Source: Nitrospira sp. BO4
Lineage (GTDB): Bacteria; Nitrospirota; Nitrospiria; Nitrospirales; Nitrospiraceae
DNA: 64,000 bases
Assembly (NCBI GenBank): GCA_030144965.1
Contig: JAMPUU010000010.1
Coordinates: forward strand, 1 to 64,000
Direction of reading: 5' to 3'
A program made the position numbers and the translations under genes. The notes under the pieces are model-generated. The model made no database searches. It had not been told where the DNA came from and saw only the letters and a list, made by a program, of their open reading frames with translations. Position 1 is the stretch's first letter; every line of letters begins with the position of its first letter. Of this stretch, positions 1 to 64,000 are shown piece after piece.

Positions 1-52
1 CCGGCTTCGAGTCATACCACTGTGAAATATCGTACCCTCGGTCACTTGCCAT
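1..52 (-). CDS. amoC: Ammonia monooxygenase subunit C, N-terminal fragment cut by the window edge
   Basis: Read on the minus strand, an AAGGAGG ribosome binding site seven bases upstream introduces an ATG and 17 codons: MASDRGYDISQWYDSKP. The pattern RGYD-S-WYDSK is, as I recall, the characteristic N-terminus of AmoC proteins from bacterial ammonia oxidisers, just before the first membrane helix. AmoC is an integral membrane subunit of the copper-dependent ammonia monooxygenase, which oxidises ammonia to hydroxylamine. Only the start is visible, so subunit type (amoC or a related pmoC/pxmC) and operon content cannot be confirmed here. The gene starts 44 bases downstream of the neighbouring minus-strand gene and probably shares its transcript. 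Confidence 0.75.
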   Translation of the reverse strand, partial: MASDRGYDISQWYDSKP

Positions 53-96
53 AGTGAATCCTCCTTGTTATACGAATCTCTTGATCGATGAAACCT

Positions 97-756
97 TCAC
101 GACTGACGGGAGACCCGCCAGTTCCTATATCGCTTTGATTTCGAAAACTCGTATGCAAGTAAAGCAAGAAGAAGCAGGATGGTCAACGGCCCAATGGCTT
201 TTCGGGCAATTGTCGCATAATCGATTTGCTGTACTCGCAACAGATAGGACAACGGACTAGACCCTTCTGGAGTGATGATCAACTTATACAGACCCTTAAC
301 CAGCTTGGCTTCGCCTCTGACTACTCCATCCAGGTGAATCGTCGGCGGCCAGTACGCGACTGTGTCATCTTCTGTCGTCTCGTTGAGTCCTCTGACTACC
401 CGCACTCCCACCGGCATCGTGCGCAGACCTGGATCCACGAGATCGACCACAAGAAACGTCTCTCCTTCACCAGGAATATCCGTACAATACTGGGCTTTTG
501 CTTCATTCTGCGGCTGATACGCGTTGAAATGGACGAGACTACCTCCGACCCGTTGGGCACAGCTATCTTCATCGATTGCCACATTGCCATGAGCACTTGC
601 TACACCAGGAAGAAGGGCCATAACAAACACGAGCACGCGGAGAACTCGATGGGAATGGGCTCTTTGTTTACGTCTCACGATACAGAAGCGTAAGGGCACG
701 CGATACATCGCCCCAGCGATAATGCTCAGTGCAAACACTGCAAGGAACATTGTCAT
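97..756 (-). CDS. Periplasmic membrane-anchored protein upstream of amoC
   Basis: 219 residues. The N-terminus has a hydrophobic stretch, an arginine-rich segment and then a signal-like region ending in GVASA before HGNVAIDEDSC. A periplasmic domain of about 130 residues follows, with two or three cysteines, a YQPQ motif and an LRTMPVGVRVVRG segment. A C-terminal membrane helix lies near residues 186-204, followed by a basic tail. The layout (signal, periplasmic domain starting with His, C-terminal anchor) recalls the AmoD/AmoE/PmoD accessory proteins found near amo and pmo genes, but I cannot verify homology. It is co-directional with amoC 44 bases away. A GGGGGTGAAGG ribosome site supports the start at 756. 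A downstream start at the arginine-rich segment is possible because two N-terminal hydrophobic stretches are unusual. Confidence 0.8.
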   Translation of the reverse strand: MTMFLAVFALSIIAGAMYRVPLRFCIVRRKQRAHSHRVLRVLVFVMALLPGVASAHGNVAIDEDSCAQRVGGSLVHFNAYQPQNEAKAQYCTDIPGEGETFLVVDLVDPGLRTMPVGVRVVRGLNETTEDDTVAYWPPTIHLDGVVRGEAKLVKGLYKLIITPEGSSPLSYLLRVQQIDYATIARKAIGPLTILLLLALLAYEFSKSKRYRNWRVSRQS

Positions 757-820
757 CGACCTTCACCCCCTTTCTTCATAGTGAAAGCATACTCCTTGAA
801 ATATGAAGGCTGCATTAGAG

Positions 821-844
821 AATCATGAAGAATTCTTCATGATT
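821..844. promoter_or_regulatory. 24-bp perfect palindrome, likely operator
   Basis: The half-site AATCATGAAGAA is followed immediately by its exact reverse complement, giving a loopless 24-bp palindrome 65-88 bases upstream of the start at 756. With no loop and no T-run it is not a terminator. It sits between the divergent-facing amo-linked gene and the 3' end of ttcA, so a dimeric regulator controlling the amo-linked transcript is the simplest reading. Confidence 0.6.
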
Positions 845-919
845 TGGTCTAACTGCGGAAATTTAGACAGGAAACCTTATGGCAGGCTGGCACCAGTAGT
901 GATGCAACGGTGCCGGAAC

Positions 920-1786
920 TTATGAGAGAGGCGGTTCCTGGTCTAGCCAGGCATCACCCTCAGTCTGAGTACTTACCGCTGATGCAAGCGACTTGAAATC
1001 AAAGAGTCGAGGATCCATTAGGAGAGCAGGTGCGACGTTCCCGACCGCTGCAGCAATGCTGTCAGAACAGCCGGGCGAGGCTCGCTCCCATTCCTGGAGC
1101 AACGCCTTCACTTTTTTTCGTTTCAAGTCTTCCTGCGACCCACAGAGATCGCATGGAATGATTGGGAACGCCCGCAGCTCGGCATATCGCGCAAGGTCAG
1201 TCTCTTTGACCATAGCCAGCGGTCGAATGACGATGTGTCGCCCATCCTTTGAACGGAGCTTCGGTGGGATGGCCTTCAGTTTTCCCGAATAGAAGAGATT
1301 CAAAAACAAGGTTTCAATAATGTCGTCGCGGTGATGGCCAAGCGCGATCTTCGTGGCGCCAAGCTCAGTGGCGATGCGATACAAGTGTCCTCTCCGTAAC
1401 CGTGAGCACAATGAGCACGTCGTTTGCCCTTCCGGGATCAGTCGCTTCACGATCGAATAGGTATCACGGGATTCTATGTGGAAAGGAATTCCACGGTCGG
1501 ACAGGTATTGTGGGAGTACATGTTCCGGAAACCCCGGCTGCCGTTGGTCGAGATTGACGGCGACCACGTCGAAACGAATAGGAGCCCGTCGCTGTAAAAC
1601 GAGTAAAATATCCAGCAACCCGTAACTGTCTTTACCACCTGACAGGCAGACCATCACCTTGTCGCCATCGTCGATGAGGTGATAGTCAGCAATCGCTTGG
1701 CCCACCAGCCGGCAAAGGCGTGTTTGCATCTTCTCTGTTTCTTCGTCTAATTTGTGCAAGAGTGTTGGCGTGAGCGGGACAAGCAT
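920..1786 (-). CDS. ttcA: tRNA 2-thiocytidine(32) synthetase TtcA
   Basis: 288 residues. TtcA thiolates cytidine 32 of certain tRNAs using ATP and an iron-sulfur cluster in the cytoplasm. The PP-loop ATP motif SGGKDS is near residue 50, CSLC near 123-126 and CDLCG near 213-217 as in the family, and ALGHHRDD lies between them. Length is close to the usual family size. The start at 1786 (ATG) gives the expected N-terminal helix before the PP-loop. It is divergent from the phosphatase gene at 1854, so a 67-base region must hold both promoters. Confidence 0.93.
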
Positions 1787-1853
1787 GGCAGGATTGTAGC
1801 CGTACCACTGTTGCCTTGTCGACCGTCTGATTTAATAGAGAGGCGAACAAACA

Positions 1854-2351
1854 ATGCCGCAGGCAATCCTTTTTGTGTGTACCGGAAATATCTTCCGGAG
1901 TGTGGCTGCCGAATACGCGTTTCGGGCACAGCTGGGGCAGCACGTCTCTTACCGGGTCGAATCGGCAGGTATCGAAGCCAAGCCTAAGACGGTCCACTCA
2001 GTTATTACCAACCGCCTGATCCAAAAAGGCATTGATCCGTCCGCTCACATCCCACGACTTCTGACCAAAGAATTGGTCGCCCGGAATGACCTGATCATCG
2101 CGATGGGTCTTGGCCATCGCGAGTTTATCCAAAAGCGATTCGGATTGAAGGTTCCTCTCTTCAACGAAGTGTCGTTCGGCAAAGACCTCCCGATCCTCGA
2201 TCTTCATGAAGCCCTGCCTGATTGGGAATGCGATATCGTCGAAGCGCGGGCTTATGTGGAGTCGGTCATCGATCATATTTGGGAGGCCATACCGACGCTG
2301 ATGACGCGACTCTCAAATTTCCCCGAACGTCAAGGGACACTGAAGCCGTAA
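1854..2351 (+). CDS. Low-molecular-weight protein-tyrosine-phosphatase family protein
   Basis: 165 residues. The N-terminal loop CTGNIFRS carries the family's CX5R active site (Cys and Arg plus a following Ser). The segment ALPDW near residues 121-125 is the likely place of the general-acid Asp loop. These enzymes dephosphorylate tyrosine-phosphorylated proteins; related proteins act as arsenate reductases. No arsenic genes are nearby, so the phosphatase role is favoured, with the substrate unknown. The start is supported by AGAGGCG eight bases upstream of the ATG. Confidence 0.88.
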   Translation: MPQAILFVCTGNIFRSVAAEYAFRAQLGQHVSYRVESAGIEAKPKTVHSVITNRLIQKGIDPSAHIPRLLTKELVARNDLIIAMGLGHREFIQKRFGLKVPLFNEVSFGKDLPILDLHEALPDWECDIVEARAYVESVIDHIWEAIPTLMTRLSNFPERQGTLKP

Positions 2352-2497
2352 GGACAGTTACAACTGAGGCTGTCCGTACAATTTTCACCCCGCCCGTCTC
2401 TTCCATTCCAAACCAGGGATGCATCAGGCGTTATTACCACTACGTGCTATATTTTCCATGAAGGGCACAACAGAGGTGCTTCAGAGACTTGCCTATC

Positions 2498-3559
2498 ATG
2501 GATCGCACGATTTTCGACGTTCTCAAGGCTCCGATCATCGGCCAAGACGAGCCCAAATGGGCATCCTGGTCGGATGAAGCGCTATTGGACCTCCCGATGT
2601 GCGACTTGCACGTGGGGATCAAAGGCGGATTTCTCGAACAGCCTATCGCTGAGCTGACTCGAGAACTGGAAGAACGTCGCTTGTTGTTTCGTCCGCACTT
2701 CTGGCTCTCCAACGAGTGGTTTACACCGGATGGTGTGCCTGGGATTGCCGTCCCCTTCTATCTGGCCCATCCTCGTCTCGCGAAGCTGGAACAAGCCCAA
2801 TTGCTGGAAGTGGAAGGCGGGACGACGGAGTGGTGTTTGCGCATTCTCCGCCATGAAGCCGGTCATGCCATTGAAAACGCCTATAAGATTCGCCGCCGGA
2901 AAACGCGTCAGCAAATTTTTGGCAAGTCTTCCCAGCAGTATCCACTGTACTACTCCCCCCGGCCCTACAGTCGAAGCTTCGTGCGCCATCTAGACTTGTG
3001 GTACGCCCAAAGCCATCCAGATGAAGACTTCGCTGAAACGTTTGCCGTCTGGCTCACACCGGACTCATTGTGGGAAGAACGGTACCGGGGTTGGCCCGTG
3101 CTCAAGAAACTCCGATATGTCGATGGGCTCATGAAGGAACTCCGGGGTATGTCGCCTTCCGTCACGACTTGTGAAGAAGTCGATGCGCTTTCCACCCTCA
3201 AAAAGACACTGCGCGAACATTACGAACGCAAACGCAGACATTACGGAATCGAACGACAGTTGCAGTACGACCCGGATTTGAAACGACTCTTTTCTACAAT
3301 GCCATGCCACGCAAATAAGTTGAGTGCCGCCACCTTTCTCAATCGGTTCCGTCGAGAGGTACGGCGTAAAGTAGCCGCGTGGACCGGCGAGTACCAATAC
3401 ACAATCGATCAGGTCCTGGAGGATATGATTCAACGATGCCGGGAACTCAATCTGCGGGTTCCCATCACGGAAGAACAAGCCAAACTGGACTTCACCATCC
3501 TTCTGACCGTTCATACCATGAATTTTCTGCGGAGCGGACGGCATCGGGTGGCCTTATGA
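2498..3559 (+). CDS. Putative zinc-binding metallopeptidase (Peptidase_Mx-like)
   Basis: 353 residues, no signal peptide, so probably cytoplasmic. HEAGH at about residues 126-130 is a canonical zinc protease motif (two His ligands and the catalytic Glu). DEDFAETFAVWL about 50 residues later probably supplies the third ligand. The tail after residue 230 is basic and helical. This resembles the family annotated as putative zinc-binding metallo-peptidase, whose substrate is unknown to me. The stop codon overlaps the start of the ATP-grasp gene (ATGA), indicating translational coupling. An in-frame TTG nine bases upstream of the chosen ATG is an alternative start. Confidence 0.85.
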   Translation: MDRTIFDVLKAPIIGQDEPKWASWSDEALLDLPMCDLHVGIKGGFLEQPIAELTRELEERRLLFRPHFWLSNEWFTPDGVPGIAVPFYLAHPRLAKLEQAQLLEVEGGTTEWCLRILRHEAGHAIENAYKIRRRKTRQQIFGKSSQQYPLYYSPRPYSRSFVRHLDLWYAQSHPDEDFAETFAVWLTPDSLWEERYRGWPVLKKLRYVDGLMKELRGMSPSVTTCEEVDALSTLKKTLREHYERKRRHYGIERQLQYDPDLKRLFSTMPCHANKLSAATFLNRFRREVRRKVAAWTGEYQYTIDQVLEDMIQRCRELNLRVPITEEQAKLDFTILLTVHTMNFLRSGRHRVAL

Positions 3560-4578
3560 AGCGACTCCGGGTGCTCGTCCTCATGCATGAAGACCTTGTT
3601 CCTCCCGACCAGGTGGACAGTTACGACCCGGAATCTGTTGAGTGGCGGACAGAGTACGACGTCGTTTCTGCGCTGAAGAAACTCGGCCATGAGGTCTCCC
3701 CGCTGGGGGTCAAGAATGATCTCGGCGTGATTCACACGGCCATCGACCATGTGAAGCCGGACATCGTCTTTAACCTCTTGGAAGAGTTCGCAGGTGTAGC
3801 CGTCTATGATCAGCATGTCGTGTCGTACCTTGAACTCCTTCACCTGGCCTACACCGGCTGTAACCCGCGTGGATTGATGTTGGCACGCGACAAAGTCCTG
3901 ACTAAGAAGGTGTTGTCCTTCCACCGAATCCCCTACCCTGAGTTCATTGAGGTACCCCAAGGACGTGCAGTCAAGCGGCCTAAATGGCTGTCTTTCCCCT
4001 TGATCGTCAAATCGGTCAGCGAGGAAGCTTCGCTGGGAATCTCGCAAGCGTCGATCGTCGTGGACGATGACAAGCTGAGTGAGCGAGTGGCATTTATTCA
4101 CAATAGCGTGGGAACCGGGGCTCTGATCGAGCGGTACATCGAGGGTCGTGAGTTCTATGTGGGGATCATCGGCAATGGGCAACTACAAGTCTTGCCGGTG
4201 TGGGAACTCATCCTGGACAAGCTGCCGGACGACGCCAAACGTATCGCCACCGAGCGGGTGAAATGGAGCCGGACGTATCAAAAGAAGTACGGGATCACGT
4301 CACGAGAGGCTGAGAACCTGCCGGAGGGCAAAGCTGAAGAAATTCAGGATCTCGCCAAACAGGTCTATCGTGCACTCGGACTCAGCGGCTATGCGCGGAT
4401 CGATATGCGAATGAATACCGACGGGGAACTCTACGTCCTGGAAGCGAATCCCAACCCACAGATCGCCGAAGATGAAGACTTCGCCGATTCAGCCAAGAAG
4501 GTCGGCTACCAATACAAGGAACTGCTGCAAGAGCTCCTGAACGTCGGCCTTCGCTGGCGCCCCGCCAAAGCTGCATGA
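3556..4578 (+). CDS. ATP-grasp ligase, D-alanine-D-alanine ligase-like
   Basis: 340 residues. Sequence features fit ATP-grasp carboxylate-amine ligases: an N-terminal Rossmann-like part with YTGCNPRGLMLARDKVLTKK, the nucleotide-binding segment PLIVKSVSEEASLGIS, the ALIERYIEGREFYVG strand and the metal-binding YVLEANPNP near the C-terminus. D-Ala-D-Ala ligases have this layout, but the second half differs from Ddl and the gene sits away from cell-wall synthesis genes. I infer a peptide-bond-forming ligase with unknown substrate. Its start is embedded in the stop of the metallopeptidase gene, so the two likely act on the same peptide or amino-acid conjugate. Confidence 0.87.
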   Translation: MKRLRVLVLMHEDLVPPDQVDSYDPESVEWRTEYDVVSALKKLGHEVSPLGVKNDLGVIHTAIDHVKPDIVFNLLEEFAGVAVYDQHVVSYLELLHLAYTGCNPRGLMLARDKVLTKKVLSFHRIPYPEFIEVPQGRAVKRPKWLSFPLIVKSVSEEASLGISQASIVVDDDKLSERVAFIHNSVGTGALIERYIEGREFYVGIIGNGQLQVLPVWELILDKLPDDAKRIATERVKWSRTYQKKYGITSREAENLPEGKAEEIQDLAKQVYRALGLSGYARIDMRMNTDGELYVLEANPNPQIAEDEDFADSAKKVGYQYKELLQELLNVGLRWRPAKAA

Positions 4579-4651
4579 CGGTCACAAGTAAATTTCGGTG
4601 ATTCTTCCTCGCACATAGTTCGAATCGCGCCAAGCCGCTTGAGAGGAAGAC

Positions 4652-5173
4652 ATGTCGTGCAGTAATCTGTCCGGCAACACGAGGATAGTTATGACTCCGG
4701 CAGAAGCCGCAGCTGCGTTGTTCAAAACCATGCCGCCGCTGATCACGGCGGTGCAGCTTGAGGAATACGGCATTGAGAGTGTTGACTGCGACGTCCAACG
4801 GATGGCGCGCGAAATCCTATCGCTCAATCTCTATTGGCTCTTTGCCGCGGTCGATGCGCATATCCCGCTCAGATATCGGGCCGCGATCAAGCAGGAACTC
4901 TTGGAGTCGATTCAGAACGAATGGTGGAACACGGGACGGCTAGGGGCCGGCACCTGGGTGGAGTATCACACTGAACTGAATGAGCGGCAAAGGCGCTATG
5001 CCAACCTGGTTGATCAGGAAGGGATCAGTCACATGGGAGTTTGCGCTGAGACGGCGTCCTTGATGGAAGACCAAGGCCTCGTCTCGTCCGAGAACCGCGA
5101 AAAGCTGCTGGTGTTATTGATCGACTATGCGCCGGCTTCGGAATACGGCCGATTGCTCGAGGAGGCAGGATAA
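4652..5173 (+). CDS. Conserved hypothetical protein downstream of the ATP-grasp gene
   Basis: 173 residues, soluble, mostly helical by composition, with no motif I recognise. It contains VDCDVQRMAREILSLNLYW near the middle and a WWNTGRLGAGTWVEYH segment. Two starts have good ribosome sites: 4652 (GAGAGGAAG) and 4691 (GAGGA, giving MTPAEAAAALF). The later start would remove a Ser/Asn-rich leader of 13 residues. It lies 73 bases after the ligase gene in the same direction, so it may be a third member of that operon. Confidence 0.75.
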   Translation: MSCSNLSGNTRIVMTPAEAAAALFKTMPPLITAVQLEEYGIESVDCDVQRMAREILSLNLYWLFAAVDAHIPLRYRAAIKQELLESIQNEWWNTGRLGAGTWVEYHTELNERQRRYANLVDQEGISHMGVCAETASLMEDQGLVSSENREKLLVLLIDYAPASEYGRLLEEAG

Positions 5174-5201
5174 AGGCGCTGAGAACGGATCCGCTTCACG
5201 C

Positions 5202-5807
5202 TCAGAGATACCGGTGCGACAACACCGTGCCTCGCTCATCGAATTCGTAGAGTAGCGGCACGCCGGTAGGAATGTTCAGCTCCAAGACCTCTTCTTTCGA
5301 CAGCCGGTCCAATTCCATCACCAACGCACGAAGGCTATTGCCGTGCGCGGCCACGATGATAGTTTCGCCCTTCAGGAGGTGAGGTTTGATCATCCTCTCG
5401 TAATACGGTAGCGCGCGTTCTGCCGTGTCCTTGAGACTCTCTCCACCAGGCGGTTTCACATCAAAACTTCTCCGCCAGATTTTCACTTGAGCATCACCAT
5501 ACTTCTTGGCAGTTTCGGCCTTGTTCAGTCCCTGCAACTCTCCATACATCCGTTCGTTCAGCGCCTTATCCTTCTCGATGGGGACATCCGTTTGCCCGAT
5601 GGTCTCCAAGACAATTCTCAGGGTCTCATTCGCGCGGGTAAGGACCGATGTGAAGGCACGATCGAACCTAATCTCCCGAAGCTTTTCACCGGCTTGTTTG
5701 GCTTCTTCGACCCCTTTTTCGGAGAGCGGCACGTCTACCCAACCGGTAAAACGATTTTCCAGGTTCCATTGGGATTCACCGTGACGAAGCAACACCAGTC
5801 GAGCCAT
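5202..5807 (-). CDS. gpmA: 2,3-bisphosphoglycerate-dependent phosphoglycerate mutase
   Basis: 201 residues, histidine phosphatase superfamily. RHGESQWN at residues 8-15 contains the phosphorylated His, and [11 protein letters not shown] near residue 153 supplies the second catalytic His. [13 protein letters not shown] and [13 protein letters not shown] are typical of GpmA. The enzyme interconverts 3- and 2-phosphoglycerate in glycolysis and gluconeogenesis. It is somewhat shorter than enterobacterial GpmA (about 250 residues), as in other short GpmA forms. AAGGATAGGCG upstream supports the start. Confidence 0.92.
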
Positions 5808-5875
5808 CGCCTATCCTTTGTGGTCAATGTGCCTATCTCGCCCGGAGACCAAGAATACTGAATTGCCTCGTCAAG

Positions 5876-6526
5876 TCAAGCCGGTGCCGTCATCACCGAT
5901 TGCTTCGCCGGTTTGCTTGGCGATTTCTCAAAATCAAGTGAGCCATCTTGAGCCATCTTTATGAGCGTAGCCAAAAAGATAATGTAGAAGAACACGCCGA
6001 CCCAGATGACGTAGGGCTGCACCCCGCCCGATTCTTTCAGGGCGCCTTCCAGGGCAGGAGCATCCAACTGGCCGGTTTTCTTGATCTCAGCAATATGCTC
6101 TCGGCAATGCCAATAGTACAGATAGTTTGCCGTGGCCCCCGCCATGATGCTCCAGACGATGCCGGCGGAAAAATCTCCCGTGAGATACGTCGACACCATC
6201 GGACCTACGGCATAGACGAACGCGTGCAGATACATTTTGCGGTACAGAAACCATAGAAAAGAGATGTAGAGAAATGCCGGCCAGTTCCAGGACAGCGCGA
6301 ACCGCGGTTGGCCTTTCGATGAAAACTTTTTGAAGACGGCCATGTAGTGGTCGGCATTGGGGCCGATGAACTGACGCCAGAGGGTGTCCTCGACTGGAAT
6401 CACCCGGTCGGTGGGAGTCTCGGCCGTCTCAGTGGCGGCCTTGACTTCGGCCAGTTTGGTTCCGCACTGATGACAGAAATTGGCGTCGTCCGGATTCTGT
6501 TGGTGGCACTGCCCACAAACCGTCAT
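5876..6526 (-). CDS. Zinc-ribbon DUF2628-like membrane protein
   Basis: 216 residues. The N-terminal CGQC...CHQCG motif (residues 4-22) forms a zinc ribbon. A central segment with FIGPNADHYMAVFKKF and WNWPAFLYISFLWFLYRKMYLHAF matches the DUF2628 pattern of cytoplasmic loop plus paired membrane helices. Two further hydrophobic stretches follow, near residues 105-130 and 175-195. Function is unknown. I chose the ATG at 6526, which opens directly on the zinc ribbon; an upstream in-frame start would add 18 residues without a ribosome site. Confidence 0.85.
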   Translation of the reverse strand: MTVCGQCHQQNPDDANFCHQCGTKLAEVKAATETAETPTDRVIPVEDTLWRQFIGPNADHYMAVFKKFSSKGQPRFALSWNWPAFLYISFLWFLYRKMYLHAFVYAVGPMVSTYLTGDFSAGIVWSIMAGATANYLYYWHCREHIAEIKKTGQLDAPALEGALKESGGVQPYVIWVGVFFYIIFLATLIKMAQDGSLDFEKSPSKPAKQSVMTAPA

Positions 6527-6694
6527 GGCGACGCAGCTTACCATACTCCGACGAGGAGCAGACGGCTTATCGCATATCACTGCCTGTCAAGCTGGAAACA
6601 CGCTTCCTCCATCCAGTCCAGCCCCTATTCCGCTTATTGCTCTTCCCATTGGCCCTGTGCTAGCTTTTCTTTTTTTATAAGGGGATACGCCATC

Positions 6695-7912
6695 ATGCCG
6701 ACCGAGGAATTGAAAGACGAGGCCGCGAAGTATCTGATGCAGACCTACGGCCGTCAGCCGGTCTCAATCGTACGGGGGCGAGGCGCCAAGGTGTATGACC
6801 TGGAGGGGCGAGAGTATCTGGATTTCGTCGGGGGAATCGCCGTCAATATCTTGGGGCATGGTCATCCGGATCTCGTAAAGACGATCCAACGTCAAGCGGC
6901 ACAACTGATTCACACATCAAACCTCTATTACACCGAACCTCAAGTAAAGCTGGCTCGCTTGCTGGTGGACCACTCGTTCGCGGATCGCGTGTTCTTCTGT
7001 AACAGCGGAGCCGAAGCCAATGAAGCGGCGATCAAGCTGGCACGACGGTATGGACATGAGCGACATGGAGCGGCCCGATTCGAAGTGATCACGATGAAGA
7101 ACTCGTTCCATGGCCGTACGCTGGGGATGATCACAGCCACGGGACAAGAAAAAGTTCAGAAAGGCTTCGAACCGCTGATGCCCGGGTTTGCTTATGCCCC
7201 GTTCAATGATTTCAGCGCAATCGAGTCCATGGTCACCGAACGAACGGCAGCGATCATGCTGGAGCCGATTCAGGCGGAAGGCGGCGTACATGTCGCCAAC
7301 CAGGATTATCTGAAGAGCCTGCGTGAGCTCTGTACGCAACAAGACATTCTCCTTATTTTCGATGAAATCCAAACCGGCATGGGCAGAACCGGTACATTCT
7401 TCGCCTATGAACAATTCGGTGTGCAGCCCGACATCATGACCCTGGCAAAGGGCCTCGCTGGAGGAGTACCGATCGGAGCCTGCCTCGCGAAGGAGTCGGT
7501 CGCCGCAGCGTTTACACCCGGCTCCCATGCGTCGACATTCGGTGGAAACCCGCTGGCTTGTGCTGCCGCGCTGACCGTTTGCCAGGTGCTGCTCGAAGGG
7601 CGAGTGCTCGATCAAGCGAAACGCATGGGTGAATATCTGGCAAAGGGGTTGGCCGACTGCAAAGACCGCCATCGAATCGTGCAGGACGTGCGGGGCCTCG
7701 GTCTGTTGCAGGGTATGGAGTTGGAGATCGATGCCAGAACCATCGTAGCCGATGCGTTGGCCCGTGGTGTCTTGATCAATGCCGTGAACGAGCGGGTGCT
7801 CCGATTTGTGCCACCGTTGATCATCACGCAAAATGAGATCGACAAACTTATTGAGCTCCTCGGTACGTTGTTTACCCAGCGTCAGATCGCAGGGAAAGGC
7901 TCCCACCACTGA
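6695..7912 (+). CDS. argD: Acetylornithine aminotransferase
   Basis: 405 residues, class III PLP-dependent aminotransferase. NSGAEANEAAIKLARR and LAKGLAGGVPIGA (with the PLP lysine) are clear, and EPIQAEGG and IFDEIQTGMGRTG are in place. ArgD converts N-acetylglutamate semialdehyde to N-acetylornithine and often also serves lysine synthesis. The frame is open far upstream, but the ATG at 6695, after AAGGGGAT, begins the conserved protein. It is the first gene of a compact arginine/lysine block and overlaps argF by one base. Confidence 0.95.
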   Translation: MPTEELKDEAAKYLMQTYGRQPVSIVRGRGAKVYDLEGREYLDFVGGIAVNILGHGHPDLVKTIQRQAAQLIHTSNLYYTEPQVKLARLLVDHSFADRVFFCNSGAEANEAAIKLARRYGHERHGAARFEVITMKNSFHGRTLGMITATGQEKVQKGFEPLMPGFAYAPFNDFSAIESMVTERTAAIMLEPIQAEGGVHVANQDYLKSLRELCTQQDILLIFDEIQTGMGRTGTFFAYEQFGVQPDIMTLAKGLAGGVPIGACLAKESVAAAFTPGSHASTFGGNPLACAAALTVCQVLLEGRVLDQAKRMGEYLAKGLADCKDRHRIVQDVRGLGLLQGMELEIDARTIVADALARGVLINAVNERVLRFVPPLIITQNEIDKLIELLGTLFTQRQIAGKGSHH

Positions 7913-8889
7913 TGACCGGACCCGTCCGACATAGAATGGGTGCCGAGCGCTACGCCAAAGATCTCTTGGACGTCGCGACGATGCCGCGGCAGCAGGTCCT
8001 CGACCTGCTGCGTTTGGCGATGTCGCTTAAGCGCAAACAGCGCCGAGGCACACCGCACCGGTTACTGCCCGGGAAAACATTGGGGCTGCTGTTTCAGAAA
8101 CCGTCGACACGGACTCGCGTGTCGTTTGAGGCGGGAATGAACCAGTTGGGCGGCCACGCGCTGGTTCTTCCCATGGGAGACATTCAGCTTTCGCGTGGGG
8201 AGACGGTATCGGACACCGCACGCGTCTTGTCCCGTTACCTGGACGGTATCGTGATTCGGACCTATGACCATTCTATCGTCGAAGAGTGGTCGGCTGAAGC
8301 CAGTATGCCGGTTATTAACGGGCTGACGGACCATAGCCATCCCTGTCAGGCGTTGTCCGATTTATTGACGATTCAGGAAATCAAGGGTCGATTGGCGGGA
8401 CTCAGTCTTGCCTACATCGGGGATGGAAACAACGTGGCCAACTCGCTCATCGAAGCGGGGGCCAAGATGGGGATGCGCGTGGTGGTCGGATGCCCGTCCG
8501 GCTATCAGCCGGATCAGCGAGTGGTCGATCGAGCACGGGTAGAAGGGCAAGCCACAGGTGCCTCCATCGAGGTGTTGGAGAATCCTCTCGTCGCGGTGAA
8601 GGAAGCGGATGTTCTGTATACCGACGTCTGGATCAGCATGGGCCGCGAACGGGAACAGACAAGACGATTGCGGACACTTGCCCCCTATCAGCTCAACAAA
8701 CGGCTGCTGCAACGGGCGAAACCCGACGCCATCGTCATGCACTGCTTGCCGGCACATCGAGGTGAAGAAATTACAGCCGAGGTGTTGGACGGACCGCAGT
8801 CGGTGGTGATTGATCAAGCAGAAAATCGGTTGCACATGCAAAAGGCAATTTTGACTCAGTTGCTGAACCGAAAGAAAGGTACGCGATAA
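7912..8889 (+). CDS. argF: Ornithine carbamoyltransferase
   Basis: 325 residues. The carbamoyl-phosphate motif STRTR follows KP near residue 65, HPCQALSDLLT lies near 143 and the ornithine-binding HCLPAHRGEE is near 278. It makes citrulline from ornithine and carbamoyl phosphate. The start overlaps the argD stop (TGATG), so translation is coupled. argG follows nine bases downstream. Confidence 0.95.
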   Translation: MTGPVRHRMGAERYAKDLLDVATMPRQQVLDLLRLAMSLKRKQRRGTPHRLLPGKTLGLLFQKPSTRTRVSFEAGMNQLGGHALVLPMGDIQLSRGETVSDTARVLSRYLDGIVIRTYDHSIVEEWSAEASMPVINGLTDHSHPCQALSDLLTIQEIKGRLAGLSLAYIGDGNNVANSLIEAGAKMGMRVVVGCPSGYQPDQRVVDRARVEGQATGASIEVLENPLVAVKEADVLYTDVWISMGREREQTRRLRTLAPYQLNKRLLQRAKPDAIVMHCLPAHRGEEITAEVLDGPQSVVIDQAENRLHMQKAILTQLLNRKKGTR

Positions 8890-8898
8890 CTCGCCATC

Positions 8899-10113
8899 AT
8901 GAAGCCAAAGCCGATCAAGAAAATTGTCCTGGCCTATTCCGGCGGACTCGACACTTCAGTCATCCTCAAGTGGTTGCAGGAAACCTATCAGGCCGAAGTC
9001 ATCGCGTTTTGCGCCGACCTTGGACAGGGCGAAGATTTGAAAGCCGTCAAGGCAAAGGCCCAGACGCTCGGTGTCAAGAAGGTCTATGTCGAGGATCTGC
9101 GAGGAACCTTCGTCAAAGATTACGTGTTCCCCATGTTACGTGGAAACGCCATGTATGAGGGCTGTTATCTCCTCGGTACTTCGATCGCCCGGCCGCTGAT
9201 CGCCCGCCGACAAGCGGAAATCGCCCTGAAAGAAGGAGCCGAAGCGGTGTCGCACGGAGCCACGGGAAAGGGCAATGATCAGGTACGTTTCGAGCTGACG
9301 TACATGGCGCTCGCGCCAGGCCTGAAGATCATCGCGCCTTGGCGGGAATGGACCATGCGATCTCGTCATGAACTAATCGAGTATGCCGATCGCCACGGCA
9401 TTCCCGTGACTGCGACGAAAGCCAAGCCATACAGCACAGATCCAAATCTGTTTCACATCAGTTATGAAGGCGGGATTCTCGAAGACCCATGGGAAGCGCC
9501 GCCTGACGAAATATTTCAAATGACCGTCTCGCCGGAAAAGGCACCTGATACACCGCGTGAGGTCGAGATCGACTATGAAGCGGGCAACCCCATCGCGGTC
9601 GACGGCAAAAAGATGAGCCCGGCTGGCTTGCTCGCCCATCTCAATAGATTGGGCGGCGCGCATGGGATCGGCCGGGTCGATCTGGTGGAAAACCGCTATG
9701 TCGGGATGAAGTCGCGCGGAGTCTATGAAACGCCGGGAGGGACGATTTTACACGTCGCCCACCGCGGGCTCGAATCCCTGACCATGGACCGTGAAGTCCT
9801 CCACTTCCGAGACAGTCTGATCCCTCGGTTTGCCGATCTGATTTACAACGGATATTGGTTCAGCCCTGAGCGCGAAATGGTGCAGACAGCCATCGATGAA
9901 GCGCAGAAGGACGTGAGCGGCACGGCGCGAGTGAAACTATACAAGGGAAGCTGTACGTTGGTGGGGCGCAAATCCAAAAAGTCCCTCTATCGGCTGGACA
10001 TCGCAACGTTCGAGGAAGACGACGTGTACAATCAAAAAGACGCGGAGGGCTTCATTCGCCTGAACGCATTACGGCTGAAGATTCGTGCTCAGAGGAAAAA
10101 GGCGTCGACCTGA
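8899..10113 (+). CDS. argG: Argininosuccinate synthase
   Basis: 404 residues, the usual length. The nucleotide motif AYSGGLDTS lies at residues 11-19, and the [13 protein letters not shown] segment typical of the family is near 120. It condenses citrulline and aspartate with ATP. The stop codon shares one base with the argH start. Confidence 0.96.
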
Positions 10114-11522
10114 TGGCCAAGAGCAAGCGCCACCGGAATCCGGCTGGTGGGGGTAAGGCCTGGGAGGGCCGATTTCGAGAGAAGACCAATCGATTGGTCG
10201 AAGCATTTACCCGGTCGGTGGCCGTCGACAGCAGGCTGTACGCCGAGGACATCGCCGGCAGCATCGCTCATTGTAGGACACTGGGAAAAGCACGTGTCCT
10301 CACCCCGATGGAGACGCGTGCGATCGTCCGTGGTTTGGAATCAGTCAAACGAGAGTTGGACCGTGGCCAATTTACATTCTCGCCCCAGGACGAAGATATC
10401 CACATGGCGATCGAACGCCGGTTGACCGAAATGATCGGCCCATTGGGGGGGAAACTGCACACGGGCCGCAGCCGGAACGATCAAGTGGCATTAGACATTC
10501 GGCTGTATTTGCGGACGCAGCTGGACCAACTGCTTGAGGGGCTACTCGGGTTGCAACGCGTGCTGGTGGCAAAGGCTGGCGCAAACCGGACGACCATGAT
10601 GCCGGGGTATACCCACTTGCAACGGGCTCAGCCTGTCCTGTTTGCACATCACTTGTTGGCGTATGTGGAGATGTTCGAACGAGACAAAGGTCGACTCCAT
10701 GATGCGAGGGTCCGGCTCAATGTCATGCCACTGGGGTCGGGCGCTTTGGCCGGTACGAATTATCCGCTAAACCGACGATATACGGCTGAATTACTGGGCT
10801 TTCCCGCGGTGACCATGAACAGTATGGATGCGGTCTCCGATCGCGACTTTGTGATTGAAGTGGCCTCAGCCCTTTCGATCATGATGATGCATTTGTCACG
10901 GCTGAGTGAAGAGTTGATCGTGTGGGCTTCGCAGGAGTTTCAATTCGTTGATCTGCCGGATGCCTTCTGCACGGGAAGCAGCATGATGCCGCAGAAGAAG
11001 AATCCGGACGTCCCCGAGTTGGTCCGAGGAAAGACGGGGCGCGTATACGGGCACTTGGTCAATCTCCTGACCATGCTCAAGGCCCTGCCCTTAAGTTATA
11101 ATCGAGATCTGCAAGAGGACAAGCCGGCGCTCTTTGATGCCCTCGATACGGTGGCATCCTCCCTTCGAGTGATGACGGAGTTGATGCGCCGACTCAAAGT
11201 CAACCGGGAGGCGTTGAAGCGAGCATTGCACGGAGGCGGACTGCTTGCCACGGAACTAGCCGACTACTTGGTCATGAGAGGAGTGCCTTTTCGCGAAGCC
11301 CACGGTATCACCGGACGAATTGTCCGGGCTGCCCTTGATCGAGGACGTGACGTGGCCGATTTATCGATCGAGGAGTTACAGACATTTTGTGACCGGATCG
11401 AAAAGGGAGTGTTTTCTCGGCTGACCGCCGCCGCCGCAATCGACCACAAAGCACAAATCGGCGGAACAGCCAGGGGGCGGGTTGAGCAGCGGCTCAAAGA
11501 GCTGGAGCAATTGCTGTCATGA
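10113..11522 (+). CDS. argH: Argininosuccinate lyase
   Basis: 469 residues. The fumarase/aspartase signature GSSMMPQKKNPD is near residue 289, with TGRSRNDQVALD near 116 and PGYTHLQRAQP near 168. It releases arginine and fumarate. It overlaps argG by one base and the following lipoprotein gene by four bases. The N-terminal about 12 residues are basic and extra compared with most ArgH. Confidence 0.96.
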   Translation: MAKSKRHRNPAGGGKAWEGRFREKTNRLVEAFTRSVAVDSRLYAEDIAGSIAHCRTLGKARVLTPMETRAIVRGLESVKRELDRGQFTFSPQDEDIHMAIERRLTEMIGPLGGKLHTGRSRNDQVALDIRLYLRTQLDQLLEGLLGLQRVLVAKAGANRTTMMPGYTHLQRAQPVLFAHHLLAYVEMFERDKGRLHDARVRLNVMPLGSGALAGTNYPLNRRYTAELLGFPAVTMNSMDAVSDRDFVIEVASALSIMMMHLSRLSEELIVWASQEFQFVDLPDAFCTGSSMMPQKKNPDVPELVRGKTGRVYGHLVNLLTMLKALPLSYNRDLQEDKPALFDALDTVASSLRVMTELMRRLKVNREALKRALHGGGLLATELADYLVMRGVPFREAHGITGRIVRAALDRGRDVADLSIEELQTFCDRIEKGVFSRLTAAAAIDHKAQIGGTARGRVEQRLKELEQLLS

Positions 11523-11746
11523 AAATGCTCGTGATCATTGCATCCGCAGCTTTATTCGTTTCTTGCGGAGTCGTGGGTTCTCCCGTTCCGCCGGAATACG
11601 TGGGGGTCGCCGTCACGATCGACAAACAAAAGAAACAGCATGCACGTGAGGCAGAACGTGACGCGGTGGACCCGGCTGTAGGGGACCCGTCCCTTGAAAA
11701 TCCTGACATCAATCTGCCACCGTCATACCCGGTTGGGACACGGTAA
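11519..11746 (+). CDS. Small lipoprotein between argH and lysA (LptM-like by position)
   Basis: 75 residues. A short signal peptide ends in the lipobox LFVSC followed by Gly, so the mature protein would be a lipid-anchored peptide of about 60 residues with a Pro-rich end. In many proteobacteria a tiny lipoprotein (LptM/LppL) precedes lysA. Position, size and the Cys-Gly-x-x-Gly start are similar, but sequence identity beyond that is not evident, so equivalence is a guess. It overlaps the argH stop by four bases (ATGA). Confidence 0.8.
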   Translation: MKMLVIIASAALFVSCGVVGSPVPPEYVGVAVTIDKQKKQHAREAERDAVDPAVGDPSLENPDINLPPSYPVGTR

Positions 11747-11791
11747 GAGGTTCTCGCTTGGCATACCGACATCAATTCGAGGGTCGACACC

Positions 11792-13063
11792 ATGCATAGC
11801 TTTGAGTATCACCACGGAGAGTTGTACTGCGAACAGGTACCGGTCAGTCGGGTAGCAAAGGAACTCGGTACGCCTTGCTACATCTATAGCCATGAGACGC
11901 TGGTCCGTCATTTTCATGCCTACGACGGGGCATTTAAGAATATTCCTCACGTCCTTGCGTTTGCGATGAAAGCCAATTCCAACCTCGCCATCTTGCGATT
12001 GATGGCCAGAGAAGGCAGCGGGGTTGATATCGTTTCAGGGGGAGAGTTGTTTCGCGCCTTAAAAGCCGGTGTCCCGGCCTCCAAGATCGTGTTTGCCGGA
12101 GTCGGGAAGGCTCCCGACGAAATTCGTGATGCGCTCAAAGCGGATATCCTGATGTTCAACGTGGAATCACCGGCTGAGCTGCATGCTCTCAGTCAAGTAG
12201 CCGCCGAAGTCGGCAAGAAAGCGCGCGTGGCGCTGCGAATCAATCCTGACATAGACCCGAAAACACATCCTTATATTTCCACCGGGCTCAAGAAAAGTAA
12301 ATTCGGCATCGCGGCGGATCGGGCGGTGGAAGACTTCTCCCTCGCCGCGTCGATGAGCCATATCGACGTTGTAGGCGTCCATGCACATATCGGATCTCAG
12401 CTGACGGATGTCACGCCCTTCATTGAAGCCTTGAAAAAAGTCGTCAGTCTCGTCGAGACATTGAAAGGAAAAGGCATCAACATCCGTTATCTGAATATCG
12501 GAGGCGGGCTTGGTATCACGTACTCGGATGAAAAGCCGCCGTTACCTCAAGACCTCTCCAATGCGATCTTGCCGCTCGTGCAAGGGTTGAACATCACGCT
12601 CGTCATGGAGCCGGGGCGTGTCATCGTCGGGAATGCCGGAATCCTGGTCACAAAAGCCATGTACCTGAAAGAAGGAGAAGCGAAGAGCTTCATCATTGTC
12701 GACGCTGCGATGAACGATCTGATTCGGCCCAGCCTGTACGGAGCCTACCACGAGATACGCCCGGTGAATGAAGAAGCGGCTCGTCGGACCAGACAGACGG
12801 TGGATATTGTTGGGCCGGTCTGTGAATCCGGAGATTTTCTGGCGAAGGACCGGTCGCTGCCGAGCGTCAAGCCGGGTGAGTTGTTGGCAGTCATGAGCGC
12901 GGGGGCCTATGGCTTTGTGATGGCTTCCAATTACAACTCTCGGCCTCGTGTACCGGAAGTGCTCGTCAAAGGTGGAGAATTCCACGTCATCCGCGAGCGA
13001 GAAACGTACGACGACCTTATCAAAGGAGAGACGATTCCCCCGTTCTTACGCGAGCAGGTATGA
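11792..13063 (+). CDS. lysA: Diaminopimelate decarboxylase
   Basis: 423 residues, fold-III PLP enzyme. AFAMKANSN holds the PLP lysine (about residue 54), HIGSQ and GGGLGI are present, and CESGDFLAKDR carries the substrate-binding Cys near residue 345. It converts meso-diaminopimelate to lysine, the last step. Its stop overlaps the dapA start, so lysA-dapA-dapB form one transcription unit in reverse order of the pathway. Confidence 0.96.
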   Translation: MHSFEYHHGELYCEQVPVSRVAKELGTPCYIYSHETLVRHFHAYDGAFKNIPHVLAFAMKANSNLAILRLMAREGSGVDIVSGGELFRALKAGVPASKIVFAGVGKAPDEIRDALKADILMFNVESPAELHALSQVAAEVGKKARVALRINPDIDPKTHPYISTGLKKSKFGIAADRAVEDFSLAASMSHIDVVGVHAHIGSQLTDVTPFIEALKKVVSLVETLKGKGINIRYLNIGGGLGITYSDEKPPLPQDLSNAILPLVQGLNITLVMEPGRVIVGNAGILVTKAMYLKEGEAKSFIIVDAAMNDLIRPSLYGAYHEIRPVNEEAARRTRQTVDIVGPVCESGDFLAKDRSLPSVKPGELLAVMSAGAYGFVMASNYNSRPRVPEVLVKGGEFHVIRERETYDDLIKGETIPPFLREQV

Positions 13064-13938
13064 GTATGTTTACCGGATCTCTTGTCGCTATTGTCACGCC
13101 ATTTCGAGAAGGCAAGGTTGACGAACGCGCCTTGGCTGAGCTGATCGAATGGCAAATCGCCAACGGCACCAACGGCATTGTTCCCTGCGGGACCACTGGT
13201 GAGTCGGCCACGCTTTCTCATGACGAGCATAATCGGGTGATCGAGCTGACGGTTGAAGTCGTCCGGCGCCGTGTACCCGTCATTGCTGGAACCGGCTCGA
13301 ACAGCACGGAAGAGGCCATCGCGCTCACCCAGCATGCAAAACAAGTTGGTGTCGATGGGGCCTTGCTGATCACCCCCTACTACAACAAACCCACCCAGGA
13401 AGGCCTCTATCGCCACTATAAGGCGGTCGCTGAAACCGTCGACTTGCCTTTGGTCCTGTACAACATTCCTGGTCGTACCGGAGTCAACATGCTGCCGGCG
13501 ACGATCGCTCGACTCTCCGCTATCAAGACAATCGTCGGAGTTAAGGAAGGAAGTGGGTCGGTCCAGCAGGCTTCGGATATCGTGCAGATGTGCGGCGACC
13601 GTCTCACCGTATTGGCCGGTGACGATGCCCTCACGCTACCGATGATGGCGGTCGGAGGAAAGGGCGTCATTACTGTCACGGCCAACATCGTGCCGACCGA
13701 AATGGCTGGTCTTGTGAAGGCTTTTGCAGAAGGGAACATCGACGAAGCTCGACGGATTCATTTCAAGCTGTCTCCCCTCTTTGCCGCGTTGTTCTACGAG
13801 ACCAACCCCATTCCCGTCAAGGAAGCCTTGGGACTCATGGGCAAGATTGACCCGGAATTGCGCTTGCCGCTTTGCCCAATGGCACCGGACACCCGTGAGA
13901 AGTTGATTCGCGTCTTAAAAGAAGCGGGATTGATCTAA
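13060..13938 (+). CDS. dapA: 4-hydroxy-tetrahydrodipicolinate synthase
   Basis: 292 residues, standard length. GTTGESATL (residues 43-51), YYNKPTQEGLYRHY (Tyr catalytic) and VGVKEGSG with the Schiff-base Lys near 161 identify it. It condenses pyruvate with aspartate semialdehyde. The ATGA junction with lysA indicates coupling. Confidence 0.96.
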   Translation: MSMFTGSLVAIVTPFREGKVDERALAELIEWQIANGTNGIVPCGTTGESATLSHDEHNRVIELTVEVVRRRVPVIAGTGSNSTEEAIALTQHAKQVGVDGALLITPYYNKPTQEGLYRHYKAVAETVDLPLVLYNIPGRTGVNMLPATIARLSAIKTIVGVKEGSGSVQQASDIVQMCGDRLTVLAGDDALTLPMMAVGGKGVITVTANIVPTEMAGLVKAFAEGNIDEARRIHFKLSPLFAALFYETNPIPVKEALGLMGKIDPELRLPLCPMAPDTREKLIRVLKEAGLI

Positions 13939-13966
13939 CTGTCGAAGTGTCGAGGTGCACGTCGTC

Positions 13967-14770
13967 ATGATCAAAGTCATCGTTGCAGGTGCGGCCGGCC
14001 GAATGGGCTGCCGCCTCGTGTCGCTGATCAAAGACTCCACTGCTTTGATGCTGGCAGGAGCTTTAGAAGGAAAAACTCATCCGGCACTGGGAGAGGATGC
14101 AGGTGAAACCGCCGGAGCAGGACGTGCCGACGTTCCCATCACAGACGATCTCTCCGCTTTGATGGAACGAGGAGAAGTTGTGATCGACTTTTCCGCACCC
14201 GAAGCGACTCTTGAACACATGCGGACGATCGTCCGCCATCGGCGTGCAATGGTGATCGGAACGACCGGCTTCTCAACGACTCAGCTCGAAGAGTTGAAGT
14301 CCTTAGCCCAGCAGATACCGTGTGTGTTTTCTCCGAATATGAGTGTCGGGATCAACCTGATCTACAAAGTCATTGCCGAAATGGCCAGAACTCTCGGCGA
14401 CGATTATGACATTGAAGTTATCGAAGCTCATCATCGGCTGAAGAAAGACGCACCGAGTGGCACAGCTCTAAAAATCGCCGAAGTTCTCGCGCGTTCCGTG
14501 AACCGCGACTTGAACCAAGTTGGCGTCTACGCTCGTAAGGGGTTGGTCGGCGAGCGAGCCAAGGGAGAAATTGGTGTGCAAACTATTCGCGCCGGCGATA
14601 TCGTCGGCGATCATACCGTGCTGTTCGGCGGCATGGGCGAGCGAATCGAAGTTACCCACCGAGCCAGCAGTCGCGACACGTTCGCTCAAGGAGCTCTCCG
14701 TGCCGCGAGATGGGTTGTCCGTCAGCCGCCCGGCTTGTACGACATGATGGATGTCTTGAGCCTTCGTTGA
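13967..14770 (+). CDS. dapB: 4-hydroxy-tetrahydrodipicolinate reductase
   Basis: 267 residues. The nucleotide-binding GAAGRMG is at residues 7-13, and the catalytic segment EAHHRLKKDAPSGTA is near 153-167. DapB reduces the DapA product with NAD(P)H. The ATG at 13967 gives the normal N-terminus MIKVIV; a GTG at 13955 would add four residues. It ends the arginine/lysine block. Confidence 0.95.
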   Translation: MIKVIVAGAAGRMGCRLVSLIKDSTALMLAGALEGKTHPALGEDAGETAGAGRADVPITDDLSALMERGEVVIDFSAPEATLEHMRTIVRHRRAMVIGTTGFSTTQLEELKSLAQQIPCVFSPNMSVGINLIYKVIAEMARTLGDDYDIEVIEAHHRLKKDAPSGTALKIAEVLARSVNRDLNQVGVYARKGLVGERAKGEIGVQTIRAGDIVGDHTVLFGGMGERIEVTHRASSRDTFAQGALRAARWVVRQPPGLYDMMDVLSLR

Positions 14771-14994
14771 CCAGCTTCAGCCTTATATCTCATCATCTGA
14801 ACAGCCGGTCGTTTGTTCTGCAACATTCCTCTCGTCTTAGGGTTTCACTGCCGTTGAAGGTAGCGAAAACAGTGACGAGTCTTCCTTCGTGAATATAGTG
14901 ATTACCCGCGTGGGCTGGAAGCTGTTCCGGTCATGAGCGACCTGCAGCCCGCCGGCTGGTCAAACAGTGAGGATTTGGGGTTCGACAGGAAGGA
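14771..14994. other. Non-coding stretch after dapB with a possible stem-loop
   Basis: No convincing gene, tRNA or promoter is visible. Near 14912-14950 GGGCTG pairs with a later CAGCCC, enclosing a second GGTC/GACC helix. This could be a structured 3' end or a small RNA. There is no T-run, so a simple intrinsic terminator is not supported. Confidence 0.25.
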
Positions 14995-15147
14995 TTAATG
15001 TCGCGCCGTGATCGGCCGAGGTTCCTGATCCGCTGCTTTCCGACGACCACAATTTAGACAGGCAAATACGGTGATCGCCAGTCCGGCGTCCAAATCGACT
15101 GCTCGTTCCGGTAACATCGCGCCATGGCATTTGTCACAAGTTTTCAT
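14995..15147 (-). CDS. Small double-CxxC zinc-ribbon protein
   Basis: 50 residues: MKTCDKCHGAML at the start, CLNCGRR near residues 30-36. Two CxxC knuckles about 26 residues apart make a rubredoxin-like or zinc-ribbon fold likely. No recognisable ribosome site precedes the ATG. It is short, but the paired CxxC pattern in an otherwise empty gap, facing opposite to its neighbours, argues that it is real. Function is unknown. Confidence 0.6.
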   Translation of the reverse strand: MKTCDKCHGAMLPERAVDLDAGLAITVFACLNCGRRKAADQEPRPITARH

Positions 15148-15346
15148 GGGCGCACTTTAACACCATAGAAAAAGGAAGCCAATACTCCTGAAGTACTGGA
15201 TCACACTGACAAGAGTCCCAATGGTCACAACGTTTATGGGTCATTTGTGCATTTCCTTTCAACAGCATTTTGCTGGAGCGCCGGTGTCTGTCTTGACAGA
15301 CTTCCACCTCTCTCATAGGATTGTGGTGCCATTGCAGTAGACCACT

Positions 15347-15619
15347 ATGTATAGATTGATCCTTGCCGTTTTACTCCTTATCGTTCTCTATCTCCTGCTC
15401 AGACGAATGTTTCGTGGATTCAAGAGTCCACATGAAGACGGTCGGGAAGGGTCAACCCCTCAGGCTCAAGAGCAGGAACAAGATCAGATGATTGAGGATC
15501 CAGTGTGTCATATATTCGTCCCGAAGCGGATTGCCGTGATCGAAACGATCGGGGGACGAGAATACTGCTTCTGCAGCAAAGAGTGTGCGGTGACGTTTCG
15601 GAGCCAGCGGATTGTTTAG
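15347..15619 (+). CDS. Membrane-anchored YHS/TRASH-like protein
   Basis: 90 residues. An N-terminal membrane helix (residues 3-20) is followed by a charged linker rich in Glu and Gln. The C-terminal domain DPVCHIFVPK...EYCFCSKECA has the Cys pattern of YHS/TRASH metal-binding domains. Because the helix is followed by basic residues, the domain probably faces the cytoplasm. A metal-sensing or metal-handling role is likely for the family, with the metal unknown. Confidence 0.82.
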   Translation: MYRLILAVLLLIVLYLLLRRMFRGFKSPHEDGREGSTPQAQEQEQDQMIEDPVCHIFVPKRIAVIETIGGREYCFCSKECAVTFRSQRIV

Positions 15620-15676
15620 CAGATCCTCGGTTCCCCGGCGAAGAAATACTGTGCAAGCTGGATCGCTACAGGAGGG

Positions 15677-15988
15677 CTAGCAGCCTGAATAGGTATAGTC
15701 GGACAGCTTCTCTTCTTTGTCGAACTTGAGCGTGATCTGACATTGATTGGGAGTGAAATTGAAGAAAGGCGGCCCTGATTTTCCCCCGGCAATACGGTAG
15801 TACGTCCAGGTTTCACCGCCGAAAAATCGGGAAGCTTTACCGTCTGGAGTGCCCCAATTCTTCTCAAACCAGCCTTTATCTTTTCCTTGAAGCTCAGCTG
15901 GTTTAAGCGATGCTTCCAAGTATGGGTTGTTGCCGCTGCAGGCCGGCACCACGAGGAAGAAAAAGAGTAACCAGGCAAATCGTTGCAT
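15677..15988 (-). CDS. SmpA/BamE-like small lipoprotein
   Basis: 103 residues. A signal peptide ends in VVPACSG, a lipobox, so the protein is lipid-anchored. The mature part has WFEKNWGTPDGKASRFFGGETWTYYR, reminiscent of the short repeat in SmpA/OmlA-type domains, where G-x-P precedes a tryptophan-rich strand. The C-terminal Cys might pair with the Cys near residue 84. Function is not assigned. Confidence 0.72.
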   Translation of the reverse strand: MQRFAWLLFFFLVVPACSGNNPYLEASLKPAELQGKDKGWFEKNWGTPDGKASRFFGGETWTYYRIAGGKSGPPFFNFTPNQCQITLKFDKEEKLSDYTYSGC

Positions 15989-16157
15989 CGCAATATCTCC
16001 ATGTATAGGGTGCGGCCAGGCAATTCAAAAAATTTTAGCTCCTGCTGGGAGGCCTGTCAAACATTCTGGTCAACATGTTGCAGCAAAGTTGCGTTCTTCA
16101 TAGAATGACGGATAATGACATAAACCGATATCTCCTCTCTAGGAAAGGGACGACGCC

Positions 16158-16805
16158 ATGAAAATCTATCTCGATACAGCAAACGTCAAGGAAATCCATG
16201 AAGCCGCGAGCCTCGGCTTGCTCGACGGCGTAACGACGAATCCTTCCCTGGTCGTCAAGGAAGGGCGCAGTTTCAGGGAAATGCTAGAAGAGGTATGCAA
16301 AATCGTGGATGGGCCGATCAGTGCCGAAGTCGTGAGCGTGGAAGCGGATGCCATGGTGAAGGAGGGCAAGGAGCTTGCCAAGATCCATAAGAATATCGTG
16401 GTCAAGTGTCCGCTGATTCCGGAAGGACTGAAAGCCACGAAGCGGCTGGCAGCTGAGGGAATTCGAGTAAACGTGACACTCTGTTTTTCACCCACACAGG
16501 CGCTACTGGCAGCCAAAGCCGGTGCCTGGTGTGTGTCTCCGTTTATAGGACGGCTCGATGATATCAGCTCAAACGGGATGGAACTCATTCGACAGATTCT
16601 GGCGATCTATAAGAACTATGACTACAAGACCCTTGTGTTGGTCGCGAGTGTCCGCCATCCGCAACACGTGGTCGAAGCGGCGTTGGCCGGCGGTCACATT
16701 TGCACGATGCCCTACAACATATTTCAGGCGCTCTTCAAACACCCACTGACCGATGCAGGCTTGAAAAAGTTCCTCGATGACTGGAAGGCCAAAGGCCAGC
16801 AGTAG
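16158..16805 (+). CDS. tal: Transaldolase / fructose-6-phosphate aldolase family
   Basis: 215 residues, the short TalC type. It starts with [13 protein letters not shown], carries VTTNPSLV, and has the Schiff-base lysine in NIVVKCPL near residue 83. It interconverts pentose-phosphate sugars (or cleaves fructose 6-phosphate). AGGAAAGGGA precedes the ATG. It stands alone between convergent neighbours. Confidence 0.93.
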
Positions 16806-16877
16806 GACTCCTGGAAATCGGCATTGAGCATCGGTGGGGAAGGACGAGTTTCCACTCCGTGAGGTCGGAACGTAACC

Positions 16878-17564
16878 TCACGCACACTCTATTGCTTTCC
16901 TGGCCTTTCGGAATACCGCGTGGAACATGGGGCGAGTTAATTTTCCCGTAAACGTATTCTGCTGGCTGGGGTGATAGGAACCGAGCAGTGTGACGCCCCA
17001 GGGAAGCTGGTACGTGACACCATGTCCGAACTTGGGGGCCGGCACCGGGATGGTGCGCTCCTGCGTCCGGCAGGTCTTAAGGTAATGATCGAAGGCAATC
17101 TTTCCCAGAGCAATCACTACGCGGTGGTTCTTCAGAAGACGAATTTCCAATCCCAGGAATCGGCTGCAGCGTTCAAACTCGTCCGGCCCAGGCTTATTCT
17201 CCGGCGGTGCGCAACGTACTGTCGCTCCGATGTAGCAATCCGTCAACGATAAGCCGTCGTCTCGGTGCGTCGAAGAAGGTTGGTTGGCAAATCCATACCG
17301 GTACAGCGCGTCATACAGCCAATCTCCACTCCGATCCCCGGTGAAGACTCGCCCCGTCCGATTCCCCCCATGTGCCGCAGGAGCGAGCCCTAGCACATAG
17401 AGCCGCGCTTTGGGATCACCGAAGCCGGGAACCGGCCGGCCCCAATAGGCCCAGTCACGGTACTGCTTCCGTTTCTGTTGTGCGATCATCTGTCGATACG
17501 TGACTAACCGAGGACAGGCCGTACAGTCGCTGATAGCCTCGTTCAAGACGGCCAAGGTTCGCAT
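16878..17564 (-). CDS. Type 5 uracil-DNA glycosylase (UDGb)
   Basis: 228 residues. LAPAAHGGNRTGRVFTGDRSG is the hallmark of the UDGb family, and GSYHPSQQNTFTGKL is the second active-site motif. Early Cys residues (CTACPRL) and CAPPENKP plus later Cys probably bind the family's iron-sulfur cluster. It removes uracil and deaminated bases from DNA. The start at 17564 has no clear ribosome site but begins the conserved protein. Confidence 0.92.
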   Translation of the reverse strand: MRTLAVLNEAISDCTACPRLVTYRQMIAQQKRKQYRDWAYWGRPVPGFGDPKARLYVLGLAPAAHGGNRTGRVFTGDRSGDWLYDALYRYGFANQPSSTHRDDGLSLTDCYIGATVRCAPPENKPGPDEFERCSRFLGLEIRLLKNHRVVIALGKIAFDHYLKTCRTQERTIPVPAPKFGHGVTYQLPWGVTLLGSYHPSQQNTFTGKLTRPMFHAVFRKARKAIECA

Positions 17565-17686
17565 ATGGGGCGCAGTGTAACACGAACAAGATCCCTATTC
17601 TGCTTGCCGGTAATTCTGCGAGCTGTTAGCATAACCTCGCGTTTCTTGAGGGCTGCAGCCGACTTTGCAAAAAAGGAGTCTGGTGC

Positions 17687-18736
17687 ATGATCACCCGTGG
17701 TATGCGAACCTGGTTTTGTGCAATTGGAATCGCGTTCTCTCTACTGTTGATGCACGTATCAGCACCGGCTGCGTCCGATACAACCGACAATAACGGACAG
17801 AAATCCGAGACTGAGAAAGATCTTCTCGTCCCCGACTTACTGGATCTGCAGCCCGAACCAGAAGACCGGCTGGTCATTTTGCCTGAAATCAAACGAGAGG
17901 GAGAGCGGTTCTTTTTGAGCTCATTCAAACTACCCGACAAGATCACATTTGCGGGAGTGCCGGTTCCTTTGGACAACTGGCAAGTGAGAGAGCGGATCGA
18001 ATACGAGTTCTACCAATTTTTGGAAGATCAAGGTGAAAGCATCATTCTCGCCAAACGTACCGGACGTTGCTTCCCTCCCGCAGAAAAACAGCTGGCAGAA
18101 ACCGGTCTGCCGGATGATCTCAAGTATATGTTGTTGGTCGAAAGCAAATGCATCTCAGCCGCTTACTCGAAAGCCAAAGCCTCCGGCCCCTGGCAGTTCA
18201 TCCCCTCTACAGGTCGCCGATATCGGCTCAAGAGCGACGCGGTTCGGGACGAACGTCGGAATCTCGAAATGTCGACTGAGGCGGCTGTCAAATATCTGAA
18301 GTATCTCAAAGAGTTCCAGGATAACGACTGGTTCTTGGCCATGGCCTCCTACAATGCCGGCGAGGAACGCGTCCGCAAACTGCTCAAGGAGCAAAAAATT
18401 TCCGACTATTGGAAGATGCACGGCCCGCGCGAGACCATGCGCTATGTGCCTCGTATCATTGCCGCAAAAGAAATCTACTCTCAGCCTGAGAAATACCTGG
18501 GACTGACCAAGAAGGACCTGTACATGCCGCTCGAGACAGAAACTATCACGGTAAACGTGAAAGAATCTCAGCGTGCATTAACCTCGATCGCCGAGGAATT
18601 CGGCACCTATCTTCTCGAGCTCAAGATGTTGAACCCGGAATTCAAGAAAGATGTGCTCCCTCACGGCACCTATCAAATCCGAGTGCCCCGGCAGACCTGT
18701 CCCAGTCGGTGCTTCAAACAGGAAAAGACTCCATAG
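17687..18736 (+). CDS. Lytic transglycosylase, SLT domain, secreted
   Basis: 349 residues. A signal peptide precedes a spacer, then an SLT domain with LPDDLKYMLLVESKC (catalytic Glu near residue 151), ASGPWQFIPSTGR and ASYNAGEERV. The C-terminal part (about 283-340) resembles a LysM-type peptidoglycan-binding segment. It would cleave peptidoglycan in the periplasm, like MltD. AAAAGGAGTC supports the start. It ends 11 bases before the glycerate kinase start. Confidence 0.92.
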   Translation: MITRGMRTWFCAIGIAFSLLLMHVSAPAASDTTDNNGQKSETEKDLLVPDLLDLQPEPEDRLVILPEIKREGERFFLSSFKLPDKITFAGVPVPLDNWQVRERIEYEFYQFLEDQGESIILAKRTGRCFPPAEKQLAETGLPDDLKYMLLVESKCISAAYSKAKASGPWQFIPSTGRRYRLKSDAVRDERRNLEMSTEAAVKYLKYLKEFQDNDWFLAMASYNAGEERVRKLLKEQKISDYWKMHGPRETMRYVPRIIAAKEIYSQPEKYLGLTKKDLYMPLETETITVNVKESQRALTSIAEEFGTYLLELKMLNPEFKKDVLPHGTYQIRVPRQTCPSRCFKQEKTP

Positions 18737-18747
18737 CATTCACACCC

Positions 18748-20085
18748 ATGCGGCTTTGCCTTCCTCCCTCTCCTGCCCGACCACTCCTTCAGAAGTTGAT
18801 GGCGGCTGGGCTTAAGGCGGCCGATCCTTACCACACCTTGCTCAACAGCGTCTCAGTTGATGGACACGTACTGCGAGTCGGGCGTCGGACCTATGACCTC
18901 TCACGCGTGAACCGAGTGATCGCAGTTGGCGCCGGCAAGGCTTCGGCCAGGATGGCCCAGGCATTGGAACAGGCTCTTGGAGCAAGAGTGGATGATGGGC
19001 TGGTTGTCGTCAAGACAGGTCACAAACTCCCAACAAAGCGGATCGCGGTTCTTGAGGCCGGCCATCCGATTCCCGATCAGGCGGGTCTTCATGCCACGAA
19101 GCGGCTCCTGGGCCTGATCCATGATCTTACGCCTCGTGATCTCCTGTTCGTTCTGCTGTCGGGAGGGGCATCAAGCCTGCTCCCGGCCCCCGTTCCTGGC
19201 GTCACTCTTAACGATAAGCAACGCACCACGCGATTGCTGCTGCGGAGCGGTGCAACGATCAACGAGATCAATGTCGTCAGAAAGCATCTTTCACGGACCA
19301 AAGGGGGTGGGCTGGCCGCTTCCACCCGGGCGAGGATTGTCACGCTCATCCTTTCTGACGTCATTGGGGATGATCTCGGTTCGATCGGTTCCGGCCCCAC
19401 CGTAGCTGATCCGTCCACATTTGCCGAGGCCATAGGCGTCTTGCAACGGTATAAAATGTGGCATGCCGTACCAACAGCCGTCCGGCACCACTTGCAGCAA
19501 GGAAAGAAGGGGACCGTCGCTGAGACCATGAAGCCTGGTTCACGACGCTTGCGCTCCGTGCATCATCACTTCATCGGCAATAACCGGATGATGCTCGAAG
19601 CCGTCATAAGCACCGCAAGAAGGGCTGGTCTCACCGCTAAGCTGCTTCCTGCTGCGATCACAGGTGAAGCACGGACGGCCGTGAAGCAGTTGACTGACCT
19701 GGTCAGCACAATTGCTGCGGGGAAAGGCCTCTTGCGGCGGCCATGCTGCGTGGTAGCCGGAGGTGAGACCACAGTGACGGTCACGGGCAGCGGGAGGGGC
19801 GGGAGAGCCCAGGAATTCGCCACGGCTGCCGCACTGGAGGTCGCTGGCCTTCCACACACATGGGTCGTGGCATTAGGCACCGATGGAACCGACGGGCCGA
19901 CCGATGCGGCCGGCGGGATTGTCAACGGAGAAACGGTTTTATCGGCCATGCGAGTCGGTGTGAATCTCCGTTCGGCATTGAAACGACATGATACCTATCC
20001 TGCCTTGAAAACCCTCCGCTGTCATATCCATACCGGTCCCACTGGGACGAACGTCAATGACCTTTACCTCCTCCTTCTTCTCTAG
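18748..20085 (+). CDS. Glycerate kinase, MOFRL family
   Basis: 445 residues. It has VGAGKASARMAQALEQ near the N-terminus, LLSGGASSLLPAP and the C-terminal MOFRL segment ALGTDGTDGPTDAAGG and GPTGTNVNDLYLL. Enzymes of this family phosphorylate glycerate, usually to 2-phosphoglycerate. An upstream in-frame TTG (18709) would overlap the previous gene, so the ATG at 18748 was chosen. The following gene is a PEP-synthase-like protein, and GpmA lies at 5.2 kb. Confidence 0.9.
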   Translation: MRLCLPPSPARPLLQKLMAAGLKAADPYHTLLNSVSVDGHVLRVGRRTYDLSRVNRVIAVGAGKASARMAQALEQALGARVDDGLVVVKTGHKLPTKRIAVLEAGHPIPDQAGLHATKRLLGLIHDLTPRDLLFVLLSGGASSLLPAPVPGVTLNDKQRTTRLLLRSGATINEINVVRKHLSRTKGGGLAASTRARIVTLILSDVIGDDLGSIGSGPTVADPSTFAEAIGVLQRYKMWHAVPTAVRHHLQQGKKGTVAETMKPGSRRLRSVHHHFIGNNRMMLEAVISTARRAGLTAKLLPAAITGEARTAVKQLTDLVSTIAAGKGLLRRPCCVVAGGETTVTVTGSGRGGRAQEFATAAALEVAGLPHTWVVALGTDGTDGPTDAAGGIVNGETVLSAMRVGVNLRSALKRHDTYPALKTLRCHIHTGPTGTNVNDLYLLLLL

Positions 20086-20100
20086 TTACTATCGCACCCC

Positions 20101-22746
20101 ATGACACGTCCCTTCATCCTTCCGCTGTCCGAGTGTAACGATCTCGATCTCACAGGTGGAAAGGCCGTTGGGCTCCGTCAGCTCATCGCGACCGGCTTTT
20201 CAGTCCCTCAAGGATTTTGCATCACGACGGAGGCATACGCACAGAGCCTCCGCGCGTCAGGCTTCATAGATACAGAAGAGTGGCAGAAGGTCTGCGCCTT
20301 GTCGGAACATGAACAATCATCGGCGTTGGCTGGCTGCCGAAACCGTATCAAACAGGCAGAGACGTCCCACCTTGGCGCTCCATGGCTGACAGCCATCCAG
20401 GCTCTTGGCCGGCCATCGAATGCACGCTGGGCCGTCCGGTCGTCGGCCACGAATGAGGACTCGGGACAGACCAGTTTCGCCGGACTCTATCGCACTCACC
20501 TCGGCGTCGCTCCTTCAGAAATTGATGCCGCGCTCAAGGACCTTTGGGCCTCGGTTTGGGAAGAACGCGTGGTGAGTTACATGGCTCGGCAGAACCACCA
20601 AACCGCTCCAAGAATGGCCGTGGTCATTCAACCAATGATCGAGGCACAGACGGGCGGCGTGGCCTATTCCATTCACCCCGTGACAGGACGAACCAATCAG
20701 GTGACGATTAACGCTGTTCCCGGGCTCGCGGCGCCGCTGGTCGACGGCACAGCCGCGCCGGACCAGTATGTGGTAGAGATGACCGACGAAGGGCAACCGG
20801 TTCGGATTCGCCGACGCATCCTAGCTCGTAAGTCTGAGCGGTTGTTGATTTCGAGTGATGGATTGCGCACCGAACCTCTCGACGACGCCAGCCAAACGCG
20901 ATCGTCGCTGGCAGAAGCTCAACTGTTTTCCCTCGCACAGGCAGCCAAGCAAATAGAAAAGGTGTTCGGACACCCAATGGACCTCGAATGGGCATTCGAT
21001 GCCCGTCAATTATGGCTCCTCCAAGCCCGACCGATTACCACCGTCCGGCCCTCATCCGATCTCACCAATGATGACTGCGAATGGTCGCGCACCAACTTCA
21101 AAGAGACACTGCCTGAACTGCCGAGTCCGTTGAGCCTCTCGTTTCTTGAGCGATTCATGGACGCGTATATCGTCGCTCATTATCGAAGACTCGGATGCCG
21201 CGTCCCTCATGGACTCACGTCCGTCCGTGTGCTGAACGGGCGCCCGTACTTGAATGTTACGCTCTTCCATATTTTGGTGGCTCAGCTTCGTGGAGACCCT
21301 TCACTGAACACCGAACAGATGGGCGGTGAACCGCTGCAAACCTTGCCACAGGTGCAGCCGCTCAAAGGGCTGGCCTTTGTTCGGGCAGGATTCATGATGT
21401 GGGCGGAGATGCAGCGAGTCGAACGGTCAGGCCCGCGATTGTTCGAAGAAATGAAAGCGCTGGCCGCAACGTATCGTTATGATCGTATTCTACATCTTTC
21501 CATGGAGGAACTCGTCCCTCAACTCGACAAGCTCGGTCCTTGGCTTGAGGGCCGTGAAGTGACCTTCGGCATCGCGGGAGGGGTTGGGCAGTGCTTACAG
21601 ATTTTCAGCCAACTCCTGCCTCGCTGGCTCGGCCCGGACTGGCGAGGCTTGTTGAACGCCGCTCTCCAAGGACAAGGGACTGTGATCAGCGCGCAGCAGA
21701 TCGTGCGCCTCGCTGAGCTCGTGGACATCGCCCGAGAGGAGCCGCTAACCGGAGCATTTCTCACATCGGAATCATGGGAACCTTCGAAATTTCGATCGGC
21801 TCTCGCCGACACCAAGTTTCTGCATGTTTTCGACTCGTATTTGGAGAACTATGGCCATCGGGGAGTCGGCGAATCGGACGTCATGTCCCCCCGTCTCGCC
21901 GATAACCCGGAATCAATTCTCGCTATTCTGCGTGTCCAGCTGATCTCCGGCTGTCCTTCACGGGAAACCATTCTCTCGCGTCAGGAGAAGACGAGAGCCG
22001 CTGCGCTGGCTCAAATCAAACACCGACTCGGCTGGCGCCTCGATCGATGGGCCGTCTTCTTGTGGTGTTATCGCAGACTGTGTCGTTTTTTCGCGCTACG
22101 TGAAGCCAATCGACACCATCTGATGTATTACTCAATGGCGATCCGCACCCTCTTGCTGCGTCTCGGGGAACTTTTGGTGGCGCGCGGACAGCTCGACCAG
22201 CGTGACGACATCTTTTTTTTGACCATCAACGATCGGACTGACCTTCTGACCGGCAGCACGAGAGACTGGAACAGCGTGATCCGCGCACGGAGAGCTGAAC
22301 GGGAGCATAACGCAACGGTCGGGGTCCCTGACACCATCCATGACTGGGCATCCGTGAACGAATCAAGTGTCACATCCGGTCAGCTTGACGGCTCCGGAAT
22401 GATGTCGGGCATGCCGATCAGCACAGGATCCGTAACAGGTCTGGTTCGGATCATCCGCTCGCCGACGGATTGGGGCAAAGTGATGCCTGGCGAGGTTCTG
22501 GTGGTTCCGGTGATCGATCCGGGCATGGCGCCGCTCTTTGGCATTGCGGGAGGGTTGATCGCGGAAATGGGCGGCACCCTGTCTCACGGAGCCATCATCG
22601 CTCGCGAATATGGGTTGCCAACCATAGCGAATGTCGAGGGTGCGATGGGGTATCTTTCGGATGGCCAATGCGTCATGGTCGATGCCGACTCAGGAACCAT
22701 TTGCATCCTGCCATCGCCAGATGTTGGAGCGACTAGATCCAATTGA
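20101..22746 (+). CDS. PEP synthase / rifampicin phosphotransferase-like protein
   Basis: 881 residues. The N-terminal about 310 residues form a PEP/pyruvate-binding ATP-grasp domain (WAVRSSATNEDSGQTSFAGLY; MDLEWAFD...LLQARPITT). A middle region of about 400 residues is not catalytic-looking. The C-terminal swivelling domain carries GGTLSHGAIIAREYGLP with the phosphorylatable His. The order ATP domain, insert, His domain is that of rifampicin phosphotransferase and of truncated PEP synthases lacking the TIM barrel. The true substrate is unknown. The gene follows glycerate kinase by 15 bases and may share its transcript. Confidence 0.85.
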   Translation: MTRPFILPLSECNDLDLTGGKAVGLRQLIATGFSVPQGFCITTEAYAQSLRASGFIDTEEWQKVCALSEHEQSSALAGCRNRIKQAETSHLGAPWLTAIQALGRPSNARWAVRSSATNEDSGQTSFAGLYRTHLGVAPSEIDAALKDLWASVWEERVVSYMARQNHQTAPRMAVVIQPMIEAQTGGVAYSIHPVTGRTNQVTINAVPGLAAPLVDGTAAPDQYVVEMTDEGQPVRIRRRILARKSERLLISSDGLRTEPLDDASQTRSSLAEAQLFSLAQAAKQIEKVFGHPMDLEWAFDARQLWLLQARPITTVRPSSDLTNDDCEWSRTNFKETLPELPSPLSLSFLERFMDAYIVAHYRRLGCRVPHGLTSVRVLNGRPYLNVTLFHILVAQLRGDPSLNTEQMGGEPLQTLPQVQPLKGLAFVRAGFMMWAEMQRVERSGPRLFEEMKALAATYRYDRILHLSMEELVPQLDKLGPWLEGREVTFGIAGGVGQCLQIFSQLLPRWLGPDWRGLLNAALQGQGTVISAQQIVRLAELVDIAREEPLTGAFLTSESWEPSKFRSALADTKFLHVFDSYLENYGHRGVGESDVMSPRLADNPESILAILRVQLISGCPSRETILSRQEKTRAAALAQIKHRLGWRLDRWAVFLWCYRRLCRFFALREANRHHLMYYSMAIRTLLLRLGELLVARGQLDQRDDIFFLTINDRTDLLTGSTRDWNSVIRARRAEREHNATVGVPDTIHDWASVNESSVTSGQLDGSGMMSGMPISTGSVTGLVRIIRSPTDWGKVMPGEVLVVPVIDPGMAPLFGIAGGLIAEMGGTLSHGAIIAREYGLPTIANVEGAMGYLSDGQCVMVDADSGTICILPSPDVGATRSN

Positions 22747-22869
22747 TTGGGGCCTTCTGCTCCTTGACCTTTTTCAATTCCTTGCGTAGTCTGCCGCCAA
22801 TTCTCGTCTTTTGACACTATATGCAGGAGTTCAGTTCATTGGGTTTCCTGTTTTCAGGGGTATCATCCG

Positions 22870-24228
22870 ATGACTGAGATGATCCCTCTTTTTACCAGCT
22901 TTGGGGCGGGACTACTGTTGGGCGGCCTGCTGGTAGGACTCTGGGTTACCGGCCGCTTACGCGCCCAGTCCCAAAGAGCGGAAGCAACCGTCGATGAATT
23001 GCGAACGCAGCTGGACGTGGAACGGACTGCTACCGCTTCCGTCCATGAAACACTGTCCGAGGCTCAGCATGCCCGGGTCACGGCCGAAACTCGCCTGGAA
23101 GAAGCGGCACGACAACTCACGGAGCAAAAATCCCTGATCGACCGTACACGTCAGGAACTTGTGGAATCATTTCAGGCCCTCTCCGGCGAAGCCTTGAAAC
23201 AGAACAACGAAGCGTTCTTGAAGCTTGCCGCCGTTTCGTTTGAAACCCTTCACGTCAGAGCCGACGGAGACCTAGCGCAGCGACAACAAGCGATCGACGC
23301 CTTGGTTCGGCCGCTCCAAGAATCGCTTCAACGCTATGACGAGCAGCTGCGTCTGCTCGAACAATCGCGCCAGTCGGCCTACGGCGGATTGGATCTCCAT
23401 CTGAAATTACTCGCGGAATCACAGCAACGGTTGCAGCAGGAGACCGGGAACCTCGTCAAGGCCTTGCGGGCTCCGACTATACGGGGCCAATGGGGCGAAC
23501 TGACGTTGAAACGAGTGGCCGAGCTCGCTGGGATGGTTGAGCACTGCGATTTCGTCGAGCAACACTCCGTGAGCGGCGATGACGGCCGTTTCCGGCCGGA
23601 TATGGTCGTTCGGCTGCCGGGAGGGCGACAGATCATCGTGGACGCCAAAACCGTCCTGTCGGCCTACCTCGATGCCCATGAAGCGCAGAACGAGACCCAA
23701 CAGGCCGAAGCCTTGCGCCGCCATGCCGCTCAGGTCAAGAGCCGTATGGACGAACTGTCGCTAAAAGCCTATTGGACGCAGTTCGAGCATGCGCCGGAAT
23801 TTGTCGTGTTGTTCCTGCCTGGTGAACAGTTCCTCGGAGCCGCATTGGATCAGGACCCTCGCCTGATTGAAGAGGGGTTTGCGCGCGGTATTGTGTTGGC
23901 CACGCCCGCGACGCTGATCGCCTTGCTTCGTGCGGTCGCGTATGGATGGCGGCAAGAACAACTGAACGCCCATGCGGAGGAAGCCGGCCGGCTGGGCAAA
24001 GAATTGTACGAGCGCATGGCGGTGCTGACGGAACATATGAACGATGTAGGACAAGCCCTCGGCAAGAGCGTGTCGGCGTATAACCGCGCCGTCGGTTCCC
24101 TTGAGACACGGATTCTCCCGGCTGCGCGGCGATTCAAAGAATTGGGAGTGTCGTCAGAGAAGGACATCCCGGTCCTTGAGCCGACGGCGGTCGTTCCACG
24201 CAAGAGCTTGCCGTTTGATATTGAATGA
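22870..24228 (+). CDS. rmuC: DNA recombination protein RmuC homologue
   Basis: 452 residues. An N-terminal membrane helix is followed by a long coiled coil (about 30-200) and the RmuC nuclease-like core RGQWGELTLKRVAELAGM...FRPDMVVRLPGGRQIIVDAKT. RmuC limits DNA inversions in bacteria; the core resembles PD-(D/E)XK nucleases and the DAKT motif is typical. SD-like CAGGGG lies upstream of the ATG at 22870. Confidence 0.94.
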   Translation: MTEMIPLFTSFGAGLLLGGLLVGLWVTGRLRAQSQRAEATVDELRTQLDVERTATASVHETLSEAQHARVTAETRLEEAARQLTEQKSLIDRTRQELVESFQALSGEALKQNNEAFLKLAAVSFETLHVRADGDLAQRQQAIDALVRPLQESLQRYDEQLRLLEQSRQSAYGGLDLHLKLLAESQQRLQQETGNLVKALRAPTIRGQWGELTLKRVAELAGMVEHCDFVEQHSVSGDDGRFRPDMVVRLPGGRQIIVDAKTVLSAYLDAHEAQNETQQAEALRRHAAQVKSRMDELSLKAYWTQFEHAPEFVVLFLPGEQFLGAALDQDPRLIEEGFARGIVLATPATLIALLRAVAYGWRQEQLNAHAEEAGRLGKELYERMAVLTEHMNDVGQALGKSVSAYNRAVGSLETRILPAARRFKELGVSSEKDIPVLEPTAVVPRKSLPFDIE

Positions 24229-24238
24229 AGGAGCAAGC

Positions 24239-24670
24239 ATGACTGACCAACAGGCCATGGTTGAAGCATTTCATAGCAAGTTCGAGATTTTGGTACGGAC
24301 GATCCCGACCGATCTGAATGAAGACACCAAACAACTTCGTGTCCGTCTTATTCAGGAAGAGTTCGATGAGTTGAAAGAAGCGATGGCCACCGGAAATCTC
24401 GCCGCCGTGGCGAAAGAAATGGCGGACCTCCTTTATGTCACCTATGGAACCGCGGTTTCCTATGGAATCGATATGGAACCGGTGTTCCAGGAGGTGCATC
24501 GATCGAACCTCAGCAAAGTTGGCGGTTACAAGCGGGCTGATGGAAAATGGGTGAAACCTCCCACCTACTCGCCAGCCGACATCGAATCGATTGTGGAGAC
24601 TCAACGGGAGCGCCTGCTGGCGAGACAGATATCTGCTCATGACGCCGCCGGTTCTCCTCGAAATTCATGA
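24239..24670 (+). CDS. MazG/PRA-PH-like nucleotide pyrophosphohydrolase
   Basis: 143 residues. RLIQEEFDELKEA and KEMADLLYVTYGTAVSYGID reproduce the two metal-binding helices (EExxE, ExxD) of the MazG/phosphoribosyl-ATP pyrophosphohydrolase fold. It probably hydrolyses a nucleoside triphosphate. The ATG at 24239 with GAAGGAG upstream opens the conserved part. The stop overlaps the PilZ gene start (ATGA). Confidence 0.85.
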   Translation: MTDQQAMVEAFHSKFEILVRTIPTDLNEDTKQLRVRLIQEEFDELKEAMATGNLAAVAKEMADLLYVTYGTAVSYGIDMEPVFQEVHRSNLSKVGGYKRADGKWVKPPTYSPADIESIVETQRERLLARQISAHDAAGSPRNS

Positions 24671-25179
24671 GAGACCCACGCTGCCCAAGTTGTGGAACCC
24701 CCTTCGTCCGTGTGATTTATGACGAAGGAACCATGGAGCGGATATTGAACCGCTTCGGGATATTCCCATTCCGGTGTCAACTCTGTACCACGCGCTTCCG
24801 AGTCTTTCGGAGCCATGCAGCCGATCAAAAGTCGGTCACGGATCGCCGGCAATACAAACGATTGGCCGTGTCGTTCCGTGCCAACCTTCTCTCAGAGTCC
24901 GCCGTGCGGATGGACAACCGTGTGACAGACATCTCCATGGGAGGCTGCACGCTTGAAACAACGACAACGTTGCCTCAGGGGACGTTTGTTGAGTTGGTCA
25001 TCAAGCCCGCTTCCAACGAAGAGCCTATTAAGATCGAGACGGCCATGGTGTGTTCTTCGCGCCAGGAGTCGATGGGCATCCGCTTCCTCGAAATGGTGGG
25101 AGACGACAAGAACCGCCTCAGCCAGGTCATCCTGAGTTTGCTGGTTGGACAAAGCGCCAACCTACACCTGTTCTCGTGA
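24667..25179 (+). CDS. PilZ-domain protein with N-terminal zinc ribbon
   Basis: 170 residues. CPSC near the start and CQLC near residue 38 form a possible zinc ribbon. RRQYKRL followed by DISMGG is the c-di-GMP-binding signature of PilZ (RxxxR and D/NxSxxG). The protein may sense cyclic di-GMP. It overlaps the MazG-like gene start to stop, and its end overlaps the opposite-strand panC by 18 bases. Confidence 0.85.
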   Translation: MRDPRCPSCGTPFVRVIYDEGTMERILNRFGIFPFRCQLCTTRFRVFRSHAADQKSVTDRRQYKRLAVSFRANLLSESAVRMDNRVTDISMGGCTLETTTTLPQGTFVELVIKPASNEEPIKIETAMVCSSRQESMGIRFLEMVGDDKNRLSQVILSLLVGQSANLHLFS

Positions 25180-26055
25180 AGATCTCTCGAGACGCGAGGA
25201 AGGCCTTCGTGGTGCGGCCACCAGCAGATTATCAATAAGGCGCACGGAGCCGAGACGCACAGCTCCAAGCAACACCGCCTTCTGCGTGACTGTCGAAAGC
25301 GGTTCGAGGGTTGCGGGATCGCAGACCGCCAGATAGTCGATCGTCAACATTGGTTCGTCTTTGATAATCTGATCCATCGCTGACCGCACAGCTTCTCCAT
25401 CAATGACGCCCTTCCGGATGGCCTGGGCTCCCGCACGAAGACTTTTATACAACGTGGGGGCGCGAACTCGTTCGTCTGGAGAAAGATAGACATTGCGCGA
25501 GCTCATCGCCAGTCCATCTTTCTCACGCACTGTCGGATGCACGACAATCTGAGCACCGAGATTCAGGTCTTTCACCAGCTGCTGAACCAGCGCCGATTGC
25601 TGAAAATCCTTCTGCCCAAAGAGTGCGAGCTGAGGACGGACGATTCCGAGGAGTTTCGTCACAACCGTCGCCACTCCGGAAAAATGATGCGGGCGCACCT
25701 CCCCTTCCCACCGGCGAGCGATAGCTGGGAGCATCACCGAGGTTTGAAATCCCGCCGGATACATGGCAGTGGCAGAGGGTTCAAAACAGACATCGACACC
25801 TTCCCGTTTGCATAACGCACGATCGCGCGTGATGGGACGCGGATACTTGGTGAAATCTTCCTGCGGACCGAATTGCGTGGGGTTCACGAAGATACTGACC
25901 ACGAGGGCATCGCATCGCAATCGTGCTGCTCGAATCAGCGCCCGATGGCCTTCGTGCAACGCCCCCATGGTCGGCACCAACCCGATCTTCACTCCTTCAC
26001 GCCTGAATCGCTCACTCCAGGCTGCCATGGCAGTGGGGGAACGAATGATCTTCAT
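25162..26055 (-). CDS. panC: Pantothenate synthetase
   Basis: 297 residues. PTMGALHEGH near residue 28 carries the HxGH-type ATP motif, and FGQKDFQQSALVQQLVKDLN is in place. It joins pantoate and beta-alanine using ATP for coenzyme A synthesis. Its start overlaps the folK stop by four bases (ATGA). Confidence 0.95.
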   Translation of the reverse strand: MKIIRSPTAMAAWSERFRREGVKIGLVPTMGALHEGHRALIRAARLRCDALVVSIFVNPTQFGPQEDFTKYPRPITRDRALCKREGVDVCFEPSATAMYPAGFQTSVMLPAIARRWEGEVRPHHFSGVATVVTKLLGIVRPQLALFGQKDFQQSALVQQLVKDLNLGAQIVVHPTVREKDGLAMSSRNVYLSPDERVRAPTLYKSLRAGAQAIRKGVIDGEAVRSAMDQIIKDEPMLTIDYLAVCDPATLEPLSTVTQKAVLLGAVRLGSVRLIDNLLVAAPRRPSSRLERSSREQV

Positions 26056-26606
26056 GTGTCGGGTGGTGAACTACAGGCAGGACGTGAACCGTATCTCGTT
26101 GAAGGCTGGGGAAAAAGCAGAGACGCTTGCGACTGATCTTTGGTCTCTGCCAGTAACTGAGCCGCCGATTGTTTGAGCGTTGGATGGACCCAAAGCGGAT
26201 CGAGCTCATTCAGAGGCATGAGGACAAAGCGTCGTTGATGGAGACGGGGATGCGGGATCGTCAAACCCGGTTCATTGATCACACGTTGACCATAGAAGAG
26301 AATGTCCAGATCCATCGTGCGGGGGCCGGATCGACGGTCATCATCCCGTCCGAGGGCACGCTCGATCTCCTGGAGCGTCGTGAGGAGACTCTGCGGGGTA
26401 ATGTCGGTTTCAAGCTGCACCACCCCATTGAGAAACCACTCCTCGCCCGGATCGGTCCCGTCACGAACCGGTTCCGTCTCATAGAGCAGTGAGACGCCAC
26501 TGAGCTGTGAGTGCGGCAGGAGACTCAGCAACGTCACGGCCCGATCGCAAAAATCGACTCGATCGCCGGCATTTGACCCGAATCCGATGAAGACGGTCTC
26601 TTTCAT
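26052..26606 (-). CDS. folK: 2-amino-4-hydroxy-6-hydroxymethyldihydropteridine pyrophosphokinase
   Basis: 184 residues. FIGFGSNAGDR is near the start, YETEPV and the signature RRSGPRTMDLDILFY are central, and IPHPRLHQRRFVLMPL follows. It transfers pyrophosphate to the pterin in folate synthesis. Coupled to panC by ATGA, so the two vitamin genes are one operon. Confidence 0.94.
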   Translation of the reverse strand: MKETVFIGFGSNAGDRVDFCDRAVTLLSLLPHSQLSGVSLLYETEPVRDGTDPGEEWFLNGVVQLETDITPQSLLTTLQEIERALGRDDDRRSGPRTMDLDILFYGQRVINEPGLTIPHPRLHQRRFVLMPLNELDPLWVHPTLKQSAAQLLAETKDQSQASLLFPQPSTRYGSRPACSSPPDT

Positions 26607-26672
26607 GGACGTATCTCGTGAAGCGTGTTCGGGAATCGTCAGAACTCGAACGGCGCTTCGCGAACGACGAGA

Positions 26673-27848
26673 TCAAAAACCTGTTTTCTTGATCCGTTCG
26701 ACTGCTTCTGCCAACCGTTCTTTGGACGTGCAGAGCGTCATGCGGATATACCCTTCTCCAGGCGCTCCGAACCCATTGCCGGGCGTCGTCACGATCCCGG
26801 CCTTTTCCAAAAGATGCGCAGTAAACGAGGTCGACGTATAGCCCTTCGGAACCGTCACCCACACATAGAACGCAGCCGGCGGCGGATTCACTTCTAACCC
26901 CAAGTTCTTGAGGCCGGGGATCAACGTGTCTCGACGATCTTGGTAGGTTTTTCTCAAGCTGTCGGTCACAGAATCGTCCAGGCCCAGAGCCGTAATACCG
27001 GCTTCTTGAACCGCCTCAAAGCAGCCGGAATCCAGGTTGCTCTTCACCTTACCCAGGCCACCCAAGACATCTTTGTTGCCGACAGCAAAGCCGATGCGCC
27101 ATCCAGTCATGTTGTACGTCTTGGAAAGTGAATGGAACTCGACTCCCACATCCTTGGCGCCGTCAACCTCCATGAAGCTCGTCGGCCGACGTCCGTCGTA
27201 GTAAATCTCTGAATAGGCCGCATCATGACACACGATGACCTGGTGTTCCTGGGCGAAATCCACGACGCGCTTGAAGTAGTCCTTGGTCATAATCACCGAG
27301 GTGGGATTGTTCGGCGAATTGAGCCACATCAGCTTGGCTTTCATGGCCACGTCCTTGGGAATGGCATTCAGATCCGGCAGGAACCCGTTCGCTTTCGTCA
27401 GCGGCATGAAGTGAGACACGCCCCCCGAGAAACCGGTGCCGACGGGATACACCGGATAGCCTGGACTTGGAACCAGCACAACATCGCCGGGATCGACAAA
27501 GGCCAGATGAATGTGGCCGATCCCTTCCTTCGAGCCGATCAAAGTCAGAACTTCGTTGGCAGGATCGAGCGTCACATTGAAGCGCCGCTTGTACCAACCA
27601 GCCACGGCTTTCCTGAAGGACAACATGCCTTCATAGGAAGGGTATTGGTGGTGTTTGGGGTTCTTGGCTGCGGCGGCCAAGCTGTCGATAATTGGGGCCG
27701 GCGTCGGCAAGTCAGGATCACCGATACCGAGATTGATGATATCGACTCCACGGGCGATGGCCTCTTGTTTCATCTTGTCGATGGCGGCAAAGAGGTACGG
27801 CGGTAAGGTCTTGATGCGCGTCGCGACTTCAATCGGGAAACCGGCCAT
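26673..27848 (-). CDS. dapL: LL-diaminopimelate aminotransferase
   Basis: 391 residues, class I/II PLP aminotransferase. Features: GIGDPDLPTP, GSKEGIGHIHLAFVDPGD, FHSLSKTYNMTGWRIGF (PLP Lys), and VTVPKGYTST. It converts tetrahydrodipicolinate directly to LL-diaminopimelate. No dapC/dapD/dapE was seen here, so the aminotransferase short cut is plausible, although a related aminotransferase cannot be excluded by sequence reading alone. The ATG at 27848 has an AAGGAG site. Confidence 0.85.
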   Translation of the reverse strand: MAGFPIEVATRIKTLPPYLFAAIDKMKQEAIARGVDIINLGIGDPDLPTPAPIIDSLAAAAKNPKHHQYPSYEGMLSFRKAVAGWYKRRFNVTLDPANEVLTLIGSKEGIGHIHLAFVDPGDVVLVPSPGYPVYPVGTGFSGGVSHFMPLTKANGFLPDLNAIPKDVAMKAKLMWLNSPNNPTSVIMTKDYFKRVVDFAQEHQVIVCHDAAYSEIYYDGRRPTSFMEVDGAKDVGVEFHSLSKTYNMTGWRIGFAVGNKDVLGGLGKVKSNLDSGCFEAVQEAGITALGLDDSVTDSLRKTYQDRRDTLIPGLKNLGLEVNPPPAAFYVWVTVPKGYTSTSFTAHLLEKAGIVTTPGNGFGAPGEGYIRMTLCTSKERLAEAVERIKKTGF

Positions 27849-27972
27849 TATGGTCTCACTCCTTTCATGCGTATCAGCCACCGGACGACGATCGGGGTTG
27901 AACCGGAAGTCTGGCGGCCGCTCTAAGTCAGTTTAATCAAGTTGCTAGGTTACTTCAGCGCAGCGTCGGCAA

Positions 27973-28659
27973 TCAACGTGCGGAATTCAGCAGGTAGGCA
28001 ACAAGCCGGTCCGCCACAACATGCGATGGGGAAAGGTGAGGAAGTGCCGTTGCTTTCACTTGAGGAGCCGTAAGACGAGCTTTCATCAAATCCGGGGCAC
28101 ATTCACGGCATAGCGAATCGATCCCGCCTTCTTCCATCTCCAAATGGAACAGAAGGCCATATGCACGGTCCCCATAACGAAATGCCTGCAGTGGCGCAAT
28201 TTCAGATCCCACCAACGGCACGCAGCCCTTCGGAAGGTCAAAGATCTCACCGTGCCATTCGAAGACGTCGAAGGCCTCGGGGACTGTCCCAAACACGGGA
28301 TCCTGTTTCCCCTCATCAGTCAGGCGAACAGGTGTCATGCCGATTTCCAAGGCCTTGCCAGATCGGATGGAGGAGCCAAGCGCCTTGGCCATGAACTGGC
28401 TTCCCAAGCACACCCCGATCACCGGCTTGCCAGCGTGAAGCGCAGCTCTGATGAAGTCGGTTTCTTCATGGATCCACATATCCGGATCATTCACCGACAT
28501 CGGACCGCCCATGACGATGAGCAAGTCCCCCGCATCTTTGGGGACGCCATCCTTCGGGACAAGAGAATATTCAAGGCTCACACCGCGCTTGGCTAGGGCC
28601 TTCGCGAACGCTCCCGGCCCTTCGAAGGGAACATGTTGGAGGCAGACAGCTTTCGGCAT
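27973..28659 (-). CDS. Class I glutamine amidotransferase-like protein
   Basis: 228 residues. The nucleophile lies in PVIGVCLGSQFMAKALG and the His in LLFHLEMEEGGID, so both parts of the triad look intact. It resembles GMP-synthase-type amidotransferases (YfeJ/GuaA-like) without an ATP-pyrophosphatase domain. Substrate is not known. The start at 28659 (MPKAVCLQHVPFEGPG) was chosen over a longer frame that has no ribosome site. Confidence 0.85.
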   Translation of the reverse strand: MPKAVCLQHVPFEGPGAFAKALAKRGVSLEYSLVPKDGVPKDAGDLLIVMGGPMSVNDPDMWIHEETDFIRAALHAGKPVIGVCLGSQFMAKALGSSIRSGKALEIGMTPVRLTDEGKQDPVFGTVPEAFDVFEWHGEIFDLPKGCVPLVGSEIAPLQAFRYGDRAYGLLFHLEMEEGGIDSLCRECAPDLMKARLTAPQVKATALPHLSPSHVVADRLVAYLLNSAR

Positions 28660-28781
28660 CTTCGTCCGACTTGGCAGAAACGAACGAGAGGTACGACCTG
28701 GACTTTCCCTCGATGGATACATACACTGTCCCTACGAAAGCGGCAAGGGAAGAATCTCCCGGCAGAACGGATCAGGAACGT

Positions 28782-30737
28782 ATGCCACCCCCCGGGGCTC
28801 AAACAATCCTCAGCCGGCCAATACCTCAAAACCTCAGTGATGTCATGTTTCCTCGGCGCCAGCACTTTCATGCATCACCGGGCGATTGGCGCGACGAGAT
28901 CCTCTATTTTCTCCTCGTCGATCGATTCAGCGATGGGCGTGAGGCATCCAGACCGCTGCTCGATCGGAGCCGGCGTTCGTCGTTTCGGCCTCAGGGGCAT
29001 GATGGGCAATCTTGGCGGTGGGATCGTTGGGCCGAATCAGGCGCGCATCGATGGCAGGGAGGAACGCTCAGCGGTGTAGTATCCAAGCTCGGCTATCTGC
29101 ATGACTTGGGTGTTACCACGCTATGGTTGAGTCCCGTGTTTAAACAGCGTGGACACCTCGACACGTTTCATGGCTATGGGATTCAGCATTTCTTAGATGT
29201 AGATCCTCGATTCGGAACCAGGAACGATCTGGTCGCGCTGGTCGAAGCCGCTCACTCGCGCGGCATCCGCATCATCCTGGACATTATTTTCAACCATTCC
29301 GGGTTCAATTGGGTCTATCCGGGAGGAGTTCAAGAGCCTCCATACAAACCGTTTCCGGATCGCTACGCCTTTGGTTCATGGTTGGGACGAACGGGTGAGG
29401 AGATCGGCGGCACCATCACAGACCTTGAAACCGGTGTTTGGCCGACCGAATTACAGGCCATCGATTGCTACACCAGAGCGGGCATGGGAAATCTTGGGGC
29501 CGGCAGTCTGGATGACCCCAACGCGGAACATAAGCGAACAGATTTTTTTACCTTGCGCGACTTCGGGCTCAGCGCACGCGGGGTTCTCGATCACCTGGCT
29601 GCGTGTTATCGCTACTGGATCGCCCTCACCGACTGCGATGGTTTTCGAATCGATACCTTGAAGCATGTGTCGTTCGAAGAAGGACGGAATTTCTGTGGCG
29701 CGATCAAGGAGTTTGCCGCCAATCTTGGAAAGGCCAATTTCCTGCTGGTCGGTGAAGTGGCCGGAGGCGACTTTGCGCAGGATCGTTACCTGGATGTACT
29801 CGGACGAAATCTTGATGCCGCGTTGGATATCGGCGAGATGCGGATGACGCTTCACGATGTCGCCAAAGGGCTGGCCTCTCCTCAAGCATACTTCGACGGC
29901 TTCGACGCCGGCAACGCAGAGATGGGGTCACATCGGAATATCGGCCAACGGCATGTCTCGATCTTGGATGACCACGACCATGTCTTTGGTCAAAAGATCC
30001 GCTTCTCCAGCGAAGCGGCGTCGGAAGAGCAAGTGGTCGCCGGTGTGGCACTGCAGTTGTTCACGCTGGGTATTCCATGCGTGTACTATGGAACAGAACA
30101 ATCCTTTGCCGGACCGGAAGAGTCGGAACGCCGATCTCTTCCCGGTTGGAAGGGCGGCGATTATGCCGACCGATATCTGCGCGAGACCATGTTCGGCCCC
30201 GAGCATCCTCGAGCCCCTGGACGTGCAGGCTTGTCAGCGACCAATGGTCTCGACCAGAGCCTTCCGGGCTTCGGTCCATTTGGAACGGCAGGCGCACACT
30301 GCTTCGACTCTCATTTTCACACCTATCGCCGGATTGCAGCGCTCACGGCAGTTCGAACGCAATTTCCGGTTTTACGGGTGGGTCGGCAGTATTCGCGGCC
30401 GATCTCGCTATTCAATGGACCATTTCTCTTTCGAGGGCCGGGTGAACTCGTCGCATGGTCGAGAATTCTCAGTGATGAAGAAGCCCTGTGCGTGATGAAT
30501 GCCCATGGGACGCAAGTTCGAGGCGGCGATGTGGTGGTAGATGCGGATCTCAACCCGGACGGTTCGGCTCTCACTGTTGTTGCGAACAGCATGGAAGCGG
30601 GAAGTGGAACGTCCGTGGGAATAGCTCATCCGGTTGGATCACAGCTTCCAATCAAGCGACGTACCGACGGCACGGCCTTCGTTGAGATTCGTAATATGGC
30701 TCCTTCCGGCGTGATCGTCGCGGTCAATCATTCGTAA
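28782..30737 (+). CDS. GH13 alpha-amylase family glycosidase
   Basis: About 651 residues from this start. The four GH13 regions are visible: IILDIIFNHSG, CDGFRIDTLKH (nucleophile Asp), FLLVGEVAGG (acid/base Glu) and VSILDDHDHV (transition-state Asp). No signal peptide is seen, so a cytoplasmic glycogen/maltooligosaccharide role is likely. The frame is open to 28671 (TTG) and to an ATG at 28713; AGGAA five bases before 28782 favours the start given. The divergent amidotransferase gene lies 122 bases away. Confidence 0.88.
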   Translation: MPPPGAQTILSRPIPQNLSDVMFPRRQHFHASPGDWRDEILYFLLVDRFSDGREASRPLLDRSRRSSFRPQGHDGQSWRWDRWAESGAHRWQGGTLSGVVSKLGYLHDLGVTTLWLSPVFKQRGHLDTFHGYGIQHFLDVDPRFGTRNDLVALVEAAHSRGIRIILDIIFNHSGFNWVYPGGVQEPPYKPFPDRYAFGSWLGRTGEEIGGTITDLETGVWPTELQAIDCYTRAGMGNLGAGSLDDPNAEHKRTDFFTLRDFGLSARGVLDHLAACYRYWIALTDCDGFRIDTLKHVSFEEGRNFCGAIKEFAANLGKANFLLVGEVAGGDFAQDRYLDVLGRNLDAALDIGEMRMTLHDVAKGLASPQAYFDGFDAGNAEMGSHRNIGQRHVSILDDHDHVFGQKIRFSSEAASEEQVVAGVALQLFTLGIPCVYYGTEQSFAGPEESERRSLPGWKGGDYADRYLRETMFGPEHPRAPGRAGLSATNGLDQSLPGFGPFGTAGAHCFDSHFHTYRRIAALTAVRTQFPVLRVGRQYSRPISLFNGPFLFRGPGELVAWSRILSDEEALCVMNAHGTQVRGGDVVVDADLNPDGSALTVVANSMEAGSGTSVGIAHPVGSQLPIKRRTDGTAFVEIRNMAPSGVIVAVNHS

Positions 30738-30804
30738 GCGCTGTGGCCTTGGAGGGAAACCCGTGATCCCTCGCGCATCAGTATGACCTCAGGTGAGAAC
30801 TATT

Positions 30805-31317
30805 GTGCCCACTGGCCTTCTTGCCATCTGCAACGACATCACGACACTTCGCGTTGATGCGATCGTCAATGCGGCGAACGAGTCTCTGCTTCCCGGCGGT
30901 GGGGTGTGCGGGGCTATCCATCGCGCAGCGGGACCGGAATTGGCGCAGGAATGCCGACTGCTCGGCGAGTGCCAAGCCGGTGACGCGAAACTGACCAAGG
31001 GCTATGGTCTGCCTGCCCGCTATGTCATTCATACGGTCGGACCGGTCTGGCACGGCGGGAACAAGGGCGAGCCGACACTGCTCGCCTCCTGCTATCGCCG
31101 CTCTCTCGAGATCGCGGCCGCACATGGCCTTGAGACCATAGCCTTTCCAAGTATCAGCACAGGCATCTACGGCTATCCGATCGACCTTGCCGCCCAGGTG
31201 GCGATTGAGTCGGTTCGTACCATTCTGCTCGAATTTCCCAACGTCCGAGAAGTGATGTTCTGTTGCTTCTCTCCCCGGGATTTGGCGGTGTACAACAAGT
31301 ACCTCGCCGGAATGTGA
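30805..31317 (+). CDS. Macro-domain protein (O-acetyl-ADP-ribose deacetylase type)
   Basis: 170 residues. [22 protein letters not shown] and [20 protein letters not shown] are the macro-domain ADP-ribose loops. Proteins of this class bind or hydrolyse ADP-ribose derivatives. A GTG at 30805 has AGGTGAG eight bases upstream; GTG at 30793 is an alternative that adds four residues. Confidence 0.88.
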
Positions 31318-31438
31318 CGAGCGACTTCGCCAATGCTCCTTTCTCCCCTTCTACCTCAGACGCTTCAACCAATCCTCCGAGTCGAATACTCTCGCACCGC
31401 TGGCAGTGCGTCCAGGCCTGCGCTACAATCGGCGTATC

Positions 31439-32257
31439 GTGAAACACTCCATCAAGGACGCTGAGGATCTACGCTGGCTGATCGGCCATACGGGCGGTTT
31501 CCGCTCCGGCTATGTGACCGATATACAGATATCCAAGCGCCGCCTCTTCGACGAAGGATCCGGACGTGAGGTGCCGGCCGGTACCACCATCTCGGTCACC
31601 ATCCGGTACGAGGTGCGCGGGTTGATTCGAGTGGCCAAGCTCACCATGACCGGCGTGACGGATTTTTCGGTCTTCGAGCAGGATGGGGCCGACTGCTCAT
31701 CGCTCAGCATTATCCAGACGGAACTCAGCGCCGGGAAGCTGCGTTTCTGGTTTGATCCGCAGGGGGAACTGTATGTCGTGTGCGATGAGGCGCATCTGGA
31801 GGAAGTCGCTACGCCTTTCGTGACGGCCCAGCAGGCTGCAGAACTTGCTCGATGGACCTTCCAAGGCCGGACTGCCGAAGGTCCGACGGTCCAGTGGCTG
31901 TTACACGAGCTGGATCAGGCCGATTTGCCTTGCGTGTGGCGCGAAACGAAGCGGACAGGTGCCGTCCATCCGGCGGTGCAGTGGGAGGGTGATCTGATTC
32001 CGGCAGGCGATTCTGCGGTCAATGGGGACAACATGGTTCATGTCATGGCCTATGGTCCTCTGGAAGGGCAAGGTTTCGGTCTGATGCTACGAGTATTTGG
32101 TATGCAGGACCGACAGATGAGCCGTATTCTTGAAGTCCTTGCCGATCACATCACTCAACATTTTCCGGGCGATTGTCTCGTCGGTACGACGATCATACCG
32201 GGCCGCGAATGGGAAACCTGGCTGATTCGAGAACACTATTCACGACGTAATGGGTGA
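31439..32257 (+). CDS. Conserved hypothetical protein
   Basis: 272 residues from the GTG chosen. Composition suggests a soluble mixed alpha/beta protein; I recognise no motif. The frame extends to a GTG at 31406. A TACAAT hexamer lies ten bases upstream of 31439, so the transcript could be nearly leaderless. The coding sequence ends 23 bases before the opposite-strand methyltransferase. Confidence 0.6.
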   Translation: MKHSIKDAEDLRWLIGHTGGFRSGYVTDIQISKRRLFDEGSGREVPAGTTISVTIRYEVRGLIRVAKLTMTGVTDFSVFEQDGADCSSLSIIQTELSAGKLRFWFDPQGELYVVCDEAHLEEVATPFVTAQQAAELARWTFQGRTAEGPTVQWLLHELDQADLPCVWRETKRTGAVHPAVQWEGDLIPAGDSAVNGDNMVHVMAYGPLEGQGFGLMLRVFGMQDRQMSRILEVLADHITQHFPGDCLVGTTIIPGREWETWLIREHYSRRNG

Positions 32258-32280
32258 GAAGATGGAAGCTGAAGGGTGGT

Positions 32281-33018
32281 TCAGTGCGCGTGTTCCGGGG
32301 AATAACGCCCGTTACCGTTCCCATTGGAAAAGCCGTTTGTGCCGCTGCCGTTCACATAGCCTGAAACATTGTGAGACGTGCCGTTTCCGTTCGTCTGTTT
32401 ACCCTTTCCATTGACACATTCGACCAAAGCCCACAGCCGCAGCGGGTTCACACTCTGCTTCCGAGCAATATGCAACGATGTCCCCTCTAACACGGTATTG
32501 AGCGACAAATCCGTCCGCCAGCCTAGATGCTTGGTCAAAGGAGAGAGCACCTTTTCTACGGCTGCGATCACCTTGTTACCGTTGCTGAAGTGGTTCAACA
32601 TGATGATGCGGCCCCCTGGTCGGCAGACCCGAATCATCTCATTGACCACCTTGCGATAGTCGGGAACCGCCGTCACGACATAGGCCGCGACAACGGTATC
32701 GAAGCTGTCATCGGCGAACTCCATCGCTCCTGCATCCATCCGATGAAGCTGGATGTGATCAAGGCGGTGGGCTTCTGCCTTTTCCTTCGCTTTTGCGAGC
32801 ATGCCCTCTGAGAGATCGATTCCCACAATGCGGCAATGTCGAGGATACATCGGAAGAGCCAGACCGGTTCCCACGCCCACTTCGAGGATCTGCTCATTCG
32901 GTTGCACATCGAGGTTGCGAATGGCTGATTCTCGCCCTTCCTGGAAGACTTTGCCGAAAACTTGATCGTAAAACCCCGCGTAGGAAGTATAAACACGTTC
33001 AATTTTATGGAGATCCAT
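32281..33018 (-). CDS. SAM-dependent methyltransferase with Asn/Gly-rich tail
   Basis: 245 residues. The N-terminus YTSYAGFYDQVFGKVFQEGR and ILEVGVGTGLALP (SAM motif I), DLSEGML and VCRPGGRIIMLNHF fit class I lipid methyltransferases such as phosphatidylethanolamine N-methyltransferase PmtA. The last about 40 residues (from NGKGK) are almost only Asn, Gly, Ser, Thr, a low-complexity extension unusual for the family. GGAGGAGGGT directly before the ATG at 33018 fixes the start. Confidence 0.85.
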   Translation of the reverse strand: MDLHKIERVYTSYAGFYDQVFGKVFQEGRESAIRNLDVQPNEQILEVGVGTGLALPMYPRHCRIVGIDLSEGMLAKAKEKAEAHRLDHIQLHRMDAGAMEFADDSFDTVVAAYVVTAVPDYRKVVNEMIRVCRPGGRIIMLNHFSNGNKVIAAVEKVLSPLTKHLGWRTDLSLNTVLEGTSLHIARKQSVNPLRLWALVECVNGKGKQTNGNGTSHNVSGYVNGSGTNGFSNGNGNGRYSPEHAH

Positions 33019-33208
33019 ACCCTCCTCCAAACCTCAAACGACCCACTCTCTGCGTACCCCAGCTGCAGAGTGGCAGACAGCTATGCCGACGCGGGATGAA
33101 ATTTAAAATTATGGCGGGAAACCCATGATGCAAGGCCCGCCGGAACGCAGCCCGCCGTACTGTAGCCAACTCATCTTCATGAGTCAACAGATTCTTGGAG
33201 GAACTGTG

Positions 33209-33235
33209 AAGTAGGTATAATCCTAGGACCTACTT
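33209..33235 (+). promoter_or_regulatory. Inverted repeat around a TATAAT box
   Basis: AAGTAGGT (33209-33216) is matched by its perfect reverse complement ACCTACTT (33228-33235) across an 11-base spacer, and TATAAT spans 33216-33221. The arms therefore flank and touch the likely -10 box of the membrane-protein gene starting at 33276. A repressor site is the natural reading. The -35 is poor (TTCTTG 18 bases upstream). Confidence 0.45.
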
Positions 33236-33275
33236 GGAAAAAATGAGTGATTCATGGCCTCTGCTGCCTTGATTC

Positions 33276-33929
33276 GTGCGTCGTTCCTATGTGATAGCTA
33301 CAGCCATGATCCTGGCCGGCCTCTTTGCAAGCGCCTTGTGTATCGGGTTGATCGTCGGCGATTGGTTGTATTTTATTCGGCTGACCCCTGACGCCATCCG
33401 GTATGGCTGCCGTGTCGCGAAGCATCAAGATCAATGGCCCGGAATGGTGCTCGCGACCGTGCACGATCGCTTCACGCCTGACGGCCTGTTGATGCTTCCG
33501 CACGGAGTCGCCCGGTTTTACCCGGAATTATCCCAGATTGCGATCCGCCCTCAGTACCGATTCTTCTCGAAGAATTTCCGTACCGCCTGGCCGGTGAAGG
33601 GACTGATCCATCTTTCTCCCCAAGATCAAGCTCTGGGAACGTTCTGCGTAAAGCGCATTCCATGGTCATCGGCGCTCATCACACTTTTATGGTTTGCGGT
33701 GGTCTTACTGGGATCTCTCACCTTCGTGATTCAGTACACCATGGAGGATGGATTTACGTCGTTGGGTGGGACGTTTCTGGGGATCGGCATCGTCGGTCTT
33801 GCAGGCATGGTCGTGCTCTTCGGATTCATCACGGTCACGTTTTCTTTTCGCCTGGAAGACAGCCGTCTCATGAAAGTCCACGACGAGTTGCGCGACGCGA
33901 TTGCAGGTCTTGAACACTCATCTAGCTGA
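33276..33929 (+). CDS. Hypothetical membrane protein
   Basis: 217 residues. About three or four membrane helices (7-31, 130-150, 160-185) frame an extracytoplasmic domain of about 95 residues containing RYGCRVAKHQDQWPG. No motif identified. It begins at a GTG; no other start in the first 20 codons is better placed. Its end overlaps the convergent gene below by eight bases. Confidence 0.7.
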   Translation: MRRSYVIATAMILAGLFASALCIGLIVGDWLYFIRLTPDAIRYGCRVAKHQDQWPGMVLATVHDRFTPDGLLMLPHGVARFYPELSQIAIRPQYRFFSKNFRTAWPVKGLIHLSPQDQALGTFCVKRIPWSSALITLLWFAVVLLGSLTFVIQYTMEDGFTSLGGTFLGIGIVGLAGMVVLFGFITVTFSFRLEDSRLMKVHDELRDAIAGLEHSSS

Positions 33930-34272
33930 GAAACAAATCTAGAAAATGATCGTATTCGGCCGGCAAGTCCAAGATAGATCGGTTGCGGGCAAGGCCGGCG
34001 ATGATACCTCGATGTTTTTTGACGAGACCGGAGGTCTCGAAGGCATGCCGGAACTGCTGCCATTGCAGAGCGGGATCGGCTACAATCCGAAACTGTTCGT
34101 CCTTGGGCAACGCGTGGACGGCGGTCGTCAAGGTTCGAATGGCTTTTTCCACGCTCTCATAGGGCGGAGCCAATTTGAGCTGGGTATAGAAACACTCCAG
34201 GTGGCGGCGGAATTCATCTTTAAGGAACAGAAGCGGGTCGCTGGAGTTCAGTTCAGCACCTTCCCTGGTCAA
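33922..34272 (-). CDS. Hypothetical protein
   Basis: 116 residues, soluble and Leu/Asp-rich, without recognised motif. No in-frame ATG or GTG gives a better start, so the TTG at 34272 is provisional. Its 3' end overlaps the neighbouring gene tail-to-tail by eight bases. Confidence 0.5.
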   Translation of the reverse strand: MTREGAELNSSDPLLFLKDEFRRHLECFYTQLKLAPPYESVEKAIRTLTTAVHALPKDEQFRIVADPALQWQQFRHAFETSGLVKKHRGIIAGLARNRSILDLPAEYDHFLDLFLS

Positions 34273-34328
34273 TCAGGTGGATGATACGGTATGAAGACGG
34301 AACGGAACAACTCTTCAATGGAGGACGT

Positions 34329-34814
34329 ATGAAGCGGATGTTTGTCGGGTTACTTGGTCTGTTCACCGCAATCGTGATGGTCGGCTGCTCCTCGCCCCAC
34401 CATCACCATGGCATGATGGGAGGCGGCAAAAGCGAGGCCTATTGGCAGAAGGGCCAGCAAGATATGGCCTCCTTGATCGACAAAACTGTGAAAGACCCTG
34501 ATAAAGCACAGCAGGTCAAGAGCATTTCCGGCGAAATCGTCAACGAACTGAAGACAGGCCGAGAGCAGGAACGTGCCTATCACCGGCAACTTTATACATT
34601 GAACGCCAGCTATACGGCGCCGCCCGAAGAGTTTTCCAAGGTCCTCGACGAGGCAAGCACTCAACGAACGAAAACGTCAGCGAAGGTTCTGGCCCTGCGA
34701 TTCAAGATGAAAGAGTTGATGACCGCCGATGAATGGAAGGCCCTGACCGATAAAATGCTGTCGTATAGCAGTCGATACCAGCACGGAGATGCAGGGGCAA
34801 AGACCGGCTATTGA
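34329..34814 (+). CDS. Lipoprotein with His/Met-rich metal-binding head
   Basis: 161 residues. Signal peptide ending in the lipobox VMVGC; the mature start is SSPHHHHGMMGGG, a likely metal-binding stretch. The helical C-terminal part (RTKTSAKVLALRFKMKELMTADEWKAL) resembles heavy-metal-resistance Spy/CpxP-type chaperones. GGAGGACGT before the ATG at 34329 fixes the start. The fit to the family is an inference from composition and layout. Confidence 0.75.
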   Translation: MKRMFVGLLGLFTAIVMVGCSSPHHHHGMMGGGKSEAYWQKGQQDMASLIDKTVKDPDKAQQVKSISGEIVNELKTGREQERAYHRQLYTLNASYTAPPEEFSKVLDEASTQRTKTSAKVLALRFKMKELMTADEWKALTDKMLSYSSRYQHGDAGAKTGY

Positions 34815-35839
34815 TCTGCAGCCGGCGCGGCTTTGAGTGGCACAGCGGCCCATGTCGCGCCGGCGTCGGTGGAACGATAGAGACCGCTGCCGTTTGTCCC
34901 GGCATAGAGCACTTGCGAGTTTTTCGGGCCCATGACCAGGGCTCGAATATTCCGGGTCGCAAAGCCTTGATTCATTTCCCGCCACGTCTTCCCGCCGTCA
35001 GGACTTTTCCACACCCCGGCAGGGCCGCCGACATATAGGTTCGACGGCTCCGTCGGGTGGATCACAATGCTGCTCACAAACGGATCAGGCAGCGATTGTC
35101 CGATCCGCTCCCACTGCTCGCCTTTGTTGGCCGTGCGAAAGAGACCTTTCGTCGTCCCTGCATAAACGACGTTGGGATTCGTCCGATCGATTTCAATGGC
35201 ATTGACGCCCAGTGCCATGGACGCCATCAGTTCGCTTTCAGGAATCAGTCCGTTGTTGATCTTCTTCCACAACATCGCCGCATCGTCCGAACGATAGATC
35301 CCGCCAGTCGTTCCACCAAACAGGATGGTGGGATCCTTAGGATTGATGGCAATGGACGTCACAATATGGACTTCCTTCATTCCGTTCATCCGTTCTTCCC
35401 ATTCACGCCCCGCGTCCTTCGTAGAGAACGCGCCCACGGTCGTTGCGATATAAATCTTTTCGCTCAACGCGGGATGAAATACGAACTGATTCACGAACGA
35501 GACATGTTCTTTCAATCCGACGTTATGGGGCAACCAATGTTGTCCGCCGTCCGGACTCTTGTAGACGGCATCTCCCATCGTGCCGGCATAGATCGTGGCT
35601 GGCAGCTGCGGATCGATCGCAAGCGTCGTCACCCGGCGCGCGCTGAAGCTCGGGAATCGCTCCCAAGTCCCACCGCCGTCTCGTGACTTGTAGACGGCGT
35701 CGTTCGTGGCCACGTAGAGGATGTTGACGTTGGTCGGATGGAGCGCGATCGAAACGATCGCCTCACTCTCCTTTTGACAACCGAGAGAGACAAGAAGCGA
35801 TGCCACCAGCAGGAGTTTGATCGTGGACAGACGCAGCAT
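34808..35839 (-). CDS. Lipoprotein with seven BNR/Asp-box repeats
   Basis: 343 residues. The lipobox LVSLGC is followed by seven repeats with Asp-box cores, e.g. KSRDGGGTWERF, KSPDGGQHWLPH, KSPDGGKTWREM and RSTDAGATWAAV, which should form a beta-propeller. Ycf48-type photosystem II assembly factors and sialidases share this repeat, but there is no evidence for either activity. Three bases at the end overlap the convergent lipoprotein gene. The ATG at 35839 opens the signal peptide. Confidence 0.85.
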   Translation of the reverse strand: MLRLSTIKLLLVASLLVSLGCQKESEAIVSIALHPTNVNILYVATNDAVYKSRDGGGTWERFPSFSARRVTTLAIDPQLPATIYAGTMGDAVYKSPDGGQHWLPHNVGLKEHVSFVNQFVFHPALSEKIYIATTVGAFSTKDAGREWEERMNGMKEVHIVTSIAINPKDPTILFGGTTGGIYRSDDAAMLWKKINNGLIPESELMASMALGVNAIEIDRTNPNVVYAGTTKGLFRTANKGEQWERIGQSLPDPFVSSIVIHPTEPSNLYVGGPAGVWKSPDGGKTWREMNQGFATRNIRALVMGPKNSQVLYAGTNGSGLYRSTDAGATWAAVPLKAAPAADQ

Positions 35840-35935
35840 GGCAATCGTGGCGGCAGACCTAAACACAGGATTCAGCGAGGAGTCAAGGATGAAGACCTCT
35901 CACACTGCGAGGGACGGTTTTCCTACTAATGATGT

Positions 35936-35964
35936 TTGACACATCTCCCACAAAGGATAACAAT
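35936..35964 (+). promoter_or_regulatory. Candidate sigma-70 promoter for the M15 peptidase gene
   Basis: TTGACA at 35936-35941 is followed after 16 to 17 bases by TAACAAT. The -35 is exact and the -10 is imperfect. The next gene starts at 36057. Confidence 0.4.
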
Positions 35965-36056
35965 CCGCACGAGTTTCGCTCGACAGGAATCAGGACATAG
36001 GGCTTCCAGTATCTAGCTCCCTATCGAAGCCTACAAGATAAGAAAGGGGATTCACG

Positions 36057-36665
36057 ATGGATATGGAAGACATGATTTCTGCGGTGCAGAAGAAGCTGGG
36101 CGTTCAGGTAGATGGTCGAGGTGGGACCGAGACCTGGGGTGCGATTTATGCCCACATCGTCAAACCGACGGTGCGAGGAGAAACTCCCGCCGAGGCGATC
36201 GAAGAAGTCGACGCACGCAGCGAAAAGAATATCGCGACACTGCTTCCAGAAGTACGGCCCATCGCCCGTGCATTGGTGCAAAAGGCCGCTCAAAATGGGA
36301 TTCAAATAAGGATCATTAGTGGCTTAAGAAGCTATGCCGAACAGGACGATTTGTACGCGAAGGGTCGTACAACGCCTGGTGATAAAGTCACAAATGTGCG
36401 GGGCGGGTACTCGAATCATAACTTCGGCATCGCCTTTGATGTTGGAGTCTTCGAAGGCGCGAAGTACCTCAGCGAGTCCGTCAAATATAAGGCGGTCGGC
36501 GTCCTCGGAATGGACTTGGGTCTCGAATGGGGCGGCAACTGGAAAACGCTGGTTGATGAACCCCACTTCCAACTCCGTCCTGGGTGGGCTGTGGATATCA
36601 CGGAATCGGAAATGTTGGCAGGGCTTCGGGATCGCAAAGAGAATGGAACCTCCTTCTATGCATAG
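36057..36665 (+). CDS. M15-family peptidoglycan endopeptidase, endolysin-like
   Basis: 202 residues. SNHNFGIAFDVG (His and Asp zinc ligands) and DEPHFQL (His ligand) form the M15 L-Ala-D-Glu/D-Ala-D-Ala metallopeptidase site. An N-terminal segment of about 35 residues resembles a small binding domain. There is no signal peptide, as in phage endolysins. No phage genes are adjacent, so it is either a cytoplasmic or domesticated lysin, or exported in another way. Confidence 0.85.
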   Translation: MDMEDMISAVQKKLGVQVDGRGGTETWGAIYAHIVKPTVRGETPAEAIEEVDARSEKNIATLLPEVRPIARALVQKAAQNGIQIRIISGLRSYAEQDDLYAKGRTTPGDKVTNVRGGYSNHNFGIAFDVGVFEGAKYLSESVKYKAVGVLGMDLGLEWGGNWKTLVDEPHFQLRPGWAVDITESEMLAGLRDRKENGTSFYA

Positions 36666-36697
36666 CTCGAACGACTGAGGACTAATCCGACTTTCCC

Positions 36698-37828
36698 CTA
36701 CAGTTTCTGGTTGATCCGTTCCGCGTAGCCCGTCATCTCAACATAACCTTGGCCCTTGAGCGGCCGGCCTTGCTTGGTGCCCGTGACTGATACCGCACCT
36801 TCCCAATACGTGACTTGCGCGGTCCGCGAAGTCCGCAGTTCCTGATCGGCCAGCAAAGGAGCGAGCTCCAGGGTAAGGTCGAGGGATGGTACGGTCAGCC
36901 GCCATTTCGCGGGATACGTAGCCTTGCTTGCAGAGCTGGTCCATGTGGCAGTCGACTCGATCTGAAAGCCGGTCACCGGGAGGTGTCGTGTCTGACCATC
37001 CGGTGAGACTGCCGTGCCGCTGGAGGCCGGGTCGGACATGCCATCTTTCCGACGCATGCGATACAACATGAGCTCGCTGTTGTCGTCCAACTGAAGGCTG
37101 AACCAATCCCACCCGACCAGATCGTTCCCAAGATCGGCCGATCCGAATTCATGATCCATCCAACTCGTGCCGGTCACATCGAATGTTTCGTTGTCGATCG
37201 TCAACTGCCCGGTTGTCGCGAGTCTGGTGAATGAATAGTAATGTGAAGCTTGTCCGATGGCATCCCCTTTTCGACTGATGCCGTCCGAACCATGGGTGAC
37301 GAGCGACTTGGCCGGTTGCATCGTGAGGGTCAGGGTGTGGGTATCGTCGCGAGCCGTCACGGTATGGAAGCCGGTCGAGTCGGTCGAAGCCTCCGCGCGC
37401 CAATCGTCGATCCAGACTCGGAGTCGCGATTCATCGGCCCCTGCCTTACCCAACCCTTCACGGCTGAGTTTTTCGGAGAAGTGAAATCGCCGTCCGGTGA
37501 TATCAGTCACGGCAAAATGCGCAAAGTACAACTGGCTCACCGACCATTTCGACGGCAGAGTTTTGATGTCCTCCGGCGGGACGGCTCGGCGGAAAAAGGT
37601 CAATTCAAAGCCAAAGGACCGGCTGTTCTTCGACTGGAGATGTCCCGTGTAATACCACCACTCGGTGCGATAGCGCGGGTGCGACCCGTGGTCCTTAGGA
37701 AAGTCGTACCGATACCCGGCGGTCGCATATTGAAACGGTGTCGGGGATGGGCTCGCGCCGAACGTCATCGAGAGATTGACGCTCAGCACGGCAACAAGAA
37801 CAATCCCGATTCGCATCCCGGCTTTCAT
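36698..37828 (-). CDS. Secreted AttH/CrtC-like (carotenoid 1,2-hydratase domain) protein
   Basis: 376 residues. A signal peptide (to about residue 20) precedes TEWWYYTGHL...FGFELTFFR and WMDHEFGS, features of the AttH/carotenoid 1,2-hydratase-like lipocalin fold. The active carotenoid hydratases are usually not this far secreted, so the substrate is uncertain. I chose the ATG at 37828; a TTG at 37885 would add 19 residues. Confidence 0.82.
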   Translation of the reverse strand: MKAGMRIGIVLVAVLSVNLSMTFGASPSPTPFQYATAGYRYDFPKDHGSHPRYRTEWWYYTGHLQSKNSRSFGFELTFFRRAVPPEDIKTLPSKWSVSQLYFAHFAVTDITGRRFHFSEKLSREGLGKAGADESRLRVWIDDWRAEASTDSTGFHTVTARDDTHTLTLTMQPAKSLVTHGSDGISRKGDAIGQASHYYSFTRLATTGQLTIDNETFDVTGTSWMDHEFGSADLGNDLVGWDWFSLQLDDNSELMLYRMRRKDGMSDPASSGTAVSPDGQTRHLPVTGFQIESTATWTSSASKATYPAKWRLTVPSLDLTLELAPLLADQELRTSRTAQVTYWEGAVSVTGTKQGRPLKGQGYVEMTGYAERINQKL

Positions 37829-37982
37829 GCTCAGCCTCGTTTCAGCAACAAACTTGGAGAGGAACACCAATACTGTGTTGCTCAATTGCCTCGGTTATAA
37901 CACGCGCTTTCTCTACGAACAAATCGCCCGTCTGTGAGCGGTGTTTCACATTTCACAGCAACTTGCCGGTCGACTTGCAGCG

Positions 37983-38012
37983 TTGACAATTTTCACACGT
38001 CTCAGCTATCGT
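37983..38012 (+). promoter_or_regulatory. Promoter directly before the Lon-N-domain gene
   Basis: TTGACA (37983-37988) and TATCGT (38007-38012) are spaced by 18 bases. The ATG at 38018 follows the -10 by five bases, so the transcript would begin at or next to the start codon. Confidence 0.45.
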
Positions 38013-38017
38013 GAGTC

Positions 38018-38707
38018 ATGCAAATCGATCGCGAACGTGGGACGTCGACGACAGGCCCGTCCAAGCATGCAGAACCATTTCCAATTCCCGACCGCCTTCC
38101 CGTGTTTCCATTGCCCAACGTCGTTTTTTTTCCGAAGACATACCTGCCGCTCCACATTTTTGAGCCGCGTTACCGCCGGATGGTCGGCGACGCAACGATG
38201 GGCGGTCAATGTATTGCCATGGCACTGCTGAAGGAGGGATGGGAATCGGACTACTATGGGAATCCAGCGATCTATCCCGCGCTCTGTATCGGACGGATCG
38301 TGAGTGTGCAGCCCTTGCCGGACGGCCGTTCCAACATCTTGCTGCAGGGCCTCGAACGTTGCGAGATCGCCGAAGAGCACTTCGAAAAGCCGTACCGTGA
38401 AGCGACGATTCATGTGACCCCTCTACGTTCGGACGAGGGGCTGACGAAAGACGTTCGGAGCGGACTGATCGATGTACTCGGGCGCTACCTCCAAGCGAGA
38501 GAAGACAGCACGGCATGGCAAGGGTTTTTTCGCGAGGAAGTCAGCGACGAAGTCTTGGTCAACACCCTCTCGACCTACCTCGACTGTACACCTCTGGAAA
38601 AACAATTTTTACTGGAAGCGGACGGACTCCACCAGCGGGCGCGTCGATTGAACGATTTGGTTCAATTCATGTTGCACGAGCGTCGCGGGGCGAAGGGCTG
38701 GGAATAA
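38018..38707 (+). CDS. Lon N-terminal-domain-only protein
   Basis: 229 residues. LPVFPLPNVVFFPKTYLPLHIFEPRYRRMV and RIVSVQPLPDGRSNILLQGLER are the Lon protease N-terminal substrate-recognition domain, with no ATPase or protease part. Such stand-alone proteins are widespread with unknown partner. The stop codon overlaps the start of an ABC transporter ATPase gene by one base. No ribosome site precedes the ATG. Confidence 0.88.
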   Translation: MQIDRERGTSTTGPSKHAEPFPIPDRLPVFPLPNVVFFPKTYLPLHIFEPRYRRMVGDATMGGQCIAMALLKEGWESDYYGNPAIYPALCIGRIVSVQPLPDGRSNILLQGLERCEIAEEHFEKPYREATIHVTPLRSDEGLTKDVRSGLIDVLGRYLQAREDSTAWQGFFREEVSDEVLVNTLSTYLDCTPLEKQFLLEADGLHQRARRLNDLVQFMLHERRGAKGWE

Positions 38708-39678
38708 TGGATCGCACCGTCGCTATCAGCGTCAGCCGTCTGTGTAAAACGTATGATAGTCACAAGGCTGTTGATGACTTGTCGTTTCAGGTCTACGCAG
38801 GAGAAATTTTCGGTCTCCTCGGGCCGAACGGCGCAGGCAAAAGCACGACGCTTCGCACCCTCATCACCCTGTTGCATCCGACATCGGGCACCGCGACCAT
38901 CATGGGCTACGACACGGTGCGCGAGGCGGATAAGGTACGAACGCTGATCGGGTATGTGCCTCAAGAACGAGCGATCGACCGGTTCCTCACCGGGCGTGAA
39001 CACCTTCAATTATTGGGAGCTCTCTATCACTTGACGAAGGATGAGGCGGCCAAGCGTATCGCCGAGCTGCTCAAATTAGTTGAGCTGGAAGCCCATGCGG
39101 ACCGACCGGCCAAGACCTACTCCGGTGGTATGAAACGGAAGCTGGATATCGCGTGCGGGCTGCTGCCAGACCCCAAGATCTTGTTTCTCGACGAGCCCAC
39201 ACTCGGCCTCGATGTGCAGAGTCGTCTCCGTATTTGGGACTACGTCCGAATGCTCAAAGCTCGCGGGATGACGGTGGTCATGACTACCAACTATCTGGAT
39301 GAAGCCGATCGACTCTGCGATCGACTGGCCATTATCGACGGCGGCAAGATCAAGACCCTGGGCTCACCGGCTGAGCTTAAGATCGCTCTTGGCGGAGACA
39401 TTGTGTCCCTGACCTTGAAAGAAACCAATCTGATCTCATCACTCGAGGCGGACTTGAAAACCCGTCCGGCAGTCAAAGCCGTCCGGGCAACAGCAAGGGG
39501 CTTGGACATCAGGGTGGAATCACCGGAGAAGGCCTTACCGGCCATTCTTGAGTCGGCCAATCGATTGGGTTGCGGTATCGAGTTTATTCAGTACAACCGT
39601 CCACGCTTAGACGATGTGTTCATCGCGCATACGGGGCGAGCGATCACCGAATCGATTCCGGAAACCGAGTCGGCCTAA
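38707..39678 (+). CDS. ABC transporter ATP-binding protein (DrrA type)
   Basis: 323 residues. Walker A GPNGAGKST, Q-loop PQERAIDRFLTG, signature YSGGMKRKLD and Walker B ILFLDEPTLGLD are complete. The C-terminal extension of about 80 residues is as in DrrA-like exporters. It pairs with the permease nine bases downstream. The ATG at 38707 overlaps the previous stop by one base. Confidence 0.93.
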   Translation: MDRTVAISVSRLCKTYDSHKAVDDLSFQVYAGEIFGLLGPNGAGKSTTLRTLITLLHPTSGTATIMGYDTVREADKVRTLIGYVPQERAIDRFLTGREHLQLLGALYHLTKDEAAKRIAELLKLVELEAHADRPAKTYSGGMKRKLDIACGLLPDPKILFLDEPTLGLDVQSRLRIWDYVRMLKARGMTVVMTTNYLDEADRLCDRLAIIDGGKIKTLGSPAELKIALGGDIVSLTLKETNLISSLEADLKTRPAVKAVRATARGLDIRVESPEKALPAILESANRLGCGIEFIQYNRPRLDDVFIAHTGRAITESIPETESA

Positions 39679-39687
39679 AGGAGACAC

Positions 39688-40467
39688 GTGGCGCATTATT
39701 GGCAAGAAATCAGCGCGTTGACGATGCGATGGGTCCGACGATTGAGCCGGGAAAAATTCAGCATGCTCTTCACGCTGGTGCAGCCCATGCTCTTCTGGCT
39801 CATCTTCTTTGGGAACCTCTTCCAACGGGCCGCCGACACCCAGGTCATGCAGACCCCGAACTACATCAGCTTCCTCGCGGCCGGTGTGGTCGTGATGACC
39901 GTCCTGAACAACGGTCTGGCCGGCGGGGTCGATCTGTTATTCGATAAGGAAAACGGGTTTCTCGAACGTCTGATGTCCACGCCCATTCACCGAAGCTCCG
40001 TCATTCTGAGCCGCTTCATTTTCGTCATGGGGATCACGTCGATGCAGGTCCTCGTGATTCTTGGCGTCTCCTACCTCTTCGGCGTTCATCCCGCGACAGG
40101 CATCCTCGGTGTGGCAACGATTCTATTGATCGGGATGATGTTCGGCATCGGCTTAACCGCAATTTCCATGGCGATGGCCTTTTCCGTGAAAAGCCACGGT
40201 GATTTCTTTTCCGTGCTGGGATTTCTTTCGTTGCCGATGATTTTCCTCAGCTCTGCATTGGTTCCCTTAGCCGCCATGCCCGGCTGGATGAGTTTCCTCG
40301 CCCAGTTCAATCCGATGACCTGGGCAATCGACGCGGTACGGCCCTTAATCCTCTCCGGCTGGGGTGAAGCCTTGCCGCATGTGGGGATGGTGGTGGTGGT
40401 CATGCTCGTATTTGATGCCCTGTGTTTGTACGGTGGCGCCAAGGCATTCCGCCGGGCGATGGGGTGA
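39688..40467 (+). CDS. ABC-2 type transporter permease (DrrB type)
   Basis: 259 residues with about six membrane helices and the FLSLPMIFLSSALVPLAAMPGWM motif of ABC-2 exporters. It forms the exporter with the preceding ATPase; the substrate is unknown. It begins at a GTG with AAAGGAG five bases before. Confidence 0.92.
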   Translation: MAHYWQEISALTMRWVRRLSREKFSMLFTLVQPMLFWLIFFGNLFQRAADTQVMQTPNYISFLAAGVVVMTVLNNGLAGGVDLLFDKENGFLERLMSTPIHRSSVILSRFIFVMGITSMQVLVILGVSYLFGVHPATGILGVATILLIGMMFGIGLTAISMAMAFSVKSHGDFFSVLGFLSLPMIFLSSALVPLAAMPGWMSFLAQFNPMTWAIDAVRPLILSGWGEALPHVGMVVVVMLVFDALCLYGGAKAFRRAMG

Positions 40468-40552
40468 TGGCACCGTGAAGCGTCGATCGCTTGACTGATG
40501 CCTGAATCCGTCGGATCATTGAGTCATTGCCGGATCGTTCGGGCTCGACACT

Positions 40553-41440
40553 GTGGCGGACAACTCAGAATTTTTAAGCATGCTGATTCCGGAGAGTCAA
40601 ATTCGCGCGCTCATTCGTCTTCTGTCTGATGAGGACGACAAGATTGTCCGTACCATCAGCGGAAGACTCATCGATATCGGTCCATCGGCCGTCCCGCTTC
40701 TCCAGGAGGCGGAAATCGAGCAGCCCGAAATGGCCGATCGAATCGCCTCTGTCCTGGAAGAAATCCGAGGAGGAAAACTGGAGGACGAGCTCGCGCACTT
40801 GGTTGCCCTGCCGAACGAAGGCATGAGTCTGGAAACCGGCGCCTTCCTCATCGCCCGCTACGCCTATCCGGCGCTGGATGTCGCTCGCTATCGTGAACAG
40901 TTGGATACGATGGCGGACGAAGTTCGATCGCGGATCGGCTATCGAGCTTCCGGGGAGGAAGCCGTCAATGCGCTCAACCGTTATTTGTTTGCCGAGCAAG
41001 GGTTCAAAGGTAACACCAAGAACTATTATGAAATCGAGAACAGCTACCTCAATTGTGTCATGGATCGGCGAGTCGGCATCCCGATCAGCCTGTCGGCGGT
41101 GTATCTCTTTATTGGACAGCGCTTGGCGCTGCCGCTGTTCGGCATCGGCATGCCCGGACACTTTTTGGTGAAGTACGAGTCCGATCGGTACAAGATCTTC
41201 ATCGACTGTTTCAACCACGGCGCCTTGTTGACGGAAAAAAACTGTGCCCGGTTTTTAACCGAGGCCGGTTACGGGTTCGACGACAAGTACCTGCAAAAAA
41301 GTCCGGTTCGGGCGATATTGTCCCGCATGGTCAAAAACCTCTTGGCGATCTATTCTAAGGCCGGAGATTCCGTCAAGACCGCCCGCCTGACCAAATTCAT
41401 CGAGATCCTTGGCGGCGCTCCTCGCGAAGAGGGGCTGTAA
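40553..41440 (+). CDS. SirB1-like transglutaminase-fold protein with N-terminal HEAT-like region
   Basis: 295 residues. NYYEIENSYLNCVMDRRVGIPISLSAVYLFIGQRL (Cys) and GMPGHFLVKYE (His) match the SirB1 transglutaminase-like domain. The first about 65 residues look like a HEAT repeat. Function in the family is not settled. The start is a GTG at 40553. The gene ends three bases before a convergent MBL-fold gene. Confidence 0.85.
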   Translation: MADNSEFLSMLIPESQIRALIRLLSDEDDKIVRTISGRLIDIGPSAVPLLQEAEIEQPEMADRIASVLEEIRGGKLEDELAHLVALPNEGMSLETGAFLIARYAYPALDVARYREQLDTMADEVRSRIGYRASGEEAVNALNRYLFAEQGFKGNTKNYYEIENSYLNCVMDRRVGIPISLSAVYLFIGQRLALPLFGIGMPGHFLVKYESDRYKIFIDCFNHGALLTEKNCARFLTEAGYGFDDKYLQKSPVRAILSRMVKNLLAIYSKAGDSVKTARLTKFIEILGGAPREEGL

Positions 41441-41443
41441 GCA

Positions 41444-42199
41444 TTACAGCCGTATCGTCATTCCGTCCTTGCCCTTCCAAATCTTGCCCCGATACTGCTC
41501 CGCCGCCTGTGCTTTGACGTCGTATCGATCCGCGATCGGATAGAAGTGCGAAAGAACGAGCTGCCCCACACCGGCCTCCTTCGCCACCTGGCCGCACTGC
41601 CCGGCATGCAGATGGGTGGGGCCGGGACGATTAGCCGGGAACGAGCAATCGAGCACAGCCAGGTCGGCCTCCACACAGAGCGAGACGAGTGCGTCGCAAT
41701 ATTGAGTGTCTCCTGAATACACGACCGCCTTACCTTGGTACTCGATCCGATAGCCGACGCTTGAAAGGTCCGGAACATGGACCACGGGCTTGGGGATGAT
41801 ACGTGTATCCCCGATCGAGAAGGGTTTGCCGGCGACTTCCTTCATGACCACGCCGAACGGGGCCGAGGAAAAGCTGGGGAAGCTATGCATGATCGATCGT
41901 AAGAGACGGATCGTGCCTTTCGGCCCGATCAGGGTCAGCCCTGGGCGATGGCCTCCTCCGTATTTGGTGTAGATCACCGCGTCGAAGAAGAATGTGATGA
42001 AGTCGGAAAAATGGTCGGCATGAAAATGGGAGAACAAGATGTGCGTGATCCGGTGTCGGTCGACACCAGCTTTGATCATGTTCGTCAAGGTGCGCGGGCC
42101 GAAATCAAGGAGAATATATTGATCGGTGCGCACAAGATACCCCGCCGCAGCACGCGTGGGGTGCATGTTCGTCCCGGAACCAAGAATCGTCAAGCGCAT
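41444..42199 (-). CDS. MBL-fold metal-dependent hydrolase (RNase Z-like group)
   Basis: 251 residues. SHFHADHFSDF holds the HxHxDH zinc motif, with further ligands in GDTQYCD and a C-terminal LSHFYP. The N-terminus MRLTILGSGTNMHP is typical of RNase Z-like hydrolases. A specific substrate cannot be assigned. It follows the large cyclase gene by 23 bases on the same strand. Confidence 0.88.
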   Translation of the reverse strand: MRLTILGSGTNMHPTRAAAGYLVRTDQYILLDFGPRTLTNMIKAGVDRHRITHILFSHFHADHFSDFITFFFDAVIYTKYGGGHRPGLTLIGPKGTIRLLRSIMHSFPSFSSAPFGVVMKEVAGKPFSIGDTRIIPKPVVHVPDLSSVGYRIEYQGKAVVYSGDTQYCDALVSLCVEADLAVLDCSFPANRPGPTHLHAGQCGQVAKEAGVGQLVLSHFYPIADRYDVKAQAAEQYRGKIWKGKDGMTIRL

Positions 42200-42222
42200 G
42201 AGCTGGAAATGTCAGCCATGGG

Positions 42223-45200
42223 TTAAGTCGCAACGCTCAGTTGAGCAAGGAGTTTTTGAGCTTCAATCAAGTCGGGATTGGCGCCTTGTTCGTTCAATCT
42301 TGCGCGAACCGAATCCAAGGTGCGTCTAGCCATATCTGGTTTGTTCAGGTTGCGCAAGAGCCTCGCGAGACTCGTCGCGGCTCTGAGTTCGAGCATTCGT
42401 GCCTGTTGATCGTGGGCAATCTGCACGGCTTCAGAAAAACACTGCTCTGCTGCGAAGGTCGATGGGTCAGGTTGCGCAAGGAGGAGCTCGCCTTTCAGTC
42501 GAAGCAGCTCCGCTTGCCAGCACAGCTCTCCCTGGGTTACAGCGAGCTCCTGTGCTTGCTGAACGGCGACCAAGCCTTCCGCCGTATGTTGATTCCGTAA
42601 ATGATTCTCGGCGAGTAACGCCAACGTATAGGTGTTGTTGAGACTCGCTTTGGCTCTCTGTGCCGCCGAGAGTCCTTCTACCAACCTTTCAAGGCCGTTC
42701 TCCTTTCCTTGCTCGGCCAACGCCCAGCCTTGAAAGGACATCGCCCATGCCAACGGGACTTCAAACGAGTGCTTGGTGGACAGCATGATGGCTTCTTCGG
42801 TCAGGCTCAGGGTCCTATTCGTGTCACGAAGAATCGAACCGACCCATGAAGCGGTCGCCAACGTAAATGCCAACGTGTATGGATGTTCCAGCTCTCTTGC
42901 CATGGCGATGGCCTCCGTCACCAGCGCTTCGACTTCGTCTACCTCTCCCAATATCCATAACGTTCTCGCCAGCATGATTCTCGCCGTGATGCCGGGATCT
43001 TGGGTATAGGGTAAGACTTGCGAACGGTGTCGATCTGGATCATAGAGCGATCTTGCTTGACGTAAATGTGCCTTGGCTTCGCCAAACCGGCCAAGGAAGG
43101 AGTACGTCGAGCCCACACTCTCGTGCGCTCGAATCAGCAAATCGGGATTCTGCTGCTGGCTTGCCCACGAGAGGAGACTTTCCGCCAGCGTGCACGCCTT
43201 GGCGAGGGGTCCTCTGACGAGATGAAAGACCCATAGTCCCCAGATAGAGAGAAAATATTGCTCAGAACCGGGATTCTCCTGTGAGAGACTTCTTGCTCTG
43301 AGATAGTTGTTCTCTATTTCATCGGACGCATACCCTCGCAATGTCAGCAAAGGAGCACCGCGCGCGATGAGCAGTTCCAACTCCAGCGCATGACGCTCCG
43401 GGCTTTGCGGCAGCGTCTCAAGCAGATGTAAGGTTCGATCAAAATGGCTGAGCGCTTCCGCATCCGCGGATCGCGCCGCATCTCTGCGCGCCGCAAGATG
43501 CCAATAATGAACAGCCGAGCTGATGACGCCTGCCTGCTCATAGTGATAGGCAAGCAACTCCGGTTCCGCTTTGACACGCTCTGCGAATCTGTTCTCCAAC
43601 GCGTGAGCGATACGGGCATGGAGGGCACGGCGTGATTTTTTTGGCAGCGTGCTATAGGCAGCGTCTTGGATGAGCGCGTGTTTAAAGAGGTATTTCGCAG
43701 CAGGGATATCCCCTTCTTGAAAAATGAGCCCCGATGCTGTCAGCAAGTGGAGCGCCGTTTTCAACTCCCCCTCGGCGACATCAACGGTTTCCCGCAACAG
43801 CTCGTAGCTGAACTCCCGCCCGATCGAGGCCCCCATTTGGACAATCTCCTTGGCGGGACCCAATCGGTCTATTCGTTCCATGAGCAAGGCTTGCAAAGAG
43901 TCAGGGATGGATAGGTCTCGTAATGGCGCCGTCAGGGTGAACGAGTCTTTCTCTTCGGTCAGCAATCCTGACTCGAGTAGGTTTTTCGTCAACTCTTCGA
44001 TGTAAAGAGGGACCCCATCGGTCTTGGCCAGAATCGCTTGTTCCACTTCAAGCGGAAGTGTCTTTCCTCCGGTCATCGATCCAAGAAGCTCTGCGCTATG
44101 CCGCCGGGGAAGCCGGCTCAACGTCAGAAACGTCACGTGACTGTACTCCGCCCAGACCGGTTTAAAATCAGGCCGAAAGGTGATGATCAATAACGCGCGC
44201 ATCGGCTGGATGCGGTCGATAATCCTTGTCAGCAGGTCCATCGTTGTCGGATCGACCCAATGGGCGTCTTCCACGATAAAGAGTGTCGGGCGACGAGCGG
44301 CCAGTCTTTGGAGTTGCTGTACAAGTGCTTCAAGGGTCATTTCCTTCCGCTTTTCGGGTGACACGTGCGGTAGCGGAGACAGGCCATCTGCGCAGATCGA
44401 GAGCAGGTCCGCCAGCAATGACACCGTGGTCCGGTCATTGATGCCGCTATCGACGGCCAGTGCCTCGAGTTTCCGTAGTTGCACCGAGGGGGTGTCTTCA
44501 CCGCACAGTCCAGCCGCCTGTCGTAGATACGTGATGGCCGGATACAGTGCCGTATTTGTGTGATAAGGCGAACATTGAAATTGAATCGTCTGGTACCCTT
44601 CCTCGGCAAGTCGGTCACACAGACTGCGGACCATGCGAGACTTGCCGATCCCGGCCTCACCGCAAAGGATGACCACCTGCCCTTCGCCACAAACAGCTTC
44701 GTGCCATCGCCCCAAGAGAAGTGCCGTTTCGTGCTCCCTGCCTATGAAATGGCCCAATCGGCCGGAACGATAAGACTCGAACCGGCTGGCCGACGGTTTG
44801 CTGCTGACAACCTGCCAGATATGCACCGGCGTTTCGAATCCCTTGAGAGAAAAGGCGCCTCGGTCCGCAAACTCGAACTCATCTCCGACCAGGCGCTTCG
44901 TCGTCGAGTCAACAATCAATTGATTGGGTTCGGCCAACGCCTGCAGGCGCGCGGCCAGATTCGGAGTTTCGCCGAATACTGACCGCTCCTTCGCCGCTTC
45001 CTGTCCGATGACTTCGCCGACTATGACATGGCCTGTCGCGATTCCAATTCGTGCGGCAATTTCAAAGCCCTTTTGGACAGTATTTTCGCGAGGAAGAGCC
45101 TTGACCAGATCCAGCACGGCCAGCCCGGCATGTACCGCTCGTTCCGCGTCATGCTCGTAGGCCTGAGGGTATCCGAAATACACCAGCACCCCGTCACCCA

Positions 45201-45624
45201 TGTATTTTGCGATATAGCCGTTGAATCGGCTGATCGCTTGGCTACAGGTATCGAGAAAACGTCGGATGGCCGTTTGGAGGTCTTCAGGATCCAACTGACT
45301 CGCGAGTGCTGTCGAACCCACGAGATCACAAAACATGATCGCCAATTGGCGACGCTCTGCTCGCTCTCCATCGGAAGGGAACGGTGTTATTCCCCGGCCG
45401 GTTTCAGCCGGTTGAGGCTTCGTGCCGCCACCCTCACCGGTTTGTGGCAATTGCGCAATGGCACGCAATAGCTTCTTCCGATGGCCCAGCAACACACCAA
45501 GCGACGCCAAGTCGACATCGTTCAATTCGGACAGAACATCCCAGGTAATGGCGTTTTGCTGAAATGATTCTCGATAGACGCCGAGACCAAGGCCTTCCAG
45601 CCACGCTGATACGGGATCATCCAT
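42223..45624 (-). CDS. SAM domain-adenylate/guanylate cyclase-AAA ATPase-TPR regulator
   Basis: 1133 residues. Order: SAM domain (about 1-57); class III cyclase (about 90-275) with IMFCDLVGSTAL and KYMGDGVLVYFG, both metal-binding Asp residues present; ATPase with Walker A GEAGIGKSR (about 325) and FIVEDAHW as Walker B; then a long TPR-like helical region to the C-terminus. It resembles large sensor-like cyclases with unknown signal. An in-frame TTG lies nine bases upstream of the chosen ATG. Confidence 0.88.
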   Translation of the reverse strand: MDDPVSAWLEGLGLGVYRESFQQNAITWDVLSELNDVDLASLGVLLGHRKKLLRAIAQLPQTGEGGGTKPQPAETGRGITPFPSDGERAERRQLAIMFCDLVGSTALASQLDPEDLQTAIRRFLDTCSQAISRFNGYIAKYMGDGVLVYFGYPQAYEHDAERAVHAGLAVLDLVKALPRENTVQKGFEIAARIGIATGHVIVGEVIGQEAAKERSVFGETPNLAARLQALAEPNQLIVDSTTKRLVGDEFEFADRGAFSLKGFETPVHIWQVVSSKPSASRFESYRSGRLGHFIGREHETALLLGRWHEAVCGEGQVVILCGEAGIGKSRMVRSLCDRLAEEGYQTIQFQCSPYHTNTALYPAITYLRQAAGLCGEDTPSVQLRKLEALAVDSGINDRTTVSLLADLLSICADGLSPLPHVSPEKRKEMTLEALVQQLQRLAARRPTLFIVEDAHWVDPTTMDLLTRIIDRIQPMRALLIITFRPDFKPVWAEYSHVTFLTLSRLPRRHSAELLGSMTGGKTLPLEVEQAILAKTDGVPLYIEELTKNLLESGLLTEEKDSFTLTAPLRDLSIPDSLQALLMERIDRLGPAKEIVQMGASIGREFSYELLRETVDVAEGELKTALHLLTASGLIFQEGDIPAAKYLFKHALIQDAAYSTLPKKSRRALHARIAHALENRFAERVKAEPELLAYHYEQAGVISSAVHYWHLAARRDAARSADAEALSHFDRTLHLLETLPQSPERHALELELLIARGAPLLTLRGYASDEIENNYLRARSLSQENPGSEQYFLSIWGLWVFHLVRGPLAKACTLAESLLSWASQQQNPDLLIRAHESVGSTYSFLGRFGEAKAHLRQARSLYDPDRHRSQVLPYTQDPGITARIMLARTLWILGEVDEVEALVTEAIAMARELEHPYTLAFTLATASWVGSILRDTNRTLSLTEEAIMLSTKHSFEVPLAWAMSFQGWALAEQGKENGLERLVEGLSAAQRAKASLNNTYTLALLAENHLRNQHTAEGLVAVQQAQELAVTQGELCWQAELLRLKGELLLAQPDPSTFAAEQCFSEAVQIAHDQQARMLELRAATSLARLLRNLNKPDMARRTLDSVRARLNEQGANPDLIEAQKLLAQLSVAT

Positions 45625-45728
45625 GATCAACAAGCTCTATGATGAATGAACGTGCGCGGACCGATGGAGCGCACGAGAGAGACGGATTCCCTCTTGCAGA
45701 CGATAAGGCCGTCGTCGATAATGATTGT

Positions 45729-45875
45729 ATGTCCGGCGATACCACGAAGCCTCTTCACCAGCCTTTGGTTCGGCAAGCAGAATATTGGATCATCTCTCTT
45801 GGGATGTCGGTGATCGCATATCTGCTCGAGAGAGTGATTCTACGTTCGATCAAGAACGGCGAAGCGAAACCCTAA
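45729..45875 (+). CDS. Small single-helix membrane protein
   Basis: 48 residues from ATG 45729; a longer frame begins at ATG 45639. The sequence QAEYWIISLGMSVIAYLLERVILRSIK forms one membrane helix with a basic end. It is convergent with the Usp-ABC1 gene, overlapping its end by four bases. No homologue recognised; moderate confidence that it is a gene. Confidence 0.45.
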   Translation: MSGDTTKPLHQPLVRQAEYWIISLGMSVIAYLLERVILRSIKNGEAKP

Positions 45876-47956
45876 CGACCGCGTATCAGATCAAGGATCA
45901 GTCCGACCGTCAGCAGGCCGGCCGCGATGCCGAACGTAATCGGTATCCAGCCGGCGACTGTTCCTGACGTGGCTGTGAGCCCACTGGCAAGAATGCTGGC
46001 CGCCGCGGTCAGCCCCAATGTCAGACGCCGCCCTGTGTGCCGGACCATTTCCTCGAGCGAATTGGCCCGGAAATTGACGACAAGCTTCTGGCCCGGGCGC
46101 GCGCCGATCAAATGTTCGATCGCCTCGAACACTCGTTCGGCCCGTACCTTCAGCTTCTGTGACTGATACAAAAGTGTCTTTGGATCGAGCGTGGCTCCCA
46201 TGCGTTTGATCATAAGTCGCATGAGGAACTTGCCTGCGACGTCATACGGATCGAGTTTTGGGTCGAGATTCGCAGTCGCCAGTTGCACTTGCGCGAGCGC
46301 TTTGGCCGCGAGGGTGAGCGAAGCCGGTAGCGGAACGCCGTGGCGGAACCCGATCGCGCTCATTTCCTGGAGAAGCGGCCCGATCTGCATATCGGCCAGA
46401 GCCGCTTTGCGGTATTTCGTCATGACTTCCCCGATCTCACTTTGAAACCGGGGCAGATCCAGATCGCTGCGGTCGAGAGAGCCGGTCATCATCAGCGTGA
46501 CGTCGCTGAGAAAACCGACATCCTCCTTCCAGAGCGCCATCAGTAATAACAGGAGATGCTCGCGCACGTTGGCATCGACGGAGCCGACCATCCCGAAATC
46601 GAGAATGTAAATACGGTTCTTCCACCACATCAGATTGCCTGGGTGCGGATCCGCGTGGAAAAAACCCTCGGCAATGATTTGCTTGTAGTAACTTTCCATG
46701 AGCTGACGGGCTGCTTCGATACGCTCCGGACTTTCCGGTGCCTGCGTGACCGGAACACCTTGAATCTCCTCCATCACCAGCAGTCGGGATGTCGATAGTT
46801 TGTGATGCACGGAGGGGACGGCGAGATGATCATAGTCCACGAGTACCGTCTGCATGCGGTCGATGTTCTCGATTTCTTGATGGAAGTCGAGCTCACGGTG
46901 CAGCGATGTGGAGAGATGCTTGAAGACCGCCTCCATATTCACCACTTGATTGAGGGCAGGGCGTTGGCCGACTTTCTGGGCGAATATTTCGAGCAGGGCA
47001 AGATCTTGTTCGATTTCGGCGCGCGCCGTGGGCCGTTGAACTTTGATGACCACACGATCACCGCTTTCAAGCGTGGCCCGATGAACTTGCGCGATCGTCC
47101 CGGCCGCGAGCGGTTTGGGGTCAATCGACTCGAACACGTCCTCCCACGGAACACCCAATTCTTGCTCAGCAACCTTGACGACTTCACTTTCGGGCATAGG
47201 TGGAACGTGGCTCTGCAGCATCGCGAGTTCTTCGACGTATTCCGCTGGAAGGAGATCCGGACGGGTGGACAGCACTTGACCGAGCTTTGAAAAGGTCGGA
47301 CCCAGCTCCTCCAGCGCAGCCCGTAGGCGCTTCGCCTGCTGACGGCGAATGGAAACATCCGCTGTCTCCGGTTGTCCAAACAGCTCCTTCAAGCCATGCT
47401 TGGCCATCACCGTTGCGATACGCACGGCCCGTGCTCCCAGATGGGGTTCAGTGATCTGGGATTCCGGGTGCGGCTTGTGGATGCGCACGGATTCTTGAGC
47501 TGACCCATCCGCCGCCGACTGGGTATTCACGATCACAACGGTGCAGCGGGAATTGTGGCTGATACGGTTCGGGATATTGCCGAGCAAAAACTGCTTTCGG
47601 CCGGCCATTCCCGAATTGCCGACGACCAAGACGTCGATTTGTTCCTGCTCAGCGGCGCGCAGGATTGCCGATGCCGGATCTCCATCACTGACAACGACGG
47701 AGTGTCCGCGCTCTCCGGCGATCTGCCTCACGAACGTATCCAGTTCGTCGTTGGCGGCAGCTGCCCGGGTGTGCTCGGCTGCGCCGAATTCGGTGGTGGC
47801 CGGGTGTTGCGGAAGGATGACCTGTACCACGAACAGCTCCGCGCCATATCGTTCAGCGAATTGCGCGGCCCAACGAACGGCCTGATCCGCCGTGTGCGAG
47901 CGGTCGGTTCCTACCATGACCCGTCGAATGGCGCCGTTCTGAGGATGATCGTCCAT
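45872..47956 (-). CDS. Universal stress protein-ABC1/UbiB kinase fusion
   Basis: 694 residues. Residues 1-135 form a universal stress domain (MVGTDRSHTADQAVRWA; VVGNSGMAGRKQFLLGNIPNRI with the ATP-binding loop). From about 150 an ABC1/UbiB kinase-like domain follows: RAALEELGPTFSKLGQVLSTRPDLLP, PLAAGTIAQVHRA, GFFHADPHPGNLMW and ILDFGMVG. Two membrane helices end the protein. UbiB proteins support quinone and lipid biosynthesis; the added stress domain suggests regulation by adenine nucleotides. The ATG at 47956 opens the Usp domain. Confidence 0.9.
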   Translation of the reverse strand: MDDHPQNGAIRRVMVGTDRSHTADQAVRWAAQFAERYGAELFVVQVILPQHPATTEFGAAEHTRAAAANDELDTFVRQIAGERGHSVVVSDGDPASAILRAAEQEQIDVLVVGNSGMAGRKQFLLGNIPNRISHNSRCTVVIVNTQSAADGSAQESVRIHKPHPESQITEPHLGARAVRIATVMAKHGLKELFGQPETADVSIRRQQAKRLRAALEELGPTFSKLGQVLSTRPDLLPAEYVEELAMLQSHVPPMPESEVVKVAEQELGVPWEDVFESIDPKPLAAGTIAQVHRATLESGDRVVIKVQRPTARAEIEQDLALLEIFAQKVGQRPALNQVVNMEAVFKHLSTSLHRELDFHQEIENIDRMQTVLVDYDHLAVPSVHHKLSTSRLLVMEEIQGVPVTQAPESPERIEAARQLMESYYKQIIAEGFFHADPHPGNLMWWKNRIYILDFGMVGSVDANVREHLLLLLMALWKEDVGFLSDVTLMMTGSLDRSDLDLPRFQSEIGEVMTKYRKAALADMQIGPLLQEMSAIGFRHGVPLPASLTLAAKALAQVQLATANLDPKLDPYDVAGKFLMRLMIKRMGATLDPKTLLYQSQKLKVRAERVFEAIEHLIGARPGQKLVVNFRANSLEEMVRHTGRRLTLGLTAAASILASGLTATSGTVAGWIPITFGIAAGLLTVGLILDLIRGR

Positions 47957-48131
47957 AATCGTTTCGCGCCTTACCCACACCAATCGAGGATCGAGTATGA
48001 CCACTGCCACAATCGCAAGTCAATTATGCATGGTCGACAGCAAGCCGGATCTCAGCGTGATGGATGGCCGTCATGCAGAGGGAAACCGCTTCATTGACGA
48101 CTCATCGGTCACGTTCGTATGATCCGCCTCT

Positions 48132-48767
48132 ATGTCGGACCGTAGCGACCATGGGCAGGCGAACCTCACCGTGCTTGCCGTGCTGGTCGGCCTCATCGTG
48201 AGCGCAGTATGGATCTGGAAACGCTTATCGCCTGACACACAGGACTACATTGTGGATCAGGCGGTGCCGATGGCTGCGATTGGTTTGGTGCTTGCCGTCC
48301 TGCTGTTCATTCCTGTGAGGGCGCTCCGTCGCCGTCGCACGAAAGTGAGGGAGCGAACCAAGTTTCTGAGGCTGTTCGAGCAAGAAACCGCCCGGGATAA
48401 ACGGCTCGACCTTGCTTTTGCCTTGCTTGAACTCAACGAGTACCAAATCGACGGGCTTGAATCAGCCGTCCCTGCCTTGAAAGAACTGTTGGCCACGACC
48501 TTAGAACGAGCGCTGGGTGATAAGCAGCATCGCATCCGAGGGATGGCGGCCAGCCATTTGGGCGCGCTAAGAGATTTGTCGGTGGTACCGCTCCTGGTCA
48601 AAGCGCTGGACGATGATCATGCCTATGTGCGTTCCTGCGCAGCCTTGGGACTTGGACGACTACGGGCAGCTGAAACACGCGAACGCCTGAAGACGGTCAT
48701 GGAACATGATTGGGACCAAACCGTCAGAAGTCGGGCCAAAGAAGCACTGGAACGGATGCGGGAGTAA
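48132..48767 (+). CDS. Membrane-anchored HEAT-repeat protein
   Basis: 211 residues. Two N-terminal helices in the membrane (about 10-28 and 41-60), a basic RRRRTK stretch, then HEAT/PBS-lyase-like repeats (AASHLGALRDLSVVPLLVKALDDDHAYVRSCAALGLGRL). The repeats probably bind a protein partner. Function unknown. Confidence 0.8.
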   Translation: MSDRSDHGQANLTVLAVLVGLIVSAVWIWKRLSPDTQDYIVDQAVPMAAIGLVLAVLLFIPVRALRRRRTKVRERTKFLRLFEQETARDKRLDLAFALLELNEYQIDGLESAVPALKELLATTLERALGDKQHRIRGMAASHLGALRDLSVVPLLVKALDDDHAYVRSCAALGLGRLRAAETRERLKTVMEHDWDQTVRSRAKEALERMRE

Positions 48768-48798
48768 AGGTTTCGGCATGCCGGGTCGATATCTGTTC

Positions 48799-49632
48799 CT
48801 AGACCCACTCAATCACGGCAATTTCCGGCCGACAGTTGAAACGAAACGGGAGGAAGGACCAACCCAGCCCCCGGTTGACGTACAGCCGGTGCCGGCCGGA
48901 TTCGTGCCATCCGGCCACACGGCCGTTGCACCCAGGAGGAAGCCAAAACGTGGGGATTCCCGGTACTCTCCACTGCCCTCCGTGACTGTGTCCGCAGAGG
49001 ATCAAGTCAACGGCATGATGCGCTTCGATATGGTCCAAAATGTTCGGTGCATGGGCCAGCAGCAGCGTAAAGCGACGGTCGGTTCGAGAAGGGACACATC
49101 GGAGATCCGCACGATGGAGTGAAGGATCGTCAACCCCGACGATCGCCAGCTCTCCCCTGCCCGTTGAAACGATGGTACTTTGGTTGACCAGCAACGTGAT
49201 CTTGTGCCGATCGGCAAGTTCGGCATATTGTGCCACCGGCACCCCGCTGTAATGGTCATGATTACCCAACGTCATGTACACGGGTGCGATGGCTCGCAGG
49301 TGTTCGACGAAACGGAAGAGATGGGGCAAGCCTTCGGGTACGTTGAGCAGATCTCCGGTGATGAAAATCCAATCAGGGGCAAGCTTTGTCACCGCTTCGA
49401 CGATCCCATCATGCCGCGGGTGATATCGGTCAAGATGCAGATCCGTGAGATGGACGGCACGATGGCCGGCCAGGGAAGGATGTGCATGGGTGAGGATAGA
49501 GATATCGTGATCGGATAAACCCCATTCCCAATGAGGGACGAGACTGAAGATTCGATAGAGTGGCTCGCTTAAGCAATAGCCGACGAATGATCGTGCGCGA
49601 TCAGGCCATGACACCGCCCGTCGCTTGCTCAT
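48799..49632 (-). CDS. Metallophosphoesterase (YaeI-like)
   Basis: 277 residues. DLHLD, GDLLN, GNHDHYSG, LLAHAPN and CGHSHGGQ are the complete calcineurin-like metal-binding set. Related proteins hydrolyse phospholipids or nucleotides. A GTG at 49665 is an alternative start adding 11 residues; the ATG at 49632 has a more usual N-terminus. Confidence 0.9.
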   Translation of the reverse strand: MSKRRAVSWPDRARSFVGYCLSEPLYRIFSLVPHWEWGLSDHDISILTHAHPSLAGHRAVHLTDLHLDRYHPRHDGIVEAVTKLAPDWIFITGDLLNVPEGLPHLFRFVEHLRAIAPVYMTLGNHDHYSGVPVAQYAELADRHKITLLVNQSTIVSTGRGELAIVGVDDPSLHRADLRCVPSRTDRRFTLLLAHAPNILDHIEAHHAVDLILCGHSHGGQWRVPGIPTFWLPPGCNGRVAGWHESGRHRLYVNRGLGWSFLPFRFNCRPEIAVIEWV

Positions 49633-49760
49633 TTCCCAACTCGTGATTGGCCCGATCGTTCCCACATGGGCTAGAAAAAGTATACCATGGGCCTTCTTTC
49701 CGACTGATTTGACGACAGAATTCAGCGGAACGCGGGCCCTTCAACGCGCGTGGTTGTGTG

Positions 49761-50804
49761 ATGCAAGTGATCGATCCCTTCCTGACAGGCAACATTCCTG
49801 GAATCGGCGGGCACACCCGCACCACGCCCGAAGACTTTCAAGTCGAAGAACGGCCGCTCTACCTCCCATGCGGGGAGGGAGAGCATCTGTACGTCACGAT
49901 TACGAAACGCAATCTTTCTACACCGGATCTCGTTCGCCGACTCTCGTCTTCATTGGGGATCAAGGCACAGGCAATCGGTGTCGCGGGACTCAAGGACGCA
50001 CGGGCGGTCACCACGCAGATGGTGTCCCTCCAAGGAATCACGCCAGACCAAGTCTCCAACGTAAAGATCGATGACACACTTCTAAGCCTAGGGATCCTTG
50101 GACGGCATCGCAATCGGCTGCGAACCGGCCATCATGGGGGCAACCGATTTCGCTTGGTCATACGCCAAGTCGCCGGCCATGCCGTTGAAGCGGTGCCGGC
50201 CATTCTCCATCAACTGCGTGCGCGTGGCGTGCCCAACTACTTCGGGCCACAGCGGCAAGGGAAAGCCGGCGACAATTACCAAATCGGAGCCGCGCTGCTC
50301 CATGATGCTCGTCGACGTGAAAAGATGAATCGAAGCACGCGTATCTGGTATCTCAATGCCTATCAGTCGTTTCTGTTCAATCGACTGCTGGCGCGGCGGA
50401 TCGATCAGATCGACCGAATCTTCGTCGGCGACTGGGCCATGAAGTTGGAGAACGGCGCCTGTTTCCATGTCGACAATGCCGAGAACGAGCAGCCGCGGGC
50501 AGCCCGTTTTGAGATCAGCCCGACAGGAATCCTCTTTGGGTCGCGCGTGTCCTGGGCAAGCGGTCAACCAGGTCAGATCGAGCAAGAAGTCATTGCAGAA
50601 GTAGGCACGACAAAAGAAGCCCTCATTGCCGCCGCAAAGGCCTGCGGATTCCGTGGCGAACGGCGAGCGCTGCGCGTCCCCCTTGCCGATCTGGAATGGT
50701 CGCTGAGCGGGGATGCCCTTACCATCTCCTTCAGTCTGCCCCCAGGCGCCTACGCCACAAGCGTACTCAGAGAACTGATGAAAGTATCTCCAGCGAGTCC
50801 TTAG
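49761..50804 (+). CDS. truD: tRNA pseudouridine synthase D
   Basis: 347 residues. PEDFQVEE, the catalytic GLKDARAVTTQ (Asp near residue 78), GNRFRLVIR and VPNYFGPQR are characteristic of TruD, which modifies U13 of certain tRNAs. The ATG at 49761 was chosen over an in-frame GTG just before. Confidence 0.94.
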   Translation: MQVIDPFLTGNIPGIGGHTRTTPEDFQVEERPLYLPCGEGEHLYVTITKRNLSTPDLVRRLSSSLGIKAQAIGVAGLKDARAVTTQMVSLQGITPDQVSNVKIDDTLLSLGILGRHRNRLRTGHHGGNRFRLVIRQVAGHAVEAVPAILHQLRARGVPNYFGPQRQGKAGDNYQIGAALLHDARRREKMNRSTRIWYLNAYQSFLFNRLLARRIDQIDRIFVGDWAMKLENGACFHVDNAENEQPRAARFEISPTGILFGSRVSWASGQPGQIEQEVIAEVGTTKEALIAAAKACGFRGERRALRVPLADLEWSLSGDALTISFSLPPGAYATSVLRELMKVSPASP

Positions 50805-50875
50805 CTCCCAATCCTCATTCTCTTCCGCCCACAAACCCGAGTGGTACAATAGGCTCACAAGCAGAGAGCGGGACT

Positions 50876-52120
50876 ATGAACCAGCACCAGGAAAGCGTCT
50901 ACCTTCAAGGGCACATCATCGATTCTCTCGTGCTGGCCAAGGTGTTGGATCTCATCCTGATGATGGGAGGTACGTTTGATCTGGAGGATGTTCATATCGG
51001 AAAGACCCGGGAAGAACCATCTCACGCACTCATTCGCATTCGAACAAGCTCCAAAACGCTTCTAGACGACATTCTCAAGACGATTCAACCACACGGCGCG
51101 TCGGTCAAGTGTGAGGTAGACTGCCGGACCGCCAGCGCGTCCGCCGACGGGGTGTTGCCCGAAGAGTTCTACGCCACGACGCATTTACCCACCCAGATCC
51201 GTCTCAATGGTCGATGGTTAGACGTGGATCGTATCGAGATGGATCTGGCGATTGTAGTCAATGAAGAAGGCTCAGCGGCCCACGCCCTCCCGATGGGCGA
51301 CGTTCGTCTGGGAGATCGAATCGTCGTGGGTCGGGAAGGCGTCCGTGTCATCCCTCTGCAACGTCCGCCCGAACGGGATGTCTTCGGATTCATGGAGTCG
51401 CAGGTGTCGGCCGAACGCCCGCACAGCCATATTATTGCCGACATTGCTGCACGGATGCGCCAGCTGCGGGAACGGCACAAACGGGGGCAGGCGGATTCGA
51501 AGGTCCTGCTCGCGGGTGGGCCTGCGATCATTCATGCAGGCGGACGAGACGCGTTGGCGTGGCTCATCGAGGAAGGATTCGTACACATCCTGTTCTGTGG
51601 GAATGCGCTCGCGGCTCACGACATGGAAGCGGACTTGTACGGCACCTCATTAGGGTATGGGCTGACCGCGGGTCGCGCGGTCCCGCATGGCCATGAGCAT
51701 CATTTGCGGACGATCAACCGCATTCGGGCAATCGGCAGTATTGAATCAGCGGTAACCTCCGGCGTCATCAAGCAGGGGATTATGGCAGCCTGCGTCCGAC
51801 AAGGCATTCCGGTCGTGATGGCGGGAACGATCCGCGACGACGGCCCGCTTCCCGGTGTGATCACGGATTCCGTCCGCGCACAAAGCGCCATGCGTGCCGC
51901 AGTTCCCGGTGTCGGGCTGGCGTTGCTGGTCGCATCCACGCTGCATGCCGTGGCAACCGGGAATCTCTTGCCGGCGACGGTTCCGACCGTCTGTGTGGAC
52001 GTGAACCCCTCCGTACCGACCAAGCTCGCCGATCGTGGAAGTTTTCAGGCTGTGGGCCTCGTGATGGATGCGGCATCGTTTCTGTCTGAGTTGGCCAGAC
52101 TCCTGGGACGGCCGGCATGA
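50876..52120 (+). CDS. Ornithine cyclodeaminase-like protein (LOR/SDH, TIGR00300 group)
   Basis: 414 residues. An N-terminal small domain (about 1-90) is followed by a core with LAGGPAIIHAGGRDALAWLIEEGF and LYGTSLGYG. The layout matches the C-terminal half of cyanobacterial AgrE/ArgZ-type proteins and the LOR/SDH-like group; the former converts ornithine to proline with release of ammonia. Function here is inferred from that relation and from the overlapping partner gene. Confidence 0.82.
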   Translation: MNQHQESVYLQGHIIDSLVLAKVLDLILMMGGTFDLEDVHIGKTREEPSHALIRIRTSSKTLLDDILKTIQPHGASVKCEVDCRTASASADGVLPEEFYATTHLPTQIRLNGRWLDVDRIEMDLAIVVNEEGSAAHALPMGDVRLGDRIVVGREGVRVIPLQRPPERDVFGFMESQVSAERPHSHIIADIAARMRQLRERHKRGQADSKVLLAGGPAIIHAGGRDALAWLIEEGFVHILFCGNALAAHDMEADLYGTSLGYGLTAGRAVPHGHEHHLRTINRIRAIGSIESAVTSGVIKQGIMAACVRQGIPVVMAGTIRDDGPLPGVITDSVRAQSAMRAAVPGVGLALLVASTLHAVATGNLLPATVPTVCVDVNPSVPTKLADRGSFQAVGLVMDAASFLSELARLLGRPA

Positions 52121-52917
52121 ACCGCCTGCTCGTATGCCCTCCGGATTTTTTCGGGGTGGAGTATGAGATCAACCCCTGGATGCGGCTCAGCAATCGGGTG
52201 GATCACGAACAGGCGGTTCGACAGTGGCATGCGCTCATGCAGGTCTTTGAGAAGGATGTGGGTGTCGCGCTTGAGCGCATGACGCCGATCGCCGGGCTGC
52301 CGGACTTGGTGTTTACAGCCAATGCCGGTGTCGTCGTGGGACACAGGGCAGTGGTAAGCCGATTCCGTTACCCTCAACGGCAACGGGAAGAGGCGTATTT
52401 CGAGCATTGGTTTCGCGGACACGCGTACGACATCACCACGCTCGAGGAGGGACTCTTCTTTGAAGGCGCGGGGGATCTCCTGGGCTTTCCGGAGTGTTGG
52501 TACGGGGGATATCGTCAGCGATCGGACATTCGTGCGTTCACGGTCTTGAGCGAACACTTCCAACGGGAGATCATCCCCCTTGACCTCGTCGATCCTCGCT
52601 TCTATCACCTCGATACCTGTTTCTGTCCGTTAAGCGGAGGCGAGCTCCTGTACTTCGAAGCCGCATTCGACGTCTATGGCCGGACGGCAATTGCTGAACG
52701 CGTTCCCGACAGTCTCCGTCTGACTGTTCCGGAAGATGAAGCGTTGAAGTTCGCGTGCAATGCCGTCTGTGTCGGAAAACATGTCGTGCTTCCCACTGGA
52801 TGTCCCACCACTCAGCACTGGCTCGTTGCCCGAGGATACGAGACTCATCCCGTTCAGCTCGATGAATTCATGAAGTCGGGCGGCTCAGCTAAATGCCTCA
52901 CGCTGGCGCTGGACTAG
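52117..52917 (+). CDS. Arginine dihydrolase / amidinotransferase-superfamily protein (ArgZ-like)
   Basis: 266 residues. Superfamily features: GLPDLVFTANAGVV, FFEGAGDLL (acidic catalytic residue), FYHLDTCF (His) and GGSAKCLTLALD with the nucleophilic Cys near the end. This is like the N-terminal part of AgrE/ArgZ, which hydrolyses arginine to ornithine, CO2 and two ammonia. DDAH-type activity cannot be excluded by reading. The ATGA overlap with the preceding gene supports a functional pair. Confidence 0.82.
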   Translation: MNRLLVCPPDFFGVEYEINPWMRLSNRVDHEQAVRQWHALMQVFEKDVGVALERMTPIAGLPDLVFTANAGVVVGHRAVVSRFRYPQRQREEAYFEHWFRGHAYDITTLEEGLFFEGAGDLLGFPECWYGGYRQRSDIRAFTVLSEHFQREIIPLDLVDPRFYHLDTCFCPLSGGELLYFEAAFDVYGRTAIAERVPDSLRLTVPEDEALKFACNAVCVGKHVVLPTGCPTTQHWLVARGYETHPVQLDEFMKSGGSAKCLTLALD

Positions 52918-53000
52918 TACCCATTATTCATCAATGGTCAACCGGGGATTGCGGTTCCTCCCCAAGTTGCTGTCTGCCTGACGAGTGACGGTTGATGGAC

Positions 53001-53357
53001 TTATTTCTTCCGGAACAGGAATGCTCCGTACAGACCTGCAATCGCAATCGTGACCAGCTCGATAGTCAGGAGCATGCGGCTCACGACGGCTTCCGGCGCG
53101 GGTGGGGAAAGGATGAAATACATGCCGAGAAACTCAGGCGTCTGAGTGGGTGGAGTCTCCCATGGAGGGAACAGCACGGCTACAATCAGAAACACGACCA
53201 TTCCGTAGAGCACCGGGAGATTGAGTTGTTCCGGCACAGAATTATCGTGGCGAGAAGGCGCTGGAGTATCCGTTCTTCCGTCGAGCCGCTGCCCGCATTG
53301 GATACAGAATCGGTTGATCTCCGGCTGCGACCGGCTGCAGGCAGTGCAGATTTGCAT
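53001..53357 (-). CDS. Zinc-ribbon membrane protein
   Basis: 118 residues. CTAC...CIQCGQRL (residues 4-24) is a zinc ribbon. Two membrane helices (about 50-65 and 95-113) with a Pro-rich loop (PPWETPPTQTP) follow. Layout resembles the double-zinc-ribbon membrane protein at 5.9 kb in general design. Function unknown. Confidence 0.78.
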   Translation of the reverse strand: MQICTACSRSQPEINRFCIQCGQRLDGRTDTPAPSRHDNSVPEQLNLPVLYGMVVFLIVAVLFPPWETPPTQTPEFLGMYFILSPPAPEAVVSRMLLTIELVTIAIAGLYGAFLFRKK

Positions 53358-53448
53358 AGCGCATGTGGTGGAGAGGTATGTAAAGGGAGATTACACGAAA
53401 CGCAACGATAATTCCTAGTTCAAGTAATACCCGTACCAGGAACCAAGC

Positions 53449-54177
53449 TCAAAAATGATACCCGACACCGAATGAAACGAAGTGCATGGTATAGGTGGCA
53501 TTCATGCCGAAGAAGAACGGGAAGAGCTCAGGGTTGTCGTCGAAATTAAAGCGTGTATAGTTAAACTTCCATTCCGCGAATGCTGTGACGTGTCTGGTCA
53601 TATAGTATTCGAGACCGGCTTTAACGTTTACTCCAATTCTTGCATTGTCTGATGTCGACGCAGGGGAATTCGGCGCAAGTCCTTCCCCTTTAATCCGAGC
53701 GAAAAATATTCCGGGGCCCACGCCTATATACGGCTGTACGCGGGCATGCGGGTAACGAAACATGAGGTTGAATGGAGCGACGGTCAAGACCCGCAGATAG
53801 GTCCCCTGAAGCGTCGCAGTGGGAGTTACTCCCGGAAAAGCTGGGTTTTGAAAAGTATGCCTTTGTTGTTCGATATGTGGGGTTGAGTGAAACACTTCTG
53901 CTTCAAGACCAAACCAACGAACGGAATCAAAGTAATGCCCGACTTTCCCGCCGAACATGAATGAAGAGGAGAGCTCCAGATCGCTATGGGTGGTCCCTGA
54001 AAGAAAAAATGAGGAATTAACGTCGACGCTCGTCAGCCCTCCGCTGCCGACCGGCACCGCCGCTCCCAATTGTCCAGCGATGTAGGTTTCGGAATACGCA
54101 TGAGACACGCTTAACACCAGCACGATCAACACCTGCAGCAAAGAGCGCGTGATCCATGCAGAACTATGTTGCTTCAT
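53449..54177 (-). CDS. Outer-membrane beta-barrel protein
   Basis: 242 residues. Signal peptide (to about residue 29, ending AYS) then strands such as TYIAGQLGAAVPV, FGGKVGHYF, VQPYIGVGPGIFFARI, GLEYYMTRHVTAFAEWKFNYTRF and the terminal SFGVGYHF ending in Phe, all typical of OmpA-like or opacity-like porins. An upstream ATG at 54213 would add 12 residues. Function unknown. Confidence 0.82.
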   Translation of the reverse strand: MKQHSSAWITRSLLQVLIVLVLSVSHAYSETYIAGQLGAAVPVGSGGLTSVDVNSSFFLSGTTHSDLELSSSFMFGGKVGHYFDSVRWFGLEAEVFHSTPHIEQQRHTFQNPAFPGVTPTATLQGTYLRVLTVAPFNLMFRYPHARVQPYIGVGPGIFFARIKGEGLAPNSPASTSDNARIGVNVKAGLEYYMTRHVTAFAEWKFNYTRFNFDDNPELFPFFFGMNATYTMHFVSFGVGYHF

Positions 54178-54273
54178 AGACAATTCTCTGGAAGGTCTCT
54201 TCCTTATTGTCATCTATCCTATGGCGTGAAGCCTCGATCACGAAATCATTTCTGAAATTTTGACAGAAGAAAA

Positions 54274-54302
54274 GCGCGCCACATGTCATCCACATGGCGC
54301 GC
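54274..54302. other. GC-rich stem-loop in the intergenic region upstream of gpsA
   Basis: GCGCGCCA at 54274 and TGGCGCGC at 54295 are perfect complements, with a 13-base loop. There is no T-run in either direction, so it is not a clear terminator; it may be a leader structure or an attenuator. Confidence 0.3.
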
Positions 54303-54358
54303 ACTCGGCCGAAAGTGAGATGGCATCGACAAGATCAGAGGGATGGCTCCTCGATTCG

Positions 54359-54389
54359 TTGACAGATACTCGATAGCTTCCTATATAAT
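54359..54389 (+). promoter_or_regulatory. Strong sigma-70 promoter for gpsA-larB
   Basis: TTGACA at 54359-54364 is exact, and TATATAAT at 54382-54389 gives a -10 with 17 bases from TATATA. It is the best promoter match in the window. It drives gpsA, whose start is about 44 bases below the predicted start of transcription. Confidence 0.75.
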
Positions 54390-54438
54390 CCGCCTGTGCT
54401 AATACACGCGAGATTCTTACCATTACGCTGATCTTCTG

Positions 54439-55458
54439 ATGCCAGCCATCAACGCGATCGCGATTATCGGAGCCGGTGCCTGGGGTACTGCTTTGGCCAA
54501 ACACCTTGCCGAGAAAGGGTTCACCGTTCGTCTTTGGGCTTATGAACACGATGTCGTCAGCGCGATCAACGCCTCTCACGAAAACCCCGTTTTCCTTAAA
54601 GGAGTCACGCTCCCTCGAAGTTTGACGGCAACTCACTCTCTCGTCGAAGCCGTAACAGGTTGCGAAGGGATTGTTTTTGCCGTTCCTTCACATGCCACTC
54701 GACCCGTATTACACAAGATGGCCCCCGCTCTCTCCGGCTCCATACCGTTGGTGTGCGCAACTAAGGGCATCGAGGAAGGCACGACCAAACTGATGACTGA
54801 GGTCATGGAAGACGAGTTGCCGCCCTCTATGCACCGTTCATTCATGGTGCTCTCCGGCCCCAGCTTCGCATCGGAATTCAGTGCAGGCCGACCTACGGCC
54901 GTGTGTTTGGCCGGCACCGATGGGGAATTGGTCAGGCGGTTTCAGGGCGCGTTGATGACACCCGCGTTTCGTGTGTACGCCGATACCGATATGATCGGCG
55001 TCCAACTCGGCGGCGCACTAAAGAACGTGATGGCGTTGGCCGCCGGCGTGATTGATGGGTTGGAGCTAGGCCTCAATGCCCGGGCAGCCCTCATTACACG
55101 CGGTCTGGCTGAGACCATTAGGCTTGGCATCGCGATGGGAGCTGATCCACGGACCTTCTATGGGCTCTCCGGTGTCGGCGATCTGGTGTTGACGTGTACG
55201 GGGGCGCTGAGCCGCAACCATTCAGTCGGTGTCCGGCTTGGTCGAGGGGAAAAGCTCGAGACGATTTTGACTGGGATGCAGGCAGTCGCAGAAGGCGTGC
55301 GGACAGCTCGTGCGGCATTCGCATTGGCCCGCCGCTATCAGGTCGAGATGCCGATCACACAAGAGATCAACGCCGTCCTGTACGACAATAAGTCGTGTCG
55401 GAAGGCCGTGAGTGATCTGATGGAGCGGGATGCCAAACCAGAGAAGGAATGGGCATGA
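54439..55458 (+). CDS. gpsA: Glycerol-3-phosphate dehydrogenase [NAD(P)+]
   Basis: 339 residues. IIGAGAWGTALAKHLAEKG (Rossmann motif), FVLSGPSFASEF and GGALKNVMALAAGVIDGL (catalytic Lys) identify GpsA. It makes sn-glycerol 3-phosphate for phospholipids. The stop overlaps the larB start by four bases. Confidence 0.96.
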   Translation: MPAINAIAIIGAGAWGTALAKHLAEKGFTVRLWAYEHDVVSAINASHENPVFLKGVTLPRSLTATHSLVEAVTGCEGIVFAVPSHATRPVLHKMAPALSGSIPLVCATKGIEEGTTKLMTEVMEDELPPSMHRSFMVLSGPSFASEFSAGRPTAVCLAGTDGELVRRFQGALMTPAFRVYADTDMIGVQLGGALKNVMALAAGVIDGLELGLNARAALITRGLAETIRLGIAMGADPRTFYGLSGVGDLVLTCTGALSRNHSVGVRLGRGEKLETILTGMQAVAEGVRTARAAFALARRYQVEMPITQEINAVLYDNKSCRKAVSDLMERDAKPEKEWA

Positions 55459-56210
55459 ATCCGGAAGGACTCGAACGGCTGCTACGAGAGGTCCATCGGG
55501 GACAGGTCACGGTGGAGCAGGCACTCCAGCGCCTGCGATCCCTGCCTTTCGAGGACCTCGGCTTTGCTTCGCTCGATCACCACCGGTCGCTCCGTCAAGG
55601 ATTTCCCGAAGTCGTCTTGTGCGAGGGGAAAACCACCGCACAAGTGATCGCGATCGCTCGGGCTCTCATCAAAAAAGAGGGACCGTTTCTCGCCACTCGT
55701 GCCGACCCAACAGTCGCGCGCGCCATTCGCCGCATGGCCCCCCGGGCACGCTACCATCCTGACGCGCGCATCGTGGCGATTCATCCCTCAAGACCGAAAC
55801 GTCTGGGGCATATACTTGTGGTCACCGCGGGGACTGCCGATGTGCCTGTGGCTGAAGAAGCCCGTGTCACAGCAGAAGTCATGGGTAGCCATGTGGAACG
55901 ACTGTACGATGTCGGCGTCGCAGGGATCCATCGGCTGCTTGGGAAAAAAGACCGGCTGTTTGATGCGCAGGTGGTGGTCGTGGTCGCCGGGATGGACGGC
56001 GTCTTACCGAGCGTCATCGGTGGCTTGGTGCAGTGTCCGGTCATCGCCGTACCGACCAGCCGCGGCTATGGGGCAAGTTTCGGTGGAGTGGCTGCTCTTT
56101 TGACGATGCTCAATTCTTGCGCAGCGGGGGTGGGGGTGATGAATATCGACAATGGCTTCGGCGCGGCATGTCTCGCGCATCGGATCAATCTGTTGGGTGC
56201 GAGGCGTTAG
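55455..56210 (+). CDS. larB: LarB, pyridinium-3,5-biscarboxylate mononucleotide synthase
   Basis: 251 residues. The N-terminal domain is LarB-specific, and the C-terminal half (VTAGTADVPVAEEARVTAEVMG; VAGMDGVLPSVIGGLV) resembles PurE. LarB carboxylates and hydrolyses NaAD in the first step of nickel-pincer cofactor synthesis. ATGA overlap with gpsA. larC is found 0.8 kb downstream but on a separate transcript, with one opposite-strand gene between. Confidence 0.9.
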   Translation: MNPEGLERLLREVHRGQVTVEQALQRLRSLPFEDLGFASLDHHRSLRQGFPEVVLCEGKTTAQVIAIARALIKKEGPFLATRADPTVARAIRRMAPRARYHPDARIVAIHPSRPKRLGHILVVTAGTADVPVAEEARVTAEVMGSHVERLYDVGVAGIHRLLGKKDRLFDAQVVVVVAGMDGVLPSVIGGLVQCPVIAVPTSRGYGASFGGVAALLTMLNSCAAGVGVMNIDNGFGAACLAHRINLLGARR

Positions 56211-56232
56211 CCACGAGACAGGCAACCGAGGT

Positions 56233-56784
56233 TCATTTCACTTCCAGCGTTCCACGTTTCGGCCATGCAACCATCACCGTACGCAATCCCTTTTCTCCAT
56301 TGGCCAACAGCTTAGTGCGCACTTCATAGGAATAGGTACCCACGCCGGAAAGTTGCTTGCGGTGGTTCTGTCCATCCCAGGCCAGTTCGACGGAAACCTT
56401 CGATCGCTCCGTTTCTCCGTCCGTGGTTGATGGGATTGGGACGGCCTGTCGATGAGTGAGAAACCGAAGCGATGTTTTCGAGGGAGAACTAATGAGAGAG
56501 GTCACTTCCAGAATCATGTCCCTGTCCACCTCTTTCGGGAGCTGTACCGTCACGGAAAACTGAAGAGGTCCGTTGCCTAAGGTATAGGGAGTCGGTGCGA
56601 TATTGAGGTTGACGATTTTGAGCTCCGGTTCAGGACGAGGAATGCGAGTCGGCTTAACCTTCGAGTGGCTGTCTGCTGGGAGAAACGCCGCAAGGCTGCC
56701 ACAAAGGGTCAGCAGCGCCAGTACAAGCCTCGTACGACGTACGTAGGTTGAAGTCGTCAACGAGAACGGGAACTTTGTCTTCAT
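56233..56784 (-). CDS. Hypothetical secreted protein
   Basis: 183 residues. The N-terminus (MKTKFPFSLTTSTYVRR, then LVLALLTLCGSLAAFLPAD) is a signal peptide; the rest is a beta-rich domain (LQFSVTVQLP, VSVELAWDG, GTYSYEVRTKLL). The layout suggests an Ig-like fold of unknown role. An ATG at 56823 is an alternative start. It sits tail-to-tail with larB. Confidence 0.68.
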   Translation of the reverse strand: MKTKFPFSLTTSTYVRRTRLVLALLTLCGSLAAFLPADSHSKVKPTRIPRPEPELKIVNLNIAPTPYTLGNGPLQFSVTVQLPKEVDRDMILEVTSLISSPSKTSLRFLTHRQAVPIPSTTDGETERSKVSVELAWDGQNHRKQLSGVGTYSYEVRTKLLANGEKGLRTVMVAWPKRGTLEVK

Positions 56785-56993
56785 GAGTGACGCGGGAACA
56801 CTCGCCAAATGTACGGTCAGCATAGCGTAACCGTATTGTTAGGGGGATAACATAGCATTCCTGGGCTGTCAATGAAGCTTCAACAATGTTCAGTGAGACG
56901 GTTCCGATTGATCACGATAACAATGATTGCCGTTTCGCCGACACCTTCGGTAATATGACCGGTCATTTTTCGCGTCACCCAGTGAGGAGCCTT

Positions 56994-58211
56994 GTGGGCC
57001 GACATCTCCATTTCGATTGTTTCTCCGGAGTGAGCGGGGACATGGTCTTGGGTGCGCTCGTGAGCGCCGGTTTGCCGTGGGCTGAATTGGTCAACGGCCT
57101 CAAACGACTGAAGCTCAGCGGCTATCGGTTACGTAAACGTGATGTGCATCGCGGGACGCTCCCCGCGATAAAGGTCGATGTGATCATTCAGAAGGGGTTT
57201 CAACGGCCGTTGACCCTCTCGCGCATTCGGCAAATTCTTGCTTCCAGCACGTTGCCCAATCTCGTCAAGGAGCGAAGCCGGTCGATTTTCGACCGACTGG
57301 CTGAGGCGGAAAGCCACGCCCATGGAGTTGAAGTCAAAGATGTTCACTTTCATGAGGTCGGAGTCGTGGATTCTTTTATCGATGTCGTCGGAGGGGTCTT
57401 GGGCTGCCATCTCTTGAACGCGACCCGAATCACCTCCTCGGCCATCAACGTGGGGGCTGGTTCCATTCGGACTTCCCACGGGCTCCTGCCCGTTCCAGGA
57501 CCGGCTGTGGCGGCGCTGACAAACGGTGTACCGATCTATTCCGACGGTCCACGCGTCGAGCTTGCGACTCCCACCGGTGTCGCCTTGCTTCGGACGTTGG
57601 CATCGAAATTCGGCGCTCTGCCGATGATGAACAGTGTGGCGGTGGGATACGGAGCCGGCGACCGAGATCCAGAAGGGTGGCCGAATGCCTTACGCGTATT
57701 TTTGCAGGAGGAGTCGGTTCCGGATATGCGCAAAATTCAACGGGTGATGCAGATTGAAACGAATCTCGACGACCTCAATCCACAGCTCTATGAGCACATT
57801 ATGGAGCGACTGTTTGACGTGGGAGCCGTGGATGTCGCACTGGTTCCCGTCGTGATGAAAAAGAGTCGACCGGGTGTCGTCCTGAGCTGCCTTGCCCCGC
57901 AAGACCAGACCGATGCCGTGCTTGAAGTGCTGTTCCAGGAAACCTCCACTCTCGGAATACGGCTTCAAGAGGTAACCCGGCAGATCCTTCCCCGCCGGTT
58001 CGTCCCTGTCACAACGCAGGATGGCGTCGTACGCATGAAGGTTGCCGAGGTAGGTGCTGGGTGGGAAAAATCCGCGCCAGAATATGTGGATTGTAAGAAT
58101 ATCGCAAAACGAACCGGTCGCCCGCTCAAGACCGTCATGGAGGAAGCGATGCTGGCCTATCGACAACGACCCACCAAGCGCAGAGCGGCACACGTGCGAG
58201 GCCGGGCGTGA
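56994..58211 (+). CDS. larC: LarC, nickel insertion protein for the pincer cofactor
   Basis: 405 residues. HFDCFSGVSGDMVLGAL and VHFHEVGVVDSFIDVVG are conserved LarC motifs. LarC inserts nickel into the sulfurated pyridinium nucleotide, the last step. The GTG at 56994 with GAGGAG four bases before was chosen over an upstream ATG at 56955. The stop overlaps the following exchanger start (GTGA). Confidence 0.88.
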   Translation: MGRHLHFDCFSGVSGDMVLGALVSAGLPWAELVNGLKRLKLSGYRLRKRDVHRGTLPAIKVDVIIQKGFQRPLTLSRIRQILASSTLPNLVKERSRSIFDRLAEAESHAHGVEVKDVHFHEVGVVDSFIDVVGGVLGCHLLNATRITSSAINVGAGSIRTSHGLLPVPGPAVAALTNGVPIYSDGPRVELATPTGVALLRTLASKFGALPMMNSVAVGYGAGDRDPEGWPNALRVFLQEESVPDMRKIQRVMQIETNLDDLNPQLYEHIMERLFDVGAVDVALVPVVMKKSRPGVVLSCLAPQDQTDAVLEVLFQETSTLGIRLQEVTRQILPRRFVPVTTQDGVVRMKVAEVGAGWEKSAPEYVDCKNIAKRTGRPLKTVMEEAMLAYRQRPTKRRAAHVRGRA

Positions 58212-59209
58212 CCGTTCTTTTCTACGTTCTCCTCTTTGTCGTCTCTGTCGTAGTCACACTTGGCGGTTGCGCGCTCTTTACCAATGCCATCGAATGGCTC
58301 GGCAAACGGATGGGGATCTCCGAAGGAGCGGTGGGCAGTGTCTTTGCCGCAATCGGCACGACCTTGCCTGAAACGTCAATCCCGATCATCGCCATTTTCT
58401 TCGGTGAAAGCCACGAGGAGCTCGAGGTTGGATTGGGAGCCATCTTGGGAGCGCCGTTCATGCTCAGCACACTGGTGCTACCCATTTTGGCCCTTCTCGT
58501 CGTGCTCTATGCGCGGGCAGGCAAACGGACCGCGCGATTTCATCTCAACTATCGTGAAGTCCTCACGGATCTGACGTTTTTCATGATCGGATACATGATC
58601 GCCTTGGGCTGCGCCTTCGTGCCTTCGAGGCTGATTCATCTCATCGCAGCCTGCGGGTTGATCGCACTGTATATCTACTACATGAAACTTAAATTCACCC
58701 CGTCGGGCGAAGAGGAAAGCGGTGAGTTGGATCCGCTGATTTTCGACAAGCACGCAGCCGTCCCTTCGCATGCAATGATCGGCTTTCAAGCTCTCTTAGG
58801 TTTGGGTGGATTGATATTGGGGGCCCACCTGTTCGTCACGGCTGCCGAATCGATGGCCGGCCTGTTCGCGATGTCGCCGCTGATTTTGGCTCTGCTGATT
58901 GCGCCACTCGCCACCGAGCTGCCGGAGATGTCCAACAGTTTTCTCTGGCTCTATCGCAAGAAAGACCGCCTCGCCGTGGCCAATGTCACAGGGGCCATGG
59001 TCTTTCAAGGGACCCTCCCGGTCTCTCTGGGATTGATCGGAACCGAATGGATGATCGCACCGTCTGCATTGACCACCATGGTCTTAGCTGTGCAGGCCGT
59101 GGGACTCTGTCTGTTGCAGATTCTCATAGGAGGTCAATGGCGGCCGTGGTTGCTGGCAGCCGGAGCCGTTTTTTACATTGGGTATACGCTGCATCTCTAT
59201 GTCAACTGA
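58208..59209 (+). CDS. Sodium/calcium exchanger family membrane protein
   Basis: 333 residues with about 10 membrane helices. The two alpha repeats GSVFAAIGTTLPETSIPI and LIAPLATELPEMSNSF carry the acidic ion-binding residues. Ion specificity is not readable. Its GTG start overlaps larC, and pdxA begins inside its last 11 bases. Confidence 0.88.
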   Translation: MTVLFYVLLFVVSVVVTLGGCALFTNAIEWLGKRMGISEGAVGSVFAAIGTTLPETSIPIIAIFFGESHEELEVGLGAILGAPFMLSTLVLPILALLVVLYARAGKRTARFHLNYREVLTDLTFFMIGYMIALGCAFVPSRLIHLIAACGLIALYIYYMKLKFTPSGEEESGELDPLIFDKHAAVPSHAMIGFQALLGLGGLILGAHLFVTAAESMAGLFAMSPLILALLIAPLATELPEMSNSFLWLYRKKDRLAVANVTGAMVFQGTLPVSLGLIGTEWMIAPSALTTMVLAVQAVGLCLLQILIGGQWRPWLLAAGAVFYIGYTLHLYVN

Positions 59210-60281
59210 ATCGATCTCCTCTCGCGCACGCTCCCATTCGCCACAGCTCCCGGTGCTGGGAATCACGATGGGAGACCCAGCCGGTATCGGTCCGGAAGTG
59301 ATTGCGAAGGCCCTTTCAGGGAGTCACCTGCGCAACGTTTGCCGGCCGATCGTGATCGGATCGCTTCCCGTAATGGAGCACACGATTAAGGCTTTGAGGC
59401 TTAGTCTGACCGTCGTCTCTGTTGATGGTCGTGACACGCCGCCGCCGCGCAGAGGAATCGTCGCCGTGCTGGACCCGTTGGCAGCACCTCTCGGAAAGTT
59501 CAAATCGGGCATCGCCGCCGCAGAAACCGGCGCTGCATCCGTTGCCTTCATCAAGAAGGCTGTTGAATTGGCACAACTCGGTGATATCGATGGAGTGGTA
59601 ACGGCCCCTATCAACAAGGAAGCCATTAATATGGCCGGCTGCCGGTATCCGGGTCATACTGAATTGTTGGCTGATCTGACGCGCGCGAACGAGTCCGGCA
59701 TGATGATCGTGGGCGGTCCGTTACGCATCATGTTCGTCACGACGCACGTCGCCATCAGAGATCTTTCCTCGCTGCTCACCCAGTCGAACATCGAAAAGGC
59801 GATCCGCTTGGCCCAACTCGCCCTGTCCACGCTGTTCGGAATTAAACGGCCCAAGATAGGCGTGGCCGCCCTGAATCCGCATGCAGGAGAGCATGGATTA
59901 TTCGGCGATGAGGAAGCCCGCGTAATTCTCCCGGCTGCCCGTGCAGCACAGCGAGAGGGCATTCTCGCCAGTGATCCGTTGCCGGCCGATACGCTGTTCG
60001 GAAAAGCTGCGAAAGGGCTGTATGACGGTGTCGTCGCCCTGTACCATGATCAAGGTTTGATTCCGTTGAAGTTGGTCGCCTTTGGCACATGCGTGAATCT
60101 CACTGTGGGCTTACCCATCATCCGCACCTCGGTTGACCATGGAACGGCATTCGACATCGTTGGGAAAGGCGTTGCTGATCCGGGAAGCTTGTTTGAGGCT
60201 ATCAAACTAGCCGCCAAGATTGCCCGCACGAAGGATGGACGAAGTGGCGACAAGAAGAGAGGAAGCAGACGTGGCACCTGA
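59199..60281 (+). CDS. pdxA: 4-hydroxythreonine-4-phosphate dehydrogenase
   Basis: 360 residues. GITMGDPAGIGPEVI, TAPINKEAI, GHTELLAD, NPHAGEHGLFGDEE and HDQGLIPLK are all present with His ligands intact. It oxidises 4-phosphohydroxy-L-threonine in pyridoxal phosphate synthesis. The ATG at 59199 overlaps the exchanger gene by 11 bases; the frame extends further upstream without a better start. Confidence 0.95.
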   Translation: MSTESISSRARSHSPQLPVLGITMGDPAGIGPEVIAKALSGSHLRNVCRPIVIGSLPVMEHTIKALRLSLTVVSVDGRDTPPPRRGIVAVLDPLAAPLGKFKSGIAAAETGAASVAFIKKAVELAQLGDIDGVVTAPINKEAINMAGCRYPGHTELLADLTRANESGMMIVGGPLRIMFVTTHVAIRDLSSLLTQSNIEKAIRLAQLALSTLFGIKRPKIGVAALNPHAGEHGLFGDEEARVILPAARAAQREGILASDPLPADTLFGKAAKGLYDGVVALYHDQGLIPLKLVAFGTCVNLTVGLPIIRTSVDHGTAFDIVGKGVADPGSLFEAIKLAAKIARTKDGRSGDKKRGSRRGT

Positions 60282-60591
60282 TGTCTCGAAAAGCCGTGCC
60301 GTAGTCCGGCAGCAAATACAAGAACTGGATGCACTTGCGAAGCAGACCCTTCAAGATCTCAACACGGTTGCTGGGGCTGAACGAGTGGTAAAATGGAAAG
60401 CGCGCACGGTCGCACTCATTACCGACACGGTGAGCCCGCAAGAAGGGCAGAAGTTTTCGAGTGTCCTGCCCGGACCATCATTCACCAACGACCTGGTCGA
60501 AGAATTCTCGGATCTTATCGAATGCTACCGTGCCCCGCTGTTGGCATTGGCCGAACGATTGGATCAATCCCCTCCCCCTCACGTGAGGTGA
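60271..60591 (+). CDS. Hypothetical protein between pdxA and rsmA
   Basis: 106 residues from the GTG at 60271, which has GAGGAAG seven bases upstream and overlaps the pdxA stop; an ATG at 60235 is an alternative. Helical, acidic-basic, with KWKARTVALITDTV and a C-terminal LIECYRAPLLALAERL. No motif recognised. It is part of the pdxA-rsmA run. Confidence 0.65.
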   Translation: MAPDVSKSRAVVRQQIQELDALAKQTLQDLNTVAGAERVVKWKARTVALITDTVSPQEGQKFSSVLPGPSFTNDLVEEFSDLIECYRAPLLALAERLDQSPPPHVR

Positions 60592-60594
60592 TGG

Positions 60595-61398
60595 GTGAGC
60601 ACCTCCGATCCGCCCATTGCAATCAAACGTCTCGGCCAGAATTTTCTTATCGACCCCAACATCGTACGCAAGATCATCTCCCTGGCTGAACTGACCCCGA
60701 ATGATACCGTTCTAGAGATCGGACCTGGCCGCGGTATCCTGACGGGATCTCTGTGTCGCGCCTCGGGTCGTGTGACGGCGATCGAGGTCGATCCACGACT
60801 CCATGGTTATCTAGCCGAACAACAACCGCCGTTTCAGAACCTGACACTCATTCTCGACGATGCAATGACCTATCCGATCGAGCAGCTTCCGATCGGTACC
60901 ATCGTCGTCGCCAATCTTCCATATTATCTGTCTACTCCCCTCCTTTTCAGGCTTCTCGGCCAGCGCGGCCGTTTCCCGCGCATGGTGCTCATGCTGCAAA
61001 ACGAAGTGGCCAACCGACTCGTGGCCAAACCCGGGAGTTCAGACTACGGCGTCCTGTCCGTCACGGCTCAGTACTCGGCGAATATGAGCAAGGCCTTCAA
61101 GGTCTCAGCACAATGCTTCCGCCCTAAGCCGGAGGTCGACTCTGCCGTCGTCCTGCTGCGGACTAAAGAACGAACCGAACTGAGCCCTCAGGAAGAACAC
61201 ACATTCACGGCATTGGTGAGGGCTGCCTTCGCACACCGCCGCAAGACGTTGATCAACTCGTTGAAGGATGAGGGCTATGATCAGAAAATGGTGGGTACAG
61301 CATTGACCGCACATCATCTCTCATCTTCCGTCCGGGCAGAAATCCTTTCCCTCGAGCAGTTCCTCGAATTGACCCGCAGCCTGCATCGGTCGACCTGA
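60595..61398 (+). CDS. rsmA: 16S rRNA (adenine1518/1519-N6)-dimethyltransferase
   Basis: 267 residues. LGQNFLIDPNIV, EIGPGRGILT (SAM motif I), VEVDPRL-like ITAIEVDPRL and VANLPYYLSTP (NLPY catalytic motif) are all clear. It dimethylates two adenines in helix 45 of 16S rRNA. The start is a GTG. Confidence 0.95.
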   Translation: MSTSDPPIAIKRLGQNFLIDPNIVRKIISLAELTPNDTVLEIGPGRGILTGSLCRASGRVTAIEVDPRLHGYLAEQQPPFQNLTLILDDAMTYPIEQLPIGTIVVANLPYYLSTPLLFRLLGQRGRFPRMVLMLQNEVANRLVAKPGSSDYGVLSVTAQYSANMSKAFKVSAQCFRPKPEVDSAVVLLRTKERTELSPQEEHTFTALVRAAFAHRRKTLINSLKDEGYDQKMVGTALTAHHLSSSVRAEILSLEQFLELTRSLHRST

Positions 61399-61445
61399 TG
61401 CGGTCTAGAATGATTCAAGGGTTCAAATCTTGAGTGCCCGGCACT

Positions 61446-62087
61446 TTATGTGGGACGTAAGTGGATCTTGAACACGACCCGGCGGCTTTTGTCGCGGTCG
61501 AGGTGTCCTGCTTCGTTTCTCAACAAGTTCTGCCTCCCGCGCCCGTTCGCCGTAGCCTTTTGCAAAAAGCACTCATAGGCCCACGGAAGCTTCTCACGGA
61601 TGACTTCCAAGCTTTTCGCCAGAACGGCGAATGAGCGGTCCTGACTCAATCGCAAGTTGCGCACGTCGTCGCCGAGATCGTCCGTGTACCCTTCAATGAC
61701 AAAGGCCTCCACTTCCTGTCCGCCATGTCCACAGACGACTCCGGCATAATGCGGCATCTCCTCGGATAGGAAGGTTTCGGCAGATGGAAGGAGCGTACTT
61801 TTCCCAAACTCAAAGTTGAGCGCCGTATCCGGCACCGTGACGGTGAGGACGCTAGGCCCCTTGGCTTCCACCTTCGGGGTAAGCGGTTCAAGGGTCGCCC
61901 TTTGTTGTGTGGAAGGAATGCCGTTCGGGGGTGGCTTGGCATTTCCATCCTCGATGCGAGTGACATAGGCGGCTAGCAGTAGAATAAAGATGACGGCGAG
62001 CGACGTCATGAGGTCTGCGACGCCGTTCGTCAACGCAGATGAGCCTTCACGTGATTCGGGCCCAGAAATTGGCCTGAGCTGCTTCAT
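61446..62087 (-). CDS. MotB/OmpA-like protein, ZorB-like
   Basis: 213 residues. One membrane helix (about 23-43) follows a 22-residue cytoplasmic tail and carries VADLMTSLAVIF, with Asp25 at the position of the MotB/ZorB proton-binding residue. The C-terminal half (about 90-213) is an OmpA-type peptidoglycan-binding domain with EGYTDDLGDDVRNLRLSQDRS. It overlaps the partner gene by four bases (ATGA). Zorya ZorB or a general MotB/ExbD homologue are both possible. Confidence 0.85.
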   Translation of the reverse strand: MKQLRPISGPESREGSSALTNGVADLMTSLAVIFILLLAAYVTRIEDGNAKPPPNGIPSTQQRATLEPLTPKVEAKGPSVLTVTVPDTALNFEFGKSTLLPSAETFLSEEMPHYAGVVCGHGGQEVEAFVIEGYTDDLGDDVRNLRLSQDRSFAVLAKSLEVIREKLPWAYECFLQKATANGRGRQNLLRNEAGHLDRDKSRRVVFKIHLRPT

Positions 62088-63313
62088 CGGGTGGGAGCCT
62101 CTTTATGTAAAACTTGCCGTTGCTCAGTATCGTCCGCTTTCTGTTGTCGTGGCGCCTGCTCGACCGTATTGGCCATGTGGTTCCTGAGTTCCTTGAACAT
62201 GGTTTCAATTTCGGGTTGAGACAGCTGTACCGGGGACGGCTGTCCCTTAATCGAACGGTTAAGCTCCTGAATGGCTTCCATCAACGGCTTGATCATCGGC
62301 TTCAACGCCCGCTGAACCTCGTGACCAATCTCTCCCGGCAAATCGTCGAGCTTCAGCGGTGAATGTTTGGCGCTCAGCCCTGTGAGAGCTTGAGAGGCTG
62401 AAGTCAGGGCCGCGACTGTCGCTCCGAGTCGCTGCTGCACAACTTCGACCAACTGGTTCGCAGTGTCGGATTGGACGGGGCTGACTATGGGGGTCGGAGG
62501 CCCATTCGGCAAGGAAGATGGTCGTACTTCCTGACCGGCAGCTTTCTGAGGAAACATTTCATCAAGGAGCGATATGCATTCCCGATACCGGTTGTCCAGT
62601 CGATACCAGATCGAGGTTTCGAGGATGGTAAAGACATTCGCGCACGCCAGACCGACAATTGATGTCACAAACTTACCGGAGAGGCCATTGATGAGCCCTT
62701 GGATTCCATCAATCTGTGATCCATTCGCATGCAGTTTGCTGAGACCGATCAAAATGGCAAAAAACGTGAACATCAAACCCATCCCTGTCAGGAAGGAAGG
62801 GAGTTGCCTGAAGAAGCGGACATTGAGATGGCTGGCGCAGAGCGCTTCGAACGAGAAAAAGTCAGCGGCGGAACGATGGCTATGGACAGTCGGCTCGAGA
62901 AACCAGGCAGTTTGCTCAACCGTGAGGGACTTTCGGTATGACAGCCATTCTTTTGAAAAAGCCGGCTCCGAGCGCATCGCTCGATCCAGCGTTTCCAGAT
63001 CATCTAGATCGCGGCGAGCTTCAGGTGACTGATCGGGGCGTACCTGTCGTTTAGCCAAGGCCGGAACCACGAGCCAGTCTGCGGACGCCCGTTGCCGTGC
63101 CAATGCCAGAGGCGCGACGGACGAGTGGAATCTCAAGAGTGTATGGCGAATCCGCACTAAGCCTCGTATGAGCGCCGCACTATGCCAGAGACAGAGGACG
63201 ATGATCGAGGCAGCCCCGATCCAGCTCAGCATGGGACTCTGAAGCCCACCGGCTATCGCAACATCTTGACTGAGAAGCCGCCAAAGCTCGGCGAGCAGGC
63301 TCAATTCATTCAT
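62084..63313 (-). CDS. MotA/TolQ/ExbB-like protein, ZorA-like
   Basis: 409 residues. One helix near 28-50, a 120-residue cytoplasmic part, then two helices: about 171-193 (LPSFLTGMGLMFTFFAILIGL) and about 211-235 (GKFVTSIVGLACANVFTILE), the MotA-like proton-channel pattern. The C-terminal 170 residues form a hydrophilic helical tail (APRQQKADDTEQ at the end). It is shorter than the long coiled-coil tail of typical ZorA. The partner ZorB-like gene follows with ATGA overlap; no ZorC/D/E-type gene is adjacent. Confidence 0.82.
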   Translation of the reverse strand: MNELSLLAELWRLLSQDVAIAGGLQSPMLSWIGAASIIVLCLWHSAALIRGLVRIRHTLLRFHSSVAPLALARQRASADWLVVPALAKRQVRPDQSPEARRDLDDLETLDRAMRSEPAFSKEWLSYRKSLTVEQTAWFLEPTVHSHRSAADFFSFEALCASHLNVRFFRQLPSFLTGMGLMFTFFAILIGLSKLHANGSQIDGIQGLINGLSGKFVTSIVGLACANVFTILETSIWYRLDNRYRECISLLDEMFPQKAAGQEVRPSSLPNGPPTPIVSPVQSDTANQLVEVVQQRLGATVAALTSASQALTGLSAKHSPLKLDDLPGEIGHEVQRALKPMIKPLMEAIQELNRSIKGQPSPVQLSQPEIETMFKELRNHMANTVEQAPRQQKADDTEQRQVLHKEAPTR

Positions 63314-63596
63314 TGATATGACCTCACGGTCTCTCCAGTTCCCAGGGCGCCGGATTGGAAAACTTGCTCATCTCCCTCAACTTCCATGCCAGACAGAGCG
63401 GTCGATAGATGGCCCGGTGTCGTCGCATTCTCGAGAGAATACGGCAGCTCATAGGAAATTCTTGCCGGAAGCGCGGCAAATTCTATCGGGAGTGCAGCAC
63501 CGTGCTCGTCGTCGGAGCAGAACCGCAAGTTGCTTTCTGGAGGGGCGACCCTGGTGTATGATCACCTGGCTTTGTCAGACGAGGGGAGGCAGCGCC

Positions 63597-63794
63597 ATGC
63601 ACTTCGTCCGAATCGGAAACCGTGCGGTCAATCTCGATCTCGTCGCTCACTGTGAAGTGCAGATCTGGCATGACACCGTGTCGGTTAAGGTCTTCATGAC
63701 GGGATCGGCCAATAACACTCCCGTGGTCCTCAATGAAGAGGAAGCGAAGCTGTTCTGGAAGTACATTGAATATGTCGCAGAGAAGCCGGTTTAG
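63597..63794 (+). CDS. Small conserved hypothetical protein
   Basis: 65 residues, soluble, beginning MHFVRIGNRAVNLDLVAHCEVQIWHDTVSVKVFM. GAGGGGAGG upstream gives a strong start at 63597. No domain recognised. It is divergent from the ZorA-like gene, with 283 bases between them. Confidence 0.75.
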   Translation: MHFVRIGNRAVNLDLVAHCEVQIWHDTVSVKVFMTGSANNTPVVLNEEEAKLFWKYIEYVAEKPV

Positions 63795-63976
63795 TCATGC
63801 CTGTGTTTACCGGCCAGTCTCTTCGTTTTTCCACGCGGTGCCGTCTCTGGCCCCTTTCCAGATTCACCGGACAAAATTTGTCACACTCGATTGCAGAATG
63901 GTTTTCGTGCTATGGTTGAGTTCTGTTCCCTGCGTTTGCAGGCTGGGAAAGGCGACAAAGAGGAGCGCCAGTTCTG

Positions 63977-64000
63977 ATGGCCTTAAGAATGCGTCTAAAT
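63977..64000 (+). CDS. Possible start of a gene cut by the right edge
   Basis: An ATG at 63977 opens MALRMRLN after AGGAG 11 bases upstream; an extended -10-like TGCTATGGT lies at 63908-63916. Only eight codons are visible, so product and reality cannot be judged. Confidence 0.3.

Follow-up and report, generated by a model that had tools for sequence, protein, structure and literature searches.

Why ammonia oxidisers keep spare copies of amoC is an open question, and the genetics of comammox Nitrospira is scant. Non-operonal amoC genes have been reported in comammox organisms, e.g. in Ca. N. kreftii (four copies; PMC8115096), and a stress-regulated singleton, amoC3, is known from Nitrosomonas europaea, as cited in PMC6311188. 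The stretch of DNA analysed here, a window of 64,000 nucleotides from the genome of Nitrospira sp. BO4 (G000), begins within an amoC-like gene and raises the question of what this copy belongs to and how it may be controlled.

The preliminary description of the window had taken its first 52 nucleotides for the start of an amoC-like gene with a ribosome-binding site, and this has been confirmed. As read from the sequence, an ATG on the minus strand (positions 52-50) is preceded, with a spacing of 7 nt (ATTCACT), by the ribosome-binding site AAGGAGG (66-60); other amoC copies have similar upstream sites. The 17 codons of the amoC frame, MASDRGYDISQWYDSKP (1-52, minus strand), remain open to base 2 of the window. 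The window comprises positions 1-64000 of contig C10, and because its left edge is base 1, a true end of the contig, the gene is truncated by the assembly. The continuation was found in a genome of the same species, G065 (two contigs, the main one of 4.54 Mb), which came from a scan of the genus, matches the window over positions 1-1786 at 1778 of 1786 bases and closes the gap at the window edge. The full ORF in this genome (L020:11427-12236, minus strand) encodes 269 amino acids, which match Pfam AmoC with 353 bits (E 8e-106; cut-off 26.7), NCBIfam AmoC_BACT (NF041641) with 337 bits (cut-off 319) and the solved chains of AMO subunit C with E about 1e-115, a strength far beyond chance. The family assignment is that of the same-species ORF, the window itself holding 17 codons.

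It had also been expected that amoC, once extended to the left, would lead into amoA and amoB. In G065 amoC does continue, but neither amoA nor amoB follows; a DUF1989 gene and a GntA-like gene, both convergent, are found instead. The amoC of the window is a stand-alone copy outside the amoCAB operon, which is located about 700 kb away on G065 in the order bfr-bfr-amoE-amoD-amoD-copC-copD-amoC-amoA-amoB. G065 contains six amoC genes and a second amoCA unit, followed by a gene for an FtsH-type protease. At the DNA level, four of the amoC copies share 98.4-100% identity, and 97.8-100% at third positions, as compared with about 75-80% at third positions between orthologous amoC genes of different species, which points to gene conversion.

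The near-identity of these four copies also explains why the assembly breaks at amoC. In G000, the same amoC start of about 50 nt is found at the ends of four further contigs (C19, C24, C16 and C21), which differ from one another in the sequence upstream of it; the start of amoB lies 31 bases into C12, and the sole intact amoC is a divergent copy on C30. No match to amoA was found in the G000 assembly, an absence that is attributable to repeat collapse, since G065 has two amoCA units. Contig ends at amoC are the pattern of a collapsed repeat, and the same cause accounts for the breaks at amoC in published MAGs of comammox organisms, in which extra copies are thereby hidden. Many MAGs stop in or near amoC at this very place, and of the 41 database loci, 29 break off no more than 900 nt from the gene that precedes it, amoE2.

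The assignment of the organism to comammox Nitrospira, made earlier from the window, is borne out by the AmoC frame and by the gene content of the species. G000 carries amoB and hao, and amoA is seen in G065, which completes amoCAB; the hao cluster of G000 comprises haoAB with cytochromes c554 and cM552 (a NapC/NirT-type cytochrome), and the genome has two NxrA-like genes, of which the one tested, with 1145 aa, scores 1583 bits against NXR subunit A (7b04). A search of the genome for PF14711, the C-terminal family of NarH, gave no match; this family was judged to be a wrong marker for Nitrospira NXR, and TIGR03479 together with the PDB match was used instead. Complete nitrification, the further claim of the preliminary description, is shown by this genome content, but not by the amoC of the window alone. 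In the AmoC tree the sequence groups with RCA (Rifle clade A) and other Nitrospira MAGs with support of 97/95, apart from RSF3 and Nitrosovibrio, which places it fairly firmly in clade A, in a tree with long outgroup branches. The amoC gene and the comammox organism are thus correctly called and of a known kind; as far as the literature searched shows, the two-gene unit with a shared control box, to which this amoC would belong, has not been described.

The partner of amoC in this unit is a gene located 44 nt upstream of it (97-756, minus strand), which encodes a protein of 219 aa with no Pfam match above the cut-off. Its product is 59-60% identical to the AmoE of the operon and about 25% identical to both AmoD proteins. 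The profile of the AmoE family matches PmoD (6cpd) at E 4e-22, and AmoE2 has two invariant cysteines, C66 and C91; by homology and by these cysteines it is assigned to the PmoD/AmoD/AmoE family. Comammox organisms typically have one amoE and two amoD (PMC12903955), and amoE2 is a second amoE, beyond that complement. It resembles AmoD, AmoE and PmoD (6cpd; PMC7584546) also in the hydrophobic N-terminal signal and the C-terminal helix that are visible in its sequence, but differs from them in the location of its gene outside the operon and in an N-terminal extension (window 690-756). This extension resembles a stand-alone membrane miniprotein of 26-27 aa (L136, L137), as if a miniprotein gene had been fused to amoE.

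The order amoE2-amoC is found in 30 of the 41 database loci, including UW-LDO-01, a strain of Ca. N. nitrosa according to its own paper, and the pairing is seen in most clade A loci. In G064, G056 and WA-bin32 the two genes stand directly behind amoC-amoA-FtsH. The gap of 44 nt suggests that amoE2 and amoC would be co-transcribed as a single transcript. The gene upstream of them in the window encodes a TtcA/TilS-like PP-loop protein (920-1786, minus strand; Pfam ATP_bind_3) and lies outside the unit; ttcA is the usual neighbour (20 loci), and FtsH is found at this place in others.

Between ttcA and amoE2 lies a predicted promoter box (about 784-844, minus strand), delineated by an alignment of 29 loci and by the profile R1. 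The aligned element spans 60 nt with 19 invariant columns, and pairwise identity is 65-80% within it but 27-28% in the preceding 60 nt. An inverted half-site (835-840) is followed by TTCAT-like repeats, three in number and spaced 11 bp apart (825-830, 814-818 and 803-808), and, 11 nt from the last repeat, by a putative -10-like hexamer, TATGCT (786-791, minus strand), read from the sequence, of which GTATG is conserved across loci. The upstream part of the box contains the perfect 24-bp palindrome AATCATGAAGAATTCTTCATGATT (821-844), the only perfect palindrome of at least 18 bp in the window, which relatives also have in the corresponding position before amoE2. The profile finds the box of the window with E 1.2e-17 in its own genome, the site being included in the training set. 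Among the 40 database loci of the AmoE2 type, a profile search recovered the box in 28, three of them outside the training set (L042, L064 and L086; E 1.8e-9, 4.9e-9 and 2.2e-7), and recognised none in 12; no box was found by this search in the operon loci or in AOB of the database. The box is kept before amoE2-amoC irrespective of whether ttcA, FtsH or a divergent gene for a thioredoxin-like protein is located upstream. G017, from which amoE2 has been deleted, has the box immediately in front of amoC, an arrangement which suggests that the box serves amoC. Two relatives have a second box just behind ttcA (L065:6595 and L068:4581), and an insertion of about 3 kb in front of amoE2.

The position of the palindrome between ttcA and amoE2, together with its perfect inverted symmetry, might indicate a terminator or a regulator of ttcA, as it does lie behind that gene in the window. 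This role was considered and rejected, as the palindrome keeps its place before amoE2 also where FtsH or another gene is located upstream (L026, L028, L047 and L143), and the direct repeats and the -10-like site are conserved as well; we regard it as very improbable.

The profile, trained on amoE2 boxes only, was run on 79 genomes of the genus and again on eight of them. Nearly all genomes with amoC have sites with E below 1e-5; the exceptions are G043 (best E 2.1e-5) and G019, in which amoC is present and no box was found. Fifteen of the 79 genomes have no box or only weak sites (E above 0.02), and all of them but G019 were amoC-negative in the scan of the genus; a closed amoC-less relative, G040, likewise has no box by profile search. 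Several amoC-negative genomes do have the box; the three that were inspected all carry amoE2, followed by the start of an amoC in two, and such genomes are probably comammox MAGs that lost amoC in assembly. Pattern matches in G069 and G064 (561682) do not have the repeat architecture and were taken as chance.

Further sites in G000 include C21:73346 (E 2.7e-7), C26:58346 (5.5e-6), C4:2020 (3e-4) and several with E from 1e-3 to 7e-3. The gene families downstream of such sites recur between species, despite their absence from the training set; the repeats in the recovered sites are partly built in by the profile, while the recurrence of the gene families is not. Behind the boxes we find miniproteins of the MISFIEVFLLAAIFGVLYAMLQLARR, MDANWLTFGAAILGLVVAAAFVYKKGQQP and MMTIFFALLALTAVLGVMYKAVYLDRE types, the last of which resembles the N-terminus of AmoE2, as well as a lipoprotein (MRMIGLFAMCVLLEACTT), a protein of about 106 aa encoded beside a DEAD-box helicase and a secreted protein of 93 aa. 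The predicted box is shared by several genes, as is characteristic of a response-regulator regulon. No box was found in a search of the amoCAB operon, the other amoC copies and hao, and the distribution suggests that the stand-alone amoC would be switched on separately from the operon. In G065 (L199:4774-5112), a stretch of 3 kb holds three boxes, and for two of these no gene is obvious downstream.

Direct repeats with an 11-bp period and a -10 site about 11 nt further on resemble PhoB-type boxes and fit activation of the OmpR/PhoB type. The box of the window shares with the boxes of that family the 11-bp direct repeats upstream of the -10 site, but differs in its TTCAT half-site and in the additional inverted half-site, and its binding protein is only putative. 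We infer that a response regulator of the OmpR/PhoB type might bind it at the -35 region and activate the unit. The best candidate would be encoded by the two-component pair adjoining one of the sites: immediately in front of the box on C21 of G000, and of its counterparts in G001, G017 and G056, are genes for a CopR-like regulator (L018:1037-1732) and for a sensor kinase. The two proteins are closest to CztR/SilR/CopR and CztS/SilS/CopS and score below the curated cut-offs (250 vs 279 and 239 vs 292 bits), so copper sensing is a guess. Alternatively, the box may be bound by a NarL-type regulator such as the one encoded at L025:6482-7129. Regulators of this type adjoin amoCA-FtsH; in G064, G056 and WA-bin32 the pair shares a cluster with the box and amoE2-amoC, and a similar pair stands beside another box (L200); given the PhoB-like look of the triple repeat and its -10 site and the CopR-like pair directly before the box in four genomes, we consider this a lesser, though realistic, possibility.

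It may also be that the amoC of the window is an ordinary redundant copy, kept alike by gene conversion for the sake of dosage, and that the box is simply part of constitutive promoters in this lineage. The near-identity of the four copies down to their third positions agrees with this, as do the extra amoC genes reported for comammox and AOB (PMC8115096, PMC6311188). Yet the other copies and the operon have no box, and the box is common to specific families of non-amo genes, which makes this explanation unlikely. We consider it probable that positions 1-844 of the window are the left part of a two-gene unit, amoE2-amoC, of clade A-type comammox organisms, separate from the operon and preceded by a putative regulated box. 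Such a unit would supply additional AmoC and a PmoD-like, putatively copper-binding protein from outside amoCAB, and could replace or repair a subunit of AMO under conditions in which it is not the main operon that is induced. Among the further targets that the same regulator would activate are small membrane proteins and an outer-membrane-type lipoprotein, probably in response to envelope or copper stress, as suggested by the analogy to the singleton amoC of Nitrosomonas that is linked to stress (cited in PMC6311188); the box is probably the site of a response regulator of such a regulon. That clade A has a dedicated two-component regulon in which amoE2-amoC, membrane miniproteins of about 26 aa, the lipoprotein and the gene beside the DEAD-box helicase form a programme of AMO maintenance or stress, apart from the main amo operon, appears to us about evenly balanced.

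With the non-operonal amoC of Ca. N. kreftii, the copy of the window has in common that it is an additional, full-length gene of a comammox genome located outside amoCAB. It is distinguished by its partner, a second amoE, and by its shared box, neither of which was found in the literature searched. With amoC3 of N. europaea, as cited in PMC6311188, it shares the position of a single amoC outside the operon, with its own control shown there and predicted here. However, amoC3 is divergent and controlled by a sigma factor, whereas the copy of the window is 98% identical to that of the operon and has a repeat box upstream; the divergent amoC of this genome is another gene, on C30. A combined search for Nitrospira, amoC, stress and sigma E returned no report in the literature searched, the coverage of which was incomplete. 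A box before one specific amoC copy, common to a small set of genes, makes the question of spare copies testable in existing enrichment cultures.

At two places in G065 (L023:8430-10184 and L025:9317-11089), and also in G001, G064 and G056, the gene immediately after amoC or amoCA encodes an FtsH-type membrane protease, which perhaps serves quality control of AMO; comammox, amoC and FtsH together gave no report in the same, incompletely covered literature. Of the two convergent genes downstream of the stand-alone amoC of G065, which occupy L020:9776-11208, one encodes a GntA-like N-hydroxylase, and the other, the DUF1989 gene, is found near the stand-alone amoC of several relatives too. The divergent amoC on C30 (L016:7326-8132) is preceded by genes for sigma-54-type regulators and for a sensor kinase, and is followed by a Rieske oxygenase-like gene and a gene for a very large oxidase-like protein (1585 aa), with similar neighbours in G064.
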